From Stentor roeselii (Eukaryota; Ciliophora; Heterotrichea; Heterotrichida; Stentoridae), in assembly GCA_006503475.1 (NCBI GenBank), contig RSEH01000197.1, positions 1 through 64,000 of the forward strand: a stretch of DNA of 64,000 nucleotides, read 5' to 3'. The notes under the pieces were generated by a model, which was given only the letters and a program-made list of their open reading frames with translations, was not told the origin of the DNA and ran no database searches. The position numbers and the translations under genes are program-made. The first letter of the stretch is position 1. Each line of letters starts with the position of its first letter. Of this stretch, positions 1 to 64,000 are shown piece by piece.

Positions 1-69
1 AAATAGCCGATTAGATTATCTTCTTTCTACCAGTGGATTTAATTCTAAAAATTCCTACCTTAAATTATT

Positions 70-1176
70 TTAACAATTTTTTGTTTTTATGTATTCCTCT
101 ATGTAGTCCCTGTAAAAAGTATTCATTCTAAAGACCTCACGATTCACCTCTCTAACATCATCAGCATTTTCAAGTACCTTCAAATAATCAATCAAATTGA
201 AAAGTTCCCTATCAAAAGGGTCATCATGCCAGCTAATAATAGGAATTCCATTTTCCAACTGATAAGCAAAAGAATAAGCAGCATTATCAACAATGATTAA
301 ATTTTTCATTTTCCTATTCCTCAAAATCCTAAGATCCTTAACATGCATATTCCTCATCATAATACAATTTTCCCGATAAAGCCTATAATGAATAAGTTCT
401 CTTTTCGGATCCAAATGATCTAAAACCGCATCAGCATAACACTGATGACTAGCAGTAAAAACAATAACCTCAAATTTCTTAGCAGCTTCAACAAGACACT
501 CCCTAGCAAAAGGTCTAACATTGACTCCAGCAGTGACCGTCTCTCCATTAGGAAAAACAATAGAAACATTGATATCAGCCTGTAAGTTCTGATCATCAAG
601 ACAATGAACAAGTGTTTCATCCAAGTCAAAAACAAGAGTTTTTTTCTTTTCAAATCCAATTTTTCTTGGAATTTTTACTTTTTTCTGTTGAAGTTGGAGA
701 AGGTCAACAGGTGGAAGTTTTCGAATGAACTTCAAAGCTTGAAAGGTATGAAAAAGATGTTCTTTGTAAAGATGTTCGCTTTTTTTTGAGACCTTTGAAC
801 GTTTCTTCACTTGTGTTACAATAGAGGATAAAGAGTCTGTACTTGCTGAAGTCACTGAGTGGTCCTGTCCTCGCGTTGAAAGAGAATTTGACTTAGGACT
901 GAACGTGTAAGGCACCAGATGAGCTTCTGTCTGGGGTTTAGGAAGACTTGGCTTCGCCTTCTTTGAAACTTGTTGGCTTAAGTTGTTTAGTTGAACCACT
1001 TGACTCACTGGAGAGACTTCCCAGTTCAGGCAGTGCTTTGACTTGCTGTACTTACTAGAAGGCGAGTTGATCAGGTACTGTGAGTTTAGTTGAGTGTCAG
1101 GAATGCATTCTAAAGCGTTTCTCACAGTTTTTTCTCCTTGGCTTGCAGAGTTGTTCCTTCTTTGGGACTGAGCCAT
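70..1176 (-). CDS. SCP/FCP1-type phosphatase domain protein
   Basis: This 368-residue protein has an NLI-interacting-factor/FCP1 homology domain in its C-terminal half (about residues 178-345). The signature DLDETLVH (D184, D186) gives the aspartyl nucleophile and general acid of the HAD phosphatases, and downstream NLIIVDN and WHDD motifs fit the family. By family it should remove phosphate from Ser/Thr residues, classically the RNA polymerase II C-terminal domain; the real substrate is unknown. The N-terminal 175 residues are Ser/Gln/Lys-rich and probably disordered. I chose the ATG at 1176 because the frame's upstream extension to 1308 runs into the end of the TIM50 gene; from 1176 there is a 40-bp spacer. 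Its neighbour TIM50 has the same fold. Confidence is high for the domain and low for the substrate. Confidence 0.88.
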   Translation of the reverse strand: MAQSQRRNNSASQGEKTVRNALECIPDTQLNSQYLINSPSSKYSKSKHCLNWEVSPVSQVVQLNNLSQQVSKKAKPSLPKPQTEAHLVPYTFSPKSNSLSTRGQDHSVTSASTDSLSSIVTQVKKRSKVSKKSEHLYKEHLFHTFQALKFIRKLPPVDLLQLQQKKVKIPRKIGFEKKKTLVFDLDETLVHCLDDQNLQADINVSIVFPNGETVTAGVNVRPFARECLVEAAKKFEVIVFTASHQCYADAVLDHLDPKRELIHYRLYRENCIMMRNMHVKDLRILRNRKMKNLIIVDNAAYSFAYQLENGIPIISWHDDPFDRELFNLIDYLKVLENADDVREVNREVFRMNTFYRDYIEEYIKTKNC

Positions 1177-1216
1177 TTTAATTTGAACCTCAACGACATG
1201 GAATTTAAAACTACTT

Positions 1217-2236
1217 TCAATTAACTGGGGGCTTTGGAGTTGATCCTGTGAGTGGCTCAGTCTCTTGAGAGGTATTTGGCCTTTTAGTGAGAAACCTGTT
1301 GAATCCACTTTGCTGTTGCTTTAAAAGACCGTCTCTTATCTTTTCAAGTCTTTCTAAGTACTTTTTGCCAGTTTCTACATGGCCGTACTTTTCGATTTCT
1401 TTTCTTACGTCAGGGATTTTGTCTTTCACTAAATGTTCTAAAAAGGGAAGAAGCTCGATCAATGCTCTGTCGTTTTCTGTTCCTTGAAACTCTGGGAGTA
1501 AAATCGCGTTTTCTGGGTGAAGTTTTACCATCTTTGGGTTCTTATCTACAATCACTACGTTTTTCAGGTCGCGGTTTAGGTATTTTAAGTCTTTTGTGAG
1601 TTCTCTGTCTCGGTAGCTTAGACATTCTCTTCCCATGCGAGCCTGGAATATGCGGTGGTTTGGGTCGAGTGATTCTGTGAGTTGAGTCATGAACATGGTT
1701 TCTTCTTCGCATAGAATGACAACTTCATACATTTGAGACACCTTATTCAAGAATTCCGTCAGTCCTGGCCTTTTCATGATTACAAAGCCTTTACCGAAGA
1801 TGTATTCCGATGACAAAAGAGTTCCCTTTAAGTCTAAAACCAAAGTTTTTGGTTGCATGTATCCTGGAGGCAGTTTTGGCAGGTCTGGAAGAAGTTTATC
1901 AAGTGGAGGGTCCATGAACAGAGACTTGAATCCAATGATTGTTTCATCCACATTTTTAACGAAGGACACAACTTGGGGGTGGATCAGTGGCTCAGAGTTT
2001 AAGTCCTTTGAGTTTTTATATTGATAATACGTGTAAGCGAATATGCCAATTCCACTATAGGAAATTATTTGCCATAGACGGCGCAAAGCTCTCCGAAGAG
2101 GAGTGTTTGACTTTGGCACATGAGCTGATTCAATATTCTCAAAAAACATGTCGTCGTCTGATTCGTCGAGTTTTTTCTTATGTTGCGAAGAAAAGCTTCG
2201 AAAAGCCGAAAGCAGGCGAGACCTATAGAGAAGCAT
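1217..2236 (-). CDS. TIM50: Mitochondrial import inner membrane translocase subunit TIM50
   Basis: The 339-residue protein starts with an Arg/Ser-rich amphipathic segment (MLLYRSRLLSAFRSFSSQ) that looks like a mitochondrial presequence. An acidic stretch follows, then one membrane span (about residues 52-70) and an NLI/FCP1-like domain (about 130-270). TIM50 is the presequence receptor of the TIM23 complex, with its domain in the intermembrane space. The phosphatase signature is degenerate (LVLDLKGTLL, the second Asp replaced by Lys), which fits the non-catalytic role of TIM50. The stop is TGA at 1217-1219, which supports a standard code. The start lies 73 bp from the divergent dehydrogenase start. 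A fragment of this 5' end was copied downstream (3535-3702). Confidence 0.88.
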   Translation of the reverse strand: MLLYRSRLLSAFRSFSSQHKKKLDESDDDMFFENIESAHVPKSNTPLRRALRRLWQIISYSGIGIFAYTYYQYKNSKDLNSEPLIHPQVVSFVKNVDETIIGFKSLFMDPPLDKLLPDLPKLPPGYMQPKTLVLDLKGTLLSSEYIFGKGFVIMKRPGLTEFLNKVSQMYEVVILCEEETMFMTQLTESLDPNHRIFQARMGRECLSYRDRELTKDLKYLNRDLKNVVIVDKNPKMVKLHPENAILLPEFQGTENDRALIELLPFLEHLVKDKIPDVRKEIEKYGHVETGKKYLERLEKIRDGLLKQQQSGFNRFLTKRPNTSQETEPLTGSTPKPPVN

Positions 2237-2309
2237 TATTTATTATTTATTGGAAATCGATGAATTGTATGGCATCTCGATTTCATTCATCAAATGACGA
2301 GTTATAATA
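2237..2309. promoter_or_regulatory. Short divergent promoter region TIM50 / SDR copy A
   Basis: Only 73 bp separate the TIM50 ATG (minus strand) from the ATG of the first short-chain dehydrogenase (plus strand), so both promoters must sit here or inside the coding regions. The same spacer with small changes lies at 3703-3774 upstream of the second dehydrogenase. That is the reason to think the duplicated gene kept its promoter. No defined box is recognisable. Confidence 0.5.
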
Positions 2310-3191
2310 ATGATTTTATGGATTCTTATTGTCCTAGCTTTACTTTTTTTACTCAGAATGGCTTGGAAGCGCTTTAGACCCATTTCGTTCAAGGGTAAGA
2401 CCATCTGGATTACTGGAGCTTCTTCTGGAATAGGAGAAGGACTGGCTAAAGAATTCCACTCTTTAGGAGCTTTTGTCATTTTATCAGGAAGAAACGAGGC
2501 AGAATTATTAAGAGTTCATTCTTTAATGCCCAACTCGATGATTTTTCCACTTGACTTATCTGACTCTTCGAAAGTTATAGAAAGGGCGCAGGACTTATTA
2601 TCCAAGCACAAAGTCGATATATTAATCAACAATGCAGGAGTGAGTCAAAGATCCTTCTTCATCCTTAACCTAGAAAACATCCGCCCAGAGCGTATGTTGA
2701 TAGAAGTAAACTATCTAAGCGTGATTGCTCTAACAAAAGCATTCGTTAAACACCTTTCAGGCCGAAGAGGAACAGTAGTATTAGTCTCAAGCATGGCAGG
2801 TCTCCTGCCCTCCATCGGTGCATCAGGTTACGCAGGTAGTAAAAGCGGAATAATCAATTATTTTCAAGCTATGAGCGCTGAACTCCGTGATTTAGGAGTG
2901 TCAGTCGTCAATCTCGCCCCAGCGTTCATCGATACTCGACTCACTCTAAATGCCTTGAATGAAAAAGGAGAAAAATTAGGAATCCTAGACCAGAGAAACG
3001 CCGGCGGCATCAAATGCCATGACTTAGCAAAAATCGCTACCAGGAGGATTTTTAATGGAGAAAAAGAAATTATCATCACTCAAAACTTTCTATATCTACC
3101 TTTTTTCGTTAAGTCAGTCGCTCCTCGAATAAGCACCTGGATTGTGAAAAATTTGATGAAGAAAAAGGCAGAAAACGTAGGTAAAAAATAA
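2310..3191 (+). CDS. Membrane-anchored short-chain dehydrogenase/reductase, copy A (DHRS7-like)
   Basis: The 293-residue protein has one N-terminal membrane segment (residues 2-18) and a classical SDR Rossmann domain: TGASSGIG (35-42) for NAD(P) binding, NNAG (107-110), and catalytic S161, Y174 and K178 (YAGSK). The layout resembles the ER-anchored DHRS7 branch, which reduces steroids, retinals or other carbonyls; the substrate here is unknown. It is the left member of a tandem pair. Unlike copy B, the usual PG motif after the active site reads PA (APAFIDT), which may alter cofactor or loop geometry. The start ATG at 2310 is supported because the sequence upstream and the start are both conserved in copy B. 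Confidence 0.88.
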   Translation: MILWILIVLALLFLLRMAWKRFRPISFKGKTIWITGASSGIGEGLAKEFHSLGAFVILSGRNEAELLRVHSLMPNSMIFPLDLSDSSKVIERAQDLLSKHKVDILINNAGVSQRSFFILNLENIRPERMLIEVNYLSVIALTKAFVKHLSGRRGTVVLVSSMAGLLPSIGASGYAGSKSGIINYFQAMSAELRDLGVSVVNLAPAFIDTRLTLNALNEKGEKLGILDQRNAGGIKCHDLAKIATRRIFNGEKEIIITQNFLYLPFFVKSVAPRISTWIVKNLMKKKAENVGKK

Positions 3192-3534
3192 AATTTATTA
3201 TAAAGTAGAAAATGTTGAGTAAATCAACTAGGTTTTTTCAATAAAGAAGTTTGGACAAGCATGGTCGATTTTCTTAATTGAAGCTGAGAAAGAGTGGTCG
3301 AAATTGATAATATTTACTTATAGAAAATTTAATAATGTATAAATATTGTCAATGATATTTTTTTTATTTGGTGGATTAGTTAAGATGTTTGATATATCTT
3401 CATCAATGTTTTAATATTAGATAGAGCATGTTGAAAAGAGAAAGATATTTATGGTAATAATCTGGCTTTGCATTCAGAGATCTCGATAACCTTTTGGCAA
3501 AGCTTACTGGTTTCGAGTAGATGGTAGGACAGAT

Positions 3535-3702
3535 TCAGGCCCCGACTATCCTAACACATGCAAGAGCAGTGTTTGACTTTAGCACATGAGCTGATTCAAT
3601 ATTCTCAAAAAACATGTCATCGTCTGATTCGTCGAGTTTTTTCTTATTTTGCGAAGAAACACTTCGGAAAGTCGAAAGCAGGCGAGACCTATAGAAAAGC
3701 AT
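3535..3702 (-). pseudogene. Truncated 5' copy of TIM50
   Basis: Reading leftwards from the ATG at 3702 gives a 55-residue product that begins MLFYRSRLLSTFRS and closely matches the first 45 or so residues of TIM50 (presequence plus acidic stretch, including the shared LDESDDDMFFENIESAHV). After the SNT residues the match stops at the duplication breakpoint, and the frame runs through unrelated sequence to TGA at 3535-3537. The membrane span and the whole receptor domain are missing. It is a by-product of duplicating the dehydrogenase together with its divergent promoter. It could still be transcribed and would encode a short protein with a mitochondrial presequence. Confidence 0.8.
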
Positions 3703-4935
3703 TATTTATTATTTATGGAAATCGATGAATTGTATGGCATCTTAATTTCCTTCATCAAATGGAAAGTTATAATAATGATTTTATGGATTCTTATTGTCCT
3801 AGCTTTACTTTTATTACTCAGAATGGCTTGGAAGCGCTTGAGACCCATTTCGTTCAAGGGTAAGACCATTTGGATCACTGGAGCTTCTTCTGGAATAGGA
3901 GAAGGATTGGCTAAAGAATTCCACTCTTTAGGAGCTTTTGTCATTTTATCAGGAAGAAACGAGGCAGAATTATTAAGAGTTCATTCTTTAATGCCCAACT
4001 CGATGATTTTTTCATTTGACTTATCTGACTCTTCGAAAGTTATAGAAAGGGCGCAGGTGTTACTATCCAATCAAAGAGTCGACATATTAATCAACAATGC
4101 AGGAGTGAGTCAAAGATCCTTCTTCATCCGTAACCTAGAAACCATCCGCCCAGAGCGTACCTTGATGGAAGTGAACTATTTAAGCGTGATTGCTCTAACA
4201 AAAGCATTCGTTAAACACCTTTCAGGCCGAAGAGGAACAGTAGCAGTAGTCTCAAGCACAGCAGGTCTTCTGCCCTCCATCGGCTCATCAGGCTATTCAG
4301 GTAGCAAAAGCGGAATAATCAATTATTTTCAAGCAATGAGCGCAGAACTCCGTGATTTGGGCGTGTCAGTCGTCAATCTCGCCCCAGGGTACACCGACAC
4401 TCGACTCTCTCTAAATGCTTTGAATGAAAAAGGAGAAAAATCAGGATTTTATGACTCGAGAAATGCAAACGGCATCAAATGTCAGGACTTCGCAAAAATC
4501 GCTGCTAGGAGGATTTTTAATGGAGATAAAGAAATTATCATCACTCAAACTTTGGACTTTCTGCCTTATTTTGTTTTAAAGTCAGTTGCTCCTAGAGTAA
4601 GCACTTGGATCGTGAAGAAATTGATGAAGACAAACGCAGAAAATATTATTAAAAAAAGAAATTAAATTTTAAAGTTAAGGATTTTCAGTGGAAAGTAGGA
4701 AAATTTGGTAGAAAAAGGATTTTTTAGGGTAGGAGGATTAACTATTGCTTGATTTTCTTTGGTTGAAGATGTGAAAGGGTGATTGGACTTTATGATTTTT
4801 TATATGATGTACAATGATGTTTAACTATTTGTTAATGATAGTTTTTTAAACTGGTGGATTAGTTAATTTTTTCGATAAATCATTATCACTGTTTTATATT
4901 AGATATTGCATGGAGAAAATACAAAGATGCTCATG
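3571..4935 (+). repeat. Tandem duplication, unit B
   Basis: This is the second copy of the 2110-3450 unit: a truncated TIM50 start, the promoter spacer, the second dehydrogenase and the homologous 3' flank (compare GGTGGATTAGTTAA near 3371 and 4853). The two units are separated by about 120 bp of unrelated sequence. The left edge is precise at about 3571 and the right edge approximate. Confidence 0.8.
3775..4665 (+). CDS. Membrane-anchored short-chain dehydrogenase/reductase, copy B (DHRS7-like)
   Basis: This 296-residue tandem paralogue of the gene at 2310 keeps the N-terminal membrane anchor, TGASSGIG, NNAG and the Ser-Tyr-Lys catalytic residues (YSGSK). It also has the canonical PG motif (APGYTDT) that copy A has lost. 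The frame is open further upstream to 3649, but that part overlaps the copied promoter and TIM50 remnant. Homology with copy A places the start at the ATG at 3775. Most changes between the copies are conservative, so both enzymes are probably functional; the difference at the PG motif and in the C-terminal loop may mean different substrates. Confidence 0.88.
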   Translation: MILWILIVLALLLLLRMAWKRLRPISFKGKTIWITGASSGIGEGLAKEFHSLGAFVILSGRNEAELLRVHSLMPNSMIFSFDLSDSSKVIERAQVLLSNQRVDILINNAGVSQRSFFIRNLETIRPERTLMEVNYLSVIALTKAFVKHLSGRRGTVAVVSSTAGLLPSIGSSGYSGSKSGIINYFQAMSAELRDLGVSVVNLAPGYTDTRLSLNALNEKGEKSGFYDSRNANGIKCQDFAKIAARRIFNGDKEIIITQTLDFLPYFVLKSVAPRVSTWIVKKLMKTNAENIIKKRN

Positions 4936-5229
4936 TTTGTAATTTGGTTTAGACCAGCTTTTAATCTCTATGAGCGCCCAAAGTCTAATCACTGAAATCT
5001 CTAAAAAACCAACCTCTTCACAAACGTTTAAATTCCTGCTAATATACTAAAAATCAAGCTAATTCAACCTCTTAACTAATCAAAATAAAATTAATCAAAC
5101 AATTCCATGTAAAAAAATCAATAAAAACCTTTACCCCAATCTAAAAACTCCATCAAAACATCCACTGATAAAATAACTCTTCAAAAGAAACCCAACTAAT
5201 CTCAGAAGAATTATTCTAGTTTATCTACT
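4666..5229. other. Intergenic region, no gene seen
   Basis: The first 270 bp are the 3' flank of dehydrogenase copy B, homologous to the flank of copy A. The rest is AT-rich and G-poor on the plus strand up to the end of the secreted-protein gene. I see no open frame, tRNA or repeat. Confidence 0.5.
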
Positions 5230-5754
5230 CTAAATCGCTAGATTCGATGAAAAGACCAACTTGTACAATATTCCTCCAGGATTTCTCTGAGCATCAAAAG
5301 TCCACCCATAGTTCCTGACATTGATTTTCAGCACATTGAGTCCAGGTTCAAGTGAAGTGGTCACATCACAGACCTGCTGAGTGAAAAGGGTGAAAGTGTT
5401 GACAGTGGCACATGCGACTTTGATTCCATTGACATAAGCATCGAAATAGTCGTCATTTGCGATGTAAAGGACTCCTTTGGTCGGTACTCCTCCAATGAAA
5501 AAGTGCTTCGTGAAGTCAACGGTTTGAGTTGTTTGAGGAGAAGTCGCGAAATTAGTCTCCCAGATCCAAGTCGCCCCTGGAATGTTCGCTGTCCATAAAG
5601 GGTGAACGTATGATGCCACACAAGCCCCTACTCGTGATGGACCTTTGCAGTGAGTGGTCACATCACTTACTATCTCTTGGGTCAGGAAGACTACGTCAGC
5701 ACTTGAAATCGAAAGAACCACGCTTAAGAACAATAACTGAGACATAAGTTTCAT
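5230..5754 (-). CDS. Secreted protein with galactose-binding-like beta-sandwich
   Basis: The 174-residue protein has a clear signal peptide (about residues 1-19, ending SISSA) and no membrane anchor. The body resembles the jelly-roll/galactose-binding-like modules that precede glycosidase domains: an early ATWIW segment, a FTKHFFIGG strand, the LYIANDDYFDAYVNG hairpin (compare the common ADDxYxxYVNG pattern) and a late GLNVLKINVRN strand. It has several Cys residues that could form disulphides. It is probably a lumenal or extracellular carbohydrate-binding protein; no catalytic residues are evident. The fold assignment rests on pattern recognition. Confidence 0.7.
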   Translation of the reverse strand: MKLMSQLLFLSVVLSISSADVVFLTQEIVSDVTTHCKGPSRVGACVASYVHPLWTANIPGATWIWETNFATSPQTTQTVDFTKHFFIGGVPTKGVLYIANDDYFDAYVNGIKVACATVNTFTLFTQQVCDVTTSLEPGLNVLKINVRNYGWTFDAQRNPGGILYKLVFSSNLAI

Positions 5755-7008
5755 TTAATTATATCAGAAACTTTTGTTGTTAAATAAGGGAGATTTAAGG
5801 TTTATGGTTTTTGGGGGAGAGATATGGGAATTTAAATATTTTGGTTGGAATGTGGAAGAGAATGAGGTTTTGGTATGGTATGGAAATGGATGAAGGAATT
5901 AGATTTAAATTTCAGGGGGTTTGGAATTATGGGAGATCTGTGGAAATTTAATATTGTTTGAAAATTTATAATTATGGAAATAATGGGTTATCGATAAGGT
6001 GAATTATTGGGTTTATGATTAAGGTTGAATTTCTAGATATTTCATTCACTTTAGTAATTCTATATTTAAATATTCAAAAAAATTTTCTTATTTCTATTTG
6101 ATAAGAGATGAAATATCTTTAGATATTATCCTTATCTCAGATTGTAGATGGCATGATTTTCACTTTAGTGGATTATCATAGCCCTAAATCGCGAGCATCT
6201 ATGAACTTTAGTTTAAATAGTTTTTCTTCTAAGGTTAAATTAAGTCTTTTATTCTATTCTAACAGAAAAATAATAATTAAAGTATTCGTCCACCTTAAAT
6301 GGCTATATTAAGGTCATGAACTTGCAAATATATCATTAGGTTAGCATAAAAACTTTAATTATTGGAAGATTCAAATATCCTAATTTGCAATTATAAGAAA
6401 TTTCTTGACCGATACTCTAATTAAGAAATGTTTGGAAAAGATTTTGGTGGACTTTTATTAGATTCTCTGAAAATTTCTTTTCCCAAATACTATTACCTAA
6501 ATACTTGCACTTCATAATAGTATTCATAAGAAGTGATGCGGGATGTAGTGCAAGAAAAATTCTATAATTAGTGGTGAAGTTATAAGATTTTATTGTTATG
6601 ATTATTAATTTTCAATTTCAATCAAACTTTGAAAACACTAATCAAGATTAGCTGTATATAAGAGTAGTAATTTTTTTAGGTATGAGTCTATATAGGGTAG
6701 AATTAAAAGACTTTAAATTTGAAAAGTAGAGGAAATGATTTAGATTTTGCCACATAGTGTGAATGGTGCTTTTAAAATTTGTAGAAGTTAAAGTGTTCGA
6801 AGTTGATACTGGCTTTATTCTTTATTATATTTATATAAGTTAAATATAACCACTCTAAAACAATTTCTCTTCTAATAAACTTATTACCCCCTAACTAAAT
6901 CATAACCCAAGACAAAAAAATTCTAATCAACCTAAAAGAAAAAATAATATTTATATCATGCAAAATCTCACTATCACTAACTCTAAAAACTAAATCCCAC
7001 AACCTCCT
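5755..7008. other. Long AT-rich intergenic region
   Basis: These 1.25 kb separate the 5' end of the secreted-protein gene from the 3' end of the phosphodiesterase gene. They have many short A/T runs and no convincing open frame, tRNA or recognisable mobile element. By the standards of this window this is a large gap, so it could hold an RNA gene I cannot recognise. Confidence 0.4.
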
Positions 7009-9075
7009 CTAATTAGGAGAAATAACAACAAAAGGCGTAATCGATCTTTTAATCCCTCCAGCTTTTTCCATTAATTCAAGATACTCCTTCTGTTTAATTT
7101 CCTGTTGTTTCTTAATCATAACAGTCTGATTTTTCGAAAGACTTCTCCTATCACTCCAAAAGCTTTTATTCTTTTTAATCTGCGCGACACAATGAAGATC
7201 AATTTCCCCAGATCTAAGAATAGAAGACATTGCAATATAAACCGGTAAAACAACATTTTGCAAAAACCCAGCTTGAGACTTAGAAATATCCGTGGCTTCC
7301 CTATCACAATACATAGAAACCGGCATTCCCAGTTCTTTTTCTCTATCACCCTGATCGAAAAACTCCTGAATAAGCAGGCCGCACCATTTATTATGAGTTT
7401 CGATGTCTTTAGCGGCATGACCCAAGTCCGCACACTTAATTCCAAGTTTAAATATATCAAGTTTCACTTCTCCTTCATTCAGATCGTAAGGCTGGAGACT
7501 GTTGGTGTACTTCGCTTTTGCAACTCCTAAAATTTCGAAGTGCTTTTGCATGTCAGTTGATAAAATCATTTCTATTATTATTTTTCGCACTGAAAACCAG
7601 TTGTCGTTGTGTAAATGAGCGAAAATGTTGGAATCTTGACATTGTAGGATCTCGAATAGCACTGCGGAATGCATCATCTCTTGAACACTTATGTCGTTGT
7701 AACGCAAGGATATTGGGTCTTTGCTTAGGATTAGGAAACGGTTTGATTTTCCTTTGTGACCTGCGTCGTGAGCCATGCAAGCTAATACGCAGGAAAATAA
7801 CTCGAGAGAATTCATTTTTTTTATGAAACCTGATGCGTTTATGAAGTAGAGAAATGAACACATCATGTCTGCTGCGTGGCAGGAGTTGTGGTAAGGGTTC
7901 GGCAAATAAGACTCTTCCAATTTTCCAAGAAACGCCAAAAAAGTTTCTTCCAAAATTTTATAAGTTTTATCAAAGTTATACTTCCTGAACACATACTCTC
8001 CACAGACCTGCAAAGGTTTATACCCAGAGCAATCATTAACAAAAAACATATTAAAATTCCATTCACTTCCAATTTGCTTCAAAACGCCTCCAAGGTCCGT
8101 AGTTCCATAAAAAACATTCATATTTTCCTTGACATCATCACTATCATTCATACTTGAGTAAATACTTTTATCAGAGAAGCTTTGTTCAATAAAAATCTTG
8201 TCCTGTTCATTCATTCCACGAGTGATATTTTCCAAGTTAGTCGAGTAGATATTAGGAGTGTTTCTCAAAGTATCAACAGCAGAATTAAGAATTGAAAACG
8301 ACTTACGAGCGAAGACTTCACAGTTATGACAATTAATCATTTCTTCGAACTCGTCTAAGACATTTGTAAGCATTTTCATCACATTTTCAATTGGAGTACT
8401 GTCTTCGTTTTCCTTTTCGATTTTGTAAATGTCTTGAATTTTGTAGTTTAAGGATTTCCTTAGAGACTTGAAGGGAATAAGAGAGAGAAAGAAGAGAGTT
8501 TGAAGCAAAGTTACTTCGTAACTTTGTAGCCCGGCCATATTGAGTGAAAAGGAAACGAGTCCGAAGAGGGTGTTAAGGCAGATGACTAGTCTCAGGTGCG
8601 TGTTGTAAATAAAAATCGTTTGTTTTGAAAGAGCCATCAAGTAAAAGATACTCGGAATCAGTGATTTTTGATTTTTTGAACAAAAAGTGCTCAAAATGTT
8701 CAGATCTGTGAGCAACAATACTAAACAACAGAGTCCATAAAGAAATAACTGAATCATCATGTTTTTAGTTTGATGTAGTTTCTTTTTTTTTAAATAGAAC
8801 TTGAAAAAGATTTGAATGATGATTGTCACTAAAGAAGGAACTAATGAAAAAAATAGTAGAGAAGAACATTTGTCGTGTAAGAAATATGTTATAATAGTAC
8901 AGGCTGAATTTATGCAAAGAACTAAAATGTTGTAGTTAAATATCGAATCGTTTAAACGTTTAGGATTTTTTGAGAGAGTTGTCAGATTTTCTGAGTTTTC
9001 AGGATTTTCTTCTGGTTTTTGTTTTTGGGGGATTTTTAGGATCTTTTGGCCGACTATTAGAGTGCTTTCTTGCAT
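7009..9075 (-). CDS. Membrane cyclic-nucleotide phosphodiesterase (PDEase I family)
   Basis: This 688-residue protein hydrolyses cAMP and/or cGMP by family membership. The N-terminal 210 residues or so hold about six hydrophobic spans, so it is membrane-bound. The catalytic domain (about 350-660) has the class I motifs HNSCHAADM and MAHDAGHKGKSNRF, giving the metal-binding His/Asp residues, and a later KCADLGHA motif with the third metal Asp. The segment ending SQAGFLQNVVLP matches the conserved QxxF purine clamp. Cyclic-nucleotide specificity cannot be read. Ciliates are known for multi-pass membrane cyclases and phosphodiesterases in ciliary signalling. The frame appears uninterrupted. Confidence 0.93.
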   Translation of the reverse strand: MQESTLIVGQKILKIPQKQKPEENPENSENLTTLSKNPKRLNDSIFNYNILVLCINSACTIITYFLHDKCSSLLFFSLVPSLVTIIIQIFFKFYLKKKKLHQTKNMMIQLFLYGLCCLVLLLTDLNILSTFCSKNQKSLIPSIFYLMALSKQTIFIYNTHLRLVICLNTLFGLVSFSLNMAGLQSYEVTLLQTLFFLSLIPFKSLRKSLNYKIQDIYKIEKENEDSTPIENVMKMLTNVLDEFEEMINCHNCEVFARKSFSILNSAVDTLRNTPNIYSTNLENITRGMNEQDKIFIEQSFSDKSIYSSMNDSDDVKENMNVFYGTTDLGGVLKQIGSEWNFNMFFVNDCSGYKPLQVCGEYVFRKYNFDKTYKILEETFLAFLGKLEESYLPNPYHNSCHAADMMCSFLYFINASGFIKKMNSLELFSCVLACMAHDAGHKGKSNRFLILSKDPISLRYNDISVQEMMHSAVLFEILQCQDSNIFAHLHNDNWFSVRKIIIEMILSTDMQKHFEILGVAKAKYTNSLQPYDLNEGEVKLDIFKLGIKCADLGHAAKDIETHNKWCGLLIQEFFDQGDREKELGMPVSMYCDREATDISKSQAGFLQNVVLPVYIAMSSILRSGEIDLHCVAQIKKNKSFWSDRRSLSKNQTVMIKKQQEIKQKEYLELMEKAGGIKRSITPFVVISPN

Positions 9076-9332
9076 TTATTATAGCCTATTAAGAGCTTTC
9101 TCAGATGATTATTTTCACAATTTCAATGTCATCCTAGTATTATTAAAATTTAGTGAATCAGGTAAAATTTAGAGAATTCAGATGATTTCTTATCGGGATT
9201 AACAATGGAGTGGCTTCCAGAATAGGAATATTTAATAAATAATATTTAAATACTTTTAGTAAAATTTACAAAATTAATGTATTCACTTCTTTTTCTATCA
9301 TTTGTAAGAATTTATATGTTTATGTCCTAAAC

Positions 9333-9932
9333 CTACTTTGCAGTGATAACAGAAATAAAATAATCCTCATCCTGATGCACATTTTCTATAGCTAAATAAT
9401 TTTCTTCTAGCAAATCAAGAAACCTTTGATAAACGACTCTACTTCTCATTTTATTACAAGCAAACGCCCGATTGCCAGGTTTCAACAATAGTTTTAATGT
9501 ACGAACAAGAGGTAAAAGTAATTCATTTATCCAAACACAATCAGCAAGTAGAACAACTTCGCAATCTATGAACCTTGGCTGGTACCAGTCAAGTTGTTGA
9601 ACTTCGAGATCTACTTCATTCATCGAAGCATTTTTTGCTGTAACCTGGATCACTTCAGGCAAGTCAGTCGCTAAAACATTGCGAAAGCCAGCAACTTTAA
9701 GAGAAACACTTAAAACTCCGATTCCACAACCGAGTTCAACAATATTCTTACCTTTATCAAGTTCGTTCTTTAAAAAGTACCCCATCAAGATAACAGCAGC
9801 ATCCCAAAACGATCCTCCAGTTCCAGAAACACTCTGATCCTACTTAAATCGAACAGTGCAAAAGTGAACTTTTCTGCCATTCACAAGAATCCCATTCGAA
9901 ATATCGAATCTAGGTCCTTCAATAGCAAGCAT
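9333..9932 (-). CDS. METTL21-like protein methyltransferase (one 15-nt intron)
   Basis: Exon 1 is 9855-9932 and exon 2 is 9333-9839. The intron at 9840-9854 reads GTTCGATTTAAGTAG on the coding strand. Removing it joins a 26-codon first exon to the rest and restores a continuous 194-residue protein. The joined protein has the family's N-terminal GTGGSFWDAAVIL segment, the SAM-binding motif I VELGCGIGVLS and an acidic motif ATDLPEV. The DxxY-type motif of Lys methyltransferases is not obvious: LLADCVWINELL occupies the place of the usual [DE]xxY. It probably methylates a protein side chain. The start lies only 9 bp after the PIGW stop on the same strand. Confidence 0.82.
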
Positions 9933-9941
9933 ATTTAACTA

Positions 9942-11243
9942 CTACCACTTTTTTACCCTAATTTTAAAGACTTTCAATGTCCAAAGAATCGACAAAACTA
10001 TCAGCTGATAAAGAACTACAACTAAAAAACCTGTCAGGTCTGATGCGAAGATTGTTTGCATTGACAAGTTTACTATTCCTGTTGCAAGATTGCTTATCAT
10101 GAAGTATGGAAGCTGGTTGAAGTTTATTGAATCTAAAACTTCGTTTGTTATTGGAAGGAGAGATGAACGTTCAACTAGCCAGAGACTTAAAAGGCTGAAA
10201 AGGTTGTGGCCAACGACCCAGAATACGTAGCTGAGGTTTGTCTGAATAGAAATTACTAGTCTTCTACTTTCCCCTCCAATCAAATAACTAATAAAAACAA
10301 AAAAACCCGTAAACCCAGCAAGTCTCTTACCTTCCTTTCCAGGCACTAAAACAAACCTTTTCAACCCAACGCCAATCTGATAAATACAAAAAAACCCAAC
10401 ACACCCACAAATCCCTTCTCTATTCATACTAAAGAACCCATCTCTAGGAGCACTAAGTATAAACTCTTCAAGTCCATAAAAAAGACATCCCTGATACAAT
10501 ACCATTACCAAAACCGAAAATCCCAAAGAACTAAATCCATCCAAATCCAAAACAGCTGACAAAAGACTAACAAACCCAAGACTCATGAAAAAATTCCAAT
10601 GAACTCCATATTCCGACACATGTTCCTGATAATCAACAGAAGCATGGACCAAGAACTTGCCAATTCCAATCACCCACAAAGGAAGACCAGAAAGAACAGC
10701 CTGAGGAATTCTTTTTGATAAAGACTCTTTAGTCCTCGTGTGTCGAGCCACCAAAGCACTTGAAAATAAAACACTTCCTGTCCCGATGTCCATTAAACTC
10801 ACTCCTTTGTACTCAGTTTTCACGAATTTTCTTGGGTAGACTGGAAAGTCCACTGCTAGGATTGATACACATGTTGCAAGAAGAAGGAGACTACGGTAAA
10901 TTGATATGAAATAGTAACGAGAATCATTTGATTCTAAGTATGTCGCAGATCGCTTGTTTTTTAAAGGGTTTATTAAAGAGTTTCTTTTGAAGAGGATTAA
11001 AAGGGCTAGGATCAGGAACTTGTGAATTGAGTAGTCTGTCCAACATACACTTAAGACTACTGGAAGTACTAAGAGAATGAAGTTTATAAAGAAGTGAGAC
11101 TTTTGGAAGTAAAGAGTTGAGAATAGGATGGACAGCTGAGGAGGTCTTACTGGGAGAAAGGAGGTGATGAACGCGATGTCTTCTTTGGATGAACCTGAAA
11201 AACCTGTCACGAACTGTTCTTTGAGTTGTTTGTAAGAAGACAT
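9942..11243 (-). CDS. PIGW: GPI-inositol acyltransferase PIGW/GWT1
   Basis: This 433-residue polytopic protein has about 11-13 hydrophobic spans. It adds the acyl chain to the inositol of GlcN-PI during GPI-anchor synthesis in the ER membrane. Family landmarks are the N-terminal KEQFVTGFSGSS segment, LAVDFPVYPRKFVKTE, SLMDIGTGSV and EYGVHWNFF, all typical of GWT1/PIGW. The start codon lies inside one copy of a 32-bp micro-duplication. The upstream copy contributes an ATG that opens an 8-residue upstream frame (11252-11278). Within the gene the G/C strand bias switches abruptly near 10256 and again near 10790. GPI-anchored surface proteins are abundant in ciliates. Confidence 0.92.
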   Translation of the reverse strand: MSSYKQLKEQFVTGFSGSSKEDIAFITSFLPVRPPQLSILFSTLYFQKSHFFINFILLVLPVVLSVCWTDYSIHKFLILALLILFKRNSLINPLKNKRSATYLESNDSRYYFISIYRSLLLLATCVSILAVDFPVYPRKFVKTEYKGVSLMDIGTGSVLFSSALVARHTRTKESLSKRIPQAVLSGLPLWVIGIGKFLVHASVDYQEHVSEYGVHWNFFMSLGFVSLLSAVLDLDGFSSLGFSVLVMVLYQGCLFYGLEEFILSAPRDGFFSMNREGICGCVGFFCIYQIGVGLKRFVLVPGKEGKRLAGFTGFFVFISYLIGGESRRLVISIQTNLSYVFWVVGHNLFSLLSLWLVERSSLLPITNEVLDSINFNQLPYFMISNLATGIVNLSMQTIFASDLTGFLVVVLYQLIVLSILWTLKVFKIRVKKW

Positions 11244-11294
11244 TTATTAAGTTAATCAAGAAGTCTGTAAGAAGGCATTTATTAATTTAATCAA
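11228..11294. repeat. 32-bp direct micro-duplication at the PIGW start
   Basis: Two 32-bp copies (11228-11259 and 11263-11294) differ at three positions and are spaced by 35 bp. On the minus strand each carries an ATG followed by a similar start (MSSYK in PIGW; MPSYR in the upstream copy). The upstream copy terminates after eight residues. Its far end also contains the stop codon of the F-box-like gene (11291-11293). Confidence 0.85.
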
Positions 11295-12352
11295 TCAGCC
11301 ACTTCCATTCCTATGAACACGCAGTATTCCATATCGAAGTTCGCCTGAAAAGAGTCAAGGCCCCAGTCAACTCTTCTATCATCAATATCAATCATCTTTA
11401 AATTAACAGTTCTCAATAGATGGGCTTGTGTGAGTTGATATTCTATATGATTAAACCCACAGTGTTTAAAATGAACCCAAATAACAGGATAAACCCCCTG
11501 TTGCCTCTCATATTCAACTAGCTGAAAGTCTTGATTATCACTCACCGCCCTGACATTTCCCAAGAACCTTGCTTCATCAATGCTGCAAACATCATCAAAT
11601 TTTTTAAAATCACTGAAGATGAAATGCTCATCTTTTTCACATCCGATGATCATCAAAAACTTGGCTGGTCCAGTATAAGCGAAAGGCCTGGCAAGAGCGA
11701 TTTTCGTAACAATTGCTTTATTTAAACAGGGAACTTTAGGATATTCAACGATTGTTTTGATAGCATCAAATTCAGCAGGGAAAATAACCGGATCATGGTA
11801 ATAATTATGAAAATGATCAAATGTTTCGATATTCAGAGGGTCTATCGTCAGGCATTTGACTTTGTTAAAGTGTATGATTGCGTATTTTTCCGGAAGTTGC
11901 CCTGAGAACAGTATTGTGTACAAGTCGTTGTTAAATGACTCGAAAAAGTTATCTGAACTTTTATATCCTCCTTTAAAGTATGCTAAACAGTTCAGATTCT
12001 TTTTCAGCGCAAATGGAAACTCGAGGGAGTAATAAGAAGAATAGGGAGTCGGGGTGTATTCCCATAAGTTTTTGTAGGAGTTGAAGAACTCCTGGTTGCT
12101 GCATCCACCGTCTGTCTTCCAAGCGGCGAAGTTTAGGATTTGGTTTTTTTGGGTATTTTGGTGGATTTTCAGGAAGTGTTCTTTTGGGATTGATGTCGGA
12201 AGGTTATATTTAACTTTTAGATAGTAGAGGATACTGTTTTCTTCGTTTAGCAGAGAGAGCCAGTCTTTGCAGACTAAAAGGATTTCTGAGGTTATTTGTT
12301 GTATACTGAGGTATGTGCAGATATCCAGGATGTAAATATGATAGTCTTTCAT
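11291..12352 (-). CDS. F-box-like protein of unknown target
   Basis: The 353-residue protein begins with about 45 residues that resemble a divergent F-box (ILDICTYLSIQQITSEILLVCKDW), the SKP1-binding module of SCF ubiquitin ligases. The rest lacks recognisable repeats and looks like a compact alpha/beta domain with aromatic residues. It contains WEYTPTPYSS, which recalls SMI1/KNR4-type SUKH folds often seen after F-boxes in protists, but this is a loose resemblance. It ends with TGA. The product name is an inference from the N-terminus only. Confidence 0.6.
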   Translation of the reverse strand: MKDYHIYILDICTYLSIQQITSEILLVCKDWLSLLNEENSILYYLKVKYNLPTSIPKEHFLKIHQNTQKNQILNFAAWKTDGGCSNQEFFNSYKNLWEYTPTPYSSYYSLEFPFALKKNLNCLAYFKGGYKSSDNFFESFNNDLYTILFSGQLPEKYAIIHFNKVKCLTIDPLNIETFDHFHNYYHDPVIFPAEFDAIKTIVEYPKVPCLNKAIVTKIALARPFAYTGPAKFLMIIGCEKDEHFIFSDFKKFDDVCSIDEARFLGNVRAVSDNQDFQLVEYERQQGVYPVIWVHFKHCGFNHIEYQLTQAHLLRTVNLKMIDIDDRRVDWGLDSFQANFDMEYCVFIGMEVAD

Positions 12353-12930
12353 TGTATTAAATATAACATCTTAGTTTCTATATTTTTGTAATAATCATAA
12401 ATTCGTAAATAACTCCTTATATCAAGTGAACCTTATCATTTAAGTGAATCTACAATAATATAAGATCAATCATTTTTTACTGAAATCTATTTTTGCATAT
12501 TATATCATTGAGATAACGTATAAATAAGGCTCATGCATATCATAAATTGTTTCAAATATCAGTTTTTAATACATTTTCGATAAAAATATACGAATTTATA
12601 AAATCTTACCCCATATCATCCTGATTAAATCTTCTATATGATATAATTTTTTAATCATTACTTCTATCGATCATCTCTAATTTTAGAGATAATTGTGAAA
12701 TCCCATAATCTTATTTGAAACAAAACTTGCTGTTTTTTAATTAGGATAATATATAAATCTTAAGTAAATCCCAGACATTAAATTGTATTCAAATATTCCT
12801 CAGTTACATAAATTTAAAATCCTAAAATTCAATCCCTCTATTTAAAATCATAAATTGATTGAAATTCCAAATTCAATCCTAATATCTTCCTAAAAATCCA
12901 ATCTCCAAATACAGCTATAAACACTACCAT
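12353..12930. other. Intergenic region, no gene seen
   Basis: Very AT-rich, with runs such as AATATAAGATC and CATATCAT, lying upstream of the F-box-like gene and downstream of the next minus-strand gene. No open frame, RNA gene or repeat stands out. Confidence 0.5.
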
Positions 12931-13485
12931 TTAATTACTAATAATTTCCTCTCTATCAAATTCCCTCATCAATTTCTGCCAAGGAAGCAAGACTTCCTGA
13001 AACCTTCTTCCATGTTCAAAATCCGTCTCAGCAACACTCAAAGCAACACTATTAAAAGACGGAAGAACATTGGCAGCTGAGCAAATTCCTGGAGTTTTAG
13101 CTTCCGCCCTCCAATGAGGATTTTCCCAGTAATTTTCCCGGGGAGGGCTTTTTCCCCTTAAAATCGTTTGCTTTAAAGAAAATGTTCCAGGTTTCAAGTC
13201 GATTTTCTGATTGACTCCAGTAGTTCTTCCTCGAGAGGCTACACTTTTATTAGAAATGACTGAAGTTTGATGATTTGTTGGAGGTCTGCTCATTGTTTCA
13301 AATATTTTCTTCACGTATGAATTCGGACCTGGACTTTGAAGGTTTCTTTGAATTGGTTTCTTTGATGATGATTTTTCAGTGTTTTGAGTCTTGCTTGATG
13401 GCGACTGCTGGGTACTTGATGTTGGTCGCTTGCAGCTGGAACTTCGGAGGTATCTTGGTTTGGCTTCTGGACTGTTTCTATTCAT
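12931..13485 (-). CDS. Basic Ser/Pro-rich protein, unknown
   Basis: The 184-residue protein is rich in Ser, Pro, Lys and Arg and probably disordered in its first 90 residues (KRPTSSTQQSPSSK). Two short PG-type patches (SPGPNSYVKK and LKPGTFSLKQ) are vaguely like the SHIPPO/STPGR motifs of axonemal proteins. The C-terminus is more ordered and Trp-containing (LPWQKLMREFDREE). No family is recognised. A 15-nt GT-AG element spans the stop codon (12924-12938) and splicing it would add 27 residues, but it lacks the A at position 10 found in all other introns here, so I keep the simple stop. Confidence 0.6.
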   Translation of the reverse strand: MNRNSPEAKPRYLRSSSCKRPTSSTQQSPSSKTQNTEKSSSKKPIQRNLQSPGPNSYVKKIFETMSRPPTNHQTSVISNKSVASRGRTTGVNQKIDLKPGTFSLKQTILRGKSPPRENYWENPHWRAEAKTPGICSAANVLPSFNSVALSVAETDFEHGRRFQEVLLPWQKLMREFDREEIISN

Positions 13486-13819
13486 TTTTATTTTTCAAAT
13501 GGAGTTCGTGGCCTGGATTTTAATTGTTGTATAGGGTTAAAGGGGAAGGATTTTAGAGGATTTATTTGGATTGATAATTTTTTTTAGTTGTTGGAATTTT
13601 TTTATTAAAATTAGAAGTTTTTTTGAAGGAGTTTTTCATGTTTTATAGATAATAAGAACTGGGTTTAATATATGTTATAATCTATTATCAATTGAATATT
13701 TTGCATACTTTTTGCCACCCGCTACAAATAAACCCATCTATCATCCTTCAACAATCAATCCTTCTCCAAAACCATAAAATTTAATAACCTTCAAATATAC
13801 CTAATAACTTAAATCAAAC
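13486..13819. other. Intergenic region, no gene seen
   Basis: Flank between two minus-strand genes. It is G/T-rich on the plus strand near the upstream side of the basic protein gene and C/A-rich near the end of the LRR gene. No feature is recognisable. Confidence 0.5.
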
Positions 13820-15880
13820 TTATTTTTTCTTAGTCGCCTTTCTAGATTTTTTCTGTTCTTTCTGTCCTTCATTCACACCTTGTCCAACCTGGGCAGCTTT
13901 CAGGGTATTAAGTTCAATTTCCACCTTCATCATCTCTTCCCTAACAAGTCTAGTCTCTTCTTCCAAAGACGCCGTTTCTTTTTTCGTAGAATTAATTTTT
14001 TCCTGTAATTCCCTAATCATTTCCGGCATTTCATTTTCCAAGTCCCTATTTTCCGCTTCAAGATTTTCAATTTCCTTTTGAATCAAGTCCCTTTTACTAA
14101 CTTTCTCTTCATATTCCTGCTTCATTTCTTCAATGATTTTCTGATACTTGCTTTTCATAGCATCTAAGTCAGCTCTAGCCTTAGCGATTCTCGTTTCTTT
14201 ATCAGCGATCATTGCTTGTTCTTCTTGAATCTTCTGCCTTTCGTATTCTCTTTTTGACTTCTCATTTTCCCTAAGGACTTCGATTTGAGTCATGATGTCT
14301 TCTCGCATTTCTTTGACTTTGTCGACTTCTTGAATTTGCTTCTGAAGAAGTTCTTCGGCTTGTCCGAGTTTTTTTCTTTCGTATTCAAGTCGGTATTGTT
14401 CGTTTTTTAAACGGTTTGGTTCTGCGTTTTCTCTTTCTTTCCGGTTTCGGTCACAGATCTTCTTCACTCGGCTAATGCAACTGTGGCTTAGTCGGTTGCC
14501 TTTTAAAAGAACTTTGCAGAGGAAGTAGTTTTTGTCTAGACATTCCAGGATTAGGGTTTCGAGCTTTTCGGATATGAAGTTGTCTGAAAGGTTTAGAAAG
14601 TTTAAGTGCTTGTTTTCGATTATTGAGGTAAAAAATATCTCGACTCCTCGATCGCCGATACGGCAGGAACCTACGTTTAGGCTTTTTAACTTGCAGATGT
14701 TATCTGTGGCACTTAAGATCCCTGCAAAAACTATCAAGGCCTCATCACCAAGATAATTTTTACTAATATCCAAATTCTTGATTTTCGTCTGAGTTAAAAT
14801 CTGCGCAAGAGCCGAAGCTCCCATAGGTCCAATTTCATTGAAAGCAAGATTAAGCTCCCTAATAGTCCTATTCTCCTGCAAGACATTAACCAGATGTTGA
14901 ACTCCATCATCTCCTAAAATGTTCCCTTTCAAATTAAGTACAGCAAGTGTGGCATTCCTTCTAAGTCCCTTAGAAATAAACTCAGCTCCATTAGGCAGCA
15001 ATTCATTATACTCCAAAACAAGTTTTTTCAGTCTTCTCGACTGAGAAACCAATTTTTCCAGCATCTGACCCGCATCAGACGTGATATAATTCTTACTTAA
15101 ATCAAGAGTTTCCAACTTACTCGCATTTTTGATAATAAACGAGGCACCTTCAGTCCTAAGTTCATTTTCCGATACCTTCAAATGTTTCAGGGTGTTATTT
15201 TGCATTAAAACAATTCCAAAGCACTCTCCTCCAACAGCTCCGATATCATTATCTTCTAAAATCAAAGTGTCAAGTGACTGATTTTTAAGTAAAATCGCTG
15301 CAAGACTAGTGGCGCCTTGAAGACTCAAAGAATTTTTCCTCATACTTCCCTCATGAAGGCCGAGGTTGAGTACCTTTAAAGTTTTATGCTCGCCGATGAC
15401 ATCGACCAGGTGTTCGAGTCCTTCTCCAGAGATCATGTTAGAAGCGAGGTTCAAGTGTTGGATTTCAGTTGACTCTAAAATGTTTTTAATCGCGTGAACA
15501 CCGTAGTCCGATATCGAGTTATCAGCAAGGTTCAGCTTCGTCAGTCTTCGGCAGATTAAAGAGTTGGCCAAGGAAATGATTGAGTTGATTCCTAGTCTTA
15601 AAGAGTAAAGATTGATTACGTCTGTATTTTGGTCGTTTCTTTTTAGGATCTCTTCTCGGAAGGCTCTTGCACCTTCTGCGTCGAGACTTTCACCGGAATC
15701 ATGGCAACGCGCGTTGTACAACTCGGCGAAGAGGTCGTCCTCGAAGATGGAGAGGATTGGGTTTTTGTACTTGTAGGTCACTGATATTATGTTTCCTTGG
15801 TCGTCGTATTGAGCGATTTCTTCCTTTTCGAGCATTCCTTTGTTTTTTTTGATTCGCTGGCCTTCTGTTGCTTTTGGCAT
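13820..15880 (-). CDS. Leucine-rich-repeat plus coiled-coil protein
   Basis: The 686-residue protein has about twelve ribonuclease-inhibitor-type LRRs (residues 85-450; for example LTKLNLADNSISDYGVHAI and LETLDLSKNYITSDAG). A charged coiled coil (about 480-660) and a Lys-rich tail ending RKATKKK follow. RI-type LRR plus a C-terminal coiled coil is the layout of LRRC45-like centrosome proteins and of several axonemal scaffold proteins, so a basal-body or cortical role is possible. This is analogy, not a firm orthology. The plus-strand base composition switches from G-rich to C-rich near 14710 inside the repeats. Confidence 0.8.
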   Translation of the reverse strand: MPKATEGQRIKKNKGMLEKEEIAQYDDQGNIISVTYKYKNPILSIFEDDLFAELYNARCHDSGESLDAEGARAFREEILKRNDQNTDVINLYSLRLGINSIISLANSLICRRLTKLNLADNSISDYGVHAIKNILESTEIQHLNLASNMISGEGLEHLVDVIGEHKTLKVLNLGLHEGSMRKNSLSLQGATSLAAILLKNQSLDTLILEDNDIGAVGGECFGIVLMQNNTLKHLKVSENELRTEGASFIIKNASKLETLDLSKNYITSDAGQMLEKLVSQSRRLKKLVLEYNELLPNGAEFISKGLRRNATLAVLNLKGNILGDDGVQHLVNVLQENRTIRELNLAFNEIGPMGASALAQILTQTKIKNLDISKNYLGDEALIVFAGILSATDNICKLKSLNVGSCRIGDRGVEIFFTSIIENKHLNFLNLSDNFISEKLETLILECLDKNYFLCKVLLKGNRLSHSCISRVKKICDRNRKERENAEPNRLKNEQYRLEYERKKLGQAEELLQKQIQEVDKVKEMREDIMTQIEVLRENEKSKREYERQKIQEEQAMIADKETRIAKARADLDAMKSKYQKIIEEMKQEYEEKVSKRDLIQKEIENLEAENRDLENEMPEMIRELQEKINSTKKETASLEEETRLVREEMMKVEIELNTLKAAQVGQGVNEGQKEQKKSRKATKKK

Positions 15881-16013
15881 TTTTTTTAAATAGGTATGAA
15901 GGATCGGTGAGATGGAGTAATTGAATGGTTCTTTGGGGAGAGAGGGAGGTGAAAAGAATATTTGAATTGATTGATTTGGATTAAAGAGTTGTAATAAGAT
16001 TTACAATATAAAA

Positions 16014-16694
16014 ATGGTAGAAGTCGGAATGCCAGGCACTCATCAAGACCTGATGGGAATGGGAGTTGAAATGACCGGGGTAATCTTTATGTAGACATCA
16101 ATCATGGCTGTTACATTCAACGGAGGAGTAATATTTGGTGCTGATTCACGTACAACCCAAGGTTCCTACATCGCTTCAAGAATATCAGACAAGATCGAGC
16201 CAATCCATTCCCGTATTTTTTGCCTTCGTTCAGGAGTATCTTCACATACGCAAGCATTAGCGAAGTACATCCGTTCATATTTATCCCAATACTCAGTGAA
16301 TGAAAACCTAGAGTTTCCAGAAGTATCAGTGGCAGCAAGGATGTTCCAAATAATGAACTACTCAAACAAAGACTTCCTTCGTGCTTCAATAATAGTTGGA
16401 GGTTGGGACCCAGTAGGAGGCTATCAAGTCTTCGAACTGACCTTAGGGGGGAGCCTTGTTCCTTTGCCTTATGCGATTTCTGGGTCAGGCTCAGGGTACA
16501 TCTACGGATACTGCGATAGCAACTGGAAACCAGACATGACTGAAGAAGAAGCTGTCAATTTCGTCAAAAATTCACTCTCATTGGCCATGTCTAGAGATGG
16601 CAGCTCTGGAGGAATTATTCGATATACTGTTGTTAGACCTGATGGCATCTCAAGAAATTATGTTTCACAAAGCGAGCTTCCGTTTAGAGGTTAA
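16014..16694 (+). CDS. PSMB6: 20S proteasome subunit beta1 (one 15-nt intron)
   Basis: Exon 1 is 16014-16079, exon 2 is 16095-16694 and the intron is GTAATCTTTATGTAG at 16080-16094. The spliced 221-residue precursor has a 22-residue propeptide ending MTG, then the catalytic N-terminal Thr23 of the mature subunit (TSIMAVTFNGG). Asp and Lys residues of the N-terminal nucleophile site are visible (GADSRTT, ISDKIEP). The strings SGSGSGYIYGYCD and AMSRDGSSGG are diagnostic for beta1, the caspase-like subunit. Without the intron the frame begins at an ATG after the catalytic Thr, so the splice decides whether the enzyme is active. Its divergent neighbour is the LRR protein, 133 bp away. Confidence 0.96.
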
Positions 16695-16796
16695 TAGTTT
16701 AGATGTTTAGAGAATTTTAAAGGGTTTTTTAGTGATTTAAAATTTGATGTTTTTAGGATTTTTTGATATTTTTTGGGTTTTTGATGATTTGATATT

Positions 16797-17321
16797 ATGA
16801 AAAGTAAAAGTTTTGTTGAGTATGGAAAACTCCCTGGTATTGAAAATAGGTTCAGACCTGCTAGAAGTTCGGATAGAAAATCTGAAAGAATCACCTCGGG
16901 GACTAAGAAACCAAGAGCTTATAGTGAAATTGACAGGCAGTTTGAAATTGAAAGAAGCAATAAAATCTTAGCACAAAAGCTGATACATATCGCTAATCGC
17001 AAAAGCTCTTTTATCAATAATTCCATCTCTCTTAATCGGCATTTTAGAGTCCAGGAACGATTTCCAAGGTCTTTTAAGAATCACTCTTCAAGTGTTACTA
17101 AAGGAAAAACTGAAAAATCTTACCAAATTGAAAATAAAAAACGGGATAATCATGAAAATAGTCATCGAAAACATTTTCTTAAAGTTGGGGAACAATACCC
17201 GAAACTTCCTAGTCTTATTTCGAAAGGAATTAACTTGAATACCGTTTTGAAAAAACCTCAGATAATGAGAAAAGTGGAGACTGAGTTCACACTTGAAGAT
17301 GACTCCAGTGTAGATGACTAA
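16797..17321 (+). CDS. CFAP97-like small basic protein
   Basis: The 174-residue basic protein has a segment around residues 42-75 (EIDRQFEIERSNKILAQKLIHIANRKSS). This resembles the CFAP97/Hemingway core, in which an EIxRxNxxLLxKLxxI helix recurs in cilium-associated proteins. The remainder is Lys/Arg/Ser-rich, with an acidic C-terminus (EDDSSVDD). If the resemblance holds, it is a ciliary or basal-body protein. The assignment depends on a short helix and is tentative. It follows the proteasome gene by about 100 bp and ends 16 bp from the convergent coiled-coil gene. Confidence 0.6.
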   Translation: MKSKSFVEYGKLPGIENRFRPARSSDRKSERITSGTKKPRAYSEIDRQFEIERSNKILAQKLIHIANRKSSFINNSISLNRHFRVQERFPRSFKNHSSSVTKGKTEKSYQIENKKRDNHENSHRKHFLKVGEQYPKLPSLISKGINLNTVLKKPQIMRKVETEFTLEDDSSVDD

Positions 17322-17337
17322 TTCACTATTCTAATAA

Positions 17338-19626
17338 TTATAAAGAAATTTGAGCTTGTGACAAGACCTGCTTGACTATAAATAAGTCAACTTCTTTTGG
17401 ATACTCGTTTCCGATTCTCTCAACAATCACTTCCCATATCTGCCTATGTAGTGGTCTAAGCGCTTGTTTCATAAGTTTAAGCTCGGATATACTTATAGTT
17501 CCAGGCAGAATTTGCGAAAAGTTAATATCCAGGTCTCGATGTACCTGTTGAAGCTGGTTATGATAGTTCATCTCCACAAAGTCTTTATAGTCTACTTCTT
17601 TTCCATAAATTCCTAGAAGGCTTGTATCAAACATCGCTTCTTCACATTTACTGATCACTGTTGCTTTGTCAAGAACTCCTCGTCTTAATAAGTCGAGGTC
17701 GATAAAAACTTTAAGCATTTCTTTTTTTTCCTTTTCACATAAAACGTAAGAGGTCAAGTAACCTTTAACAATATGCCTTAAAATTGAAGGAACTTCTTCA
17801 CTTAAAAGTGCTTTGCGAGAGTTAATCCTAAAAGGAGATTTAACTTGAAATATATTCATAGACTGTTTCTTATAAGGAGGATCCTTGACAACTTCATGAA
17901 ACTTATATTCCGGTTCCTTCGATTTAACAACCTGTATCGGAGATTCATCAAAAAATTCCTTTTTCCTCGGACTGGGTTTTTTCAATTTTTGTAATTCTTG
18001 AATTTTATGTTTAAGTTCATTTTGAACACTTTTCAGCATTTCTTTCAACATTTTCGTTTCATTTTCATAGTTTTCAAGTTTTTTTTTCTGAGAGTCAATC
18101 TGTTCCGAAGCGATTTGTTTGATTCTAGAGCTACTTGAATTGATTTTTTTTTTAAGCAGATCGATTTGTCTATCAGCATTGATTAATTCGTTTTCTTTTG
18201 TAAGTAGTTCTTTGTTTTTCTCTTGAATTTGTGATTCAAGAAGTTGAAGTTTTGCTGCCATGGTCTTGAATTTTGATTCTTTTTGTTTGCTGAGGTTTTC
18301 AAGGCCGTTTTTCTCTTGATTGAGTTGAGAAATGACTGAATTGTAACTCGAGCAGTCATCTTGCAGAAGGTTTAGTTTTTTTTTCGTGGTCATCATGTCT
18401 TGGTTTAACTGTTGAAGGGAAAAATCCTGTGATTCTATTGTTTTTTCGTATGATTTCAGCGTGGTTTGAAGGCTCTGCAGCTCATTTTTGCTGTTTTTGT
18501 ATTTTTTGTGGTATTCTGACGTTTTTTTCTCGAGTTCTTCGTATTTTTGCTTGTAAATCTCGATTGCTTCTTTTATTGAGGATTCGAGAAATGACTCGAA
18601 AAGTGACTGTTGTTTTAAAAGTTTTTCGTTTTGGAGTTTGAAGGATTCCAGCTCGGTCAGAAGGGAAGAAACTTGAAGAGATTCGATTTCTTTTAATTTT
18701 GATTCAGGTTTTTCGATCGATTCGGAAAGGTTGATGTTAATCTTCAATGAAATCTGGTTTTTTGTGAAATAATCAAAAAATTCTTTTTTGTTGATGATCA
18801 GTTCTTCTGTCTTTGAAGCGATTTCGAGATCTTTTTGATTCAAGGATTTTTTTAGATTTTCAGTGAACTCTTCGCTTTTCTTGAGAAGGTCTTTTAAGTT
18901 TTTGGAGTTTTTTTCAAGATTTTCATTTTTTTCAGTGAAATTTTGGATTTGGGAGATTTTTTCTTCAAGTTCTTTTGAAGATTTTGTTAAATTTTCCTTG
19001 AGTAAAGCAAGGTCTTCAGTAAGTGTTTGGATTATCTCGTCTTTATTAGAGTCTCGAAGAAGTTTATCAAGTTTTTCAGCTTCTTCTTTGAAAGCCTTTG
19101 CATTTTCTTCTGAGATTTTATTAGTTTTCGTCAAGTTTTCCAGACTTCTGACAAGTTTTTCCTTTTCACTCAGTTCTTTTTTGTACTTGGCTTCAAAACC
19201 TTCTAACTCAGCAGCGATTTTTTTACTTTGAAACAATTCCTCTTCAAGTTTCCTCATCTGTCTTCTCGCTGATTCAGCTTCATTTTGCCAGATTTCGATA
19301 TCTTTCTTAGTTTTTTTAACAGTTTCTTCATTAATTTGTTCTAAAATAAGACATCGACTAGTTAAGTCCTTCACCTTTCCCATCATTTCAAGATTTTCAT
19401 CAGGTTTAAGACCAGGTCCAGGTTTATTTCCTTTATTTTCATTGACTTTTTCCTGTAAACTTTCAATAAGTTGCCTTTGAGAAGCGAGTTGAAGACTTTT
19501 CGCGTAGTTTTCTTCTTCTATTTTTTTTACCTGGTATATAAGCCGATCGTTTTCTGCTTTAATTTTAAAGAAACGGTCTTCATAAGTCTCAAGTTTGGTT
19601 TCTCTTTCTTTTTCATCAGGGTCCAT
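17338..19626 (-). CDS. Large coiled-coil protein
   Basis: The 762-residue protein is almost continuous coiled coil from about residue 5 to 545 (heptads rich in Glu, Lys, Leu and Asn). A more globular C-terminal region of about 150 residues follows (SILRHIVKGYLTSYVLCEKEKKEMLKV...), with helix pairs that recall degenerate EF-hand or calponin-like modules, but no canonical calcium loop. It is probably a cytoskeletal or basal-body scaffold. Its start codon lies only 18 bp from the divergent Cys-rich protein's start. Confidence 0.82.
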   Translation of the reverse strand: MDPDEKERETKLETYEDRFFKIKAENDRLIYQVKKIEEENYAKSLQLASQRQLIESLQEKVNENKGNKPGPGLKPDENLEMMGKVKDLTSRCLILEQINEETVKKTKKDIEIWQNEAESARRQMRKLEEELFQSKKIAAELEGFEAKYKKELSEKEKLVRSLENLTKTNKISEENAKAFKEEAEKLDKLLRDSNKDEIIQTLTEDLALLKENLTKSSKELEEKISQIQNFTEKNENLEKNSKNLKDLLKKSEEFTENLKKSLNQKDLEIASKTEELIINKKEFFDYFTKNQISLKININLSESIEKPESKLKEIESLQVSSLLTELESFKLQNEKLLKQQSLFESFLESSIKEAIEIYKQKYEELEKKTSEYHKKYKNSKNELQSLQTTLKSYEKTIESQDFSLQQLNQDMMTTKKKLNLLQDDCSSYNSVISQLNQEKNGLENLSKQKESKFKTMAAKLQLLESQIQEKNKELLTKENELINADRQIDLLKKKINSSSSRIKQIASEQIDSQKKKLENYENETKMLKEMLKSVQNELKHKIQELQKLKKPSPRKKEFFDESPIQVVKSKEPEYKFHEVVKDPPYKKQSMNIFQVKSPFRINSRKALLSEEVPSILRHIVKGYLTSYVLCEKEKKEMLKVFIDLDLLRRGVLDKATVISKCEEAMFDTSLLGIYGKEVDYKDFVEMNYHNQLQQVHRDLDINFSQILPGTISISELKLMKQALRPLHRQIWEVIVERIGNEYPKEVDLFIVKQVLSQAQISL

Positions 19627-19644
19627 AATCGATTATTTAGAAAA
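19627..19644. promoter_or_regulatory. 18-bp spacer between divergent start codons
   Basis: The ATGs at 19626 (minus) and 19645 (plus) are separated by AATCGATTATTTAGAAAA only. The next Met downstream in the minus-strand gene is far inside its coiled coil, so the spacer is not a start-choice artefact on that side. Promoter elements for each gene must lie at least partly within the other's coding region. Confidence 0.6.
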
Positions 19645-20823
19645 ATGTCTGACAATCAGACTAGTTTCTTACAAGCTGCAGTCCTTGCACATCTTTACGC
19701 GATCTGCGCAAGTCAAAGTCCTTTTTTAATTAAGTGGATGGAGGTTAAGAGTTCTTCAAACTTCATGCAAGGGCACCCGGGACTTCAAAAAGCATTAAAA
19801 ATCTTTCTACAAAAGCCAAGGTTTGAATTTTTAGAGATTCTTGGAAATGGGTGGAAGTTTTTAGTCAAGTTTTACAAATTGATGTTTGAGGAGATCAATG
19901 AAAAAGGAAAAGTCTCTAAAAGGTTTTTTTTGGATTCTCAGTCTTTTTCGGGGTTCGAGGTTTTTAATGCGGATCAGTTGTTTTGTGATATGCTTGGAAT
20001 GAACCTTAAAGTCGTCAATTCAATTGGACTGGTCCTTCTTGACCTGCAGCCTCAAAACTACCTCTGTTCTTTCATCGACTTAGAGCTACTCGTTGAAAAC
20101 AACTCGTTTTCATTAAAAAAACTAAAAGAAGGTAAGTTTTCTTTCACGAACTGTGAAATTTGCTTATACGAAAAAGGAATACAAAGAAAATGCAGACACT
20201 TTTACCATGATTTTTGCCTTAAACAGAAAAATCGCTCTTCTTGCTTGGAATGTGAAGACTTCTCAGAAAATCAATGCAGGCAGTGCTTAAGTCCAGCACC
20301 TCTGAAGTCAAATTGCAAGTCATCATGTCTTATTTGCAGTAACTGTTTAATTTTAAGGTCTTACAACCAGTGTATTAGTTTTGAATGCCTTTGTGGTGAG
20401 AAAATTTTAGTAGAAAATGAAAAACCTTGTTTAAAATGCCTTCACTGTCAAAATAAAAAAAAATCTTCATCATTTCTGCCGTTTTCTTGCCCTGACCATC
20501 ATTCATTCCTATGCAAGTCCTGTTGGGTGAAGGCTCTTAACAGTTTCCAAGACGATGATAATATTTTCACCTGTCCTTTAAACGGCAAGGACATAAGTCA
20601 TCTTTACCAATTCCTAAAAAAGTTACTTGAAACGACTTGCACTTACTGTAAAAAATCAGGACTTGAATACCACGATGATAAAGAATGTCCAAATAACTGC
20701 AAAGTTTGTTTAAAATGTCAGAATTCTTTAATTAAAAAACAATCAGTGAAGCCTCATTGTCCACATTGCAAGCAACAGTTGAAGTCTTTAGTAGTGTCTA
20801 GTGATTATTCTACATTAAATTGA
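19645..20823 (+). CDS. Cys-rich RING/IBR-like zinc-binding protein
   Basis: The 392-residue protein has a helical N-terminal 160 residues, then about 220 residues packed with Cys-x2-Cys and Cys/His pairs. These include CEICLYEKGIQRKCRHFYHDFC (a RING-like first half), CLICSNC, CLKCLHCQ, a second cluster CPDHHSFLCKSCW and terminal CTYCKKSG and CPHCKQQ. The spacing suggests several tandem RING/IBR-like zinc modules, so a ubiquitin-ligase role is plausible but not proven. The frame extends upstream to 19471 over the coiled-coil gene; the ATG at 19645 is the first non-overlapping start. Its stop (20821-20823) overlaps the end of the convergent MORN gene by 14 bp. Confidence 0.72.
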   Translation: MSDNQTSFLQAAVLAHLYAICASQSPFLIKWMEVKSSSNFMQGHPGLQKALKIFLQKPRFEFLEILGNGWKFLVKFYKLMFEEINEKGKVSKRFFLDSQSFSGFEVFNADQLFCDMLGMNLKVVNSIGLVLLDLQPQNYLCSFIDLELLVENNSFSLKKLKEGKFSFTNCEICLYEKGIQRKCRHFYHDFCLKQKNRSSCLECEDFSENQCRQCLSPAPLKSNCKSSCLICSNCLILRSYNQCISFECLCGEKILVENEKPCLKCLHCQNKKKSSSFLPFSCPDHHSFLCKSCWVKALNSFQDDDNIFTCPLNGKDISHLYQFLKKLLETTCTYCKKSGLEYHDDKECPNNCKVCLKCQNSLIKKQSVKPHCPHCKQQLKSLVVSSDYSTLN

Positions 20824-21802
20824 ATTCTTCTTTAACTTTTCGACCGTCGTTCCAAGTGAAGGTCTTTTCGACGCCATTGGGATAAACGTATCGGCCTTCG
20901 CCGTGTTGTCGACCGTTTTGCCAACTTCCGATGTATTTTTTACCGTCGCCCCAGGTGTAGGTGCCTTTTCCGTGCTTTTTGTCGAATTTGTAATCGCCTT
21001 CGTATTTTCGCCCGTCTTTCCAGGTGTAAGTTCCTCGCCCGTGCATGTTGTTGTTGAGCCACTCGCCGACGTATTTACGGCCGTCGAGCCACTCGTAAAG
21101 ACCGAATCCTGAGATTTTGTTGTCTGACCATTTTCCGATGTAGCAGCTGCCATCAGTCCAGATATACTTCCCTTGTCCATGTTTCTTCCCCTGCCGATAA
21201 AACCCTTCATATCGACTTCCATCAGGCCAGACTTCGATTCCGAAGCCATCTTGCAGGTCATTTTTCCAGTCACCTTGATACCTCGCTCCTCCTTTATGAC
21301 AGTAAATTCCTTTGCCATTCGCTTTCTCATCCTTCCAGTTCCCATTAAAAACATCTCCGTCATTATGCCAGAACTTGCCATTGCCGTTAGCCCTGTTATT
21401 TTTCCAGTTTCCTTCATACTTCGCCCCATCAGGCCAGGTCTGCACGCCGAAGCCTTCTCGATCATTTCCAAGCCACTCGCCTTCATAAACTGCTCCGCTT
21501 CGATAGTAATAAGCAGGCCTTTTTTCCAGGTGGTTGGAAACATTGTTCATTGTCCTTGTTTCTTTAAATTCAGACAATGAAAAGTTTGACCTTTTTTTTG
21601 AAGGTCGAAGAATTGAAAAGGCTTTGCGTACTTTGAAACCTCGCCATAAGGACTGGATTTTTATAAGTTTTGGAATGCAGGATGGTGGAAGCTCTTGGAC
21701 CACTTCACGGAAGGATGACTGTTGGATGTCTTTTGGAGGATGGAGTTGGACTTCTAGTGAATGGATTTCTTCTTTTTGTCCACAGCAGTTGTGTTGTCCC
21801 AT
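20810..21802 (-). CDS. MORN-repeat protein with IQ motif and N-myristoylation signal
   Basis: The 330-residue protein begins MGQHNCC, a good N-myristoylation plus palmitoylation signal. It has an IQ-type calmodulin-binding helix (about residues 47-62, IKIQSLWRGFKVRKAF) and then nine consecutive 23-residue MORN repeats (YEGEW/G-x-G pattern, about residues 103-310) plus a partial tenth. MORN proteins bind membranes and organise cortical or ciliary structures. Together the lipid anchor, IQ helix and repeats suggest a calcium/calmodulin-regulated cortical scaffold. The strongly periodic coding sequence also creates long open frames in other phases, which are shadows. Confidence 0.9.
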   Translation of the reverse strand: MGQHNCCGQKEEIHSLEVQLHPPKDIQQSSFREVVQELPPSCIPKLIKIQSLWRGFKVRKAFSILRPSKKRSNFSLSEFKETRTMNNVSNHLEKRPAYYYRSGAVYEGEWLGNDREGFGVQTWPDGAKYEGNWKNNRANGNGKFWHNDGDVFNGNWKDEKANGKGIYCHKGGARYQGDWKNDLQDGFGIEVWPDGSRYEGFYRQGKKHGQGKYIWTDGSCYIGKWSDNKISGFGLYEWLDGRKYVGEWLNNNMHGRGTYTWKDGRKYEGDYKFDKKHGKGTYTWGDGKKYIGSWQNGRQHGEGRYVYPNGVEKTFTWNDGRKVKEEFNLM

Positions 21803-21903
21803 TTTGGAGTTTATTAGAATTGGAATAGTTTGGATACAATATAGGTTATGGTCGAATTGTTAGTTTTCATTCAAGATGGTCAAATGTTGTAAGTTGTAAT
21901 AAT

Positions 21904-22416
21904 ATGTATAGTAGAAACTACATAAATGACGAACTTCTCTCAATTTCAATAAGAAATTCAAATGAGGCTCTTTTAACATCAGAAGATTTATGCGCATGGA
22001 GCCCGAAACCCGCTCAAGTAGCGACTCAATATAACTTTTTCCCTATTCCCAAGCCTCGAAGTTACAAACCTTCAGTTAAATCTCAAAAAGAAAGACTTGC
22101 AGGTACTTCCTTTAAAAGGAAAACATTCTCTTCAGTTTCTCCTTATCCAAAAAATAACGAAAAACAAAATTTATGTAAAAGTCTTGATGAAGCTGAGTAT
22201 AAGTTACTAGATTTAAGAGGTGCTAAGTATAGTTTACCTCCGTTAAAGTTGTCAAATTATAACCTTTATTATCGATCTGCTGCAAAAGAAAGCACTTTGG
22301 AAGGTTTTTTAAGTAAATGTAAAGAAATGATTAAAGAGTCAAAGCACAGTAGAATGAAATCAGCTTCTCCATCAAAATATAACAAAAAGATATACTTAAG
22401 TCAATATATACCATAA
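21904..22416 (+). CDS. Basic Ser/Tyr-rich protein, unknown
   Basis: The 170-residue protein has high Ser, Lys and Tyr content and mostly disordered composition (KPRSYKPSVKSQKERLAGTS). A helical patch stands near the C-terminus (TLEGFLSKCKEMIKES). No family is recognised. It is divergent from the MORN gene across 101 bp, and its stop is followed after 14 bp by the OST3/OST6 start on the same strand. Many short basic proteins like it lie in this window and may be cytoskeleton-associated, but that is only a guess from composition. Confidence 0.6.
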   Translation: MYSRNYINDELLSISIRNSNEALLTSEDLCAWSPKPAQVATQYNFFPIPKPRSYKPSVKSQKERLAGTSFKRKTFSSVSPYPKNNEKQNLCKSLDEAEYKLLDLRGAKYSLPPLKLSNYNLYYRSAAKESTLEGFLSKCKEMIKESKHSRMKSASPSKYNKKIYLSQYIP

Positions 22417-22430
22417 TCAAGTAATAAAGA

Positions 22431-23507
22431 ATGAAAGTTATTTTCCTCACTTTGCTCCTTTTTCTCGCTGACACCCTGGACGAAGTGAGACAAGGTTCAT
22501 TACAAGAACAAAAACTCAAAGACCTCTGTGACCGTTCTTCAAACATTGCTCGATTCACCCAAAAAAACCTTTACGATTTCGCAGTTCGCCATCCTCGACC
22601 ATACACGCTAGTAATTCTATTCGTATCAACACGTCGGGAGAGTCAACTTCACTCAAAACTTTTATCATCCTACATCGACATCGCAAGTTCTTTCCAGTCC
22701 TCAAAGTTAAAATCCTCTCAAAAAGTCTATTTCTCAGTAATCGAGTACACAAAAGAGTCAGAAGTTTTATTCAAGTCTTTAGGATTCACTCAATTCCCCC
22801 ATCTCCTCATCACGAAGCCAGGTTCCTTTGTCCTCAATGACGATCTTTATACTTACCCCAAAGAAGACTTGCTAAAAATCTCAAGTTTATCTGAAGCCTC
22901 CACTTTTTTCCTTCTAAGGTTTTTGAACCTTCGACTTTCAGAGAATGTTCAGTTGAATGAGTCTTTGATTGAAAATCTGTTGTTTTTCGGGTTTGTCTTT
23001 CTTGCTTTATCAGGATTTTTCTTGTTTGTGTTTAAGTTGAAGGACTTTTTCTTGCAGCCAATTATTTGGTACGTGTTTTCAATTTGCATCTTCTTTTTAT
23101 GCACTTCAGGAATTGTTTATGATATTTTAAGAGAACCTGCAATTTTAGGCAGGAATGAACAAGGAAATACGATTTTTATCAACCCCAAGCCTAGAATGCA
23201 GTTTCTTGTTGAAGGGTTCATGATGTCTAGTGTGCTTTGTCTTGCAGGTCTTTGCCTTGTTGGTCTTCATGTTGTTAGAAATGTAGAGGATCAGGTGAAA
23301 ATGAGGGTTTATGCAAGTTTATTGATTTTTTGCTGTTATAATTGCTTGGTTAGTGTCAAAAGGGTCTATAGAATTAAAAGTTCTTGGTATAACCCCGCGT
23401 TTAACCCTCCAGAATGGTATATTCGAGGACCTCTTAGCTTTGATCAAGGACTTTTTATTCACCAAAGCTTGGAAAATGATGAAAATTTCATAGAAGATTG
23501 GATTTAG
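22431..23507 (+). CDS. Oligosaccharyltransferase OST3/OST6 family subunit
   Basis: The 358-residue protein has a signal peptide (residues 1-15), a lumenal thioredoxin-like domain (about 20-160) and four membrane spans (about 185-205, 212-232, 265-290 and 300-315). This is the exact layout of OST3/OST6 (TUSC3/MAGT1 in animals), which help the N-glycosylation complex handle disulphide-forming substrates. The LREPAILGRNEQGN region between spans fits the family. The redox CxxC is not present at the expected place (LFVSTRRESQ), so oxidoreductase function may be lost while the structural role remains. The coding strand is C-rich in the first half and G-rich after about 22920. Confidence 0.86.
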   Translation: MKVIFLTLLLFLADTLDEVRQGSLQEQKLKDLCDRSSNIARFTQKNLYDFAVRHPRPYTLVILFVSTRRESQLHSKLLSSYIDIASSFQSSKLKSSQKVYFSVIEYTKESEVLFKSLGFTQFPHLLITKPGSFVLNDDLYTYPKEDLLKISSLSEASTFFLLRFLNLRLSENVQLNESLIENLLFFGFVFLALSGFFLFVFKLKDFFLQPIIWYVFSICIFFLCTSGIVYDILREPAILGRNEQGNTIFINPKPRMQFLVEGFMMSSVLCLAGLCLVGLHVVRNVEDQVKMRVYASLLIFCCYNCLVSVKRVYRIKSSWYNPAFNPPEWYIRGPLSFDQGLFIHQSLENDENFIEDWI

Positions 23508-23557
23508 CTTAAAATAAATTAGCATCTTTTTCTTGAGGATTTTAAATTTCTTATATT

Positions 23558-24049
23558 ATGGATACTATTCTTTCAGATAAATTACAGGGAATCAGAAAAA
23601 CACGAGTTTTGTTTCAAAAGATGAGTTTTGACTCATCGAATATTGAATTTTCTAATGAAAATCGATTGAGTTTAACTCGGAATCAATCAATGAATGTTGA
23701 AATACGAAAAAATTCTTTAGAATTAAGGAAAAATCACAATGAAAAAAATAATGTTAAAAGATTTTACTTGTCTCCCAAGATTAAAAACTTTCGTATTCCT
23801 GAGGTGCAGAATTTTTATCAGATGAGTAAGCCGAAGTCAATGGTTAAGAATTATTTAAGCAGCACTGATGGGTTCCTTGTTCACAAATTTTCTATTCCAA
23901 ACGGCTTTGTGAGGTTTCGGAAAAAGTCGAATAGTTTCAAAAGGTTTTCTGAATTTCCTTTCATTTCGAATCCGAATCTTAGAAATGATAAAAAAGGCCC
24001 TTCGGGGTTTAAGCTTTATAAAAATTTGAAAAGACCGAAGAAGGTGTAA
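23558..24049 (+). CDS. Basic protein, unknown
   Basis: The 163-residue protein is rich in Lys, Arg, Asn, Ser and Phe (for example FVRFRKKSNSFKRFSEFPF), with no signal peptide, membrane span or known motif. It probably is partly disordered. It starts 50 bp after the OST3/OST6 stop on the same strand. I do not recognise it. Confidence 0.55.
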   Translation: MDTILSDKLQGIRKTRVLFQKMSFDSSNIEFSNENRLSLTRNQSMNVEIRKNSLELRKNHNEKNNVKRFYLSPKIKNFRIPEVQNFYQMSKPKSMVKNYLSSTDGFLVHKFSIPNGFVRFRKKSNSFKRFSEFPFISNPNLRNDKKGPSGFKLYKNLKRPKKV

Positions 24050-24297
24050 GTTTCATGTTTAAGCAAAAATAGAGAAAAATTTTATTAGATTTAAATTATT
24101 GCGATTTGTGGAATAGTTGTGAGGAGATTAATGCTGAATGTTATATTTTTCATAACTTTTCCAATATCAACTGAAATTCCACTTCATCCTAAAGTTATCT
24201 CATAACTAAATCATGAATATAATCCTCCCTATTAATACCACAATCAATAGAATTATCCTTCCAATTACCCATAAACATAAATACTTACTATCACCTT

Positions 24298-25095
24298 CTA
24301 TACAGAATGCAAGGTATCCGGCCAATAAACTCCATCATAATTCAAACTCCTCAAACTCGGTAACACAATCCTAACCAAACTACTAGTTCCAAAAACAGTT
24401 TCAAAGTTTTTCCTCCAATTCCCTCTACTAAAATTATATTTCTGCGCCATATCGCCACTTCCATAAAACCCAAAAATTTCAATAGTAGTCATTCCAATGC
24501 CAACCAAGAAAAGATGCCAAATAGTGAACAAAAACAAGACAACAGAAAAAACCGCAGCTAAAATGAAGCAAATATGAGCATAGCTATTTTTCGGTCTAGT
24601 ATTGAACTTGGAATATCCAGAAACAGTTAAAAAAGTGCATCCAAGAGTTAAGTAAAAGAGAAAAAGTACAAAATATCGATGATTTTTCAGTCCTACACAA
24701 CTCATTATCCAGGGGCAGTGATGGTCCATTTTCAATACGCATCGATTGCAGACTGAGCAGTGATGTGCGCGTTGTGGCTTCGGCCCTTTACATTTGCGGC
24801 ATTGGCTTACATTTGGAGCGTCTGAAGGGAAACCAGGACCTGTTGAAACGCATAGGACGTAGTTGAAGAGAATGTTGAATAAAAATGATAAACCTATCGT
24901 TGTCCAGAGAATTACTGACCAGAGATCTGATGTTTGCATCATGTGAGGCAGAAACTGGGTGAAGTAGGTGAAAGTCATGAAGGATATCAAGGAGATTAAG
25001 ACTATTAGTAGAACTGGACCGATTAGTCTCATTAGAAGGTTTCCTAGCTTCTCGGGAGAGACTGTAAGTAGCCCTCCTAGTTTCATGTTCACCAT
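24298..25095 (-). CDS. DHHC palmitoyltransferase
   Basis: The 265-residue protein has two membrane spans, a DHHC cysteine-rich domain and two further spans. The domain (about residues 97-147) contains [18 protein letters not shown], then [11 protein letters not shown] with the intact catalytic DHHC cysteine, and [10 protein letters not shown]. It attaches palmitate to cysteines of membrane-associated proteins, probably at the Golgi or plasma membrane. ATGs exist at codons 1 and 4; the first is used here. A plausible substrate class in this window is the MGxxxCC-starting MORN protein, but that link is only an inference. Confidence 0.94.
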
Positions 25096-25759
25096 ATTTT
25101 TAGCTTGGATTTGGTCGTGTAAGAAGTGATGAATGTTTAGAGCACTTTGGGGAATAGAGTAATTTTGGTGTATACACCTTATTAATAGTGCCTACTCAGG
25201 AAACTTAGATTGAGTCTCTATAAAAAAATTTAAATTATTAAATTTTCAGCATCATATAAATACCAAGAGTAAGCCATATTAAAGCTTAAGATTGGGTGTT
25301 CTTTTGGTTAATTATTCTGTGGCCTGATAAATATAATAGTCTTAGTTGTGACTTTATTAATTTTGGTAGATACAGAGCTAAATGTAATTATGTTATTTAA
25401 ATTTTATATGCTATGAATGATTAAAGACTAATTTTAATCAATAATAGACTTTATGTATCCGCTAATAATATCTCCATAAGTCATATCATTGATTGTTTAC
25501 TCATTCCATTCTTTCGTTTTTGAAGCAACTCTAAAATTATCAAAATCTTTAACTTTAAAATTCTTAAAATAACTCCAAAAATCCAAAAATACCAAAATCA
25601 TTAATACAACACCTAAAACTCCAACATTCCCTCATCAAACAGCAAATAATTTCTACAATAAACCGTCTAAAATCCCACTCCTCCCCCACTCCTCCCCCAA
25701 TGTAACACCCTACTTCCAGTTCAAATCTAAATCCAAAATAATTCCCTACTAATTAAATA
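25096..25759. other. Intergenic region, no gene seen
   Basis: This region separates the DHHC gene start from a small plus-strand gene. The right part (about 25490-25740) is strikingly G-poor and C/A-rich on the plus strand, as in other 5' leaders of plus-strand genes here. No open frame or RNA gene is seen. Confidence 0.5.
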
Positions 25760-26080
25760 ATGAACCAAATCTCCTCAGGAAAAATTTCCCCGAGCCCAAA
25801 AAAAAACTACTTCGAAAAATGCCATCGTTACTGGGGAAAGTTCGAAGAAATTCCAGTAGTTCGAATCCGAAAGAACATCCTAAATCCCAAAAAGCCATCA
25901 AAAGCAGAACGATCAAACAAAAGCCCATCCCCATCAAACTTATTCCAAACTCCAGAGAAAATACGTCGTCAGAACTCAGTCAACATGGCGAAGCCAGTAT
26001 TTTCGTATCGTTCAGTATCAAAGCGAAATTCTCGTCGAAGTATCGTGTCGATTCCTTCGATAAATTTTGATTATTCCTAG
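25760..26080 (+). CDS. Small basic Ser/Pro-rich protein
   Basis: The 106-residue, strongly basic protein is rich in Ser, Lys, Pro and Arg (SGKISPSPKK, SKRNSRRSIVS), with several Ser-Pro and basic-Ser sites that could be phosphorylated. A short aromatic patch (YFEKCHRYWGKFEEIPVVR) may be the folded or interacting part. No family is recognised. A second frame of similar length overlaps it; this frame is preferred because it begins right after a typical C/A-rich leader and has a plausible composition. Confidence 0.5.
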   Translation: MNQISSGKISPSPKKNYFEKCHRYWGKFEEIPVVRIRKNILNPKKPSKAERSNKSPSPSNLFQTPEKIRRQNSVNMAKPVFSYRSVSKRNSRRSIVSIPSINFDYS

Positions 26081-26115
26081 TTTTGCAGAGTTATTGACTG
26101 AATATTAACCTAAAG

Positions 26116-26646
26116 ATGGATAATTTTAGCTCACTCTGGTATCCGGCTCTTTTGGTACTTGGCTCGTCTTGGTTTTTCTTTAGAGATGGCAGCAAGTCTG
26201 GGGAAAATAATGAAGAGTCGCAGGCTTTTGATGTTGAAAAGGTCAGTATTAATATTTTTCAAGGACCCATGAGTAGGACTATTGAAATCATGAATAATAA
26301 AACTCCTCAGGAAATTGCTGAGATTGTTCATAAGGGACTTGACTTAAGTCATAAACAGGTTGTTGTTTCTTGTAGAGGACGGAAACTTGTTAATGATATG
26401 TCTATTGGCATTCAAGGGATTAGAAATGGAGACTTCTTTCATATTGTTGTTAGCGAAGTTTCAAATCTTCAAGGCAAAAAGTCCAAAAGTAAGAAAAAGC
26501 CCGCTGTTTTAGCTCTTGGGGTGTTTCTTATATTAGCTTGGAGCTGGTTCTTGACTTCTGAAGAAATTCCCAACTTTTTTGTTAGGATGTGTCTTATTGC
26601 ATTCACCGAGTTAGAAGTTTATCTGGTTGCTTATACTAAATTATAA
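26116..26646 (+). CDS. Membrane-anchored ubiquitin-like protein
   Basis: The 176-residue protein has an N-terminal membrane segment (about residues 6-22). A ubiquitin-like domain follows (about 42-115, with SINIFQGPMSRTIEI, the KTPQEIAEIVHKGL helix, VVVSCRGRKLVND and IRNGDFFHIVV strands). A Lys-rich linker and one or two further hydrophobic spans (about 129-146 and 155-172) complete it. The arrangement resembles TMUB-type ER proteins, which take part in ER-associated degradation. There is no C-terminal di-Gly, so it is not a conjugated modifier. The domain call rests on the strand/helix pattern. Confidence 0.68.
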   Translation: MDNFSSLWYPALLVLGSSWFFFRDGSKSGENNEESQAFDVEKVSINIFQGPMSRTIEIMNNKTPQEIAEIVHKGLDLSHKQVVVSCRGRKLVNDMSIGIQGIRNGDFFHIVVSEVSNLQGKKSKSKKKPAVLALGVFLILAWSWFLTSEEIPNFFVRMCLIAFTELEVYLVAYTKL

Positions 26647-26754
26647 TGATTGAATGGGTAGAGATCACTTATTAGGATTAAGATATTTTAAATTTTGGTA
26701 GAAAAGTAAAGAAATTCAATTTATCTAATAATTTAAACACATGGAATTCAAGAG

Positions 26755-27020
26755 AGAATAAATGTGGAAATTTTTTACATTCAAAAAAGTTTTTTTAAAT
26801 TGAATTAAAAGATAGTTCAAGAGCAACTATTCACTTAAAATAGTCTTAACTTGATAATTACTCTATTAGGTTACAGCCTTAAAAGTTGAAGCGAGAATAA
26901 TGTGGAAATTTTTACATTCAAAAAGTTTTTTTAAATTGAACAAAAAGATAGTTCAAGAGCAACTATTAACTTAAAATAGTCTTAACTTGATAATTACTCT
27001 ATTAAGTTACAGCCTTAAAA
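26755..27020. repeat. Tandem 128-130-bp duplication over a gene's 3' end
   Basis: Unit 1 is 26755-26884 and unit 2 is 26893-27020, offset by about 136 bp. Both run from GAGAATAA to CAGCCTTAAAA and differ at few positions. Unit 2 contains the stop codon (27015-27017) and downstream flank of the spliced minus-strand gene, so the duplication copied the gene's 3' end. Both units contain GATAGTTCAAGAGCAACTAT, which partly pairs with itself, and AAAATAGTCTTAACTTGATA. Confidence 0.9.
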
Positions 27021-28367
27021 ACCAGCAGGTAAAAGTGAAGACATTCTCTTCTGAAAAACTTTTCCAATTCTCCCTTGTTCACTAAATATCAAATTTCTCC
27101 ATAAATTTTTCTCATTCAAAGCAAACAAAATAATCTCCTTGATTTTTACATCTTTAAACTCCTGATTAATATTGACCTTCGGAGGTGGAATGGGATATTC
27201 AACAATAAGATCATTTCCAAGCAACCATCGATTTTTCTTATTCTGTCGATGAACAGATCGAAAGTGAGTTTTATAAATTTTCAGTTCTTTCAAATAATCC
27301 AAAATCCTTTCCCTTATAAATTTTCTAAGATAAATGATTTTGATCTCAATAGGAATATTCAAACAGCCATCAATCCCCGGTCCATCTTTCATGCTATGAA
27401 TCGACAAAGCTTTTCTAATCCTTTTCTGTGAAGGTTGAGCCTCTCCTTCCATTTCATTTTCCGATTTATTCCATCGAATGATCAAAGACTGGTAAAGTGA
27501 AACTTTATAAAACATCGCAGCTCTCATCAAATTTCTGATTTTATCGAAATTGTTTAAAAATTTCATCGTCATCTTGCGAACTGATGAGCAAAGTAAAAAA
27601 GATTCAAGAGTATAGGAAATAATTCTTCTGTAGCGCTTTTGTCGTTGTCTTAACCAGAGCTTGACGTACCTTGTAAGGTAAATCCGGATGATCTGATTAA
27701 AAATTACTCGCATTCCTTTAAAGTACTTATGGCGAATGTGGATTCTTAGCATTTTTCCAATGAATTTCATTTGATATTGAAAAATCTTCAGGTATTTACT
27801 CGACCGTCTTTTCAGAGCTTTCTTGCAAATCATCTGGTACTTCAAAGAAGTCGTGATTGTCACGTAAACATTTAAAACAAGCCAAGTTTTCTTGATTTCT
27901 GCGATTTCCTAAATGAAAAATACTTTCATCCTCATGCGATAACCAAATTTTCTGAATTTTTCTTTGGATTTCTCGACTTTTCTCTTGATTTTCAAGTCAT
28001 TTACATTTTTTCTAGTGATTTTCGCGACTTCTGAACGGATTTTGTTCTTGTCGGTGAATTGTTTTAGAATTTGTTGTCTTTCTTCTTTTGAGAGGAATGC
28101 GGTTTCTTTGTTTTTTATGATTCGCTTGTGGATTTTTTCTTTTTCTTCTGTGGTTATTTTTTTGTGGTTGAAGAACTTGGCGAAGTAGTCGCTGTTCTCG
28201 AATCGCTCCGATCTGGGGAACTCGAAGGATGGAGTTTCGATTGACTTTGATATTGAGTAACGGCCTGGGCCGAGAGCGGAGCCAGTTGAGGTTTGAGGAA
28301 TCAGATTTCTTGTGCTTGGACGAGTCGCGTATGAACTTCTTGGTCGCTTGTTTAAATATGCGAACAT
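27015..28367 (-). CDS. Spliced basic protein with SHIPPO-like N-terminus
   Basis: Exon 1 is 27924-28367, exon 2 is 27015-27908 and the intron is GTATTTTTCATTTAG at 27909-27923. Splicing joins two open frames into one 445-residue protein; unspliced, the first frame stops inside the intron and the second has no ATG at its start. The N-terminus contains ALGPGRYSIS and PSFEFPRSERF, like the GPGxY motifs of SHIPPO/ODF3-type microtubule proteins. The rest is very basic and helical, rich in Ile, Lys and Arg (MRVIFNQIIRIYLTRYVKLW), recalling IQ/SFI1-like helices. A ciliary or cytoskeletal role is a guess. Its 3' end is tandemly duplicated. Confidence 0.8.
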
Positions 28368-28582
28368 AGAAAAGTGATTTACATTGAATTAGTCATGATT
28401 TTTAAATTAGAGAGAAAAGATTCTTTAGATTATTGCTAATCACTTATTTGTGATTATAAACATATTTATTTACAATCATAAACGAAAAACTGGATAGTAG
28501 AAGTTAAGGAAAATATTTTATTTAATGGATCATAAATTCACCTAAATTCATTTCTTGAAAGTTTAATAAGATTATATATTTC

Positions 28583-29317
28583 TCATTTTGAAACTCTAAA
28601 TTTAGGTGACTCAACATCTCCAGGTTTCTTATTCTTACTAGCTAGTTCAATAATCTGTGTTTTCGCAGAGTCAATATTATTTTGAATCTCAAACAATTTT
28701 TCATACAACTTTTGAATCTGGTTTCTTTTTTCAGCATCAGAAAGTTCACTCAAAGGTCTAGTATCAATTTCAAACTTTCCGTCACTTGTTTTTTCATCTC
28801 CAGACCTGGGCGATCCTGTCATTTTCCTTTTAATACTTCCATAAAATCTATTTTTTATAGCTGAGGAGCTTATTCCAGGAAAAAAATTTGATATTTTTTT
28901 CCATTGTCCTCCATGAGTTTGATACAACTTATAAATAAGTCGGTCCTGTTCATTTGTCCAGTCAATTTTTTGCTTTCCTTCATTTAAAGTGTTCCATCTT
29001 TGCTCAACTGATCTCGGAGACGTATTCGGGAAAGATTTGGCTACTTCTTCCCATTTAAAGTTGTTAGAAACAGCCTGGTCAATAAGAGTTTTATCTTCTT
29101 CAGCAGTCCAAACATTTGACTTCTTTTCACTGGATTTCTCAGAAAACTCTGAAGAATGAATTGATCGCGGTTCTGGGTAGATATCATCTGATTTCAATGA
29201 AGAGTCCAGGGCTGGAGCCAGACTTTCCAAATCTCGGCTTATGCAGATTGATGTCAGGTCTGGGATGACTTCTTGCCAGAACTCTAATGAGGTGTCTATT
29301 GCCTTGAGCCAAGACAT
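28583..29317 (-). CDS. Myb/SANT-domain protein (two repeats)
   Basis: The 244-residue protein has two consecutive Myb/SANT repeats (about residues 69-165): WTAEEDKTLIDQAV...WEEVAKSF...RWNTL, then WTNEQDRLIYKLYQ...WKKISNFF...IKNRF. An acidic Ser-rich N-terminus and a helical C-terminus flank them. Two-repeat Myb proteins bind DNA as transcription factors. Three Myb-like genes lie in this window (also 53590-53973 and 58956-59642), different enough not to be recent duplicates. The stop is TGA. Confidence 0.86.
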   Translation of the reverse strand: MSWLKAIDTSLEFWQEVIPDLTSICISRDLESLAPALDSSLKSDDIYPEPRSIHSSEFSEKSSEKKSNVWTAEEDKTLIDQAVSNNFKWEEVAKSFPNTSPRSVEQRWNTLNEGKQKIDWTNEQDRLIYKLYQTHGGQWKKISNFFPGISSSAIKNRFYGSIKRKMTGSPRSGDEKTSDGKFEIDTRPLSELSDAEKRNQIQKLYEKLFEIQNNIDSAKTQIIELASKNKKPGDVESPKFRVSK

Positions 29318-29380
29318 ATATTTGCCATTGAAGCCGTTTTGATCAAGCTATTTTTCAGTAATTTAGAGAATTTCTATTAT

Positions 29381-30412
29381 TTAAAGTCCTGACCTCTCAA
29401 GATACTCGTCCACTTTTCTCAAGTATTCAGATTTCAGGTCTTCTGGAATAAAAGAAGCGATAAATGAGTCTTTTGCAAGTTTTCCGAGAATCAGCTTTAT
29501 TTCTGAATCAGTTTTTCCTGTGAAACTTTTGGCAACTGCTAGATAGTTATCGTTGAGGAAGCCTCCGAGAAGGGTTGGATCATCTGAGTTTATTGTGATT
29601 TTTAAACCATTTTCCATCAATTTTTGGATGATGTGATCTCCGTCGAAGAATTTTTCAAGGACTTTTAAGTTGTAATTCGAAAGAGGGCAGACTGTAAGGA
29701 AGATGTCTGAGTCTCGAAGGAATTTAACCAGGTAAGGATCTTCAAGACATCTAACTCCATGATCAATCCGATTAACCCGCAGATGATACAACGTATCAAT
29801 CATGCATCTCGGGTCTCCAAACTCTCCTGAATGTCCAGTAAAGTACTTATACCCTATTTTCCGGCACTCATCATACATATAAGCAAAGCTTCTGGCAGGA
29901 TGTCCAATTTCGACTCCAGCATTTCCAATGGCAACAATAGAGTCCTTAAAAGGAGCAGATTCTCGAATCATATCTAAATTCAATTGAGGTGCTAAATGTT
30001 TAACAATGATCAGAATGAAATTCGACCTGACCCCGAGTCGACTGAGTCCTTCTTCAGAGGCTCTTTTCAAAGTATTCATCACGTCTCCAAATGTGAAACC
30101 CATGGATATATAAGGAATGGGGCAAAATGATATTTCAGTGTAGATGATGTTCTCTGATGCGCATTGTTCGAGATAGTCCATGCAGACTTCGTAAAGGTCT
30201 TGCATGTCTTTGATCACGCTTGTATTTCTGTCGTATTCTTGAACGAATTGAAGGAAATCCTCGTAAAAACATCTAGTCGCTTGGATTTGCTCCACTGGAA
30301 GCATTGGTACTTTGTTTTTTTCTGCCAACTTTATCATTCTTTCTACTTTTAAACTCCCTTCTAGATGCATGTGCAACTCGGCTTTAGGTAGACCTGCTAT
30401 GAATGCTTCCAT
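29381..30412 (-). CDS. Adenine deaminase-type (adenosine deaminase superfamily) enzyme
   Basis: The 343-residue protein covers the full length of the ADA/adenine deaminase superfamily. The HMHLEG motif gives two zinc ligands, TGHSGEFGDP the third His with catalytic Glu, RIDHGVRC the catalytic His, and NSDDP the zinc and catalytic Asp residues. The VCPLSNYNL segment and SDDPTLLGG fit the fungal/bacterial adenine deaminase branch (Aah1-like) better than classical adenosine deaminase, which has CPWSS and TDDP. It should deaminate adenine to hypoxanthine in purine salvage; adenosine as substrate remains possible. Confidence 0.88.
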   Translation of the reverse strand: MEAFIAGLPKAELHMHLEGSLKVERMIKLAEKNKVPMLPVEQIQATRCFYEDFLQFVQEYDRNTSVIKDMQDLYEVCMDYLEQCASENIIYTEISFCPIPYISMGFTFGDVMNTLKRASEEGLSRLGVRSNFILIIVKHLAPQLNLDMIRESAPFKDSIVAIGNAGVEIGHPARSFAYMYDECRKIGYKYFTGHSGEFGDPRCMIDTLYHLRVNRIDHGVRCLEDPYLVKFLRDSDIFLTVCPLSNYNLKVLEKFFDGDHIIQKLMENGLKITINSDDPTLLGGFLNDNYLAVAKSFTGKTDSEIKLILGKLAKDSFIASFIPEDLKSEYLRKVDEYLERSGL

Positions 30413-30541
30413 TTATGTTGTGGCTTTGAAATAGGGTGGTGGGTGATTGGCAAGTGAAGGTAATATTCAATAAAACTTATATTAACGAAAAAAGAGAAAA
30501 TCAAGAGTTTCATTAGAGTTCTTTATTTGAATTAAGTTTAC

Positions 30542-30955
30542 CTACACCAATTGGTTAATTAAACTGTTTCGTCTTGATGTATGAATGAATTTCACAGAAC
30601 ATTTCCTTATTTTAAAGTTTTCTCTTAACAGATTATCTAGAATGTTGTCTAGATACGGCTCTTGTATTCTAGTTAATCTCGCATTTTTTAGTTTAATTAT
30701 TTTTCTTCTTGGAGAAGTATCATAAAGGTGCTCGAATTTAACACCTGATCGAGAATGAGTCAGATGTTTCGAAAACTTTCTGACTTTTGTCTTATCAAAA
30801 ACGATGCACTTGCCTGGTTGTTTTTTTAAATTATTTCTTAGTTTTTCAAATATTTTGCTATTGAGTTTTGATTCACAGTTAAAATCTTCACTCTTTCCTA
30901 GATGATGACTTGGCTTCATTCTAAGCAAACTTAACGGAATTTCTACAAGATCCAT
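30542..30955 (-). CDS. Small basic protein, unknown
   Basis: The 137-residue protein is rich in Lys, Arg, Leu and Asn and predicted mostly helical (KIFEKLRNNLKKQPGK, EPYLDNILDNLLRENF). It has no signal peptide, membrane span or known motif. It is flanked by the adenine deaminase start (130 bp) and a divergent plus-strand gene (146 bp). I do not recognise it. Confidence 0.55.
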   Translation of the reverse strand: MDLVEIPLSLLRMKPSHHLGKSEDFNCESKLNSKIFEKLRNNLKKQPGKCIVFDKTKVRKFSKHLTHSRSGVKFEHLYDTSPRRKIIKLKNARLTRIQEPYLDNILDNLLRENFKIRKCSVKFIHTSRRNSLINQLV

Positions 30956-31101
30956 AATTATAAGGAATAATCAAATGAGTTCAATTCTAATACCTAACAT
31001 TCTAACACCCAGTACCTTTCATGTAAGCCTATAATCAATTACTTTATCTCGCCCTTCTCATTCTTCAATATTTCAAGAGTTCCCGAAAAATTCAAACAGT
31101 T

Positions 31102-31812
31102 ATGGCTATAAATATGAGTGGGACAAAACATTTACCAGGCTACACAGGCCACATTCCATCAGAACTAGACCAAGAGGAAGGAATCGGTCGAAGTGTTGCA
31201 AGAAGTCATATTCCAGGTTACCAGGGTTACATCCCAAGCGTAAAATCCGAGAACCTATACGGGGAAACCTACGGAAAGACTACATTTAAGTCCTCAGTAG
31301 GAGAGTTCCCAAAAGGTTTAGACGTGGATGCAAAAGACAAATACCGTTCAGTTCACCGAGACCAGTTCATAAATTTATACCAAGTGAAGGAAAAAACCGC
31401 CAGTGAAATGCTCGGAGTTGAAGGAAAAAAGTCCAACGAGCCTCCTCTCATCCCTGTAGAAACACGCAACAGGTTCTGGGGAATCGAAGACCCTGAAGCT
31501 GACTTCAAACGAGCCACAAATGGCTTCTTCGGAGACGGCCTTTATCGAGAAGAAGCCCAACCTGAACAGAATGATTACAAGACTAATACTTTGAACTTTT
31601 TTGGAAAACCTAAGACTGAGAAACCTTCAAGACATGGAGAACCTATTCCAGGGTATACTGGCTTTTTGAAGAGAGTCGTTGCTGATAATGTGTTTGGAGT
31701 TACTTATGCCAATTCCAGAAAGAATGCACTTAGTGACTTTAAAGAACAGAAGGGAGAAAAAGCTGAGGTTTTACAGGATAGAGCTGTATTCGTTCCTGAA
31801 TACAGACGTTAA
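31102..31812 (+). CDS. CIMIP2/FAM166-like microtubule inner protein
   Basis: The 236-residue protein has repeated LPGYTGHIP, IPGYQGYIP and IPGYTGFL motifs, each followed by a region with YGxTYGKT or FGVTYANS. The IPGYxGxxP plus YGxT pattern is the hallmark of the FAM166/CIMIP2 family, found inside the doublet microtubules of cilia. The spacing suggests three copies (residues about 10-20, 37-55 and 193-212). Two ATGs are possible (31102 or 31114); the first is used. Ciliary location is inferred from the family. Confidence 0.8.
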   Translation: MAINMSGTKHLPGYTGHIPSELDQEEGIGRSVARSHIPGYQGYIPSVKSENLYGETYGKTTFKSSVGEFPKGLDVDAKDKYRSVHRDQFINLYQVKEKTASEMLGVEGKKSNEPPLIPVETRNRFWGIEDPEADFKRATNGFFGDGLYREEAQPEQNDYKTNTLNFFGKPKTEKPSRHGEPIPGYTGFLKRVVADNVFGVTYANSRKNALSDFKEQKGEKAEVLQDRAVFVPEYRR

Positions 31813-31850
31813 AGTAGATAATAGTAGATGTGAATAAAGGAAGATTATAA

Positions 31851-33113
31851 ATGGGAATTGAACAGGAACGATTTGTGGAATCTTTTAGTCAGGATCTTGT
31901 CTGCTGTATCTGTCTTTTTGTCCTGGATGACCCTGTAGAATGTAAAACATGCCAAACAAATTTCTGCTCAGAATGCATCAAAAAAGTATTAGAGACCAAG
32001 AAAATGTGTCCAAACCAATGCCCACTAGAACTACAAAAATCCCATCGATTTTTAAGATCAACTCTAAGCAACTTAAGTCTCCGATGCATAAACAATGACC
32101 TAGGCTGCGACAAAATCTTAAAACTCGAGCAAATCAAGTCGCACGAAGCCCTTGAATGTCAGTTCCGCCGAGCAAAATGCAAATATTCAACTTGCCAAGT
32201 AACCCTATCCATAAAAGACTTAGAATCTCATGAAGAGACCTGCAAGTTCAAATCAATCACATGTTCAGACTGTAAAGAAAATTTATTCATTCATCAAATT
32301 TCTGATCATTCTTGCATAAAAATGTTGAAAGAAAGAATACACTCACTTTGCCTTGAATACGAAAATAATTTAGAAATATTGAAAAAGGTGAAAGACTATC
32401 AAAATAACAGATTATTTGAATTGAACCATCAAGTTCATCAAGGCTCGAAATGCAGCAATTGCGATATGGACCCAATCAGAGGAGTTATGAACATGTGTTC
32501 AAAATGTCCTACTTTTCGACTATGCTGGTCTTGCTACCCGAGCACCCATCACGAGCACTCTTTTTACCAACTTCCTAACACCCTGGGCCACTTTGGAGTT
32601 ACTTGTGACTCTTGCTTCACTCAACCTATTCAGGGACTGAGGTTCAAGTGTCAGATTTGTGATGATTTTGGTAAGTTTTAAATAGACTTGTGTTATTCTT
32701 GTAGAGTGAATAAAGAACATCCTCATGATTTTCATGTTTTAGTACCTTTTGATGTTCATGTTGTTCCGGTTAAACCTGATAGGATCAGCTATAAAAATGG
32801 AGACAATTTTATTAGACAATGGGAAATTTTTAACAATTCTACTCAAACTATTGATAGTATTCTTATGGAAGTTATTGGGGGAGATGCTTGCAGTATTTTT
32901 TAGGTAGTTAGGAATTATCGGATTTACTTTGGAGACTTGAAGATTTTACCGTTGTCTTGGAATGTTTTAACTGTTAAAGAAAATGTATTTCAGCCGATTC
33001 CTGGGATTTATCATGCGGAATTTAGACTTAGGACTGAATCTAGATTTTCATTTTTTGGCCCGCCGTTGAGTTACTCTTTGGTAGTGATTCCATCTAGTGC
33101 GATAAATAAATAA
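31851..33113 (+). CDS. RING-TRAF-ZZ-ZZ-NBR1-domain protein (two 15-nt introns)
   Basis: Exons are 31851-32670, 32686-32892 and 32908-33113; the introns are GTAAGTTTTAAATAG and GTATTTTTTAGGTAG. The spliced protein has 410 residues. It starts with a RING finger (residues 18-57, CCICLFVLDDPVECKTC), TRAF-type zinc fingers (about 78-155) and a short helix. Two ZZ zinc fingers follow (about 199-243 and 250-292), the second completed only across intron 1 (ICDDF then DLCYSC). A C-terminal four-tryptophan/NBR1-type Ig-like domain (about 305-405) starts at NGDNFIRQWEIFNNSTQ and is completed across intron 2. ZZ plus NBR1 domain is the core of the selective-autophagy receptor NBR1; here an E3-like N-terminus replaces PB1. 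I see no clear LIR or UBA. Confidence 0.85.
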
Positions 33114-33359
33114 TTTACATGCAATGATTTTATTATTTTTCACTGGAAAAAGAAATATAACAAAAAATCCTTAAATATGATAATCAAATAGTATTAACTA
33201 TAAAGTCTCAACTTAAACCACTTCTAAAATCTTAAAACCCCTAATTTAAAAATCATGAAACATCAATCCTCCATATCTAAAGATACATCATCCTTAAAAT
33301 ACCATTAAAAATGAAAATCTTTAAATCTTAAAAGATCATCAAGATACAAAATCCTTATA

Positions 33360-34361
33360 ATGAATATCTTAGTCACAGGAGGCTTAGGCTACATCGGAAG
33401 TCACACAATCTTAGAGTTATCTTCAATATCATCAAAAATTCACATAATCGACAATCTCTGCAATTCCCACAAATCAACCTTCTCAACATTACAACAAGAA
33501 CTGCCATCAACAATTCTCCATCTTCACGAAGGTGACATATCCAACTTTGACTTTCTTTCAAGTATTTTTCCTGAAGACTTAGACGTAGTCTTCCATTTCG
33601 CAGCTCAAAAATCATGTCTTCAAAGCGACGAAAATCAATCTTCCTACAACAGTTCAAACCTCGAAGGAACCCAGAACATTTTAAGATGCATGGAAAGGTT
33701 CAACGTGAAAAAATTGATTTTCAGTTCATCAGCAAGTGTTTATAAACAGTCCTGGCTGCCAGTCAAAGAAAATGACGAGACCAGCCCTTTAACAACCTAC
33801 TCTAAAACAAAGCTTGCAAATGAAAAAATGATTGAATTGTTTAGCAAGAAACATCCTGACTTCCAGTCAATTATTTTCAGATATTTCAACCCGGCAGGTG
33901 CACATTATTTAGCGAAAATTGGAGAAAATGGGAAAATTGAAAATGGAGGACTTTTCGAAGGGATTAGAAAAGTGATCACTGGAAAAGTTTCTAAATTCAA
34001 GGTTTATGGGAATTGTTTTAATACTTTTGATGGAAGTGCTGTTAGGGATTTTGTTCATGTTCATGATTTGGCTCGTGCTAATGTTATGGCTTTAAATGTC
34101 TTAACACCTGGAGTGAAAGTTTTTAACTTGGGAAGTGGAAAGGGTACAAGTGTCTTGCAAATCGTTGAAATTTGTCAGAAGGTCTCTGGGGTTCAGATTG
34201 AAGTTGAAGTTAAAGAAGGAAGAGTTAATGAACTTGAGTTTTCTTTAGCAGATCTTTCGAAGGTACTTGATGAAATTCCTTGGAAACCTTTAAAAGATGT
34301 TGAAAGTATTTGTAGAGATTTTTGCATGTTTGTTAAAATATCTGAAGGATTAGATAGGTAA
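33360..34361 (+). CDS. GALE: UDP-glucose 4-epimerase
   Basis: The 333-residue extended SDR has the NAD motif TGGLGYIG at residues 7-14, the HFAAQKS segment, a Ser-rich SSSASVY strand, catalytic YSKTK and the RYFNPAGAH motif of GalE epimerases. DFVHVHDLA and FNLGSGKGTSVLQ also fit. It interconverts UDP-glucose and UDP-galactose (possibly UDP-GlcNAc/GalNAc) in the cytosol, feeding glycan synthesis that links functionally with the OST3/OST6 and PIGW genes here. It is slightly shorter than typical, and ends in a divergent C-terminus. Confidence 0.93.
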   Translation: MNILVTGGLGYIGSHTILELSSISSKIHIIDNLCNSHKSTFSTLQQELPSTILHLHEGDISNFDFLSSIFPEDLDVVFHFAAQKSCLQSDENQSSYNSSNLEGTQNILRCMERFNVKKLIFSSSASVYKQSWLPVKENDETSPLTTYSKTKLANEKMIELFSKKHPDFQSIIFRYFNPAGAHYLAKIGENGKIENGGLFEGIRKVITGKVSKFKVYGNCFNTFDGSAVRDFVHVHDLARANVMALNVLTPGVKVFNLGSGKGTSVLQIVEICQKVSGVQIEVEVKEGRVNELEFSLADLSKVLDEIPWKPLKDVESICRDFCMFVKISEGLDR

Positions 34362-34492
34362 TGTGAGTAGAGATTAATGGGTCTTTAAAGGAAAAGTCTT
34401 GTAATTATCGTGAGGGTGTTAAGATTCCTTTTGCTTCTTATAAAGGAAATATTTTCTGCTAGCGCTATTTTAAGATCTAATCATTTATAAAG

Positions 34493-35761
34493 ATGCTCAT
34501 TCAAACTTACTTGAAACAGGGAAACTTGGATACTGAGAAAATCTTGAACATTGACTGGACCAACAACATGATGGACCTCGGCTTCATTCTTGGAATTTCA
34601 GGACAAATTCAAGTTGAACCTAAGATCCTAGAAAACATTGCATCTAACACTCGCCTCAACTCTTCAATTCGATTAGTCTCGCTCATGAGATGTCTCGAAT
34701 CCATGACTCCTGAAATAGAAAAAGTTAATGAAACTGATAAAGACACAGGAAGACAACTTTTAATGCGATTTGATCATTTCGCAACATCAATCAATCATCT
34801 AAAAGACCACTTTGGACTCTTAAAAGATTCAATTAGCAAAGTTTTTTCTTCAACTATGAAGAAACTGCTAGAAAAATGCAGCTTGAATCATAAAATCACT
34901 CTTCTTGGGATCCAGGCCTTTAAAAACTCAGAAATTTTAGACTTTTCTCCAAGTCTTCAGCTTCTTTCACTTGAAGACCTGGAAAAAATCGACCGACATA
35001 AAGAAATAAGTCCAGGAGAAGCCTTGTCTGTGATAGGAAAATCATGTAAAATCATCAATTCAAACAAAATTCGTGCAGGTGACCCTCTTAGTATTTTGAC
35101 CTACAACACTTTTTATGATATTCTGAAATTTTCTAATATTCAAGAAAATGATTTTCAGACTTCTCAGTCATTTTTAGTTGATTTTCAGGAAAATTTCACA
35201 CCTAAACAAAAAAAATGTTTTTTTGATATAAGTTCAACAATTTCGAAAAAATTAGGAATTTCTTTAAATCCTTTGATTCTTAACTTTTCGGAACAAAAAG
35301 AAAAATCCAGGAATCAAGTCAAGGAGGAAGAATGGGTTGTCAGGAATAAGGTCTCGTTGAAAAATGAGGAAAATCATGAGACTGCAAAAGAGGAAAATAA
35401 AGGCTCTCAGGCCGGTGAAAGGAAAGATAATGGGAAGAAAGGGGATGAACTTGAGAATATCGTCGCTGAAATGTTTGACAGGTTTTATTTTGAACTTGAA
35501 GAAAATCTTAATAATAAGAAAGTTGTTCGTACTGAAGATTTGGGAAAACAACTGAAGGATATAAATGATATTTCAAGTCATTTACTTTATGAAAATTTAG
35601 AATACTATTCAAGGATTGAAGAGAAATATACAGGAAAGTTATTACTTTGGAAGTTGATTTCTAAGACTTTACATGAAATCAGAATTTTTAATATTGAGCA
35701 AAGAAATGTGATTAACAGCAATATAGATAGATTGAAAGATAATAGGAGATATAGACATTAA
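34493..35761 (+). CDS. Helical protein, unknown
   Basis: The 422-residue protein is predicted mostly helical with no signal peptide. The first 180 residues look like a compact helical domain (WTNNMMDLGFILGISGQ, LMRFDHFATSINHLKDHFG). A middle part follows, then a charged segment (about 280-320, Lys/Glu-rich) and a C-terminal helical pair (NRLIEKYTGK-like acidic/basic pattern, ending NRRYRH). No family is recognised. Its start lies 131 bp after the GALE stop. Confidence 0.65.
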   Translation: MLIQTYLKQGNLDTEKILNIDWTNNMMDLGFILGISGQIQVEPKILENIASNTRLNSSIRLVSLMRCLESMTPEIEKVNETDKDTGRQLLMRFDHFATSINHLKDHFGLLKDSISKVFSSTMKKLLEKCSLNHKITLLGIQAFKNSEILDFSPSLQLLSLEDLEKIDRHKEISPGEALSVIGKSCKIINSNKIRAGDPLSILTYNTFYDILKFSNIQENDFQTSQSFLVDFQENFTPKQKKCFFDISSTISKKLGISLNPLILNFSEQKEKSRNQVKEEEWVVRNKVSLKNEENHETAKEENKGSQAGERKDNGKKGDELENIVAEMFDRFYFELEENLNNKKVVRTEDLGKQLKDINDISSHLLYENLEYYSRIEEKYTGKLLLWKLISKTLHEIRIFNIEQRNVINSNIDRLKDNRRYRH

Positions 35762-35864
35762 GATTTACTAGAATAGCTTTTATGGCATGATGTGTTTTAA
35801 GAATTATAATAGGATTAGCAAGCATAAGCATTAACAAACTCCATCCTAATTTAATTCTGAAACG

Positions 35865-36263
35865 ATGGCTATAGTAATGAAAAATAACTCAAATAAGCGT
35901 TCATTCATTTTCGGGGCTCCTCAATGTAGGATCTCCCGACTTCCTCCAATAAACCCGAAAAACCTTCCAAAGGTAAAAAGTCAAAAACTCGAGTTAAAAA
36001 GTCCAGCTTATTCAACATCAGCATCTTCAGATTCATCACCTATGATGAGAAATCATCTATCAGGAGACTTTTTGCCATATATATACGCTCAGAACGGGAT
36101 GGAATGTGTAAAAACTCAACTTCGGAAACTAGGAACTCCTATAAGTTTGTTATTCAAGTTAGAAAAAAAGAAAAGTTCAGTTAATTTGATAGAAGACCTG
36201 CCAGATGAAGACTTCCGAAGCCAGCAAAAAGCATTTACATACGACACACTAGACCTAAATTAA
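35865..36263 (+). CDS. Small Ser/Pro-rich protein, unknown
   Basis: The 132-residue protein has a disordered Ser/Pro/Lys-rich N-terminal half (SRLPPINPKNLPKVK) and a more ordered C-terminal half (MECVKTQLRKLGTPISLLF). No family is recognised. Two start codons are possible (residues 1 and 5); the first is used. It lies about 100 bp after the preceding helical-protein gene on the same strand and converges with the next gene across 82 bp. Confidence 0.52.
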   Translation: MAIVMKNNSNKRSFIFGAPQCRISRLPPINPKNLPKVKSQKLELKSPAYSTSASSDSSPMMRNHLSGDFLPYIYAQNGMECVKTQLRKLGTPISLLFKLEKKKSSVNLIEDLPDEDFRSQQKAFTYDTLDLN

Positions 36264-36345
36264 CTATAATAATTAACTCTTACCATCAGGCAATCTTTTA
36301 TTTTTAAATAAAAACCCTGAGATTTTCTTTACTTTTCCACAGGAT

Positions 36346-37047
36346 TTAATTAGACCTCTCTAATCTATTTGTATTCATACTTGAATCTACTTTCTTCGAT
36401 CCCCAAATTAAGAGATTATTAGTATCGACTTTCTTCTTTTCATTCATAAAATCTCGATGTGGCCTTTTCAAGATTTTTCCTTTTGTAACTCTTTTTATTT
36501 TCGGAGAGTCTGTTTGAGGAATTTCAATTACTTTGTTTTTCAACTTCACTTCAGACTTGTTTTTTAGAAAAGCTTTCAAAGTATTAGGAATTTTTTTATT
36601 CATTTCTTTTTTGAAGCCTTCGAAAGTTAATCGAGATTTTAATGGGATTACTTCTGGAGTGTTCAAATTTTGCTTTAAAGGTTTTTCAAACTTTAGACTG
36701 TTTATTCTTAGAGAACCTTCTGACTTCAGGTCAAATCTTTTTAGGTTGAGATGAAGATGGATTTTTTTTGATGTATCGGGTTTTTGGTTTTCTGGGTCTT
36801 TGAAGACTGAAGTTGAAAATTTGTTCTGATAATTTGTTGATCTTTGGCTTTTTATTGATGATTGATATTGAGGACTTGAGTGGATTATTGCGAATGCTTG
36901 AGCTGAGTAGGGCCTTGAAGAGTTTATGTTTGATGATTTTGATTGGTTTATACTGAATTTATCGCATTTGAACCAGTTTTCAAAGGGAAGTTCGATTGAA
37001 ATGTAGTTAAGACGATTTGATTTACTATCAGGAGTTTCGCTAGTCAT
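36346..37047 (-). CDS. Basic protein, unknown
   Basis: The 233-residue protein is rich in Lys, Ser and Asn. The N-terminus has an aromatic patch (YISIELPFENWFKCDKFS); the rest is Ser/Asn-rich then Lys-rich (KKIPNTLKAFLKNKSEVKLKNK cut short here by length). No known domain, signal peptide or membrane span is seen. It is one of a set of short basic proteins of unknown role in this window. Confidence 0.55.
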   Translation of the reverse strand: MTSETPDSKSNRLNYISIELPFENWFKCDKFSINQSKSSNINSSRPYSAQAFAIIHSSPQYQSSIKSQRSTNYQNKFSTSVFKDPENQKPDTSKKIHLHLNLKRFDLKSEGSLRINSLKFEKPLKQNLNTPEVIPLKSRLTFEGFKKEMNKKIPNTLKAFLKNKSEVKLKNKVIEIPQTDSPKIKRVTKGKILKRPHRDFMNEKKKVDTNNLLIWGSKKVDSSMNTNRLERSN

Positions 37048-37280
37048 TTATATGAATTATTTGAATTTAAGTTTAAGGTTATATTTGTATAAAGATGATT
37101 TAGGATAAGGTATAAATATCATGAATCAGTTTTACAATAAACCTAAAAAACCTATTCAACAATTCCAAAAACTTTTCCAAAATCACATTTCTTAAAAAAT
37201 CATCAAACAATAAAATCCTCTCTATTTCAAATTCCAAAACTCACTTCCAAAAACTAATCTAAAATAACCTTAATCCTTAC

Positions 37281-38534
37281 CTAAACCTTCTCCCTTTCCA
37301 TTTTCCTATCAGTAGTGAATCCTCGATGCGTGATGATGGTTTCACTCAAAGTATGAGCAATAATCTCATCACTCAATCTCAAAATCTTCAACACTTTAAA
37401 TCCTCCAGCAACAACGAGAGCCCAAAACGCACTCCAAGCCAAAACAACAAAAGTTCCAACAGTCTGAGTGCCGAGAGTTTGTCCACTTTCCCAGCCAGCC
37501 CAGAAGACTCCTTTATCGTCATCTAAAAATCCAGGAAGTAAGCCTCCAAAGATTCCAGGAACGAGAAAAGTAGCGAAAACATCGAGGCCGTCATCGATTT
37601 TTACCTTTCTCACTGAAAAGTACACTAAACTGAAGACTCCTCCAGCCAATGTCCCGATTATTCCAGCTTGCCAGGGAGTTGTGTTTCCGCTTGAAGAAGC
37701 GATGATTACCATTCCGGATATGAAACCTTGATACAAGCTCACGTAGTGACTGTTCACTTCGGAATGGAACCAGGTGATTATTTTTAGAGATACTATACCA
37801 CAACAAGCTGCAGAGATCCAAAGGTTGTGCATTGCTGAGTAAATAGCTTGCTTATCAAGAGGTTGCTGAGCAACAGTGATACCGAAGATTCCTAAAATCG
37901 TCAGGAAGCATCCGATAGTATAAAGCACAGGACTAGATACATTCGAGTTCGGGGCTTCGCTGTACCTTGTAGATCTTCTTCCAATCAAAAGAACAGAAAC
38001 AAAAGAGAATCCTCCAGCAAAGACATAAACGACAATATCAGCTCCTAAGTCCAAAATTTCATCTTCAATCGAATCGACAAGCCACCCGTCACCATAGATC
38101 CAAGAAACGACTGCCGGCCAGCAAAAGACCATGATAAGAAAAGGAAAAAACACGTAAAACAAGTAAGTTGCTCGCTCTACCAAGGACAGGTTTATTATAA
38201 ACAGCATAAACGTCCCTAACAGGACATAAAAACTGAAACACTCGCCATTACCCAGCTCGGGAGCTTGAAGCCATTGATCACCTCCAAAGGCTTTCTCGCC
38301 GATGAACTCACTTTCAGTGTATCTGAATGAAAAACCGAAACCGAGAAACCAATAAAAGACTATCGCGATTGAAAATTGGACAAAGTTTTTCACTAGGAGA
38401 TGAGGCGCGTTGCCGGGCTTGACACCTGCGAATTCCATTAAAGAAAGTCCGATCTACTTGAATCTTACAAGTCCAAGGAAAACCATGACATCTCCTGTGG
38501 GCTGATTGTTAGCAGGACATACTTTAAGACTCAT
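37281..38534 (-). CDS. Ammonium transporter, AMT/Rh family (one 15-nt intron)
   Basis: Exon 1 is 38469-38534, exon 2 is 37281-38453 and the intron is GTAAGATTCAAGTAG at 38454-38468. Splicing restores the first membrane helix (DVMVFLGL joined to IGLSLMEFAGV), so the second exon alone would start inside helix 1. The 412-residue protein has about 11 hydrophobic spans. Family marks are the first-helix MEFAG, FGFSF, GADIVVYVFAGG and the GTLAGGVFSL and DVFATFLVPGIFGG segments. It should move ammonium or ammonia across a membrane. The paired pore histidines of the family are not all obvious: DVFAT lacks the usual His of the twin-His motif, typical of Rh-like or divergent members. Confidence 0.88.
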
Positions 38535-38586
38535 ACTATAATATCCAGACAATTTAAATTTCAGTTAGAAGATAATTAACTAATCA

Positions 38587-41178
38587 TTACCGTCCACCAG
38601 CAGAAACATTATCAATATACTCCCTGACGCCAGCATCATTGCATTTTTGATAGATCTCAGGTAAGACCTCAGTCATTTTCGCTTTAACAGCGACTTCCGC
38701 TGCTTTCATGAACCTTTCAATATACTGAAGCATAGTGATCTGATAATCCGGTTCAGGGACCTTAAGAATGACCTGCTCAGCCAAGTCAAACTGATTTTTC
38801 TGAATCAAAACATTAGCAAAAGGCCGATAGCCAATAGGCGGGGCCTTCTTCTGCTTGGTCATTGCTTCGATTCCCGCCCAGTCACTAGTTGAAACTTTAA
38901 CCCTAAGCCTCAAGTACCACATTTTTTTCTCAGTGATATTAAATTGTTTCGCTATTTTTTCAGCATTTTGTTCTTGTCCATGTTTCAACAGTCGAATAAT
39001 CGTATCACAAATTGAGCAGTCAACGATTCCTCTATCTTGAGTCTCTTTAATCAAACGTTTCTGTTGACTTATCAAGTTTATATGCTCTTTTGTTGCTGCC
39101 TCGTAAAGAGCGTCCTTGTCGTGTTTGCTGTATAAGTCTCGAGCTGCTGTTAAGAACTCGACTCGATTTTTTAAAAGGTTGGACTTGTAAGCTTTTTCTA
39201 TTGTAAAATTTCCGGCATCTTGAAATCTTTTAAGTTCTTTAAATGCGTTTCGGAGAAGTTTGTCGTCTACTTGACGGGCGTAACTTAAAAACATCTCACG
39301 GGCGATGGGACGTTGAAGGACTTTTTGAACTGAGTTGCCTTCTGCTGGAGTGTAATCAGGACGCTCTGAAGCTGCTGTGTCTTCTTCGTGAATTCGCATT
39401 ATTACCAGGTAGCTGAATAGGAATTACATGTCGTCAGGGTCTGAACTTTCTATTGCTTTGTCTAGGGCTCGCTCGTATTCTTTCATGTAGAGGAGAAGAG
39501 GAACTTTTCGACTTATTGCTGGCTCGTTTTCTAAGAGCTTTATTGCAAGCTCACGTCTTCCGTAGTCTAGGGCTTTACGTGCTATGTCAGTGTATTTTAC
39601 TGACTTACACGAGTTAAGTTTCTCACAAATAAGACTACACATTTCCGTATCAGAAAATCGTTGATCAACCAATTTCGCACAAGCCCAATGAACATAAATC
39701 TCATCAACCCTAAGTTTCCAAAGTTTCGAAATCTGAATAGCAAGATAATGATACCTGCTTTCCAAAAGTCTCTTAATCAACAACTCTCCATTATTCCTAG
39801 TAAAAGCCAGTTGTTTATAAGTTAAAGGCCTTGCAACCCAATCCCTTCTGATATTATTCAAGACTTTCAAATCCTTAACAATATTGACAAGTTTATTGCT
39901 ATCAAAAAGTCCAGGTGGAAGAAAAGTCTTTCCAAAAGCAGCAGCTTTTAACAGTTTTTCTTGAGAATCGACGTCAAATTCAGAACTAGCAGCTTGAAGT
40001 AATTTTTCAACAGCTTCCAAAAGTTGGTCATTTTGCTGAAGACTTCGAATTGACTCCCCTGAGCTTCCGGAGTTCTCAAGATATCCTTCGTTCGCTGTTA
40101 AAAGAAGGGCAGGTGGGGAAAAGCTACCGATTGCAAGAGTCACTTGAAGAGCTTCATCAACTTTTTCCCAGAATTCGCATTTTTCAGTGGTAAAAACACG
40201 CATTCCGTCGATTTCAGGAACGCAGTATACACCTTCTTTTCTTTTGTCGATTTCCATGTTGGCGGTTTGGTTATCTGGACCGAGAACTCCTATGAAATCG
40301 TTGCAAACCACGCATACGGCGTCTGTGCCGCACCATACGAGTTGTTTAATATCTGCAGGGGGTACTTTCACATCAATTCGAGTTAAAATCCTCGAAAAAT
40401 TCGCTTCTAAGACAACAACAACAGCGCCTTCAAGCAATAATGCCAAGAACTCACCAGTGACAGACAACGCAATATTTTCCACTCTGCTAATTTCTTCATT
40501 AGTGAAAGGAATCTTGCTGAAAAACTTGACTTCTTTTGACTCTTGAATCAAAATCAAGCCTCCGTTGGGGTCTCCGCAGAGAATATCCAAGTTGCTTGAA
40601 AATGAGTGGTTTGGAGGAATCGCCTTGAAACAAGTGGGTCTTCTGCGCTTGTCGAAAGAATTGATTACTTCAGGTTTGCAACTGGTGAAGTTCCGCACGT
40701 AGTAAAAAGTGTTGTCCGCTGTTAGGAAGATCAGCATGTTTTCGAACACTTCGCAGTTGATTATCTCTTTTTCTTTTGGACATGGAGAACCGAATAATGG
40801 CGCTGGTGGCGGGTAAGACACCGGGTCACCGTGAATGTCATAGAGCTGAACCTCGCCATCACTGAAAACTATCACCAAGATCTCTTCATTCGTCCAGCCC
40901 ATTCCCACGAACTTCTTTTTTTCAGGTTCCCATTTGACCTTGCCTTTCAACTTTCCTGCTGAGTCACTGATTGTCAGGTAGTTTCTAAACAGCTGGTTGT
41001 TTTGAGGAATTCCTAGAATCAGGCTTTTCGGCTTCATTATTCGTGCGATTGGACCTCCGAATTTTCCTACTGCTATGAAAAAGTACTCCAGTGCCAGGTC
41101 TTGCTCCCATTTCATGTCGTAGAGGTGGATTTGACGGTAGTACATGTCTGATAACTCTGTCCAGTTTAGAGTTGCCAT
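38587..41178 (-). CDS. VPS16: Vacuolar sorting protein VPS16 (one 15-nt intron)
   Basis: Exon 1 is 39428-41178, exon 2 is 38587-39412 and the intron is GTAATTCCTATTCAG at 39413-39427. The junction converts DDM-stop into DDIYLVIMRIHEED and yields an 858-residue protein, the usual VPS16 size. The N-terminal half is a beta-propeller (about 1-390) and the C-terminal half alpha-solenoid (about 430-850, PISRKVPLLLYMKEYERAL-like repeats and VDCSICDTIIRLLKHGQ). VPS16 is a core subunit of the HOPS and CORVET tethers that fuse late endosomes, vacuoles and autophagosomes. The coding strand shows alternating G-rich and C-rich blocks. Confidence 0.94.
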
Positions 41179-41809
41179 TTTATGAAGATGGACTCGGGAT
41201 TGATGTTTGGGTTTAGGTAATTGAGGTTGAATTGGTGGGGTTTATTATGGTTTTTTGGATTTTTTTTAGATTGATTTAAATTGGAGACATTTTGAAGGTT
41301 TTTAGGGTTTGGGAAAATTATTAGGGATTTTTTGAGGTTTGATTTATTTTTTGAGAGTGGTATCTGGGTTATTTGTTTGTTATTGATTAGTTAGATTTTT
41401 GTGATGGTAGTATTAATTGTAAAATCTTAAGAAAGACTCCTGAATAGTACATCACATTAGAGTATTTAATTTTTGTAGTTAACCTGCATTCACATAAATC
41501 CTCATATCGCGCTACTTACAAACATAATAAAAATACCAAAAAGTAATTTAGGAATGTTGTAGATGATTAATTATTTATCTATAATAAAAAACTAAAATCT
41601 TGATAATATTCCTCAATTCTAATACTCACTCAAGTAACAATTTTACCTTGAAAACGATTCACTATCAATCAAATCAACTTAACATTAAAAAATTTCTTTC
41701 TTAAATCTCCAAAATACTTAAATATCTAAAAACCATCCAAAAATAAACTACCTTCATTTTAAAGACATAACTAAAACCTTAATTCTGCCCCTAATAATTT
41801 TAATAATCC
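41179..41809. other. Divergent intergenic region, no gene seen
   Basis: This spacer lies between the starts of VPS16 (minus) and the CHIP-like gene (plus). The left part is G/T-rich on the plus strand and the right part C/A-rich, i.e. each gene is preceded by a C-rich, G-poor leader on its own coding strand. No open frame or RNA gene is seen. Confidence 0.5.
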
Positions 41810-42613
41810 ATGAATGTCAGGGATAATTCCAAAGAAGAAGAACACGCTTTCCTTCACATCGCAAAGTCAGCCTTCGACCATAAAAACCTAGAAACCGCGA
41901 TATCCTATTATCAAAAAGCCTTAGAAGTAAACTTCGAAAACACGACAACTCATTCAAATCTTGCTTTATGCTACTTCAAGTCTTCCGACTATCTAAACTC
42001 TTTAGCATACAGCGAAATGGCTCACAAGTTCTCCGAAAAAAACATCAAAGCAATGATTTTATCAAGTAAGTCCTGCTTCAACCTGCACATAACTAAAAAC
42101 GACTTTGAAATGCTGAAAGAATCGAAAAAGTGGATTGAAAAATCACTTGAATTATCAAAAAATCCTGAATTTAACTCATATTCTTCAATTATTCGCCCGA
42201 TTCATGAAAAAATTGAAGTTTCTTTGAAAAAGTGGAAAATTTGCAAAAGTTCTGAGATTTTTTCGAATGTTCTTAACTATTATTCTAACCTTTATGGAAG
42301 TGAAATTAGGAAAAATATTGAAAAATTCATCCCGATTACTCCGAATTTTGAGAGAGAGTCGTTGGTTTGCTCGATTACTCTTGACTTTTTTCATTTTCCT
42401 GTTTGTACTTCGACTGGACATACTTATGAAAAGCATTTTTTGATGAAATTTTGCAGTTTGAAAGGGTATAAATGTCCGAATACTAATAAGGAACTGGTTC
42501 CTTGTGCTTTTTATGAGAATAAGTGTGTCAAACTTGCGGTTTTGGATTTTTTTTCGAAGTATCCTTGGCTTGATTTTGATGTTAGAGAAAAAATTGATGA
42601 GTTTTTTATTTAA
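41810..42613 (+). CDS. CHIP-like TPR and U-box ubiquitin ligase
   Basis: The 267-residue protein has three TPR helices pairs (about residues 11-115, AKSAFDHKNLETAISYYQKA, then HSNLALCYFKSSDY). A helical linker and a U-box (about 188-255) follow, the latter with SLVCSITLDFFHFPVCTSTGHTYEK and CPNTNKEL. TPR plus U-box is the layout of CHIP/STUB1, which binds Hsp70/Hsp90 C-termini and ubiquitylates misfolded clients in the cytosol. The length also fits CHIP. The carboxylate-clamp residues are only partly recognisable, so chaperone binding is an inference. Confidence 0.86.
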   Translation: MNVRDNSKEEEHAFLHIAKSAFDHKNLETAISYYQKALEVNFENTTTHSNLALCYFKSSDYLNSLAYSEMAHKFSEKNIKAMILSSKSCFNLHITKNDFEMLKESKKWIEKSLELSKNPEFNSYSSIIRPIHEKIEVSLKKWKICKSSEIFSNVLNYYSNLYGSEIRKNIEKFIPITPNFERESLVCSITLDFFHFPVCTSTGHTYEKHFLMKFCSLKGYKCPNTNKELVPCAFYENKCVKLAVLDFFSKYPWLDFDVREKIDEFFI

Positions 42614-42684
42614 CTGGGTTTTTCTCAATTTTCTAGTATTTAGAGTAAGATTCTTATTAAATCCAAAATATAATATTCAAAGTC

Positions 42685-43332
42685 ATGTCCAATCACATCA
42701 AGACTTTCGAGAATGTCAACCACCTAAAAACGATCCATTCCTTCCTAAAGTCCGCAAGTCGTTGTGCGAATTGCAACGAGTTCGGGCACATCAGTTCTCA
42801 ATGTTTCAAATCTCTAAAAAAATGTATCTACTGCTGCGACTCTTCCCATTCTTTCCCGAAGTGCAATGAGAGCCTATGCCACTTATGCAACTTGCCAGGC
42901 CATTCTTTAAAATCATGCAAAAACCCAAAGCGATGCATTTTATGCAGCATTGCAGGTCATGACGAGTCGAACTGCATCTCGACCCTTCGCCCTTCAGACC
43001 CTGACGACTGCAGCCAAGCCACTTGTTTGAACTGCAGGTCAAAAGGCCATGCAAACTGCGGAAATCACACGAAAAGTCTTCATTTATACTCAAAAACATG
43101 CAGTTCTTGTGGAATGACTGGACATCCTTTCAATGAATGTCCGAAAAAATCGAAAAGTCGAAAAGTTGACTTGTTTAAAAAGCATGTCAAAGAAGCACTT
43201 TCGAAAATTCCTGAATTTTCGAGAAAACTTAATAAAAGGGAAAGGAGATATTGGGAAAAAGTCAAGAATAAAGCTTTTAAAAAATGCTTGAAGAAGAGAA
43301 AAATTAGGGGAAAAATGAAGAGTTGTAAATAA
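42685..43332 (+). CDS. Multi-zinc-knuckle (CCHC) protein, AIR/ZCCHC7-like
   Basis: The 215-residue protein has about six tandem CCHC-type zinc knuckles in residues 28-150: CANCNEFGHISSQC, CIYCCDSSHSFPKC, CHLCNLPGHSLKSC, CILCSIAGHDESNC, CLNCRSKGHANC and CSSCGMTGHPFNEC. A very basic helical tail (about 155-215) follows. Tandem knuckles with a basic tail are typical of RNA-binding proteins such as yeast Air1/Air2 and ZCCHC7 of the TRAMP RNA-surveillance complex. The orthology is not certain. It ends 38 bp before the tRNA-Ala gene. Confidence 0.8.
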   Translation: MSNHIKTFENVNHLKTIHSFLKSASRCANCNEFGHISSQCFKSLKKCIYCCDSSHSFPKCNESLCHLCNLPGHSLKSCKNPKRCILCSIAGHDESNCISTLRPSDPDDCSQATCLNCRSKGHANCGNHTKSLHLYSKTCSSCGMTGHPFNECPKKSKSRKVDLFKKHVKEALSKIPEFSRKLNKRERRYWEKVKNKAFKKCLKKRKIRGKMKSCK

Positions 43333-43370
43333 TTGGGAGTATTTTAGGTTGGGTTTTTCGCTTTGGGTAA

Positions 43371-43442
43371 GGGTCAGTGGTGAAGTGGTATCACATCTGA
43401 TTTGCATTCAGAAGGCCCCGGGTTCAATCCCCGGCTGATCCA
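43371..43442 (+). tRNA. tRNA-Ala (anticodon UGC)
   Basis: The 72-nt sequence folds perfectly into a cloverleaf: 7-bp acceptor (GGGTCAG/CTGATCC), 4-bp D stem (GTGA/TCAC), 5-bp anticodon stem (TCTGA/TCAGA), 5-nt variable loop and 5-bp T stem (CCGGG/CCCGG) with loop TTCAATC. The anticodon is TGC at 43403-43405. The acceptor has G3-U70, the main identity element read by alanyl-tRNA synthetase, and the discriminator is A73. There is no intron and CCA is not encoded. The B box GGTTCAATCC is a match to the Pol III consensus. Confidence 0.97.
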
Positions 43443-43447
43443 TTTTT
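43443..43447 (+). terminator. Pol III terminator after tRNA-Ala
   Basis: A run of five T residues follows the discriminator base directly, and another T5 lies about 10 bp further on. This is the usual RNA polymerase III termination signal. Confidence 0.75.
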
Positions 43448-43710
43448 CATTGTTTTTCTTTTCGATGTCTTCATCATGTGGAGTTTGATTAGCATTGACA
43501 ATACTTGAATAGAAAGAAATTTTAATGAAAATATTTAATTGATCTTCATGTTTACCTCGAAATTAACACCCTGAAGCACTTTCAATGTAAATTTCTAATA
43601 ATTATAAAAACCATCAAAAGATTACCTAAACCTCTCAATCACAACAACCCCTTCTTCTTTACCCACCCATCCCTTCATCATTCCATTCTCTAACAAATCA
43701 GCGGATATTA

Positions 43711-44454
43711 ATGGCAAGTCACTTCCGTAAACTAAGCTGGAGTGAAAATCTAACCAGTCTAAATACAACCTTCGCAACAAGCACAAGCAAAGCATTCCAA
43801 AGCGAGAAACTTCAGGCAATCAACGAGAGGATCCAGGCGAAGTCCCAACTGCAAACAATGAAAAACCGAGTGAAACAGTTGAAAAAAGCTCAAGAAATCG
43901 CTGAACATGACATCCTCGAAGCGAAGCTGAAAATGAAAAAAATCAAGAAAAAAATGAAGCTGAAAGAAGAAAGTCTTCTAAAGAAAAATGAACTTTACAA
44001 GGAAAGAAAAGACTTGGAAGAAAAAAAAAGGGAAAAATTCAATAAAGAAAGAATTGACAGGCAAAATAATATTCGCAGATTTGAGAAAAGAATCGTGAAG
44101 TATAATAAAATCATTGCTGATGACTTTAAAGAAAAAAGTAAAAAGTGGGACGAATTGATTAAAATTGAAAAAAATAAGGAAGTTGAAATCAAGTCGGCTA
44201 GAAGGAAAGTTATGAGCCAGGTTTATGCGAATTCATTGAAACTTAGGACTATATCTCAAAGAGATCATCGTGATAAGTTAAGGGAAGAGTACTCATCATC
44301 TATTCAAACTGAAAGAGAAATTCAGGATAGGGCTTTGAAGGAAATCAGCGAACTTGAAAAAGTTGAGGCTGGACTTTTGGCTGATCTATCGAAAACTATG
44401 GAAATGCGGAACTCGTATTTAGAAAATCTTGATAAATTAAAATCAATGAACTAG
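43711..44454 (+). CDS. Coiled-coil protein, basic
   Basis: The 247-residue protein has a short Ser/Thr-rich N-terminus and then nearly continuous charged coiled coil from about residue 40 to 240 (KKAQEIAEHDILEAKLKMKK, then Lys/Glu-rich heptads). No other domain is seen. It is probably structural or a cytoskeletal adaptor. It converges tail-to-tail with the next gene over 28 bp. Confidence 0.72.
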   Translation: MASHFRKLSWSENLTSLNTTFATSTSKAFQSEKLQAINERIQAKSQLQTMKNRVKQLKKAQEIAEHDILEAKLKMKKIKKKMKLKEESLLKKNELYKERKDLEEKKREKFNKERIDRQNNIRRFEKRIVKYNKIIADDFKEKSKKWDELIKIEKNKEVEIKSARRKVMSQVYANSLKLRTISQRDHRDKLREEYSSSIQTEREIQDRALKEISELEKVEAGLLADLSKTMEMRNSYLENLDKLKSMN

Positions 44455-44482
44455 CTTTTAAATAACTCCACTCTCAAAACTC

Positions 44483-45325
44483 TTAAAAGTCAAAAGTTTG
44501 GCTAAATTTCCCAGAAAAACTCATATTATCCTGAAACAACAAATTATACTTCGAAGTAAGCTCCTTCGACAAATCCGTTACTTTTTTTTCAGGCTGTTTA
44601 TAAAGTCTTCTAACCATTCCCTTCAAATCTCGAGACCTTTTGGTGAGATAGAGTTTACTCTTAAAAAGTTCTTCAGTATCAACATTCCTGAAGGTCTGAT
44701 AAGCATAATGATGCTTAACCAAGTACTTAGACCTGTCAGCTTCATAGCTTTCAATGATTTCTTTATTGACATTAGAAAAAAGTTGCCCATTTTCCATGTC
44801 GTAAACAACGATTTCTCCCTTTGAGCAATTTGCACTGTTTCCCTTCGAGTGACTTCTTTTCGACTTGATGCGATCTCCTAGTTTGAACCTCCTTGATAGA
44901 GTCCGAAGTTCTTGAACAGCCTGAGTTGATTCATATGGAACGAAGTGACTTTGCAAAAACTCCTCTTCTTCATTGTAAGAGCTGTGATGACCGAAAGGTA
45001 GCTTCGGAAGTTTGACGATTTGCGTTCCCTCATTACATATTTTATGTTCTTTTTTCAAAGTCTGCTCCAAGTAACTAGTTTCTTTCCCCTTCTTCTCCAC
45101 TCTAATCTTAATCTCTTTATCAATTCCTCTGCCTCTCAGAACTGCTTTTTCCAGTCTCAAAATAGGATGAGAGTCAATATCCTGCTTATAAAGCGACTTG
45201 TTAATCAAGGCAATTTTCTTCTTGGTCTGCTGAATATTCGACATTCTCGAAGCTCCTCGTAAAGGACTCACATGGTGCATGACTGTTGGACTCAAAGATC
45301 GAATTGAAAAAGTTTCGCCTTCCAT
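44483..45325 (-). CDS. Protein of unknown function, basic
   Basis: The 280-residue protein is rich in Lys, Ser, Leu and Glu. It has a basic N-terminal half with two helices (KKKIALINKSLYKQD, RLEKAVLRGRG). A central part contains FGHHSSYNEEEEFLQSHFVPY, and a C-terminal helical region ends near FRNVDTEELFKSKLYLTKRSR. No signal peptide, membrane span or recognisable domain is seen. I do not recognise it; the regular composition and the ATG after a leader support a real gene. Confidence 0.6.
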   Translation of the reverse strand: MEGETFSIRSLSPTVMHHVSPLRGASRMSNIQQTKKKIALINKSLYKQDIDSHPILRLEKAVLRGRGIDKEIKIRVEKKGKETSYLEQTLKKEHKICNEGTQIVKLPKLPFGHHSSYNEEEEFLQSHFVPYESTQAVQELRTLSRRFKLGDRIKSKRSHSKGNSANCSKGEIVVYDMENGQLFSNVNKEIIESYEADRSKYLVKHHYAYQTFRNVDTEELFKSKLYLTKRSRDLKGMVRRLYKQPEKKVTDLSKELTSKYNLLFQDNMSFSGKFSQTFDF

Positions 45326-45359
45326 TGTTAAAGTCGGAAAATGAGTTATTTAAGTAAAT

Positions 45360-46439
45360 CTACTCGATTACCCAGAAATTGCCTTTGCAAGCCACGAAAA
45401 TCTGACCTGAGTCAGGATTACTCCCGATTTGCTGCACTTCTGAGAACTGAACGTGTAGAGATGAAAAAGAACTGGTTAGAATTCCTAGATGACCGTCGGA
45501 TCCGCAGATTATCAAACTTTCTGAGAGCTCGGTAATGTAGTGGTCTTGGCTTTCGGGGACTTGGAAGACTTGGTCGTCTTGGATGTTGAGAATGCATGAA
45601 TAGTCACTGAACATGAAAAAAGGCTTTCCGGTTTTTTCTAGTTCGTAATATTTTATTGGCACTCCTTTCTTAATTACCCGGGAACTCATAGTTTTCAAGT
45701 TGACCACCTGCAAGTTACACCCAGAGAACCCGAGAATCAATTCACCATCAACAACTTTACAAAGATAAATCTGCTGATTCGAAATCACAGTAAACTGAAC
45801 CGAGAAGCTTCTATCAAATTTTAAAACTCCTATTTTCGTATCACTTTTACAAGTTTCCCAAAACACAAAGAACTCCGAAGTAACCTGATACTGAATGCTC
45901 TGATTTATCGGGAAAAAAGCGATGCACATATTTTGAAAAAAGTCCCAAACCTGAATATTTCCATCTTTTTCAGCCACAAGTTTCAACGTGACAGGGTCGA
46001 TTTCCTTAATCATACTTTGAGTTATCTTCAATCCAGGCATCAACCTTTTCCTTTCATCTGAAGAACTCTGCAAAGTTTCAAGTGAAACTTCGAAGAAATC
46101 GACAAAGTCTGATGGACTTTCTCTAACTGCCAAGAATAAGCAATCACGTGCGAAAAAACATTTAAAACAGTGCTCACTTGCCTTTGTGACTGCAAAGGAT
46201 TTGGATAAGTCAAGCATGTTGTAGGCGATCAACTGACCGTGAGAGTTCAGAGTCAAGGTCATGTTTTCTCTTCCTGATATCCAGATTGTTCGAGACGATG
46301 ACTGGATATAATTGTTGGAAAAATTGGAAAATCTTGATGGTGAGAGGTCGTCTTTAGGGTTTATTGAGGATGGAAGGGAAAAGGCTGAATTTCCCAGTTC
46401 TCGCTGTTGGAGTAATACCATACCAGAAAAATTGTTCAT
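45360..46439 (-). CDS. Beta-propeller-like protein
   Basis: The 359-residue protein is beta-rich from about residue 50 on. Repeated short strands and turns include IWISGRENMTLTLNSHGQLIAYN, VTLKLVAEKDGNIQVWDFF and LIICGSDGHLGILTSS, which look like degenerate WD40-type blades (GNIQVWDF is the clearest). I count about six or seven possible blades. The N-terminal 50 residues are Ser-rich. No catalytic feature is seen, so a protein-binding scaffold is the best guess. Confidence 0.6.
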   Translation of the reverse strand: MNNFSGMVLLQQRELGNSAFSLPSSINPKDDLSPSRFSNFSNNYIQSSSRTIWISGRENMTLTLNSHGQLIAYNMLDLSKSFAVTKASEHCFKCFFARDCLFLAVRESPSDFVDFFEVSLETLQSSSDERKRLMPGLKITQSMIKEIDPVTLKLVAEKDGNIQVWDFFQNMCIAFFPINQSIQYQVTSEFFVFWETCKSDTKIGVLKFDRSFSVQFTVISNQQIYLCKVVDGELILGFSGCNLQVVNLKTMSSRVIKKGVPIKYYELEKTGKPFFMFSDYSCILNIQDDQVFQVPESQDHYITELSESLIICGSDGHLGILTSSFSSLHVQFSEVQQIGSNPDSGQIFVACKGNFWVIE

Positions 46440-46678
46440 TTATTATAATTTGTATTATTAGTTATAAAAACGCGCGTATTTCTTTAATATGGCAAGACAC
46501 TCTCTAGATTTGGCTCAAATTCCTACCCAAGACCTGAAAAAAACCAGCAACCATAAAAATTCTCCTAAATTTAAACAATCACTAAAATCATTTCACTCTA
46601 AAAAATCTTTAAAAATCCATTCCCTTCTCCACCCTCTCCATCTTGACCCCATCATCTCTTCCACTCTAATTATTATTA

Positions 46679-48106
46679 ATGCAAGACTGCGACTTTTCAA
46701 TTCAGACCGACCAAGGAGACTCCTTAACAACAATTCTACTAAAAAAAGAAAAAGAACTTCAAGACCTTTCAAAAATGCGCATCAGTCAATTACAAGACCA
46801 GCTGATCTTCAAAGAAAAAACGATTTACGACCTGGAATGTCAACTTCGCCGGCTTTCTGAAGACAACTGCTACAAATCCACACTAATATCTCAACGAAAT
46901 TCTGAAATCTCAGACCTTGAAAGCCAGATTCTTCGTCTTACTCAAGAAGCTTCATCACATCTTCCAGTGATTTCGAATTTGAAATCTGAAAATTTGATAC
47001 TTTCTGAAAAACTTGAAAGTTTAGAGATAATCAATGAGGATTTAAGAAATTCTCACTTAAGTTTAGCTGAAACTGATAAAAGACTACAGGAAGCTTTTTC
47101 TAATAACAACAAGTTAAATTATGACCTTCAGATGGTTATTCAAAAGTTAAAGGAAACTGAAAGTTTTTATCAGGAAGCTTCGAATGAAATTCAGCAAAGG
47201 GTGGAAGACTCGAGGTCTAAAGCTTTGTTGATTCAAAGTTTGAATAAGGATAAAGAAAAATTGGAAAATGAAGTTAAAGATTTGAGGAATAAGTTTAGTT
47301 TGACTAAGGAAAAATGTGAAAGGGAGTTGATGGAGGCTAAAGATAAGTTTTTGAATGAAATTCAAGAGGCTAAAGCACAAAAAGATGCCAGTTGTGAACA
47401 AGTTAATTTTGCTGCTATGGTTCAAAGTGATAAGTTTCAAAATCAGATTAAAGGGCTTTTGGATGATAATAAAAAACTTAACCAGCAGGTTGAACACTAC
47501 CAAAATTTAATACTTGATAAGGAAAAAAAGTACAATCAGGAAATTTATACGTTGAAAAAGAGTTTGAATGAAAAAGAAACGATTATTGAAGACCTTTATG
47601 CAAAAAATAGAGCTAAAGATATGGAAATCACCTCAATCAAAGACTTGGTCGATCACTGGAAAAACCTTGCATCTAATCGTGCTGAAGAGCTTTTCAAAAC
47701 AAAACAAATTCACCTAAGAACCGAAGAAAAAGCCGAGAACTACCTAAAAGAATTAGATTCAATAAAAACAAGTAATTTCGACGAGATGCAAAAACTTCAA
47801 AAAGAAATAGAAACCCTCCTAAAAGACAAAAGAATGAAATCCGAGGTCGAAGTCCAAGAAAACAGCAAAATAAGAAAATTAAGAGAAGAAGTTGACAATC
47901 TTCACCTTCTTCTCCAATCAAAAGAAATAGAGCCTTCAAGGAAACCCGACCAAATCGAAGCAAAAACAATGAAACCCTTTCACTACGAGGTAGAAAAAAG
48001 CCCTATAATGAGAACATCGAGCAAAGACTCAGTTCCAAGAAGTCGAAACAAGATCTACCAAGTCAAATCAAATCTTCATCATCAGTTCTCAAATTTTAAT
48101 ATTTAA
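46679..48106 (+). CDS. Coiled-coil protein
   Basis: The 475-residue protein is dominated by long coiled coils (about residues 18-425), acidic and Glu/Lys/Leu-rich. A short basic Ser-rich tail ends NKIYQVKSNLHHQFSNFNI. No other domain is seen. The ATG at 46679 is the first in the frame after a C/A-rich leader; a different frame open from 46489 overlaps but has no GT to allow joining by an intron. Its stop codon overlaps the stop of the convergent ankyrin/LRR gene by four bases. Confidence 0.78.
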   Translation: MQDCDFSIQTDQGDSLTTILLKKEKELQDLSKMRISQLQDQLIFKEKTIYDLECQLRRLSEDNCYKSTLISQRNSEISDLESQILRLTQEASSHLPVISNLKSENLILSEKLESLEIINEDLRNSHLSLAETDKRLQEAFSNNNKLNYDLQMVIQKLKETESFYQEASNEIQQRVEDSRSKALLIQSLNKDKEKLENEVKDLRNKFSLTKEKCERELMEAKDKFLNEIQEAKAQKDASCEQVNFAAMVQSDKFQNQIKGLLDDNKKLNQQVEHYQNLILDKEKKYNQEIYTLKKSLNEKETIIEDLYAKNRAKDMEITSIKDLVDHWKNLASNRAEELFKTKQIHLRTEEKAENYLKELDSIKTSNFDEMQKLQKEIETLLKDKRMKSEVEVQENSKIRKLREEVDNLHLLLQSKEIEPSRKPDQIEAKTMKPFHYEVEKSPIMRTSSKDSVPRSRNKIYQVKSNLHHQFSNFNI

Positions 48107-50249
48107 CAAAGTGATTTATTCAAAAAAAGTTTGGAAGAATCAAGCATTTGATTCGTTTTTTCAAGATCTCTGAATAGTTTTTTTGTGTTTTCAACTGTTT
48201 CACAGACAGAGCGGGCAAGTCCTTCAAGAGACCTTCTAAATAGTTTTTACTCGTTTTTAGCTTCTCGGCTTTGCTTTAGCTCTTCTTTGCCGACTACCAT
48301 TCTGATTTTTTTACCTCCTAAAGATGCAAGGGTCTTAGAGAAGTAGTTTTTTCCTTTGTCTTCTGCTAGAGCTGCTGGACTGCGGCCTTTGTAGTCGAGT
48401 GGGTTGGCATCGCCTCCTAGTTTTATGAGAAGTTCAGCCATGAGAAAGTCTCCATGTTTTGCAGCGTAGTGTAAAGGTGTTCTTTTTTTATAGTCAGTCC
48501 AGTTAATAGAAAGTCCCATTTCTACCAGTCTAGCCACTCTTCTCGATTTTCCATCTCTAACCGCATAGTGAATTGCATTTGCTCCTCTAATTACCCTTAC
48601 TTATTGTCAACTGAATCAAGCCTTCCCCCAGAGAGCATCAGCAGGTCAGCGATTTCAAAATTATCATAATTACAAGCCACTAAAAACGCATTAAGTCCTT
48701 TACTCTGCTTAATCCTTACATTTCGGACATCGATTCCAGGGTTTTTGGAGACAAGTAGTCTCGTCAAGTTCAAGTTTCCAGTTCGAGCAGCAAACATTAG
48801 AAGGCTTTCATCTAGTTTTGAGTCAACTGCATTGATTTTCAGGCCTTCTTTTATGAGTTTTTTTATGTAAGATAAGGCAAAAGTAGGTCTTTGCGCCATT
48901 ATCATTGTGATGTCAATTTCGCAGTCTTCAATACGATTTTTTAACTTTTTTGTGCTGAGTCTTACGAGTTTGGCTTTTAGATCATTTTCTTTCTCAAGGG
49001 TGTTTAAGTCGTTAGAAAACTTCAAAAAGACTTCTTTTTTGTTTTTTATCATCATTTTTTCTAGTTCCTTCTGAGTTTTATGCAAAATTTCAGTCCTATC
49101 AAGTAAAACCATGAGTTGTTTGACAAGTTTACAATCAAACATTTTATCACAAAGCAAATGAAACAACTTATTAAGCTGAGGACCTCTAGCAAGTGCAAAG
49201 TCTTTTTTCTTCAACTTGACAATCGGATAATTTTTACTCAGATTTTTAGTTTCTTCAAATGCCCTGATAAAAACCTCATTTTCATCAAGTGCATTATAAC
49301 TAAAATCAATTTTTTTAAAGTTTTTTCCATTCGAGTTTTCTCTTAAAATCGCCGAGTTTAGCACTTCCCATGCGCCTCGACTTGTGATTTTATTCAACGA
49401 AAAGTTGAGAGTATGAAGGTTTCCTGCGCTATTTGCAAGAAAACCAGAAAATTCCTTCAACCCTTCATCATTAAAAAAATTTCCTTCCAAGTCAACCATT
49501 TCAATCTGCGGGTTCATTTCAAGGATTTTTGACAAGACAGGAATAAAAGAATTCTCCAAGTTCATATATTCAAGATTCAAACTCACAGCAGGGCTCCCTG
49601 AAAATAAAATCTTCAACAAATGCAGAAGTCGACAGGAAAGAATCGAGCAAAGGTCAAGTTTCTCTAAAATTTCTGACTTTTCATTTAAAATAATGCTGAT
49701 ATGTCGGTCTTTTGCCTCCAGTTCTCTTGAAAGATTTTCAATTTTTTTCTTACTGTTCGAGTTAAACCTATCGAAATCCTTTAAACGTTTTTCAAGAATT
49801 GAGATTTCTTCTGTTAAAGTCTCGATTTTGCTGTTTAGTCTCGATTTCATCTCTGAGTACTTCCCTTTCCAATGCGAGTTCGGAAGACACTCTTCGCGCT
49901 GAGTGGATTTTACGTAACCTTCGAAATTTTCACGTTCTTTTGCGAGGATTTTAGAGGTTTGCTCGAATTTTAAAGAAATGTGATGCTTTTCTTTGAGAAG
50001 GTTCTGGATTTTTAAAGATTTTTCTTTTATGGTTTCTTCGAGACTGGATGATTTTTACTGTTTTACAAGGATTGAACATTTTTCGTGGTTTGAATAGGTT
50101 TTAGTGTGGTCTGGAAGCTCGTTGGTCTTTTTTCGGGTTGGAAGGTCGTCTTGCGATAGGTTCTGATTAAAAGGTACTAGAAACGGTTTTCCTATTGTGA
50201 AGCTTGTGAGACTTCTGGAATTTTTCTTCCTAAGAGTGGTAAAACTCAT
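48103..50249 (-). CDS. LRR-coiled-coil-ankyrin protein, four exons, with candidate 14-nt intron
   Basis: Exons are 50059-50249, 48601-50043, 48251-48586 and 48103-48235. The introns are GTAAAAATCATCCAG (50044-50058), GTAAGGGTAATTAG (48587-48600, only 14 nt) and GTAAAAACTATTTAG (48236-48250). The exon lengths add up to 701 codons including the stop, so 700 residues. A charged coiled coil (about 60-190) precedes an LRR-like block and further helices. Ankyrin repeats follow from about 430; the second is cut by the 14-nt intron, whose removal gives DNKGANAIHYAVRDGK, a perfect repeat. A short helical tail ends FLNKSLC. It is probably a scaffold. The 3' end overlaps the convergent coiled-coil gene by 4 bp. 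Confidence 0.85.
48587..48600 (-). other. Candidate 14-nt intron
   Basis: The coding strand reads GTAAGGGTAATTAG. Removing these 14 nt joins an ankyrin repeat in frame (DNK then GANAIHYAV). Removing 16 nt, to the next AG, gives a stop after nine codons, and no 15-nt GT-AG option exists. It keeps the 3' motif (Y-A-N-N-Y-A-G) seen in the nine 15-nt introns, with the 5' part shorter by one base. A missing base in the assembly would turn it into a normal 15-nt intron. Confidence 0.6.
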
Positions 50250-50370
50250 TATTTGTATTAGATTTTGAAATTTCTGGTTTTTTGGAATGATTAGCCTCTA
50301 CTCAAATTTTATTAGAATTCATTATTAAGGATTGCATTCAATGAATCAAATCTGAAGTATTCTTTATAAT

Positions 50371-50805
50371 ATGAGTAATAAATCTGCTTTTAATTCAAGG
50401 GGAATCAGCAGTCCCCGAAGTCCTCAGAGTCGTGCTCCTGATATTAAAAAAGCTGTTCATATCAAAGTCCGACTTTCTGCCAAATCAGTTTCTGCTGATA
50501 GCTTAAAACATGTAAAAAGCAACCCTTTGGCTAATTTAAGTACTTACAACTCTCTTAGAATCCCGAATTTAGCTTCTTTAAGTGGAAAAAAGTTTTTAAT
50601 CAATAACCCTGCACCTGGTGATTTCATTGAACCGACACATGACATGATCATACCTTCTATCTTTGAATATGCAAGTTTTTCTAAGCACTTAACGAACATC
50701 TCTATTCATGTTGTGGACAAACCTCACCTTCGCAGGAGAAATACGACTGAAGGTAGGAAGGTCAAGGATTATTCTAAAGGACTTTGTGGTTATTTAAGAA
50801 ACTAG
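50371..50805 (+). CDS. Small basic protein, unknown
   Basis: The 144-residue protein has a Ser/Pro-rich basic N-terminus (GISSPRSPQSRAPDIKK). An ordered middle (SGKKFLINNPAPGDFIEPTH) and a basic end (LRRRNTTEGRKVKDYSKG) follow. No family is recognised. It is divergent from the ankyrin/LRR gene across 121 bp. Confidence 0.55.
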   Translation: MSNKSAFNSRGISSPRSPQSRAPDIKKAVHIKVRLSAKSVSADSLKHVKSNPLANLSTYNSLRIPNLASLSGKKFLINNPAPGDFIEPTHDMIIPSIFEYASFSKHLTNISIHVVDKPHLRRRNTTEGRKVKDYSKGLCGYLRN

Positions 50806-51557
50806 TTAAAATAGAGGTTTTACTGTTGATGAATTTTTAGGATTTTTTTTAGAGTTGGATTAGATTGGATTTTAAAGGGTTTGTTTTGTTGATGATACTA
50901 TTAAATTTAAAAATTTGAATAAGGTTGGGTTGTTGGAATAGATTTTTTTTTTTTATCTTTATTTGAAAAGTAGGCTGGTTGAAAGTTTTAAGGACTTTAA
51001 AATCTAATTGGGATTTTGGAATCTTGTTGGTGAGTTACAAGAGGATTCTTAGTAGGTGATTGGATAATTTTATGGTTTTATATTTTAAGATCTTGAGATA
51101 TTATAGTTTTAGAGAATTTTACCAATGGCGAATGATGCTGATGGATGATTACTCTAAAGCATTCCATGTATTAGAGTAAACCATTTATTCAAAAAGAAAC
51201 AATATTTAACTCATTTCTTTAAGTAAACGATAAAACAACCTAACTAAAAAATAAATATTTTAAACCTAAAGATTCCAATTCTCACCCCAGACTTTAAACC
51301 CTTCAATCAAAATTCAAAAACTCCATCAAATCGATTTCACATCACAATTTAAAAACCTCAAAAATCCTAAAAAAACTAAAACCCAAAATCTTCCCATTCC
51401 CCCTCCCAACCAAATCCATTTCACCAAAAAAAATCCAAAAATCCTTTCCTTTCTTCACTCCAATCTAAAATATGTCAGTTAAATTCAGTTTTTTCGGAAA
51501 AAACAGTAATTACTGGACAACCTTTAATAGCGTGAAAATTCCTAAAAACATTATAAA
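50806..51557. other. Intergenic region, no gene seen
   Basis: The left half is G/T-rich with almost no C, as in other 3' flanks, and the right half (from about 51170) is C/A-rich with almost no G, as in 5' leaders. The turn from one to the other is abrupt. A 30-codon upstream frame (51472-51564) overlaps the next start by 7 bases and is probably a non-coding leader frame. Confidence 0.55.
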
Positions 51558-52226
51558 ATGTTAAACTTCTCAAGCTTAAACTCAGGAAAAAACGAAGCCA
51601 GCGCCTCTCTACCCCGAGTTCAACTTTTAAACCCAGTCCTCGAGTACCAGATCTTCCAATACAACATGCAAACTTACCTTCAGTCCATCTCTTCAAACAG
51701 CCTTCGAAAACTGTCTTCTTTCGACCTTTTGAAGTCAGATGTTCCGAAAGAGAAGAAACAAGAAAAGGAAAAAGATCTTTCAATTGACTTTTCAAATCTT
51801 CATAAACAATTTGAATTAACTCTCAATACAAAATTTGAAAACCCTCTTTGCAAATGTAAATACTTTTCACTTAAGGTTTATTTGAGACCACTTCAGCAGT
51901 TTGTATTGCCAGCTAATGAAAAGGTTGAGTTGCAGGTCTTGGTTTATACTGAAGATGGAGCTTTGATTACGAAAAATATGAAAGGGAAGGATATTTTAAG
52001 GGGAAATTATATTCAGAGTTTGAGTTATTTCGCAATGGAAGGTATTCATATCGCTTATTTCAGAATACAGATCACAGAAGTCTCTAGTCATTTTATCGGA
52101 AAAACTGTAAATATTAAGATAAAACCGAAAACTACTGAATTTTTGGATAATCTTGGATGGAGAATCAAATCATTTTATGTTAGAAATGTTACTATCAAAG
52201 CGAAGGATAATAAAATCAAAATTTGA
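51558..52226 (+). CDS. Beta-rich protein, unknown
   Basis: The 222-residue protein has a basic-helical N-terminal 75 residues, then a beta-rich segment (about 85-215): FELTLNTKFENPLCKCKYFSL, QQFVLPANEKVELQVLVYTEDG and GIHIAYFRIQITEVSSHFIG. This resembles an Ig-like or C2-like sandwich, with two closely spaced Cys residues (CKC). No family is recognised. A strong C/A-rich leader precedes it. It ends with TGA. Confidence 0.6.
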   Translation: MLNFSSLNSGKNEASASLPRVQLLNPVLEYQIFQYNMQTYLQSISSNSLRKLSSFDLLKSDVPKEKKQEKEKDLSIDFSNLHKQFELTLNTKFENPLCKCKYFSLKVYLRPLQQFVLPANEKVELQVLVYTEDGALITKNMKGKDILRGNYIQSLSYFAMEGIHIAYFRIQITEVSSHFIGKTVNIKIKPKTTEFLDNLGWRIKSFYVRNVTIKAKDNKIKI

Positions 52227-52997
52227 GGTTAATAATAATTAGTTTAAATATTCTGATTTGAAAATATATATGGAATAATTATTTTAGGAAGATAGAATTT
52301 TTAAATTTTTCGGTTAAGATATTTTGGAATTTTTAAGTTAACTCAATATATTTGATAATGGAACATGCAAAATTCTAATTCCTTTATGATATATGATAAG
52401 ATTAGGTTTTGCGATTGTCAAAGGTTTATTTATTACTTAAACTAATAGATGGATAAATATATAAAGGATTTAATAAGAAATAATATTTCTTAACTTAATT
52501 GAAGTTATGACCTTCTTAGAGCAAAATTTATGTCTTAATAAAATTAGTTCATGATTATTTTGAAATTTAGTTTAATTAGAGTTTCCTTCATTTAAAAATA
52601 TTCAATTTGTTCTTTAAATGTCAAGAATAGAAGCCACACCTTGCTTTCATACTTATACAATAAACTATTTATAATACAATAAATCTATGTTTACTGCAAA
52701 ACTTCAAGCATAGAATATTTACAGAATAACAGATTTTCTTTTTTATCAGCTTTTTTAATCCACTTCTTTTGATATTTTTTGTGAAACTGTTACCATTTAT
52801 AAAAATGGACTCATCGATTTAAAATATCTAGACATAATTATTATAAAATTCTAAGTGAAAGTACATCAATACAAAATATCTTCTTAAACAAGGGCATCCT
52901 CATAAATTTTTAATACTAAAAGTTATAAAGAATATTTTACTTAAATAATTATCTAATTTTCAGAATCCCACTATAATAATTTTTTCTCATCTTATTT
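52227..52997. other. Intergenic region, very AT-rich
   Basis: Downstream flank of the preceding gene, with long A/T runs. I see no open frame. The composition changes sharply at about 52998, where the structured island begins. Confidence 0.5.
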
Positions 52998-53175
52998 GGT
53001 ATGGCTTGACTTCCAGGATGAATTTCTAGTCATCGTGCAGATGACTTTACGCCCTTATACTCTGGAGGCCCTTCCAGTAAAAATATACCGGAGGGCAACC
53101 CTCAGAGAAAGGACAAAGGAAGATTTAAAAGTTGAATCTTCCTCACCATTAATTACATTCTAACTCTAGCCAACC
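52998..53175 (+). ncRNA. Candidate structured ncRNA, family unknown
   Basis: An AT-poor island in very AT-rich flanks folds into a closed structure with four paired elements. A terminal helix joins 52998-53006 (GGTATGGCT) to 53168-53175 (AGCCAACC), with one bulge. A perfect 7-bp hairpin is 53028-53034/53040-53046 with loop GTGCA. A long arm pairs CTCT-GAG (53060-53067) with CTCAGAG (53101-53107), enclosing GCCC (53068-53071)/GGGC (53093-53096). A perfect 8-bp hairpin is 53118-53125/53135-53142. TTTT follows the closing helix. I could not match it to U1-U6, U3, 5S, SRP, RNase P or telomerase RNA. Strand is uncertain; an H/ACA-like reading (AGAGAA hinge, ACA near 53155) is an alternative. Confidence 0.5.
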
Positions 53176-53589
53176 TTTTCCAAATCAACTCAAAAAACCC
53201 CTAATCCCTTACAAAAGAAAGAAAATCCAAGCTCTCCCTTTACCGATTTGATGGCTAAGAATCCCTTTAAGAAGCTCATCATTCAAAACTTTTCCATAAA
53301 ACCCCTTGCCTAGCCTTAAGTCAAATTTCCAAGTCATTTCTTCAATCCTTACACCTTAGAATCCAGTCCAATTCAGTCATCACCAATTCATCCAAAGCCA
53401 AACATAAAAACCTCAAACATAAATCCGATTCAATCAATCCTCAACCCGATCACTAAAATCCACTTAAAACTCTCTAAGAACTTCTAAACTACGAAGTTAA
53501 TACTAACTTTCCGCACATCAGAACTATTCAATAAACCGATCAAAGATAAAGCATCTGAAGTATTCCAAATGAAACTAATTAACTAACCT
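53176..53589. other. Intergenic region, G-poor, no gene seen
   Basis: The plus strand is C/A-rich with few G, as in the 3' flank of the minus-strand Myb gene that follows. No open frame or repeat is seen. Confidence 0.5.
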
Positions 53590-53973
53590 TCAAAGCCTTC
53601 GAATATACTGATCTTCATTGAAAGCAAGAATAGTCTGATGATCTATCCAGATCCAGTCATCAAGACCAGCAGACTCAAGTGTTAAATTATTCATTGTCTT
53701 TTCCTGAGATACTTCAGGTTGTGAAAATCGAGAGTCTTTGATTCTTTCAAAAGAATCTAAAACTTTTGAGGAGAGAAACTCGTCATCTTCTTGATGTTTC
53801 TTCATTTCTTTCATCAGCCTATTATAAAATCTTACTCTCATCTTTTGGAAGTGGCTTCGGCATTGTCTGGGACTTCGGGTGCTGACAGCTCTTGCGACTT
53901 CTTTCCATTTTAATTTTGCTTTCATCGCCTGTATAAATTTGGCATGCTCTAAAGTACTCCATCTGCCTTTCAT
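53590..53973 (-). CDS. Small single-repeat Myb/SANT protein
   Basis: The 127-residue protein starts with one Myb/SANT repeat (about residues 3-52: RWSTLEHAKFIQAMKAKLKW...VARAVSTRSPRQCRSHFQKM). The Trp pattern fits telomere-repeat-type or GARP/SHAQKYF-like single Myb proteins (the end, QCRSHFQK, is very like the SHAQKYF box). An acidic, aromatic C-terminus (LDDWIWIDHQTI) may be an activation or partner-binding segment. It is likely a DNA-binding transcription factor. Confidence 0.8.
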   Translation of the reverse strand: MKGRWSTLEHAKFIQAMKAKLKWKEVARAVSTRSPRQCRSHFQKMRVRFYNRLMKEMKKHQEDDEFLSSKVLDSFERIKDSRFSQPEVSQEKTMNNLTLESAGLDDWIWIDHQTILAFNEDQYIRRL

Positions 53974-54653
53974 ATTAATCTGGACTTAGAATCTACAGCC
54001 ATTGAAGAATTACTTTCTAGAGAGGGTATTTGTAGTTTTAGTGGATTATTGGCCATTCGTTTGGAGAATTTTTGAAAATTTTTGGATTTTTATGATTTTT
54101 TGGGCTGATAATGAAGGATATTTGATCGGATTGTTTAAGCTAACTTCACGCTAGTTAAAAATAACTTCTTGGGAGGGATGTTTTGCTTGCAAAATTACTG
54201 TAAGACTTTTATCTTGACTGATAGTTGAACAATAAGACATAATATCAAAATTTTATAATTTGTTAAGTTTTAGTTTCTAGGATATTTCTTTTGAGATGAT
54301 GACTTGGCTCATAATTTTCAATGCTGATGAGTGGGTATTTAAAGTTTTCGAATTGATTTGAATCAAAATCTTAAAAAATTCGCACTATTATATATACTTT
54401 TTATATTTTCTATCAATTTTTCATAAAACCTATAAAGATTTTTATAATTCCATCCCGATTCAAACACTTTTGTGAAATAAAAATTCCTTGTTCCTGATTT
54501 TGAAAGCTTTCTAAAAAAAAAATCCTAATTCGAACCTTTTATCTAAAATTTTATAATATTTCAATTTTAGATTTGAAATCAAGAAGAGAATCAAAATATG
54601 ATGAAGTTTTCTTCTAATACCTCAAAGACTAGATGAATCATTTAAGCTAATTA
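53974..54653. other. Intergenic region, no gene seen
   Basis: AT-rich upstream flank of the Myb gene and downstream flank of the coiled-coil gene. It contains an A8 run (54511-54520) and mixed T runs, but no convincing open frame, RNA gene or repeat. Confidence 0.5.
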
Positions 54654-56132
54654 TTAATTTTCTGAATTACTAAAATTATCACTTGAAGGGTTCCGACTAT
54701 GTTGTACTGAAATATTATTCTTATCAAGTAAAGCTTTGTACTTCTGTATCTTCGCCGAGTAGATCACAATATTAGCTTCTAAATCAATAACTTTTTCATT
54801 AAGTTCAGTGCAGAGTGCTTCTAGTTTCAAACTTTTTTCATTACTTTCTTGCGAGTCACTATATGTCCTCAAGAGTTTTTCATAATCCTCATTTAATTTA
54901 TTGAAGTCATTTAATACTTTTTCATATTTCTCTAATGAAATTCCTTTTGTATTTAGTTTTGCTGTCTCTATTTCTTTAGACATGTTGTTTATAATCATTT
55001 CTTTCCTGTGCAAATCGCTTTGAAGTTCAAGTATTTTCAAGTCTTTAACTTTCCCTAATTCATCTAGTTTAGTAATCTCCTGGCGAAGATTTTCATTATT
55101 TTCATTATTTTTCATCATTTCTTTGATTTTTTTCTTCAAGTTACTGTATTTTTCTTGTAACTTATGCGATTTAGTTACTTTCACTCTCTTGTTCTTCATT
55201 TTTTTAATAAAAGAAAAGCTTTTTGAGAGTTTTTTCCTCAGTTCCTTGATTTTCGCCTTTTGCTCATCAATATTTTTCAAAGCAGAGATATTTTCTTTTT
55301 CCAGTTCATAATTGATTTCATTGAGAAGTTTATTTTCAGTATTCAATTCATTTACTTTTTTAAAAACCTTCTCATTTTTTCCTCTTAATTCTTCAATTTT
55401 CACTGAATAGATTTTGATTTTTTCATCATTTTCCTGAGTCCTTTTTTCAACAACACGATTTAACCTTCCAAGTTCTTTCTTAAGTTCCAGAATTTCAGTC
55501 ATTTTTTCCTTAATAACATTTTCGATTCTTTCCCTATCCTGATCTTGAACAGCTGTTGCCAAAGTTTTAACTTTTCTGATACGAAACTCGTTTTCCTTCA
55601 ATTTATTCAAAATTCTGCCAAATCTATCATCACTTTCAAATAAAAACTTTCTTATGCTCAGGTCTAAGAAACTTTTAAACTTCGCTAAAGAAAGAGAATC
55701 AGGAGTGTTTATCTCTTCTAATTTGTTTTTTAACCTCAAGTTCTCCATTTCTAGGATTTTTCTGCTGTTTTTTTCGTTTTCTAAGGTCTTTCGGAGCAGG
55801 TCGCTCTTTGGCATGTCTGGCCCTGATTTTTTTAGCTCGAGGATTTCTTCTGTTTTTTCCAATAAAAGCTTTTCGAGGTTTGTGATTTCTTTTCGACTTG
55901 CCCAAAGTTCTTCTTTTAAGATGTTTGGGTCTGAGTGCTGCTGGTAGTCTTTAAGAGCTTTGTAGAAACGGGCTGAATTGCCGAAGATCTTTCCTTGGCT
56001 TGCGTCTTGAGATACTGAAGACGTGTATTCAGATGTTAAAAGCTGACTTGAAGTAAGTTCGGGTTTCATTTCAAACAATGAACTTGTATAAACAAATCGA
56101 GTGGGTTCCTTTAGCACTTTATCTCCACTCAT
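54654..56132 (-). CDS. Coiled-coil protein
   Basis: The 492-residue protein has an N-terminal Ser/Thr-rich region (about 1-70) and then almost unbroken coiled coil (about 75-475), with LysGlu-rich heptads. A short Ser/Asn tail ends it. No other domain is recognised. It is divergent from the 915-residue coiled-coil gene across 51 bp; both are probably cytoskeletal or basal-body scaffolds and may be co-expressed. Confidence 0.82.
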   Translation of the reverse strand: MSGDKVLKEPTRFVYTSSLFEMKPELTSSQLLTSEYTSSVSQDASQGKIFGNSARFYKALKDYQQHSDPNILKEELWASRKEITNLEKLLLEKTEEILELKKSGPDMPKSDLLRKTLENEKNSRKILEMENLRLKNKLEEINTPDSLSLAKFKSFLDLSIRKFLFESDDRFGRILNKLKENEFRIRKVKTLATAVQDQDRERIENVIKEKMTEILELKKELGRLNRVVEKRTQENDEKIKIYSVKIEELRGKNEKVFKKVNELNTENKLLNEINYELEKENISALKNIDEQKAKIKELRKKLSKSFSFIKKMKNKRVKVTKSHKLQEKYSNLKKKIKEMMKNNENNENLRQEITKLDELGKVKDLKILELQSDLHRKEMIINNMSKEIETAKLNTKGISLEKYEKVLNDFNKLNEDYEKLLRTYSDSQESNEKSLKLEALCTELNEKVIDLEANIVIYSAKIQKYKALLDKNNISVQHSRNPSSDNFSNSEN

Positions 56133-56183
56133 ATTACCTATTTATTCCACCTCTTAATCCAAATTCTTATATTTAAATAATTT

Positions 56184-58931
56184 ATGGAAATCGTTAGGAA
56201 ATCAAAAGAAATAGAAAAAATCCCAACCAACCAAGGTCAGTCCTTAAACGAGCAAATCAAGTCCATAAAATCTCGAAATCAAGAACTAGAAAAATACAAA
56301 ATTTTATGCGAACAAAGGATCCAAGAAATCCTTCCAGACCATCCAATCCCAATAAAAGAAGAGCATCTGGGTCTAGAAATTCCTTACATAGTTGACTTGA
56401 CACTTGCAAGGCAAAAAATCTCGAAACTAAAACAACAACTTTCAAGACTCAGCTTTTCCCAGACTCCTCCAGATCAAGAAAACTTTGAAACTCTTGCCCA
56501 GGAAAAATCGTTTTTAGAAGAATGTCTCAGGGCTGAAGTCTTAAACTGTGAAGAACAAAGAACTTACATTGAAATTTTAAAACAAAGACTTGAAGAAAAT
56601 CCTAAAAACTTCGAAAGAAATGAACGAAAAACTCAAGATCAAAAATCTTTAACTTTTGACTTGAAAAGAGAAATCGCGAATTTGAAAAGTAATGAAAAAG
56701 ACCTCGAGTCTCTTATAGTTAAACTGAAAAATTCTCTTAAAGCCAAAGAAGACGAACTTGAAATGATCCTTCAAGAAAAACAATCAAATCAAAAATTTTT
56801 ACATGAAATGAACGAAAAAATTTCAAAAGCTAATGAAGAAAACTTGAAACTTGAAGAAGAAAAAAATTCTTTACTTGAGTACATCGAGGAGCACTCCACA
56901 AAGGAAATTGAAATGGAAAAAGAAATGAATGAACTTGCAAAACTTTTCGATCAGATGAAAGGAAATTACTCAGAAACCATGAAAAAGTTTCATGAAGAGT
57001 CCTTAAAAAACAACAGAATTTCAAAAGAACTTGAAGAAGTTAGAAATGAATTACAAGGCTCTTTGAAACTTGGAAGAGAAATGCAGAACCAAAATGAAAA
57101 CCTTAAAGAAAAAATTAACCAAATTAAAACAACAGTAAAAAAACTCAAACAAGAAAAAATCGCTTTCGAGGTAAAAGCAGAAAATTTACTCATTAACAAC
57201 GCGACATTATCTGAAACTTTAAAAGAGATTCAAGATGATCTTGAAAATTTCAAAAGTCTTTCTGAAAAAAAAGCTGAAAACTTGCTAGAAAAAGAAGAAT
57301 TAATCTTACATCTAAAATCTGATCTTCTTGAAAAACAAAAAAATATCAACTCCTTGCAAAGTGTGATTCATTCACTTGAACGTGAAAAAATCATAAAAAT
57401 TGAAGAAAAAGCTGAGATTTTCAAAGACTTTGAAATCGAAAAACAAAAAATCGAGACGATGAAAGCCCAGACTTCAGAAGCCGAGTCTCGAGTGACTGTC
57501 TTAAATCAACAGTTAATTGAAAAATCTTCAATAATCCAAAACCAAGATTTAAAAATCAAGTCTTTAAAAACAGAAAACGATGAACTTAACAACTTAAAAG
57601 TCCTTCTTCTTCAAGTGCAAGAAAAACACCAACAACTCGGAAAACGATGTGAAGAACTTTTAACGAAAAATGAAGAACTTCTGCAATTTAAAGAAAAAGC
57701 TTCTCAAGAACTTCTGCAGTTAAAAGAAAAAACTTCTCAAGAAATTCAAGTTTTAAATCTAAAAAATTTCAATCTTTCAAATGAAATTCATGATTATGAA
57801 AAAATCATCTCGGAAAATAAAGAACTTCAAAATTTACTGGATGAAGAAAAGATCAACTTTTTCAAAGAGGAAAAAGAAAGAAAAGAACAGGAATTTGTTT
57901 TTTTAAGGGAAAATCATGAAAGACTTGAAAAGATTTCTGAGATTTTGCAGGTGAAACTAAATGAAGAACAGTATCTTAATGAGTACTTGCAGGACACATT
58001 GAAAGACCTGAAATTAAAACTTGAAGGGCAAGAAATGCTTTACGTAAGTTTAAAAAAACGTGTTTTTTCTACAGTTTTTATCATTCTTGACTATTTTCCA
58101 GGTGTAAAAAACCAGTTCAAAGACGAGTATTCAATATTTTCTTTAGAATTTCGAGATTTTCTCGAGAAACTAGCACAAAACTCCTCTCCAGACCTGGAAG
58201 ATGTTTGCAAGTACAGCGAATTTGCTGCTAAACACCTGAAGTTTCTACTCGACGTGCACAGTTCTTTACAAGACGAGATAAGTAACAAAAATTTCGAGAT
58301 TTCGATGAACTTTCAAAGAATTGAAGCATTAAACAGTGAACTTGAGACTCGTCATCAGAGGGTCTTGATGATGTCGCAACAAATCGACTCTTTTTCAAAG
58401 GAAAACTTTGACTTAAAAGCAGAATTTCAAGTCCTCAGTCAAGAAAACTTCGAGTTGAAAAATAATCTGAATAAATATATGAACAGCCTTCAAGATTTTA
58501 AAGTTTCTCAAGATCATCTAGAGACAAATTTAAAGTCATTGGAATTTGAGAATAAGTCATTGAAAAATGAGAAAAATCACCTGGAAAACTTGATAAAATC
58601 CTGTAGAGCAAGTTTTTTAAAAGAAAATGTTTCTTCTCGGAATGAACTTGAAAACTTGGAAAGAGATCGGCTTGATATACAGTACCAGATGCTAAAGTTT
58701 CAGTCAGATCCCAGAAGTCGTGACGGTAAAATGTTCAAAGAACTCGGTAACCAGTTAGAACTCTGTGAAAAACGAATCCAAAGTTTCGAATTCTCATCAA
58801 ATCCTCCCCACCTACGAACACATACCCCAAATCGACACATATCCTTCCAATCCTCAGAAACCCCAGTAAGAATGAGACGATCAAATCAAGAAGTTTCACA
58901 TTCTTCTCGAGAAAAGTCATATTTCTACTAA
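56184..58931 (+). CDS. Very long coiled-coil protein
   Basis: The 915-residue protein is a continuous coiled coil from about residue 15 to 860, with breaks near 590-650 (a more hydrophobic stretch with STVFIILDYFPGVKNQF). The last 50 residues are Ser/His/Arg-rich (THTPNRHISFQSSETPVRMR). It is similar in length and composition to centrosomal and Golgi-tether coiled-coil proteins, but no specific family can be named. It is paired divergently with the coiled-coil gene to its left. Confidence 0.82.
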   Translation: MEIVRKSKEIEKIPTNQGQSLNEQIKSIKSRNQELEKYKILCEQRIQEILPDHPIPIKEEHLGLEIPYIVDLTLARQKISKLKQQLSRLSFSQTPPDQENFETLAQEKSFLEECLRAEVLNCEEQRTYIEILKQRLEENPKNFERNERKTQDQKSLTFDLKREIANLKSNEKDLESLIVKLKNSLKAKEDELEMILQEKQSNQKFLHEMNEKISKANEENLKLEEEKNSLLEYIEEHSTKEIEMEKEMNELAKLFDQMKGNYSETMKKFHEESLKNNRISKELEEVRNELQGSLKLGREMQNQNENLKEKINQIKTTVKKLKQEKIAFEVKAENLLINNATLSETLKEIQDDLENFKSLSEKKAENLLEKEELILHLKSDLLEKQKNINSLQSVIHSLEREKIIKIEEKAEIFKDFEIEKQKIETMKAQTSEAESRVTVLNQQLIEKSSIIQNQDLKIKSLKTENDELNNLKVLLLQVQEKHQQLGKRCEELLTKNEELLQFKEKASQELLQLKEKTSQEIQVLNLKNFNLSNEIHDYEKIISENKELQNLLDEEKINFFKEEKERKEQEFVFLRENHERLEKISEILQVKLNEEQYLNEYLQDTLKDLKLKLEGQEMLYVSLKKRVFSTVFIILDYFPGVKNQFKDEYSIFSLEFRDFLEKLAQNSSPDLEDVCKYSEFAAKHLKFLLDVHSSLQDEISNKNFEISMNFQRIEALNSELETRHQRVLMMSQQIDSFSKENFDLKAEFQVLSQENFELKNNLNKYMNSLQDFKVSQDHLETNLKSLEFENKSLKNEKNHLENLIKSCRASFLKENVSSRNELENLERDRLDIQYQMLKFQSDPRSRDGKMFKELGNQLELCEKRIQSFEFSSNPPHLRTHTPNRHISFQSSETPVRMRRSNQEVSHSSREKSYFY

Positions 58932-58955
58932 AAATCATATTTTAATGTAAAATCT

Positions 58956-59642
58956 TCATTTATTAGACACTAATCCATCCAGTAGTCTCTGGGCGTTCAA
59001 GTATTGTTCGCTATGACTCTGATTGAAGTAATCTTCGAGAATACTGCTCATTGACCCTGCTACTGACTTCATTTCCTCGATTTTAAAACTCATCATCGGG
59101 CTTAACGACTCGCTTTCAGTTTGCATGAAGGGCTCTATTGTTTCTAGTTTTGAGTTGATTAATGTTCCAGATGATGAAAGATCGCCTTCTGGCTTGACTT
59201 TAAGACTTTTTATTCTGTTTTTTACCTGATTTTCTGTCCGGTTTTGCAAGAGCTTAGCGATTTGTGCCCATTTTGGACCGAGTTGTCTCCAGGTGTCTAA
59301 AATCAGAGAGTCTTCTTGGATAGTCCATTTTTCCTTGTTTAGCATTGGGTTTAGATGGTTTATCCATCTTTCTCGACATTGTTTGCCGTCACGGACTTTC
59401 AGGCTTCTGTGGAAGTTTATGTTGATTTCTTTGGCGATTGCGCTCCATCTTTTCGATTTAGAGGCCATGTCTTTCAGGTATTCTTCTTCTTCGATTTTCC
59501 ACTTGTTTTTCTTTAACTCGCCAATTGATTCGGTTTGAAGAGGGGTTAAAAGAGGGATGAATATTTGACTGTTTGAAGAGATTTTACAGGGGATAAGCCA
59601 GACCTGTTTAGAGAGTTCTTTTGGATGAGGGAGATTTTCCAT
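58956..59642 (-). CDS. R2R3-type Myb protein
   Basis: The 228-residue protein has two complete Myb repeats of the R2R3 type at about residues 44-160. These are WKIEEEEYLKDMASKSKRW...KQCRERWINHLNP, then WTIQEDSLILDTWRQLGPKW...RTENQVKNRIKSLK, with the regularly spaced Trp residues and the RERWxNHLNP and RTxNxVKNR motifs. An acidic C-terminal half follows. It is the closest of the three to canonical Myb transcription factors. Confidence 0.92.
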   Translation of the reverse strand: MENLPHPKELSKQVWLIPCKISSNSQIFIPLLTPLQTESIGELKKNKWKIEEEEYLKDMASKSKRWSAIAKEININFHRSLKVRDGKQCRERWINHLNPMLNKEKWTIQEDSLILDTWRQLGPKWAQIAKLLQNRTENQVKNRIKSLKVKPEGDLSSSGTLINSKLETIEPFMQTESESLSPMMSFKIEEMKSVAGSMSSILEDYFNQSHSEQYLNAQRLLDGLVSNK

Positions 59643-60114
59643 AAATTATTAGAAAAATTGTGGTGATATTTAAAGCTACTGTATCATTTGGTTAGCAATA
59701 AAATGATGATTAAAGGGATCATTCTGATTTTTAAGATGATTGAATCAATATTATGTTTCGATACTTTTTAAATTTAGCAGTTTTTCAATATTTATGGAAA
59801 AAGGCTGTTTAGGTGTCAGAATTCAGATGAAATAATCGGTAAAAGATTTATTTCAATTTTCTTATATGATTGATTGAATAATAATCAATTTTAATGATTA
59901 TATTTTATAAACATAAGTCTTCAATAAATATTTTTCATACATCTAAAGTTTGATTATCTTCATGATAAAAATAATCATATAAAGATCCAAACATTCAAAA
60001 TGGAAGCACTTTTCACCTCTTTATAATCCATCATCTTTAAAATCTAAAAACATAAAAAATTAACCCTACCTCAAATCCTCAAAAAACTCTAAAATAAAAA
60101 TCAACGATTAAAAA
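59643..60114. other. Intergenic region, no gene seen
   Basis: AT-rich spacer between the Myb gene start and the end of the HECT gene. Its right half is C/A-rich and G-poor on the plus strand, i.e. the G-rich 3' flank of the minus-strand HECT gene. No open frame or RNA gene is seen. Confidence 0.5.
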
Positions 60115-63100
60115 CTAAGCAAACCCAAATCCTTCATTCCCTTCTTTAATAGCAAGAACGAGTTTACTTCTAAGTTCTTCCTCACTAGAGTACTCAGGCA
60201 AGTCCAACTGGTTGATACAAGTATGCGCAGTAGGCAGTCTTTCCTTACTGGCAAAGCATTTATGAATCTGAAACTTCTGTGGCCCATCCATTCCAGGAAG
60301 CGCTTTAAACCCTTCAATAGGAACTTTGCTCGACCCAGTCACAAACTGCAAAAATTCAGCTCTTTCTTCCAAGTTGAACTGATGAAGTACTTTCCAGAAC
60401 CAAGTAATAACAACTGATTCTTTATTGTAATTGTAATATTCAGTGTTTCGCTTTAAGTCTTCCACATCGAAAGTTGGAAGTCCAGCAATAAGAAGCTCCA
60501 GTTCTTTGCTGGTGAAGATGGAGATCAACTCATGTGAAACTATTTCGTAGAAACCTGTTTTGAAGGCCTCGATTTGTGATTGGATGTTTTGAGTCATTTT
60601 CATGTGGCAGAGAAGTTTTATGTATTCTAACTTGTTGGATTCTGTCACTTTTATTGTGTTGCCTGATGGAATCAGCTCTTTTACGGTGACTGTACCGAAT
60701 TCTTGTTCTTCGTAGCAGAAGTAATACTCGTGAAGGTCGTTTTCGGCGAGGTTGATGTCGACTAGGGATTTTAAATTTTTGTAAAATCCGACATCGATGT
60801 CTTCCATGTCCTGATAACTAACCTCCTGTCCCAAAATATGTTTATAAAAGCTTCTAGTAAAGTAAACATCTAATGTATACCCATCACTAATAGCTTTTCC
60901 AACAATCCTTCCAACAAACTTAAAGAACTGTAAATGATCCTGATTGACTCCACTCATAGAATTAGGTTGAAAAGTAGCTCCATTAGGTGAAGGAATAAAC
61001 AAAGCATAATTGGGATTAAACATTTCCCTAGACAAGAGTCCAAACCACTCTCTAGCCAATCCTCCCGCATCAATTCCATCTTCATTCGCGAACTGAACCC
61101 TTAACTTGCACTGCATTTCTTCAGGTGTTTTTCCCTTAAGTTGATGAAAACTATCAGTAAAAACATCAGTCCTCCTAACATTTAACCTCAAAGACCCATG
61201 AGCCTTGTCTCTTTTATAATCTTTTAAACGACTCACAAAGTAAAACCTTTTATTTTCAAAGTTCATCAAAAATGAAAATTCTTTCGTTAAGATTTTCAAA
61301 GAAGAGTCAAGTAGTGAAAAGTTTGACTTTATCAAAAAGTTTAACTGGTCACTGCATGACTGGGAAAAGTAAAGTAAAGACTTTGAAGACTCTTCTAAAC
61401 GTTGACAGATAAAAAAGGCCTGGATCAGAGGAAGAAGCTTTTTTAAGACTTGCTCGTCACTTGGGGACTGGCCTAATCCGCTGATGAAGTCTGAAAGAGG
61501 TGCCCATAAAAAGTCGATGATATGACAAGAGCCTGAAATATTTCTGATCACTTCACAATGACGAAAAACTTGTGACTCTTGAGTAATTTCTTGAAAACTT
61601 GTCTTATCTAGTTTTTCTTGGATTTCCTTGGAAATAGTCACTAAAAAGTACTGAAGTTCTGATAAAAGACTTTCTTTTATTTCAGGGTTTTGAGATAAAA
61701 TGTTTAAAATACTTGCTAGTTTCGATAGCGCCTTTTGTGATAAGTTTCTTTGTTTAAGCACCTGGGTTAACTTCAGGAGAGATTGTCGACTTATGGAAAG
61801 TCTTTTGCCTTCAGAGGCTTTAAGGATTCGGTTGATGAGCTTAAGCAGAATAGTCAAGGCATTTGAAGAACTACTGAAAAAGTCGACTTCAGCTAAATCT
61901 ACAATTTTTTCTAGTTCCGGGGGGTCCCCTTCAAGCAAAACTTGTTTAACCCTCGGGTTAAACTTAGAAAGAAACAGTAAAATATTAATAACATCTTCCA
62001 AATGACGATTCGAGGCAATCAACCCAATCATAAAATAAAGAATCTCTTCAAGGTTCAAAGGATTTCCAGAAAGACTCAAAAGTGTCAAAGCAAAAAGTTT
62101 CACATTCAAAACATTTTTCGTAAATCCTTCAAACATCAGACCAATTCCATGATTTTTCATTTTAAAAACACTTTTCAAGTACTCTGAAATATTCTCATCT
62201 TTTAACACTTCAAAGCCAGCAGAACAATTATTCCTTACAACAGGTTGCGTCCTCAGATGAGGCTTTGGACGAATCCTGAGTCGTTCTTGAAGAGTATGAG
62301 CTTCAGCTGCCATGTCCTCTGGAAGTGAATTAATCACATCTTCACTTGCTGTTGCCAAAACTTCTCTTCTCAAGTCAGGGTCAAGTGAATTGACGAAGTC
62401 CACATTTGCGAAATCATTTCTATTAATCACTTCTTCTCCACGAGAAAGCGTCTCCATCACTTCACTTCTAATATCCTCAGGAAGTGCATTTAAAAAGTCA
62501 GGGTCAATATCAGAGAACTGGTTACTTTGTGAAGGGTTTTCACTTGAACTAGCCTTCATATTTTCTTCTTGAATTTGCAGGTTTTCCACTACTTCTTCTT
62601 CACATTTTTTAAGAAAATCTTGAATTTCTTGTTGAAAATCTCGGAATAATCTTTTCACTGGTTTTTCAGGAATTGAGTCATTTACAGGCAGGGCAAGTCG
62701 ATTTCGATTAGTAAGGATTAAGTTCATCATTTCATCATCTTCAAGTCGCAGAAGGTGACTTGTTCTAAAAACGCTTTCATCGAAGATGACTGTTCCTGAA
62801 CTTGCTGGAAATATTCGGTTTATGTCGGAATGAGGAAGACTTTCCAGAAGCTCTCTTTCATTTGTTCGGTCACCTCGAACACTGGCCAGGTCGTCGTCGA
62901 ATGCGTCGTCACCGAACATCAGAGGACTGTCTTCTTCGGCGAGTAAAGGCGCTTCGTTTGAAACTATTGGCTCTTGCATGAAGTGGGTCTTGAAGGTGAT
63001 GAAATCACTTGAACGAAGTAATTCCCATTTTAAGTCGTTTTTTAAACTGGAGTTCATTGAATACCGCAGAAGTAACTCGAATAGCTTTTGAATGTTTTGA

Positions 63101-64000
63101 ATCACTTTTGACGGATACTCGAAAAAATCGGCTGAGTTGAATACGGATGATAAGATTTCTAGAAGACCTGATGATTGGCTTGAGAGCTTTCGTGCTAGGA
63201 ATAAGCAGTTGCATGGATGGTTTGGTTGCCTTGGGTTTAAGGGTAATTTGGAGTTGTTTGAAACCTCAGGCCTATCAAAAGGACATGAAACAAGTAAAAG
63301 TTCAGCAAGAATTTCAGGAATAATCCTCATAACCGCAGTAGCATGACTAGTCCTATTCAGATTTTGCGTTAAATTCAAACAAATAGCCGAAGTAAACTCA
63401 TCAACCAAGTCATTCAATCCTGATCCCTGATCAATCTTAAAAACCTCCAAATTAATCTCCTTCTGGTAAAACTTTTGACTATGATGGAGTCCAAGCTGGG
63501 ACAAAATCTTAATATTAACACCCAGCCAATGATCATAAGTTGCTTGAGGAAGTGCAGAATCGCTTCCTGGTAACAAATAATTCAAATTAGGAAGTACTAA
63601 AGCATATCTAAAAGGAATCATCACTTTCACCAAATTCGAAATCAAGTTCCCAGAATGAACTTCAAGACTTTTCGGATCCACAGTCGTGAACTTCGTTGAA
63701 AGAAACCTGCTGATCAACACAGGGCATCGATCTAGGGTCATTGAAAGAAGGTCTAAAAAATTGTTGCTGTTTAATACAAACTGCTTAGAACCTCGTGTGT
63801 CGGAGTCGAAAATAACTGAGAGACAATCACAGAAATCTTGAATTGTTGACCATTTTGGATGGTCTTGATGTTTTAATGATTTTTTTTGTGTTATCATCAG
63901 AATTCCTGAATTTTTGGAAAAATCAACACATGATTTTATTGAGTCGAAGAAAATAGTTGATGATCGGTTTAGTTCTTTTGGACTTGATCTGAGAAGGTCT
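60115..64000 (-). CDS. HECT E3 ubiquitin ligase, HUWE1/TOM1-like (5' end outside window)
   Basis: The frame is open through the right edge of the window, so this is the C-terminal part of a larger protein (at least 1294 residues). Near the middle are two ubiquitin-binding-type motifs of the HUWE1/TOM1/UPL1 group (IDPDFLNALPEDIRSEV and a second SLDPDLRREVLATA). The C-terminus is a full HECT domain with LREWFxLLSREMFNPNYALF-type strings and the active-site Cys in LPTAHTCINQLDLP, about 34 residues from the end, as usual. It ubiquitylates substrates, in HUWE1 often ribosomal or nuclear proteins. The N-terminal armadillo-like part lies beyond 64000. Confidence 0.93.
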   Translation of the reverse strand, partial: DLLRSSPKELNRSSTIFFDSIKSCVDFSKNSGILMITQKKSLKHQDHPKWSTIQDFCDCLSVIFDSDTRGSKQFVLNSNNFLDLLSMTLDRCPVLISRFLSTKFTTVDPKSLEVHSGNLISNLVKVMIPFRYALVLPNLNYLLPGSDSALPQATYDHWLGVNIKILSQLGLHHSQKFYQKEINLEVFKIDQGSGLNDLVDEFTSAICLNLTQNLNRTSHATAVMRIIPEILAELLLVSCPFDRPEVSNNSKLPLNPRQPNHPCNCLFLARKLSSQSSGLLEILSSVFNSADFFEYPSKVIQNIQKLFELLLRYSMNSSLKNDLKWELLRSSDFITFKTHFMQEPIVSNEAPLLAEEDSPLMFGDDAFDDDLASVRGDRTNERELLESLPHSDINRIFPASSGTVIFDESVFRTSHLLRLEDDEMMNLILTNRNRLALPVNDSIPEKPVKRLFRDFQQEIQDFLKKCEEEVVENLQIQEENMKASSSENPSQSNQFSDIDPDFLNALPEDIRSEVMETLSRGEEVINRNDFANVDFVNSLDPDLRREVLATASEDVINSLPEDMAAEAHTLQERLRIRPKPHLRTQPVVRNNCSAGFEVLKDENISEYLKSVFKMKNHGIGLMFEGFTKNVLNVKLFALTLLSLSGNPLNLEEILYFMIGLIASNRHLEDVINILLFLSKFNPRVKQVLLEGDPPELEKIVDLAEVDFFSSSSNALTILLKLINRILKASEGKRLSISRQSLLKLTQVLKQRNLSQKALSKLASILNILSQNPEIKESLLSELQYFLVTISKEIQEKLDKTSFQEITQESQVFRHCEVIRNISGSCHIIDFLWAPLSDFISGLGQSPSDEQVLKKLLPLIQAFFICQRLEESSKSLLYFSQSCSDQLNFLIKSNFSLLDSSLKILTKEFSFLMNFENKRFYFVSRLKDYKRDKAHGSLRLNVRRTDVFTDSFHQLKGKTPEEMQCKLRVQFANEDGIDAGGLAREWFGLLSREMFNPNYALFIPSPNGATFQPNSMSGVNQDHLQFFKFVGRIVGKAISDGYTLDVYFTRSFYKHILGQEVSYQDMEDIDVGFYKNLKSLVDINLAENDLHEYYFCYEEQEFGTVTVKELIPSGNTIKVTESNKLEYIKLLCHMKMTQNIQSQIEAFKTGFYEIVSHELISIFTSKELELLIAGLPTFDVEDLKRNTEYYNYNKESVVITWFWKVLHQFNLEERAEFLQFVTGSSKVPIEGFKALPGMDGPQKFQIHKCFASKERLPTAHTCINQLDLPEYSSEEELRSKLVLAIKEGNEGFGFA

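What the first reader, a model, noticed from the sequence alone, without database searches (positions are those of the whole stretch)
48587..48600. Candidate 14-nt spliceosomal intron in the ankyrin/LRR gene
GTAAGGGTAATTAG (coding strand) is the only GT-AG removal that joins an ankyrin repeat in frame (DNK + GANAIHYAV). The next AG (16 nt) gives a stop soon after. The 3' half matches the 15-nt introns' Y-A-N-N-Y-A-G; the 5' half lacks one base. If real it would be shorter than the 15-nt introns otherwise seen here and a test of how small a spliceosome substrate can be. If not, a one-base assembly error in a normal 15-nt intron is the likely reason.
Basis: partly seen in the sequence, partly recalled or inferred. 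Interest (0 to 1): 0.75.

Follow-up and report, generated by a model that had tools for sequence, protein, structure and literature searches.

The report
Fourteen-base introns in a ciliate genome
A 14-base stretch that interrupts a gene looks like a true intron, and similar 14-base introns interrupt other genes of the same genome, one base below the 15-base introns that the papers seen give as the shortest.

Summary
Removing GTAAGGGTAATTAG (48600-48587, minus strand) is the only GT-AG removal nearby that keeps the ankyrin repeat whole. A paralog in the same genome has a 15-nt intron at the same codon and phase; a second has none. A second one joins the halves of an RBM48 homolog. A genome-wide pattern of this shape has 31 matches. 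Of 28 others read, 9 clearly join two coding frames and 19 do not (one of these likely does); spacings of 13, 16 and 17 nt gave 0 of 14. The 9 include a DEAH helicase and two kinesins; in one kinesin the junction codon fills exactly the one profile position missing between the halves. The shared feature is an A six bases from the 3' end, as in the 15-nt introns, so the missing base lies between the 5' splice site and the branch A. Splicing itself was not seen (no RNA reads). Papers seen give 15-16 nt for heterotrichs. Best reading: a minor class, near 4% of introns, of 14-nt spliceosomal introns.

The parts
50059..50249 (-). exon 1 of the LRR/ankyrin gene, starting with ATG at 50249
   Evidence: open frame and joined translation
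50044..50058 (-). 15-nt intron GTAAAAATCATCCAG
   Evidence: frame and splice-site matrix
48601..50043 (-). exon 2 (up to the first ankyrin repeats), ends ...DSVDN plus AA of the next codon (phase 2)
48587..48600 (-). 14-nt intron GTAAGGGTAATTAG; putative branch A is base 9 (six bases from the 3' end)
   Evidence: 15-nt intron at the same place in paralog L006
48251..48586 (-). exon 3 (ankyrin repeats GANAIHYAV... onwards)
48236..48250 (-). 15-nt intron GTAAAAACTATTTAG near the gene's end (inferred: if kept, the protein ends at once after KNE; the gene-finder runs did not call it)
   Evidence: sequence and consensus; not called
48103..48235 (-). exon 4 with stop TAA at 48105-48103 (inferred)

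Best explanation
The 14 bases are a real spliceosomal intron, one of a minor class of 14-nt introns in this genome. It is recognised like its 15-nt relatives: a GTA start at the 5' splice site, and a branch A followed by five bases that end in YAG. The spacing that gives way is the one between the 5' splice site and the branch A, so the first step would make a lariat ring of 9 nt instead of 10, with the same 5-nt tail. Shown: the sequence, the place shared with a 15-nt intron in a paralog, the repeated restoration of conserved proteins, and the class. Inferred: that the RNA is spliced, that base 9 is the branch A, and that the intron arose by loss of one base from a 15-nt intron.
For: (1) Paralog L006 has a 15-nt intron GTAAAGACTAAAAAG at the same codon and phase; paralog L005 has none; the three proteins align without a gap at the junction. 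(2) Gene finder with equal weight for all lengths: 45 introns of 15 nt and this one of 14 nt in 332 kb. A second 14-nt case, GTAGGTTTAAATAG at C31:124172, came up in looser scans, where 4 candidates at 14 nt stood beside 1-5 at other lengths, so it rests on homology: the joined protein matches RNA-binding protein 48 (PDB 7dvq_I) at E 7e-15 through the junction. (3) Genome-wide GTAAGNNTAANTAG: 31 matches; 28 of the 30 others were read; 9 are clear (L046, L047, L048, L050, L075, L076, L077, L084, L085), L053 is likely. Controls: 0 of 2 at 13 nt, 0 of 2 at 16 nt, 0 of 10 at 17 nt; Fisher p 0.010 for 10 of 29 against 0 of 14. (4) Homology at junctions: kinesin L076, joined profile 167-241 at E 7e-20, halves 167-204 and 206-241, so the junction codon is position 205; kinesin L077 E 3e-18; ankyrin L085, Ank_2 across the junction E 3e-7; DEAH helicase L084 E 2e-19 to a splicing helicase without a gap. 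(5) L079, a diverged copy of L047 with stops in all frames, keeps a 14-nt element at the same place with one letter changed, so two separately assembled places agree on 14 nt. (6) Geometry: forms with A at 9 gave 11 clear of 37; the form with A at 10 but T at 9 gave 0 of 12 (Fisher p 0.029).
Against: No RNA reads, so splicing is not observed. 19 of the 28 other matches read are not clear introns (one of them likely is). The 'clear' rule took shape after the first 12 stretches had been seen, so both Fisher tests are post hoc. With A at 9 but not at 10, only 1 of 8 was clear, so a need for A at 10 as well is not excluded. The ankyrin score gains only 3 bits over a reading that keeps five extra residues. 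Pfam found nothing related for the RBM48 homolog or for L048, L050, L075 and L084. The 15-nt spacing of the same pattern was not read as a positive control, nor were the 12-nt matches.
Confidence: 0.87

Rival explanations
1. Assembly error: the window intron is an ordinary 15-nt intron with one base lost in the assembly.
For: A 15-nt intron stands at the same place in a paralog. The assembly has some frame breaks: of six inspected, two look by eye like one-base losses in runs of A (A7, A12).
Against: The longest run in the intron is GGG. Two 14-nt introns against two probable breaks in about 212 kb of predicted genes (213,000 used) gives p 7e-5 with 750 intron bases; that intron total includes the 19 loci and the exon total does not, which is on the cautious side. 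Frame-shift calls left uninspected could raise the exon rate: 25 in 332 kb, 7 in 54 kb of locus genes, 18 in 163 kb of C31 genes at the loosest setting. Even if all 18 were errors, with 223 of 282 simulated deletions detected, about 0.1 altered intron would be expected among 50 (hand arithmetic). Clear 14-nt introns are near 4% of the same motif's 15-nt matches genome-wide. Random loss should also give the form with a shortened 3' half, which gave 0 of 12. A diverged copy of L047 is 14 nt too.
Confidence: 0.07
2. The gene is a decaying copy, and the 14-nt intron is a mutated one that is no longer spliced; the protein ends after DNK.
For: The 14-nt form is rare, no expression data were available, and one 14-nt element (L079) does lie in a broken copy.
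Against: The frame is otherwise open over 700 codons with standard introns. Paralogs align over the whole ankyrin part. Other 14-nt introns lie in kinesins, a DEAH helicase and an RBM48 homolog, though only 251 bases were read at each kinesin and helicase place.
Confidence: 0.04
3. A ribosomal -1 frameshift at AAT AAG TAA joins the frames, with no intron.
For: A -1 shift after AAG gives DNKVRVIRGANAIHYAV, which is open (read from the frames).
Against: It adds five residues inside the repeat that both paralogs lack, lowers the ankyrin score a little, and leaves the GTAAG..TAATTAG motif and the paralog's intron at the same place as coincidences. Kinesin L076 fits its profile without gap or surplus when 14 nt are removed.
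Confidence: 0.02

Closest known systems
15/16-nt spliceosomal introns of Stentor coeruleus (PMC9505925; sections 2.1, 2.5 and 3.1 and passages read)
   Same: GT-AG ends, GTA start, branch A with a 5-nt tail; standard genetic code
   Different: 8173 of 8806 annotated introns are 15 nt and 633 are 16 nt, which leaves none at 14; here 14 nt occurs and the branch A would be at base 9
15/16-bp introns of Blepharisma stoltei (PMC9942806, passages read)
   Same: predominantly 15 and 16 bp
   Different: Blepharisma reads UGA as tryptophan; long frames here fit the standard code; no 14-nt class in the passages seen
16/17-nt introns of mikrocytids (PMC10245619, passages read, the abstract's included)
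   Same: numerous introns in a very narrow size range at the lower limit
   Different: rhizarian parasites; at least two bases longer
Loxodes magnus introns (PMC11441545, passages read)
   Same: tiny introns in the sister group of heterotrichs
   Different: mode 17 bp, under 16 bp called negligible; the same passage gives heterotrichs as about 95% 15 bp and the remainder 16 bp

Membership tests
tiny spliceosomal introns of heterotrich type | GT-AG ends with GTA start and YAG end | tested here: met
   GTAAGGGTAATTAG
tiny spliceosomal introns of heterotrich type | A six bases from the 3' end (base 10 of 15) | tested here: met
   A at base 9 of 14; 39 of 42 hand-compiled 15-nt introns have A at base 10
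tiny spliceosomal introns of heterotrich type | length 15 or 16 nt | tested here: not met
   14 nt; other 14-nt members found
tiny spliceosomal introns of heterotrich type | removal restores a conserved protein; place shared with an intron in a homolog | tested here: met
tiny spliceosomal introns of heterotrich type | a spliceosome is encoded in the genome | tested here: met
   U5 RNA above its cut-off at C258:35334-35443; the other snRNAs were not searched
tiny spliceosomal introns of heterotrich type | removal seen in RNA | not testable with these tools
   no reads or cDNA available
tiny spliceosomal introns of heterotrich type | host is a heterotrich ciliate | tested here: inconclusive
   inferred from intron type and standard code; the two rRNA searches failed on the machine
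assembly artefact | frame breaks as frequent in exons as one-base losses in introns | tested here: not met
   most frame-shift calls were not inspected

The most novel reading that the evidence does not exclude
This ciliate removes a genome-wide class of 14-nt introns, perhaps a few hundred, with a 9-nt branch ring. These would be the shortest spliceosomal introns known. The spliceosome would hold the distance from branch A to 3' splice site fixed and accept the branch A at base 9, 10 or 11.
Probability: 0.8. Interest if true: 0.78.

Novelty: new variant of a known kind. Interest (0 to 1): 0.72.

Why it matters
Papers seen here give 15 nt as the shortest intron and ask how a spliceosome can avoid clashes with so small a loop (PMC9505925 abstract). 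A 14/15-nt pair of paralogous introns, and a class of 14-nt introns beside some thousands of 15-nt ones (hand extrapolation), would make the question of how small a spliceosome substrate can be directly testable, and points to which of the two spacings is flexible. Gene finders that assume 15 or 16 nt would break such genes, among them kinesins and a helicase.

Tried and rejected
Frame-switch scanning without splice-site scores gave 16-28 hits per length and 7-63 for decoy ends, so it is useless alone. Other 14-nt calls of the loose scans (C31 places 168686, 198047, 179520, 104404) have poor splice-site scores or shapes and were not followed. Kinesin and kinase family rows were meant to count split domains, but only the best-scored candidates are listed (122 of 167; 135 of 1346), so they say nothing on splits. 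Pfam on the RBM48 homolog and on L084 found nothing related; PDB sequence searches did. PDB searches with L047 and L048 found nothing related. L103 has open frames on both sides but its other strand scores higher, so it was not counted; L102 and L081 stayed unclear. L069 (17 nt) has a coding left side but a stop at once on the right. A DNA search for an allele or near copy of the gene found only the gene itself. The matrix of 42 introns was compiled by hand and left out at least three 15-nt calls. Papers: ten searches, judged from listings, showed no 14-nt intron of a ciliate; the one '14 nt' in a ciliate paper concerns telomere distance (passage). The Stentor genome paper is not held and the Blepharisma supplement was not available. 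The organism was not identified (searches failed on the machine).

Full report
What is there. The window is contig C113:1-64000 of a 44.4-Mb, 522-contig genome. Long reading frames fit the standard code, and the introns are of the tiny heterotrich kind; the organism itself was not identified. The gene on the minus strand from 50249 to 48103 codes for 700 residues after removal of three introns of 15, 14 and 15 nt; the last 15-nt intron is inferred. The middle one is GTAAGGGTAATTAG at 48600-48587, unique in the genome.

Is it an intron? Of the GT-AG removals nearby, five meet no stop for at least 35 codons, and only the 14-nt one keeps the ankyrin repeat SVDNK-GANAIHYAV whole. The own-genome search with the protein gave two close paralogs. 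L006 (contig C129) has a 15-nt intron, GTAAAGACTAAAAAG, at the same codon in the same phase; L005 (contig C371) reads straight through, NLKGAKAIHLAV. The three align without a gap at the junction. Keeping the bases and shifting frame would add five residues that neither paralog has; the Pfam Ank_2 score is 107.8 bits for the spliced form and 104.9 for the other, a small difference, so the paralogs carry this point.

How odd is 14 nt here? I trained a codon-pair gene finder on the window and on C31:1-200000 and built a splice-site matrix from 42 hand-compiled introns of 15 nt (which also shows A at base 10 in 39 of 42). With all lengths from 11 to 20 given the same weight, it called 45 introns of 15 nt and one each of 14, 16, 17, 18 and 19 nt in 332 kb, besides 25 frame-shift calls (size). 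A stricter frame-switch test gave one case at 14 nt (the candidate), one at 16 and none at 10, 11, 13, 17, 19, 20; its 48 cases at 15 nt passed a weaker rule. Looser scans also returned GTAGGTTTAAATAG at C31:124172, one of 4 candidates at 14 nt beside 1-5 at other lengths; the strict matrix had missed it. Joined across it, the protein matches RNA-binding protein 48 (PDB 7dvq_I) at E 7e-15 through the junction. So there are two 14-nt introns beside about 45 of 15 nt.

Error or class? I inspected six frame-shift calls by eye: two look like one-base losses in runs of 7 and 12 A, three like neighbouring genes run together and one like an in-frame stop. The rest were not inspected. The detector found 223 of 282 simulated single-base deletions. 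Taking two true breaks in about 212 kb of predicted genes, losses per base are far more frequent in introns (p 7e-5). Taking all 18 loose calls in 163 kb of C31 genes as true, about 0.1 damaged intron would still be expected in 50 (hand arithmetic). Neither makes error a good account.

Genome-wide test. The pattern GTAAGNNTAANTAG has 31 matches. I read 251 bases at 28 of the 30 others (C284:3257 and C456:43 were not fetched for themselves). 'Clear' means open frames on both sides (L085: 32 of 39 codons upstream), and a spliced coding score of at least 7 that lies above every unspliced and opposite-strand frame; the rule took shape after the first 12. Nine are clear: L046, L047, L048, L050, L075, L076, L077, L084, L085. 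Of the other 19, L053 is likely, with a 15-nt intron next to it and a weak Fis1 match under the curated cut-off. L079 is a broken copy of L047 with stops in all frames; it keeps a 14-nt element at the same place with one letter changed. The same motif at other spacings gave 0 of 2 at 13 nt, 0 of 2 at 16 nt and 0 of 10 at 17 nt. These are the ones among the 100 listed of 351 matches of the variable-spacing pattern, of which 70 are 15 nt, 10 are 14, 10 are 17, 6 are 12, 2 are 13 and 2 are 16. The 12-nt and 15-nt ones were not read. If the 15-nt ones are mostly introns, about 245 genome-wide by extrapolation, 10 clear 14-nt introns are about 4% of them. The two counts agree (2 to 45; 10 to 245) and suggest a few hundred 14-nt introns in the genome (hand arithmetic).

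Homology at the junctions. L076, a kinesin: the joined 78 residues match the kinesin profile at 167-241 (E 7e-20), the left half at 167-204 and the right half at 206-241, so the codon made by the splice is position 205 and nothing is missing or extra. L077, another kinesin, E 3e-18 and E 9e-12 to a solved kinesin. L084, a DEAH helicase...GEE-VGYSIRFED..., E 2e-19 to a splicing helicase without a gap, though Pfam listed nothing for it. L085, an ankyrin protein, Ank_2 across the junction at E 3e-7. L046 and L047 have weak matches to transporter families across the junction, under the curated cut-offs (L046 also E 0.002 to a solved transporter). L048, L050 and L075 have coding scores only.

Which spacing gives way? 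The clear cases from the first pattern have A at both 9 and 10 by design. I therefore searched for A at 9 without A at 10 (GTAAGNNTABNTAG, 20 matches; 8 read) and for A at 10 with T at 9 (GTAAGNNNTANTAG, 42 matches; 12 read). The first gave one clear case, L105, with GTAAGATTATTTAG and a weak ankyrin match (E 0.001, under the cut-off). The second gave none of 12. Together, forms with A at 9 are 11 clear of 37 and the A10-only form 0 of 12 (p 0.029). This favours a fixed five-base tail after the branch A, as in the 15-nt introns here and in Stentor, where 15- and 16-nt introns have it at 10 and 11 (PMC9505925, section 2.1). The numbers are small; an added preference for A at 10 is possible.

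Known or new? Heterotrich introns are described as 15 nt with a minority of 16 (PMC11441545 passage; PMC9505925 section 2.1; PMC9942806 passage). A 2025 paper sets its 23-nt intron beside the 15-nt Stentor and 18-nt Bigelowiella introns as among the shortest known (PMC12316389 passage), and mikrocytids have 16-17 nt (PMC10245619, passage of the abstract). The ten paper searches (listed under tried and rejected) showed no 14-nt intron of a ciliate in their listings. The library lacks the Stentor genome paper and most subscription journals, so this is not proof that none exists.

Verdict. The finding is real and larger than stated: not a lone curiosity or a sequencing slip, but a member of a small class of 14-nt introns. 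That they are spliced is inferred from conserved proteins and remains to be seen in RNA.

Noticed in passing
window 48103-48106: Two convergent genes overlap by four bases: the palindrome TTAA holds the TAA stop of the plus-strand coiled-coil-like gene (46679-48106) and, if the last 15-nt intron is removed, the TAA stop of the minus-strand ankyrin gene.
   Followed up: partly
L036 (C31 about 124172, minus strand): An RBM48 homolog (recalled as a factor of the minor, U12, spliceosome) is present in a genome where I saw only tiny GT-AG introns; it carries a 14-nt intron itself.
   Followed up: partly
L084 (C506:33410-33660): A DEAH helicase similar to splicing helicases carries one of the 14-nt introns in its own gene.
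   Followed up: no
C31:94332 plus strand (L033): GTAAATGTGAAGTTCAG, a possible 17-nt intron joining two coding frames; the range of lengths may be wider than 14-16.
   Followed up: no
C31 about 6427 (minus) and 146648 (plus): Frame breaks at runs of 7 and 12 A, by eye probably one-base losses in the assembly.
   Followed up: partly
L076 and L077 (C239:12453 and C239:14526): Two kinesin stretches 2 kb apart carry the same 14-nt intron sequence GTAAGTTTAAGTAG at different places of the motor domain; tandem copies with intron turnover, or a copied intron, are possible.
   Followed up: no
L079 (C253:47119-47369): A broken copy of the transporter in L047, with stops in all frames, that still holds the 14-nt element at the same place.
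   Followed up: partly
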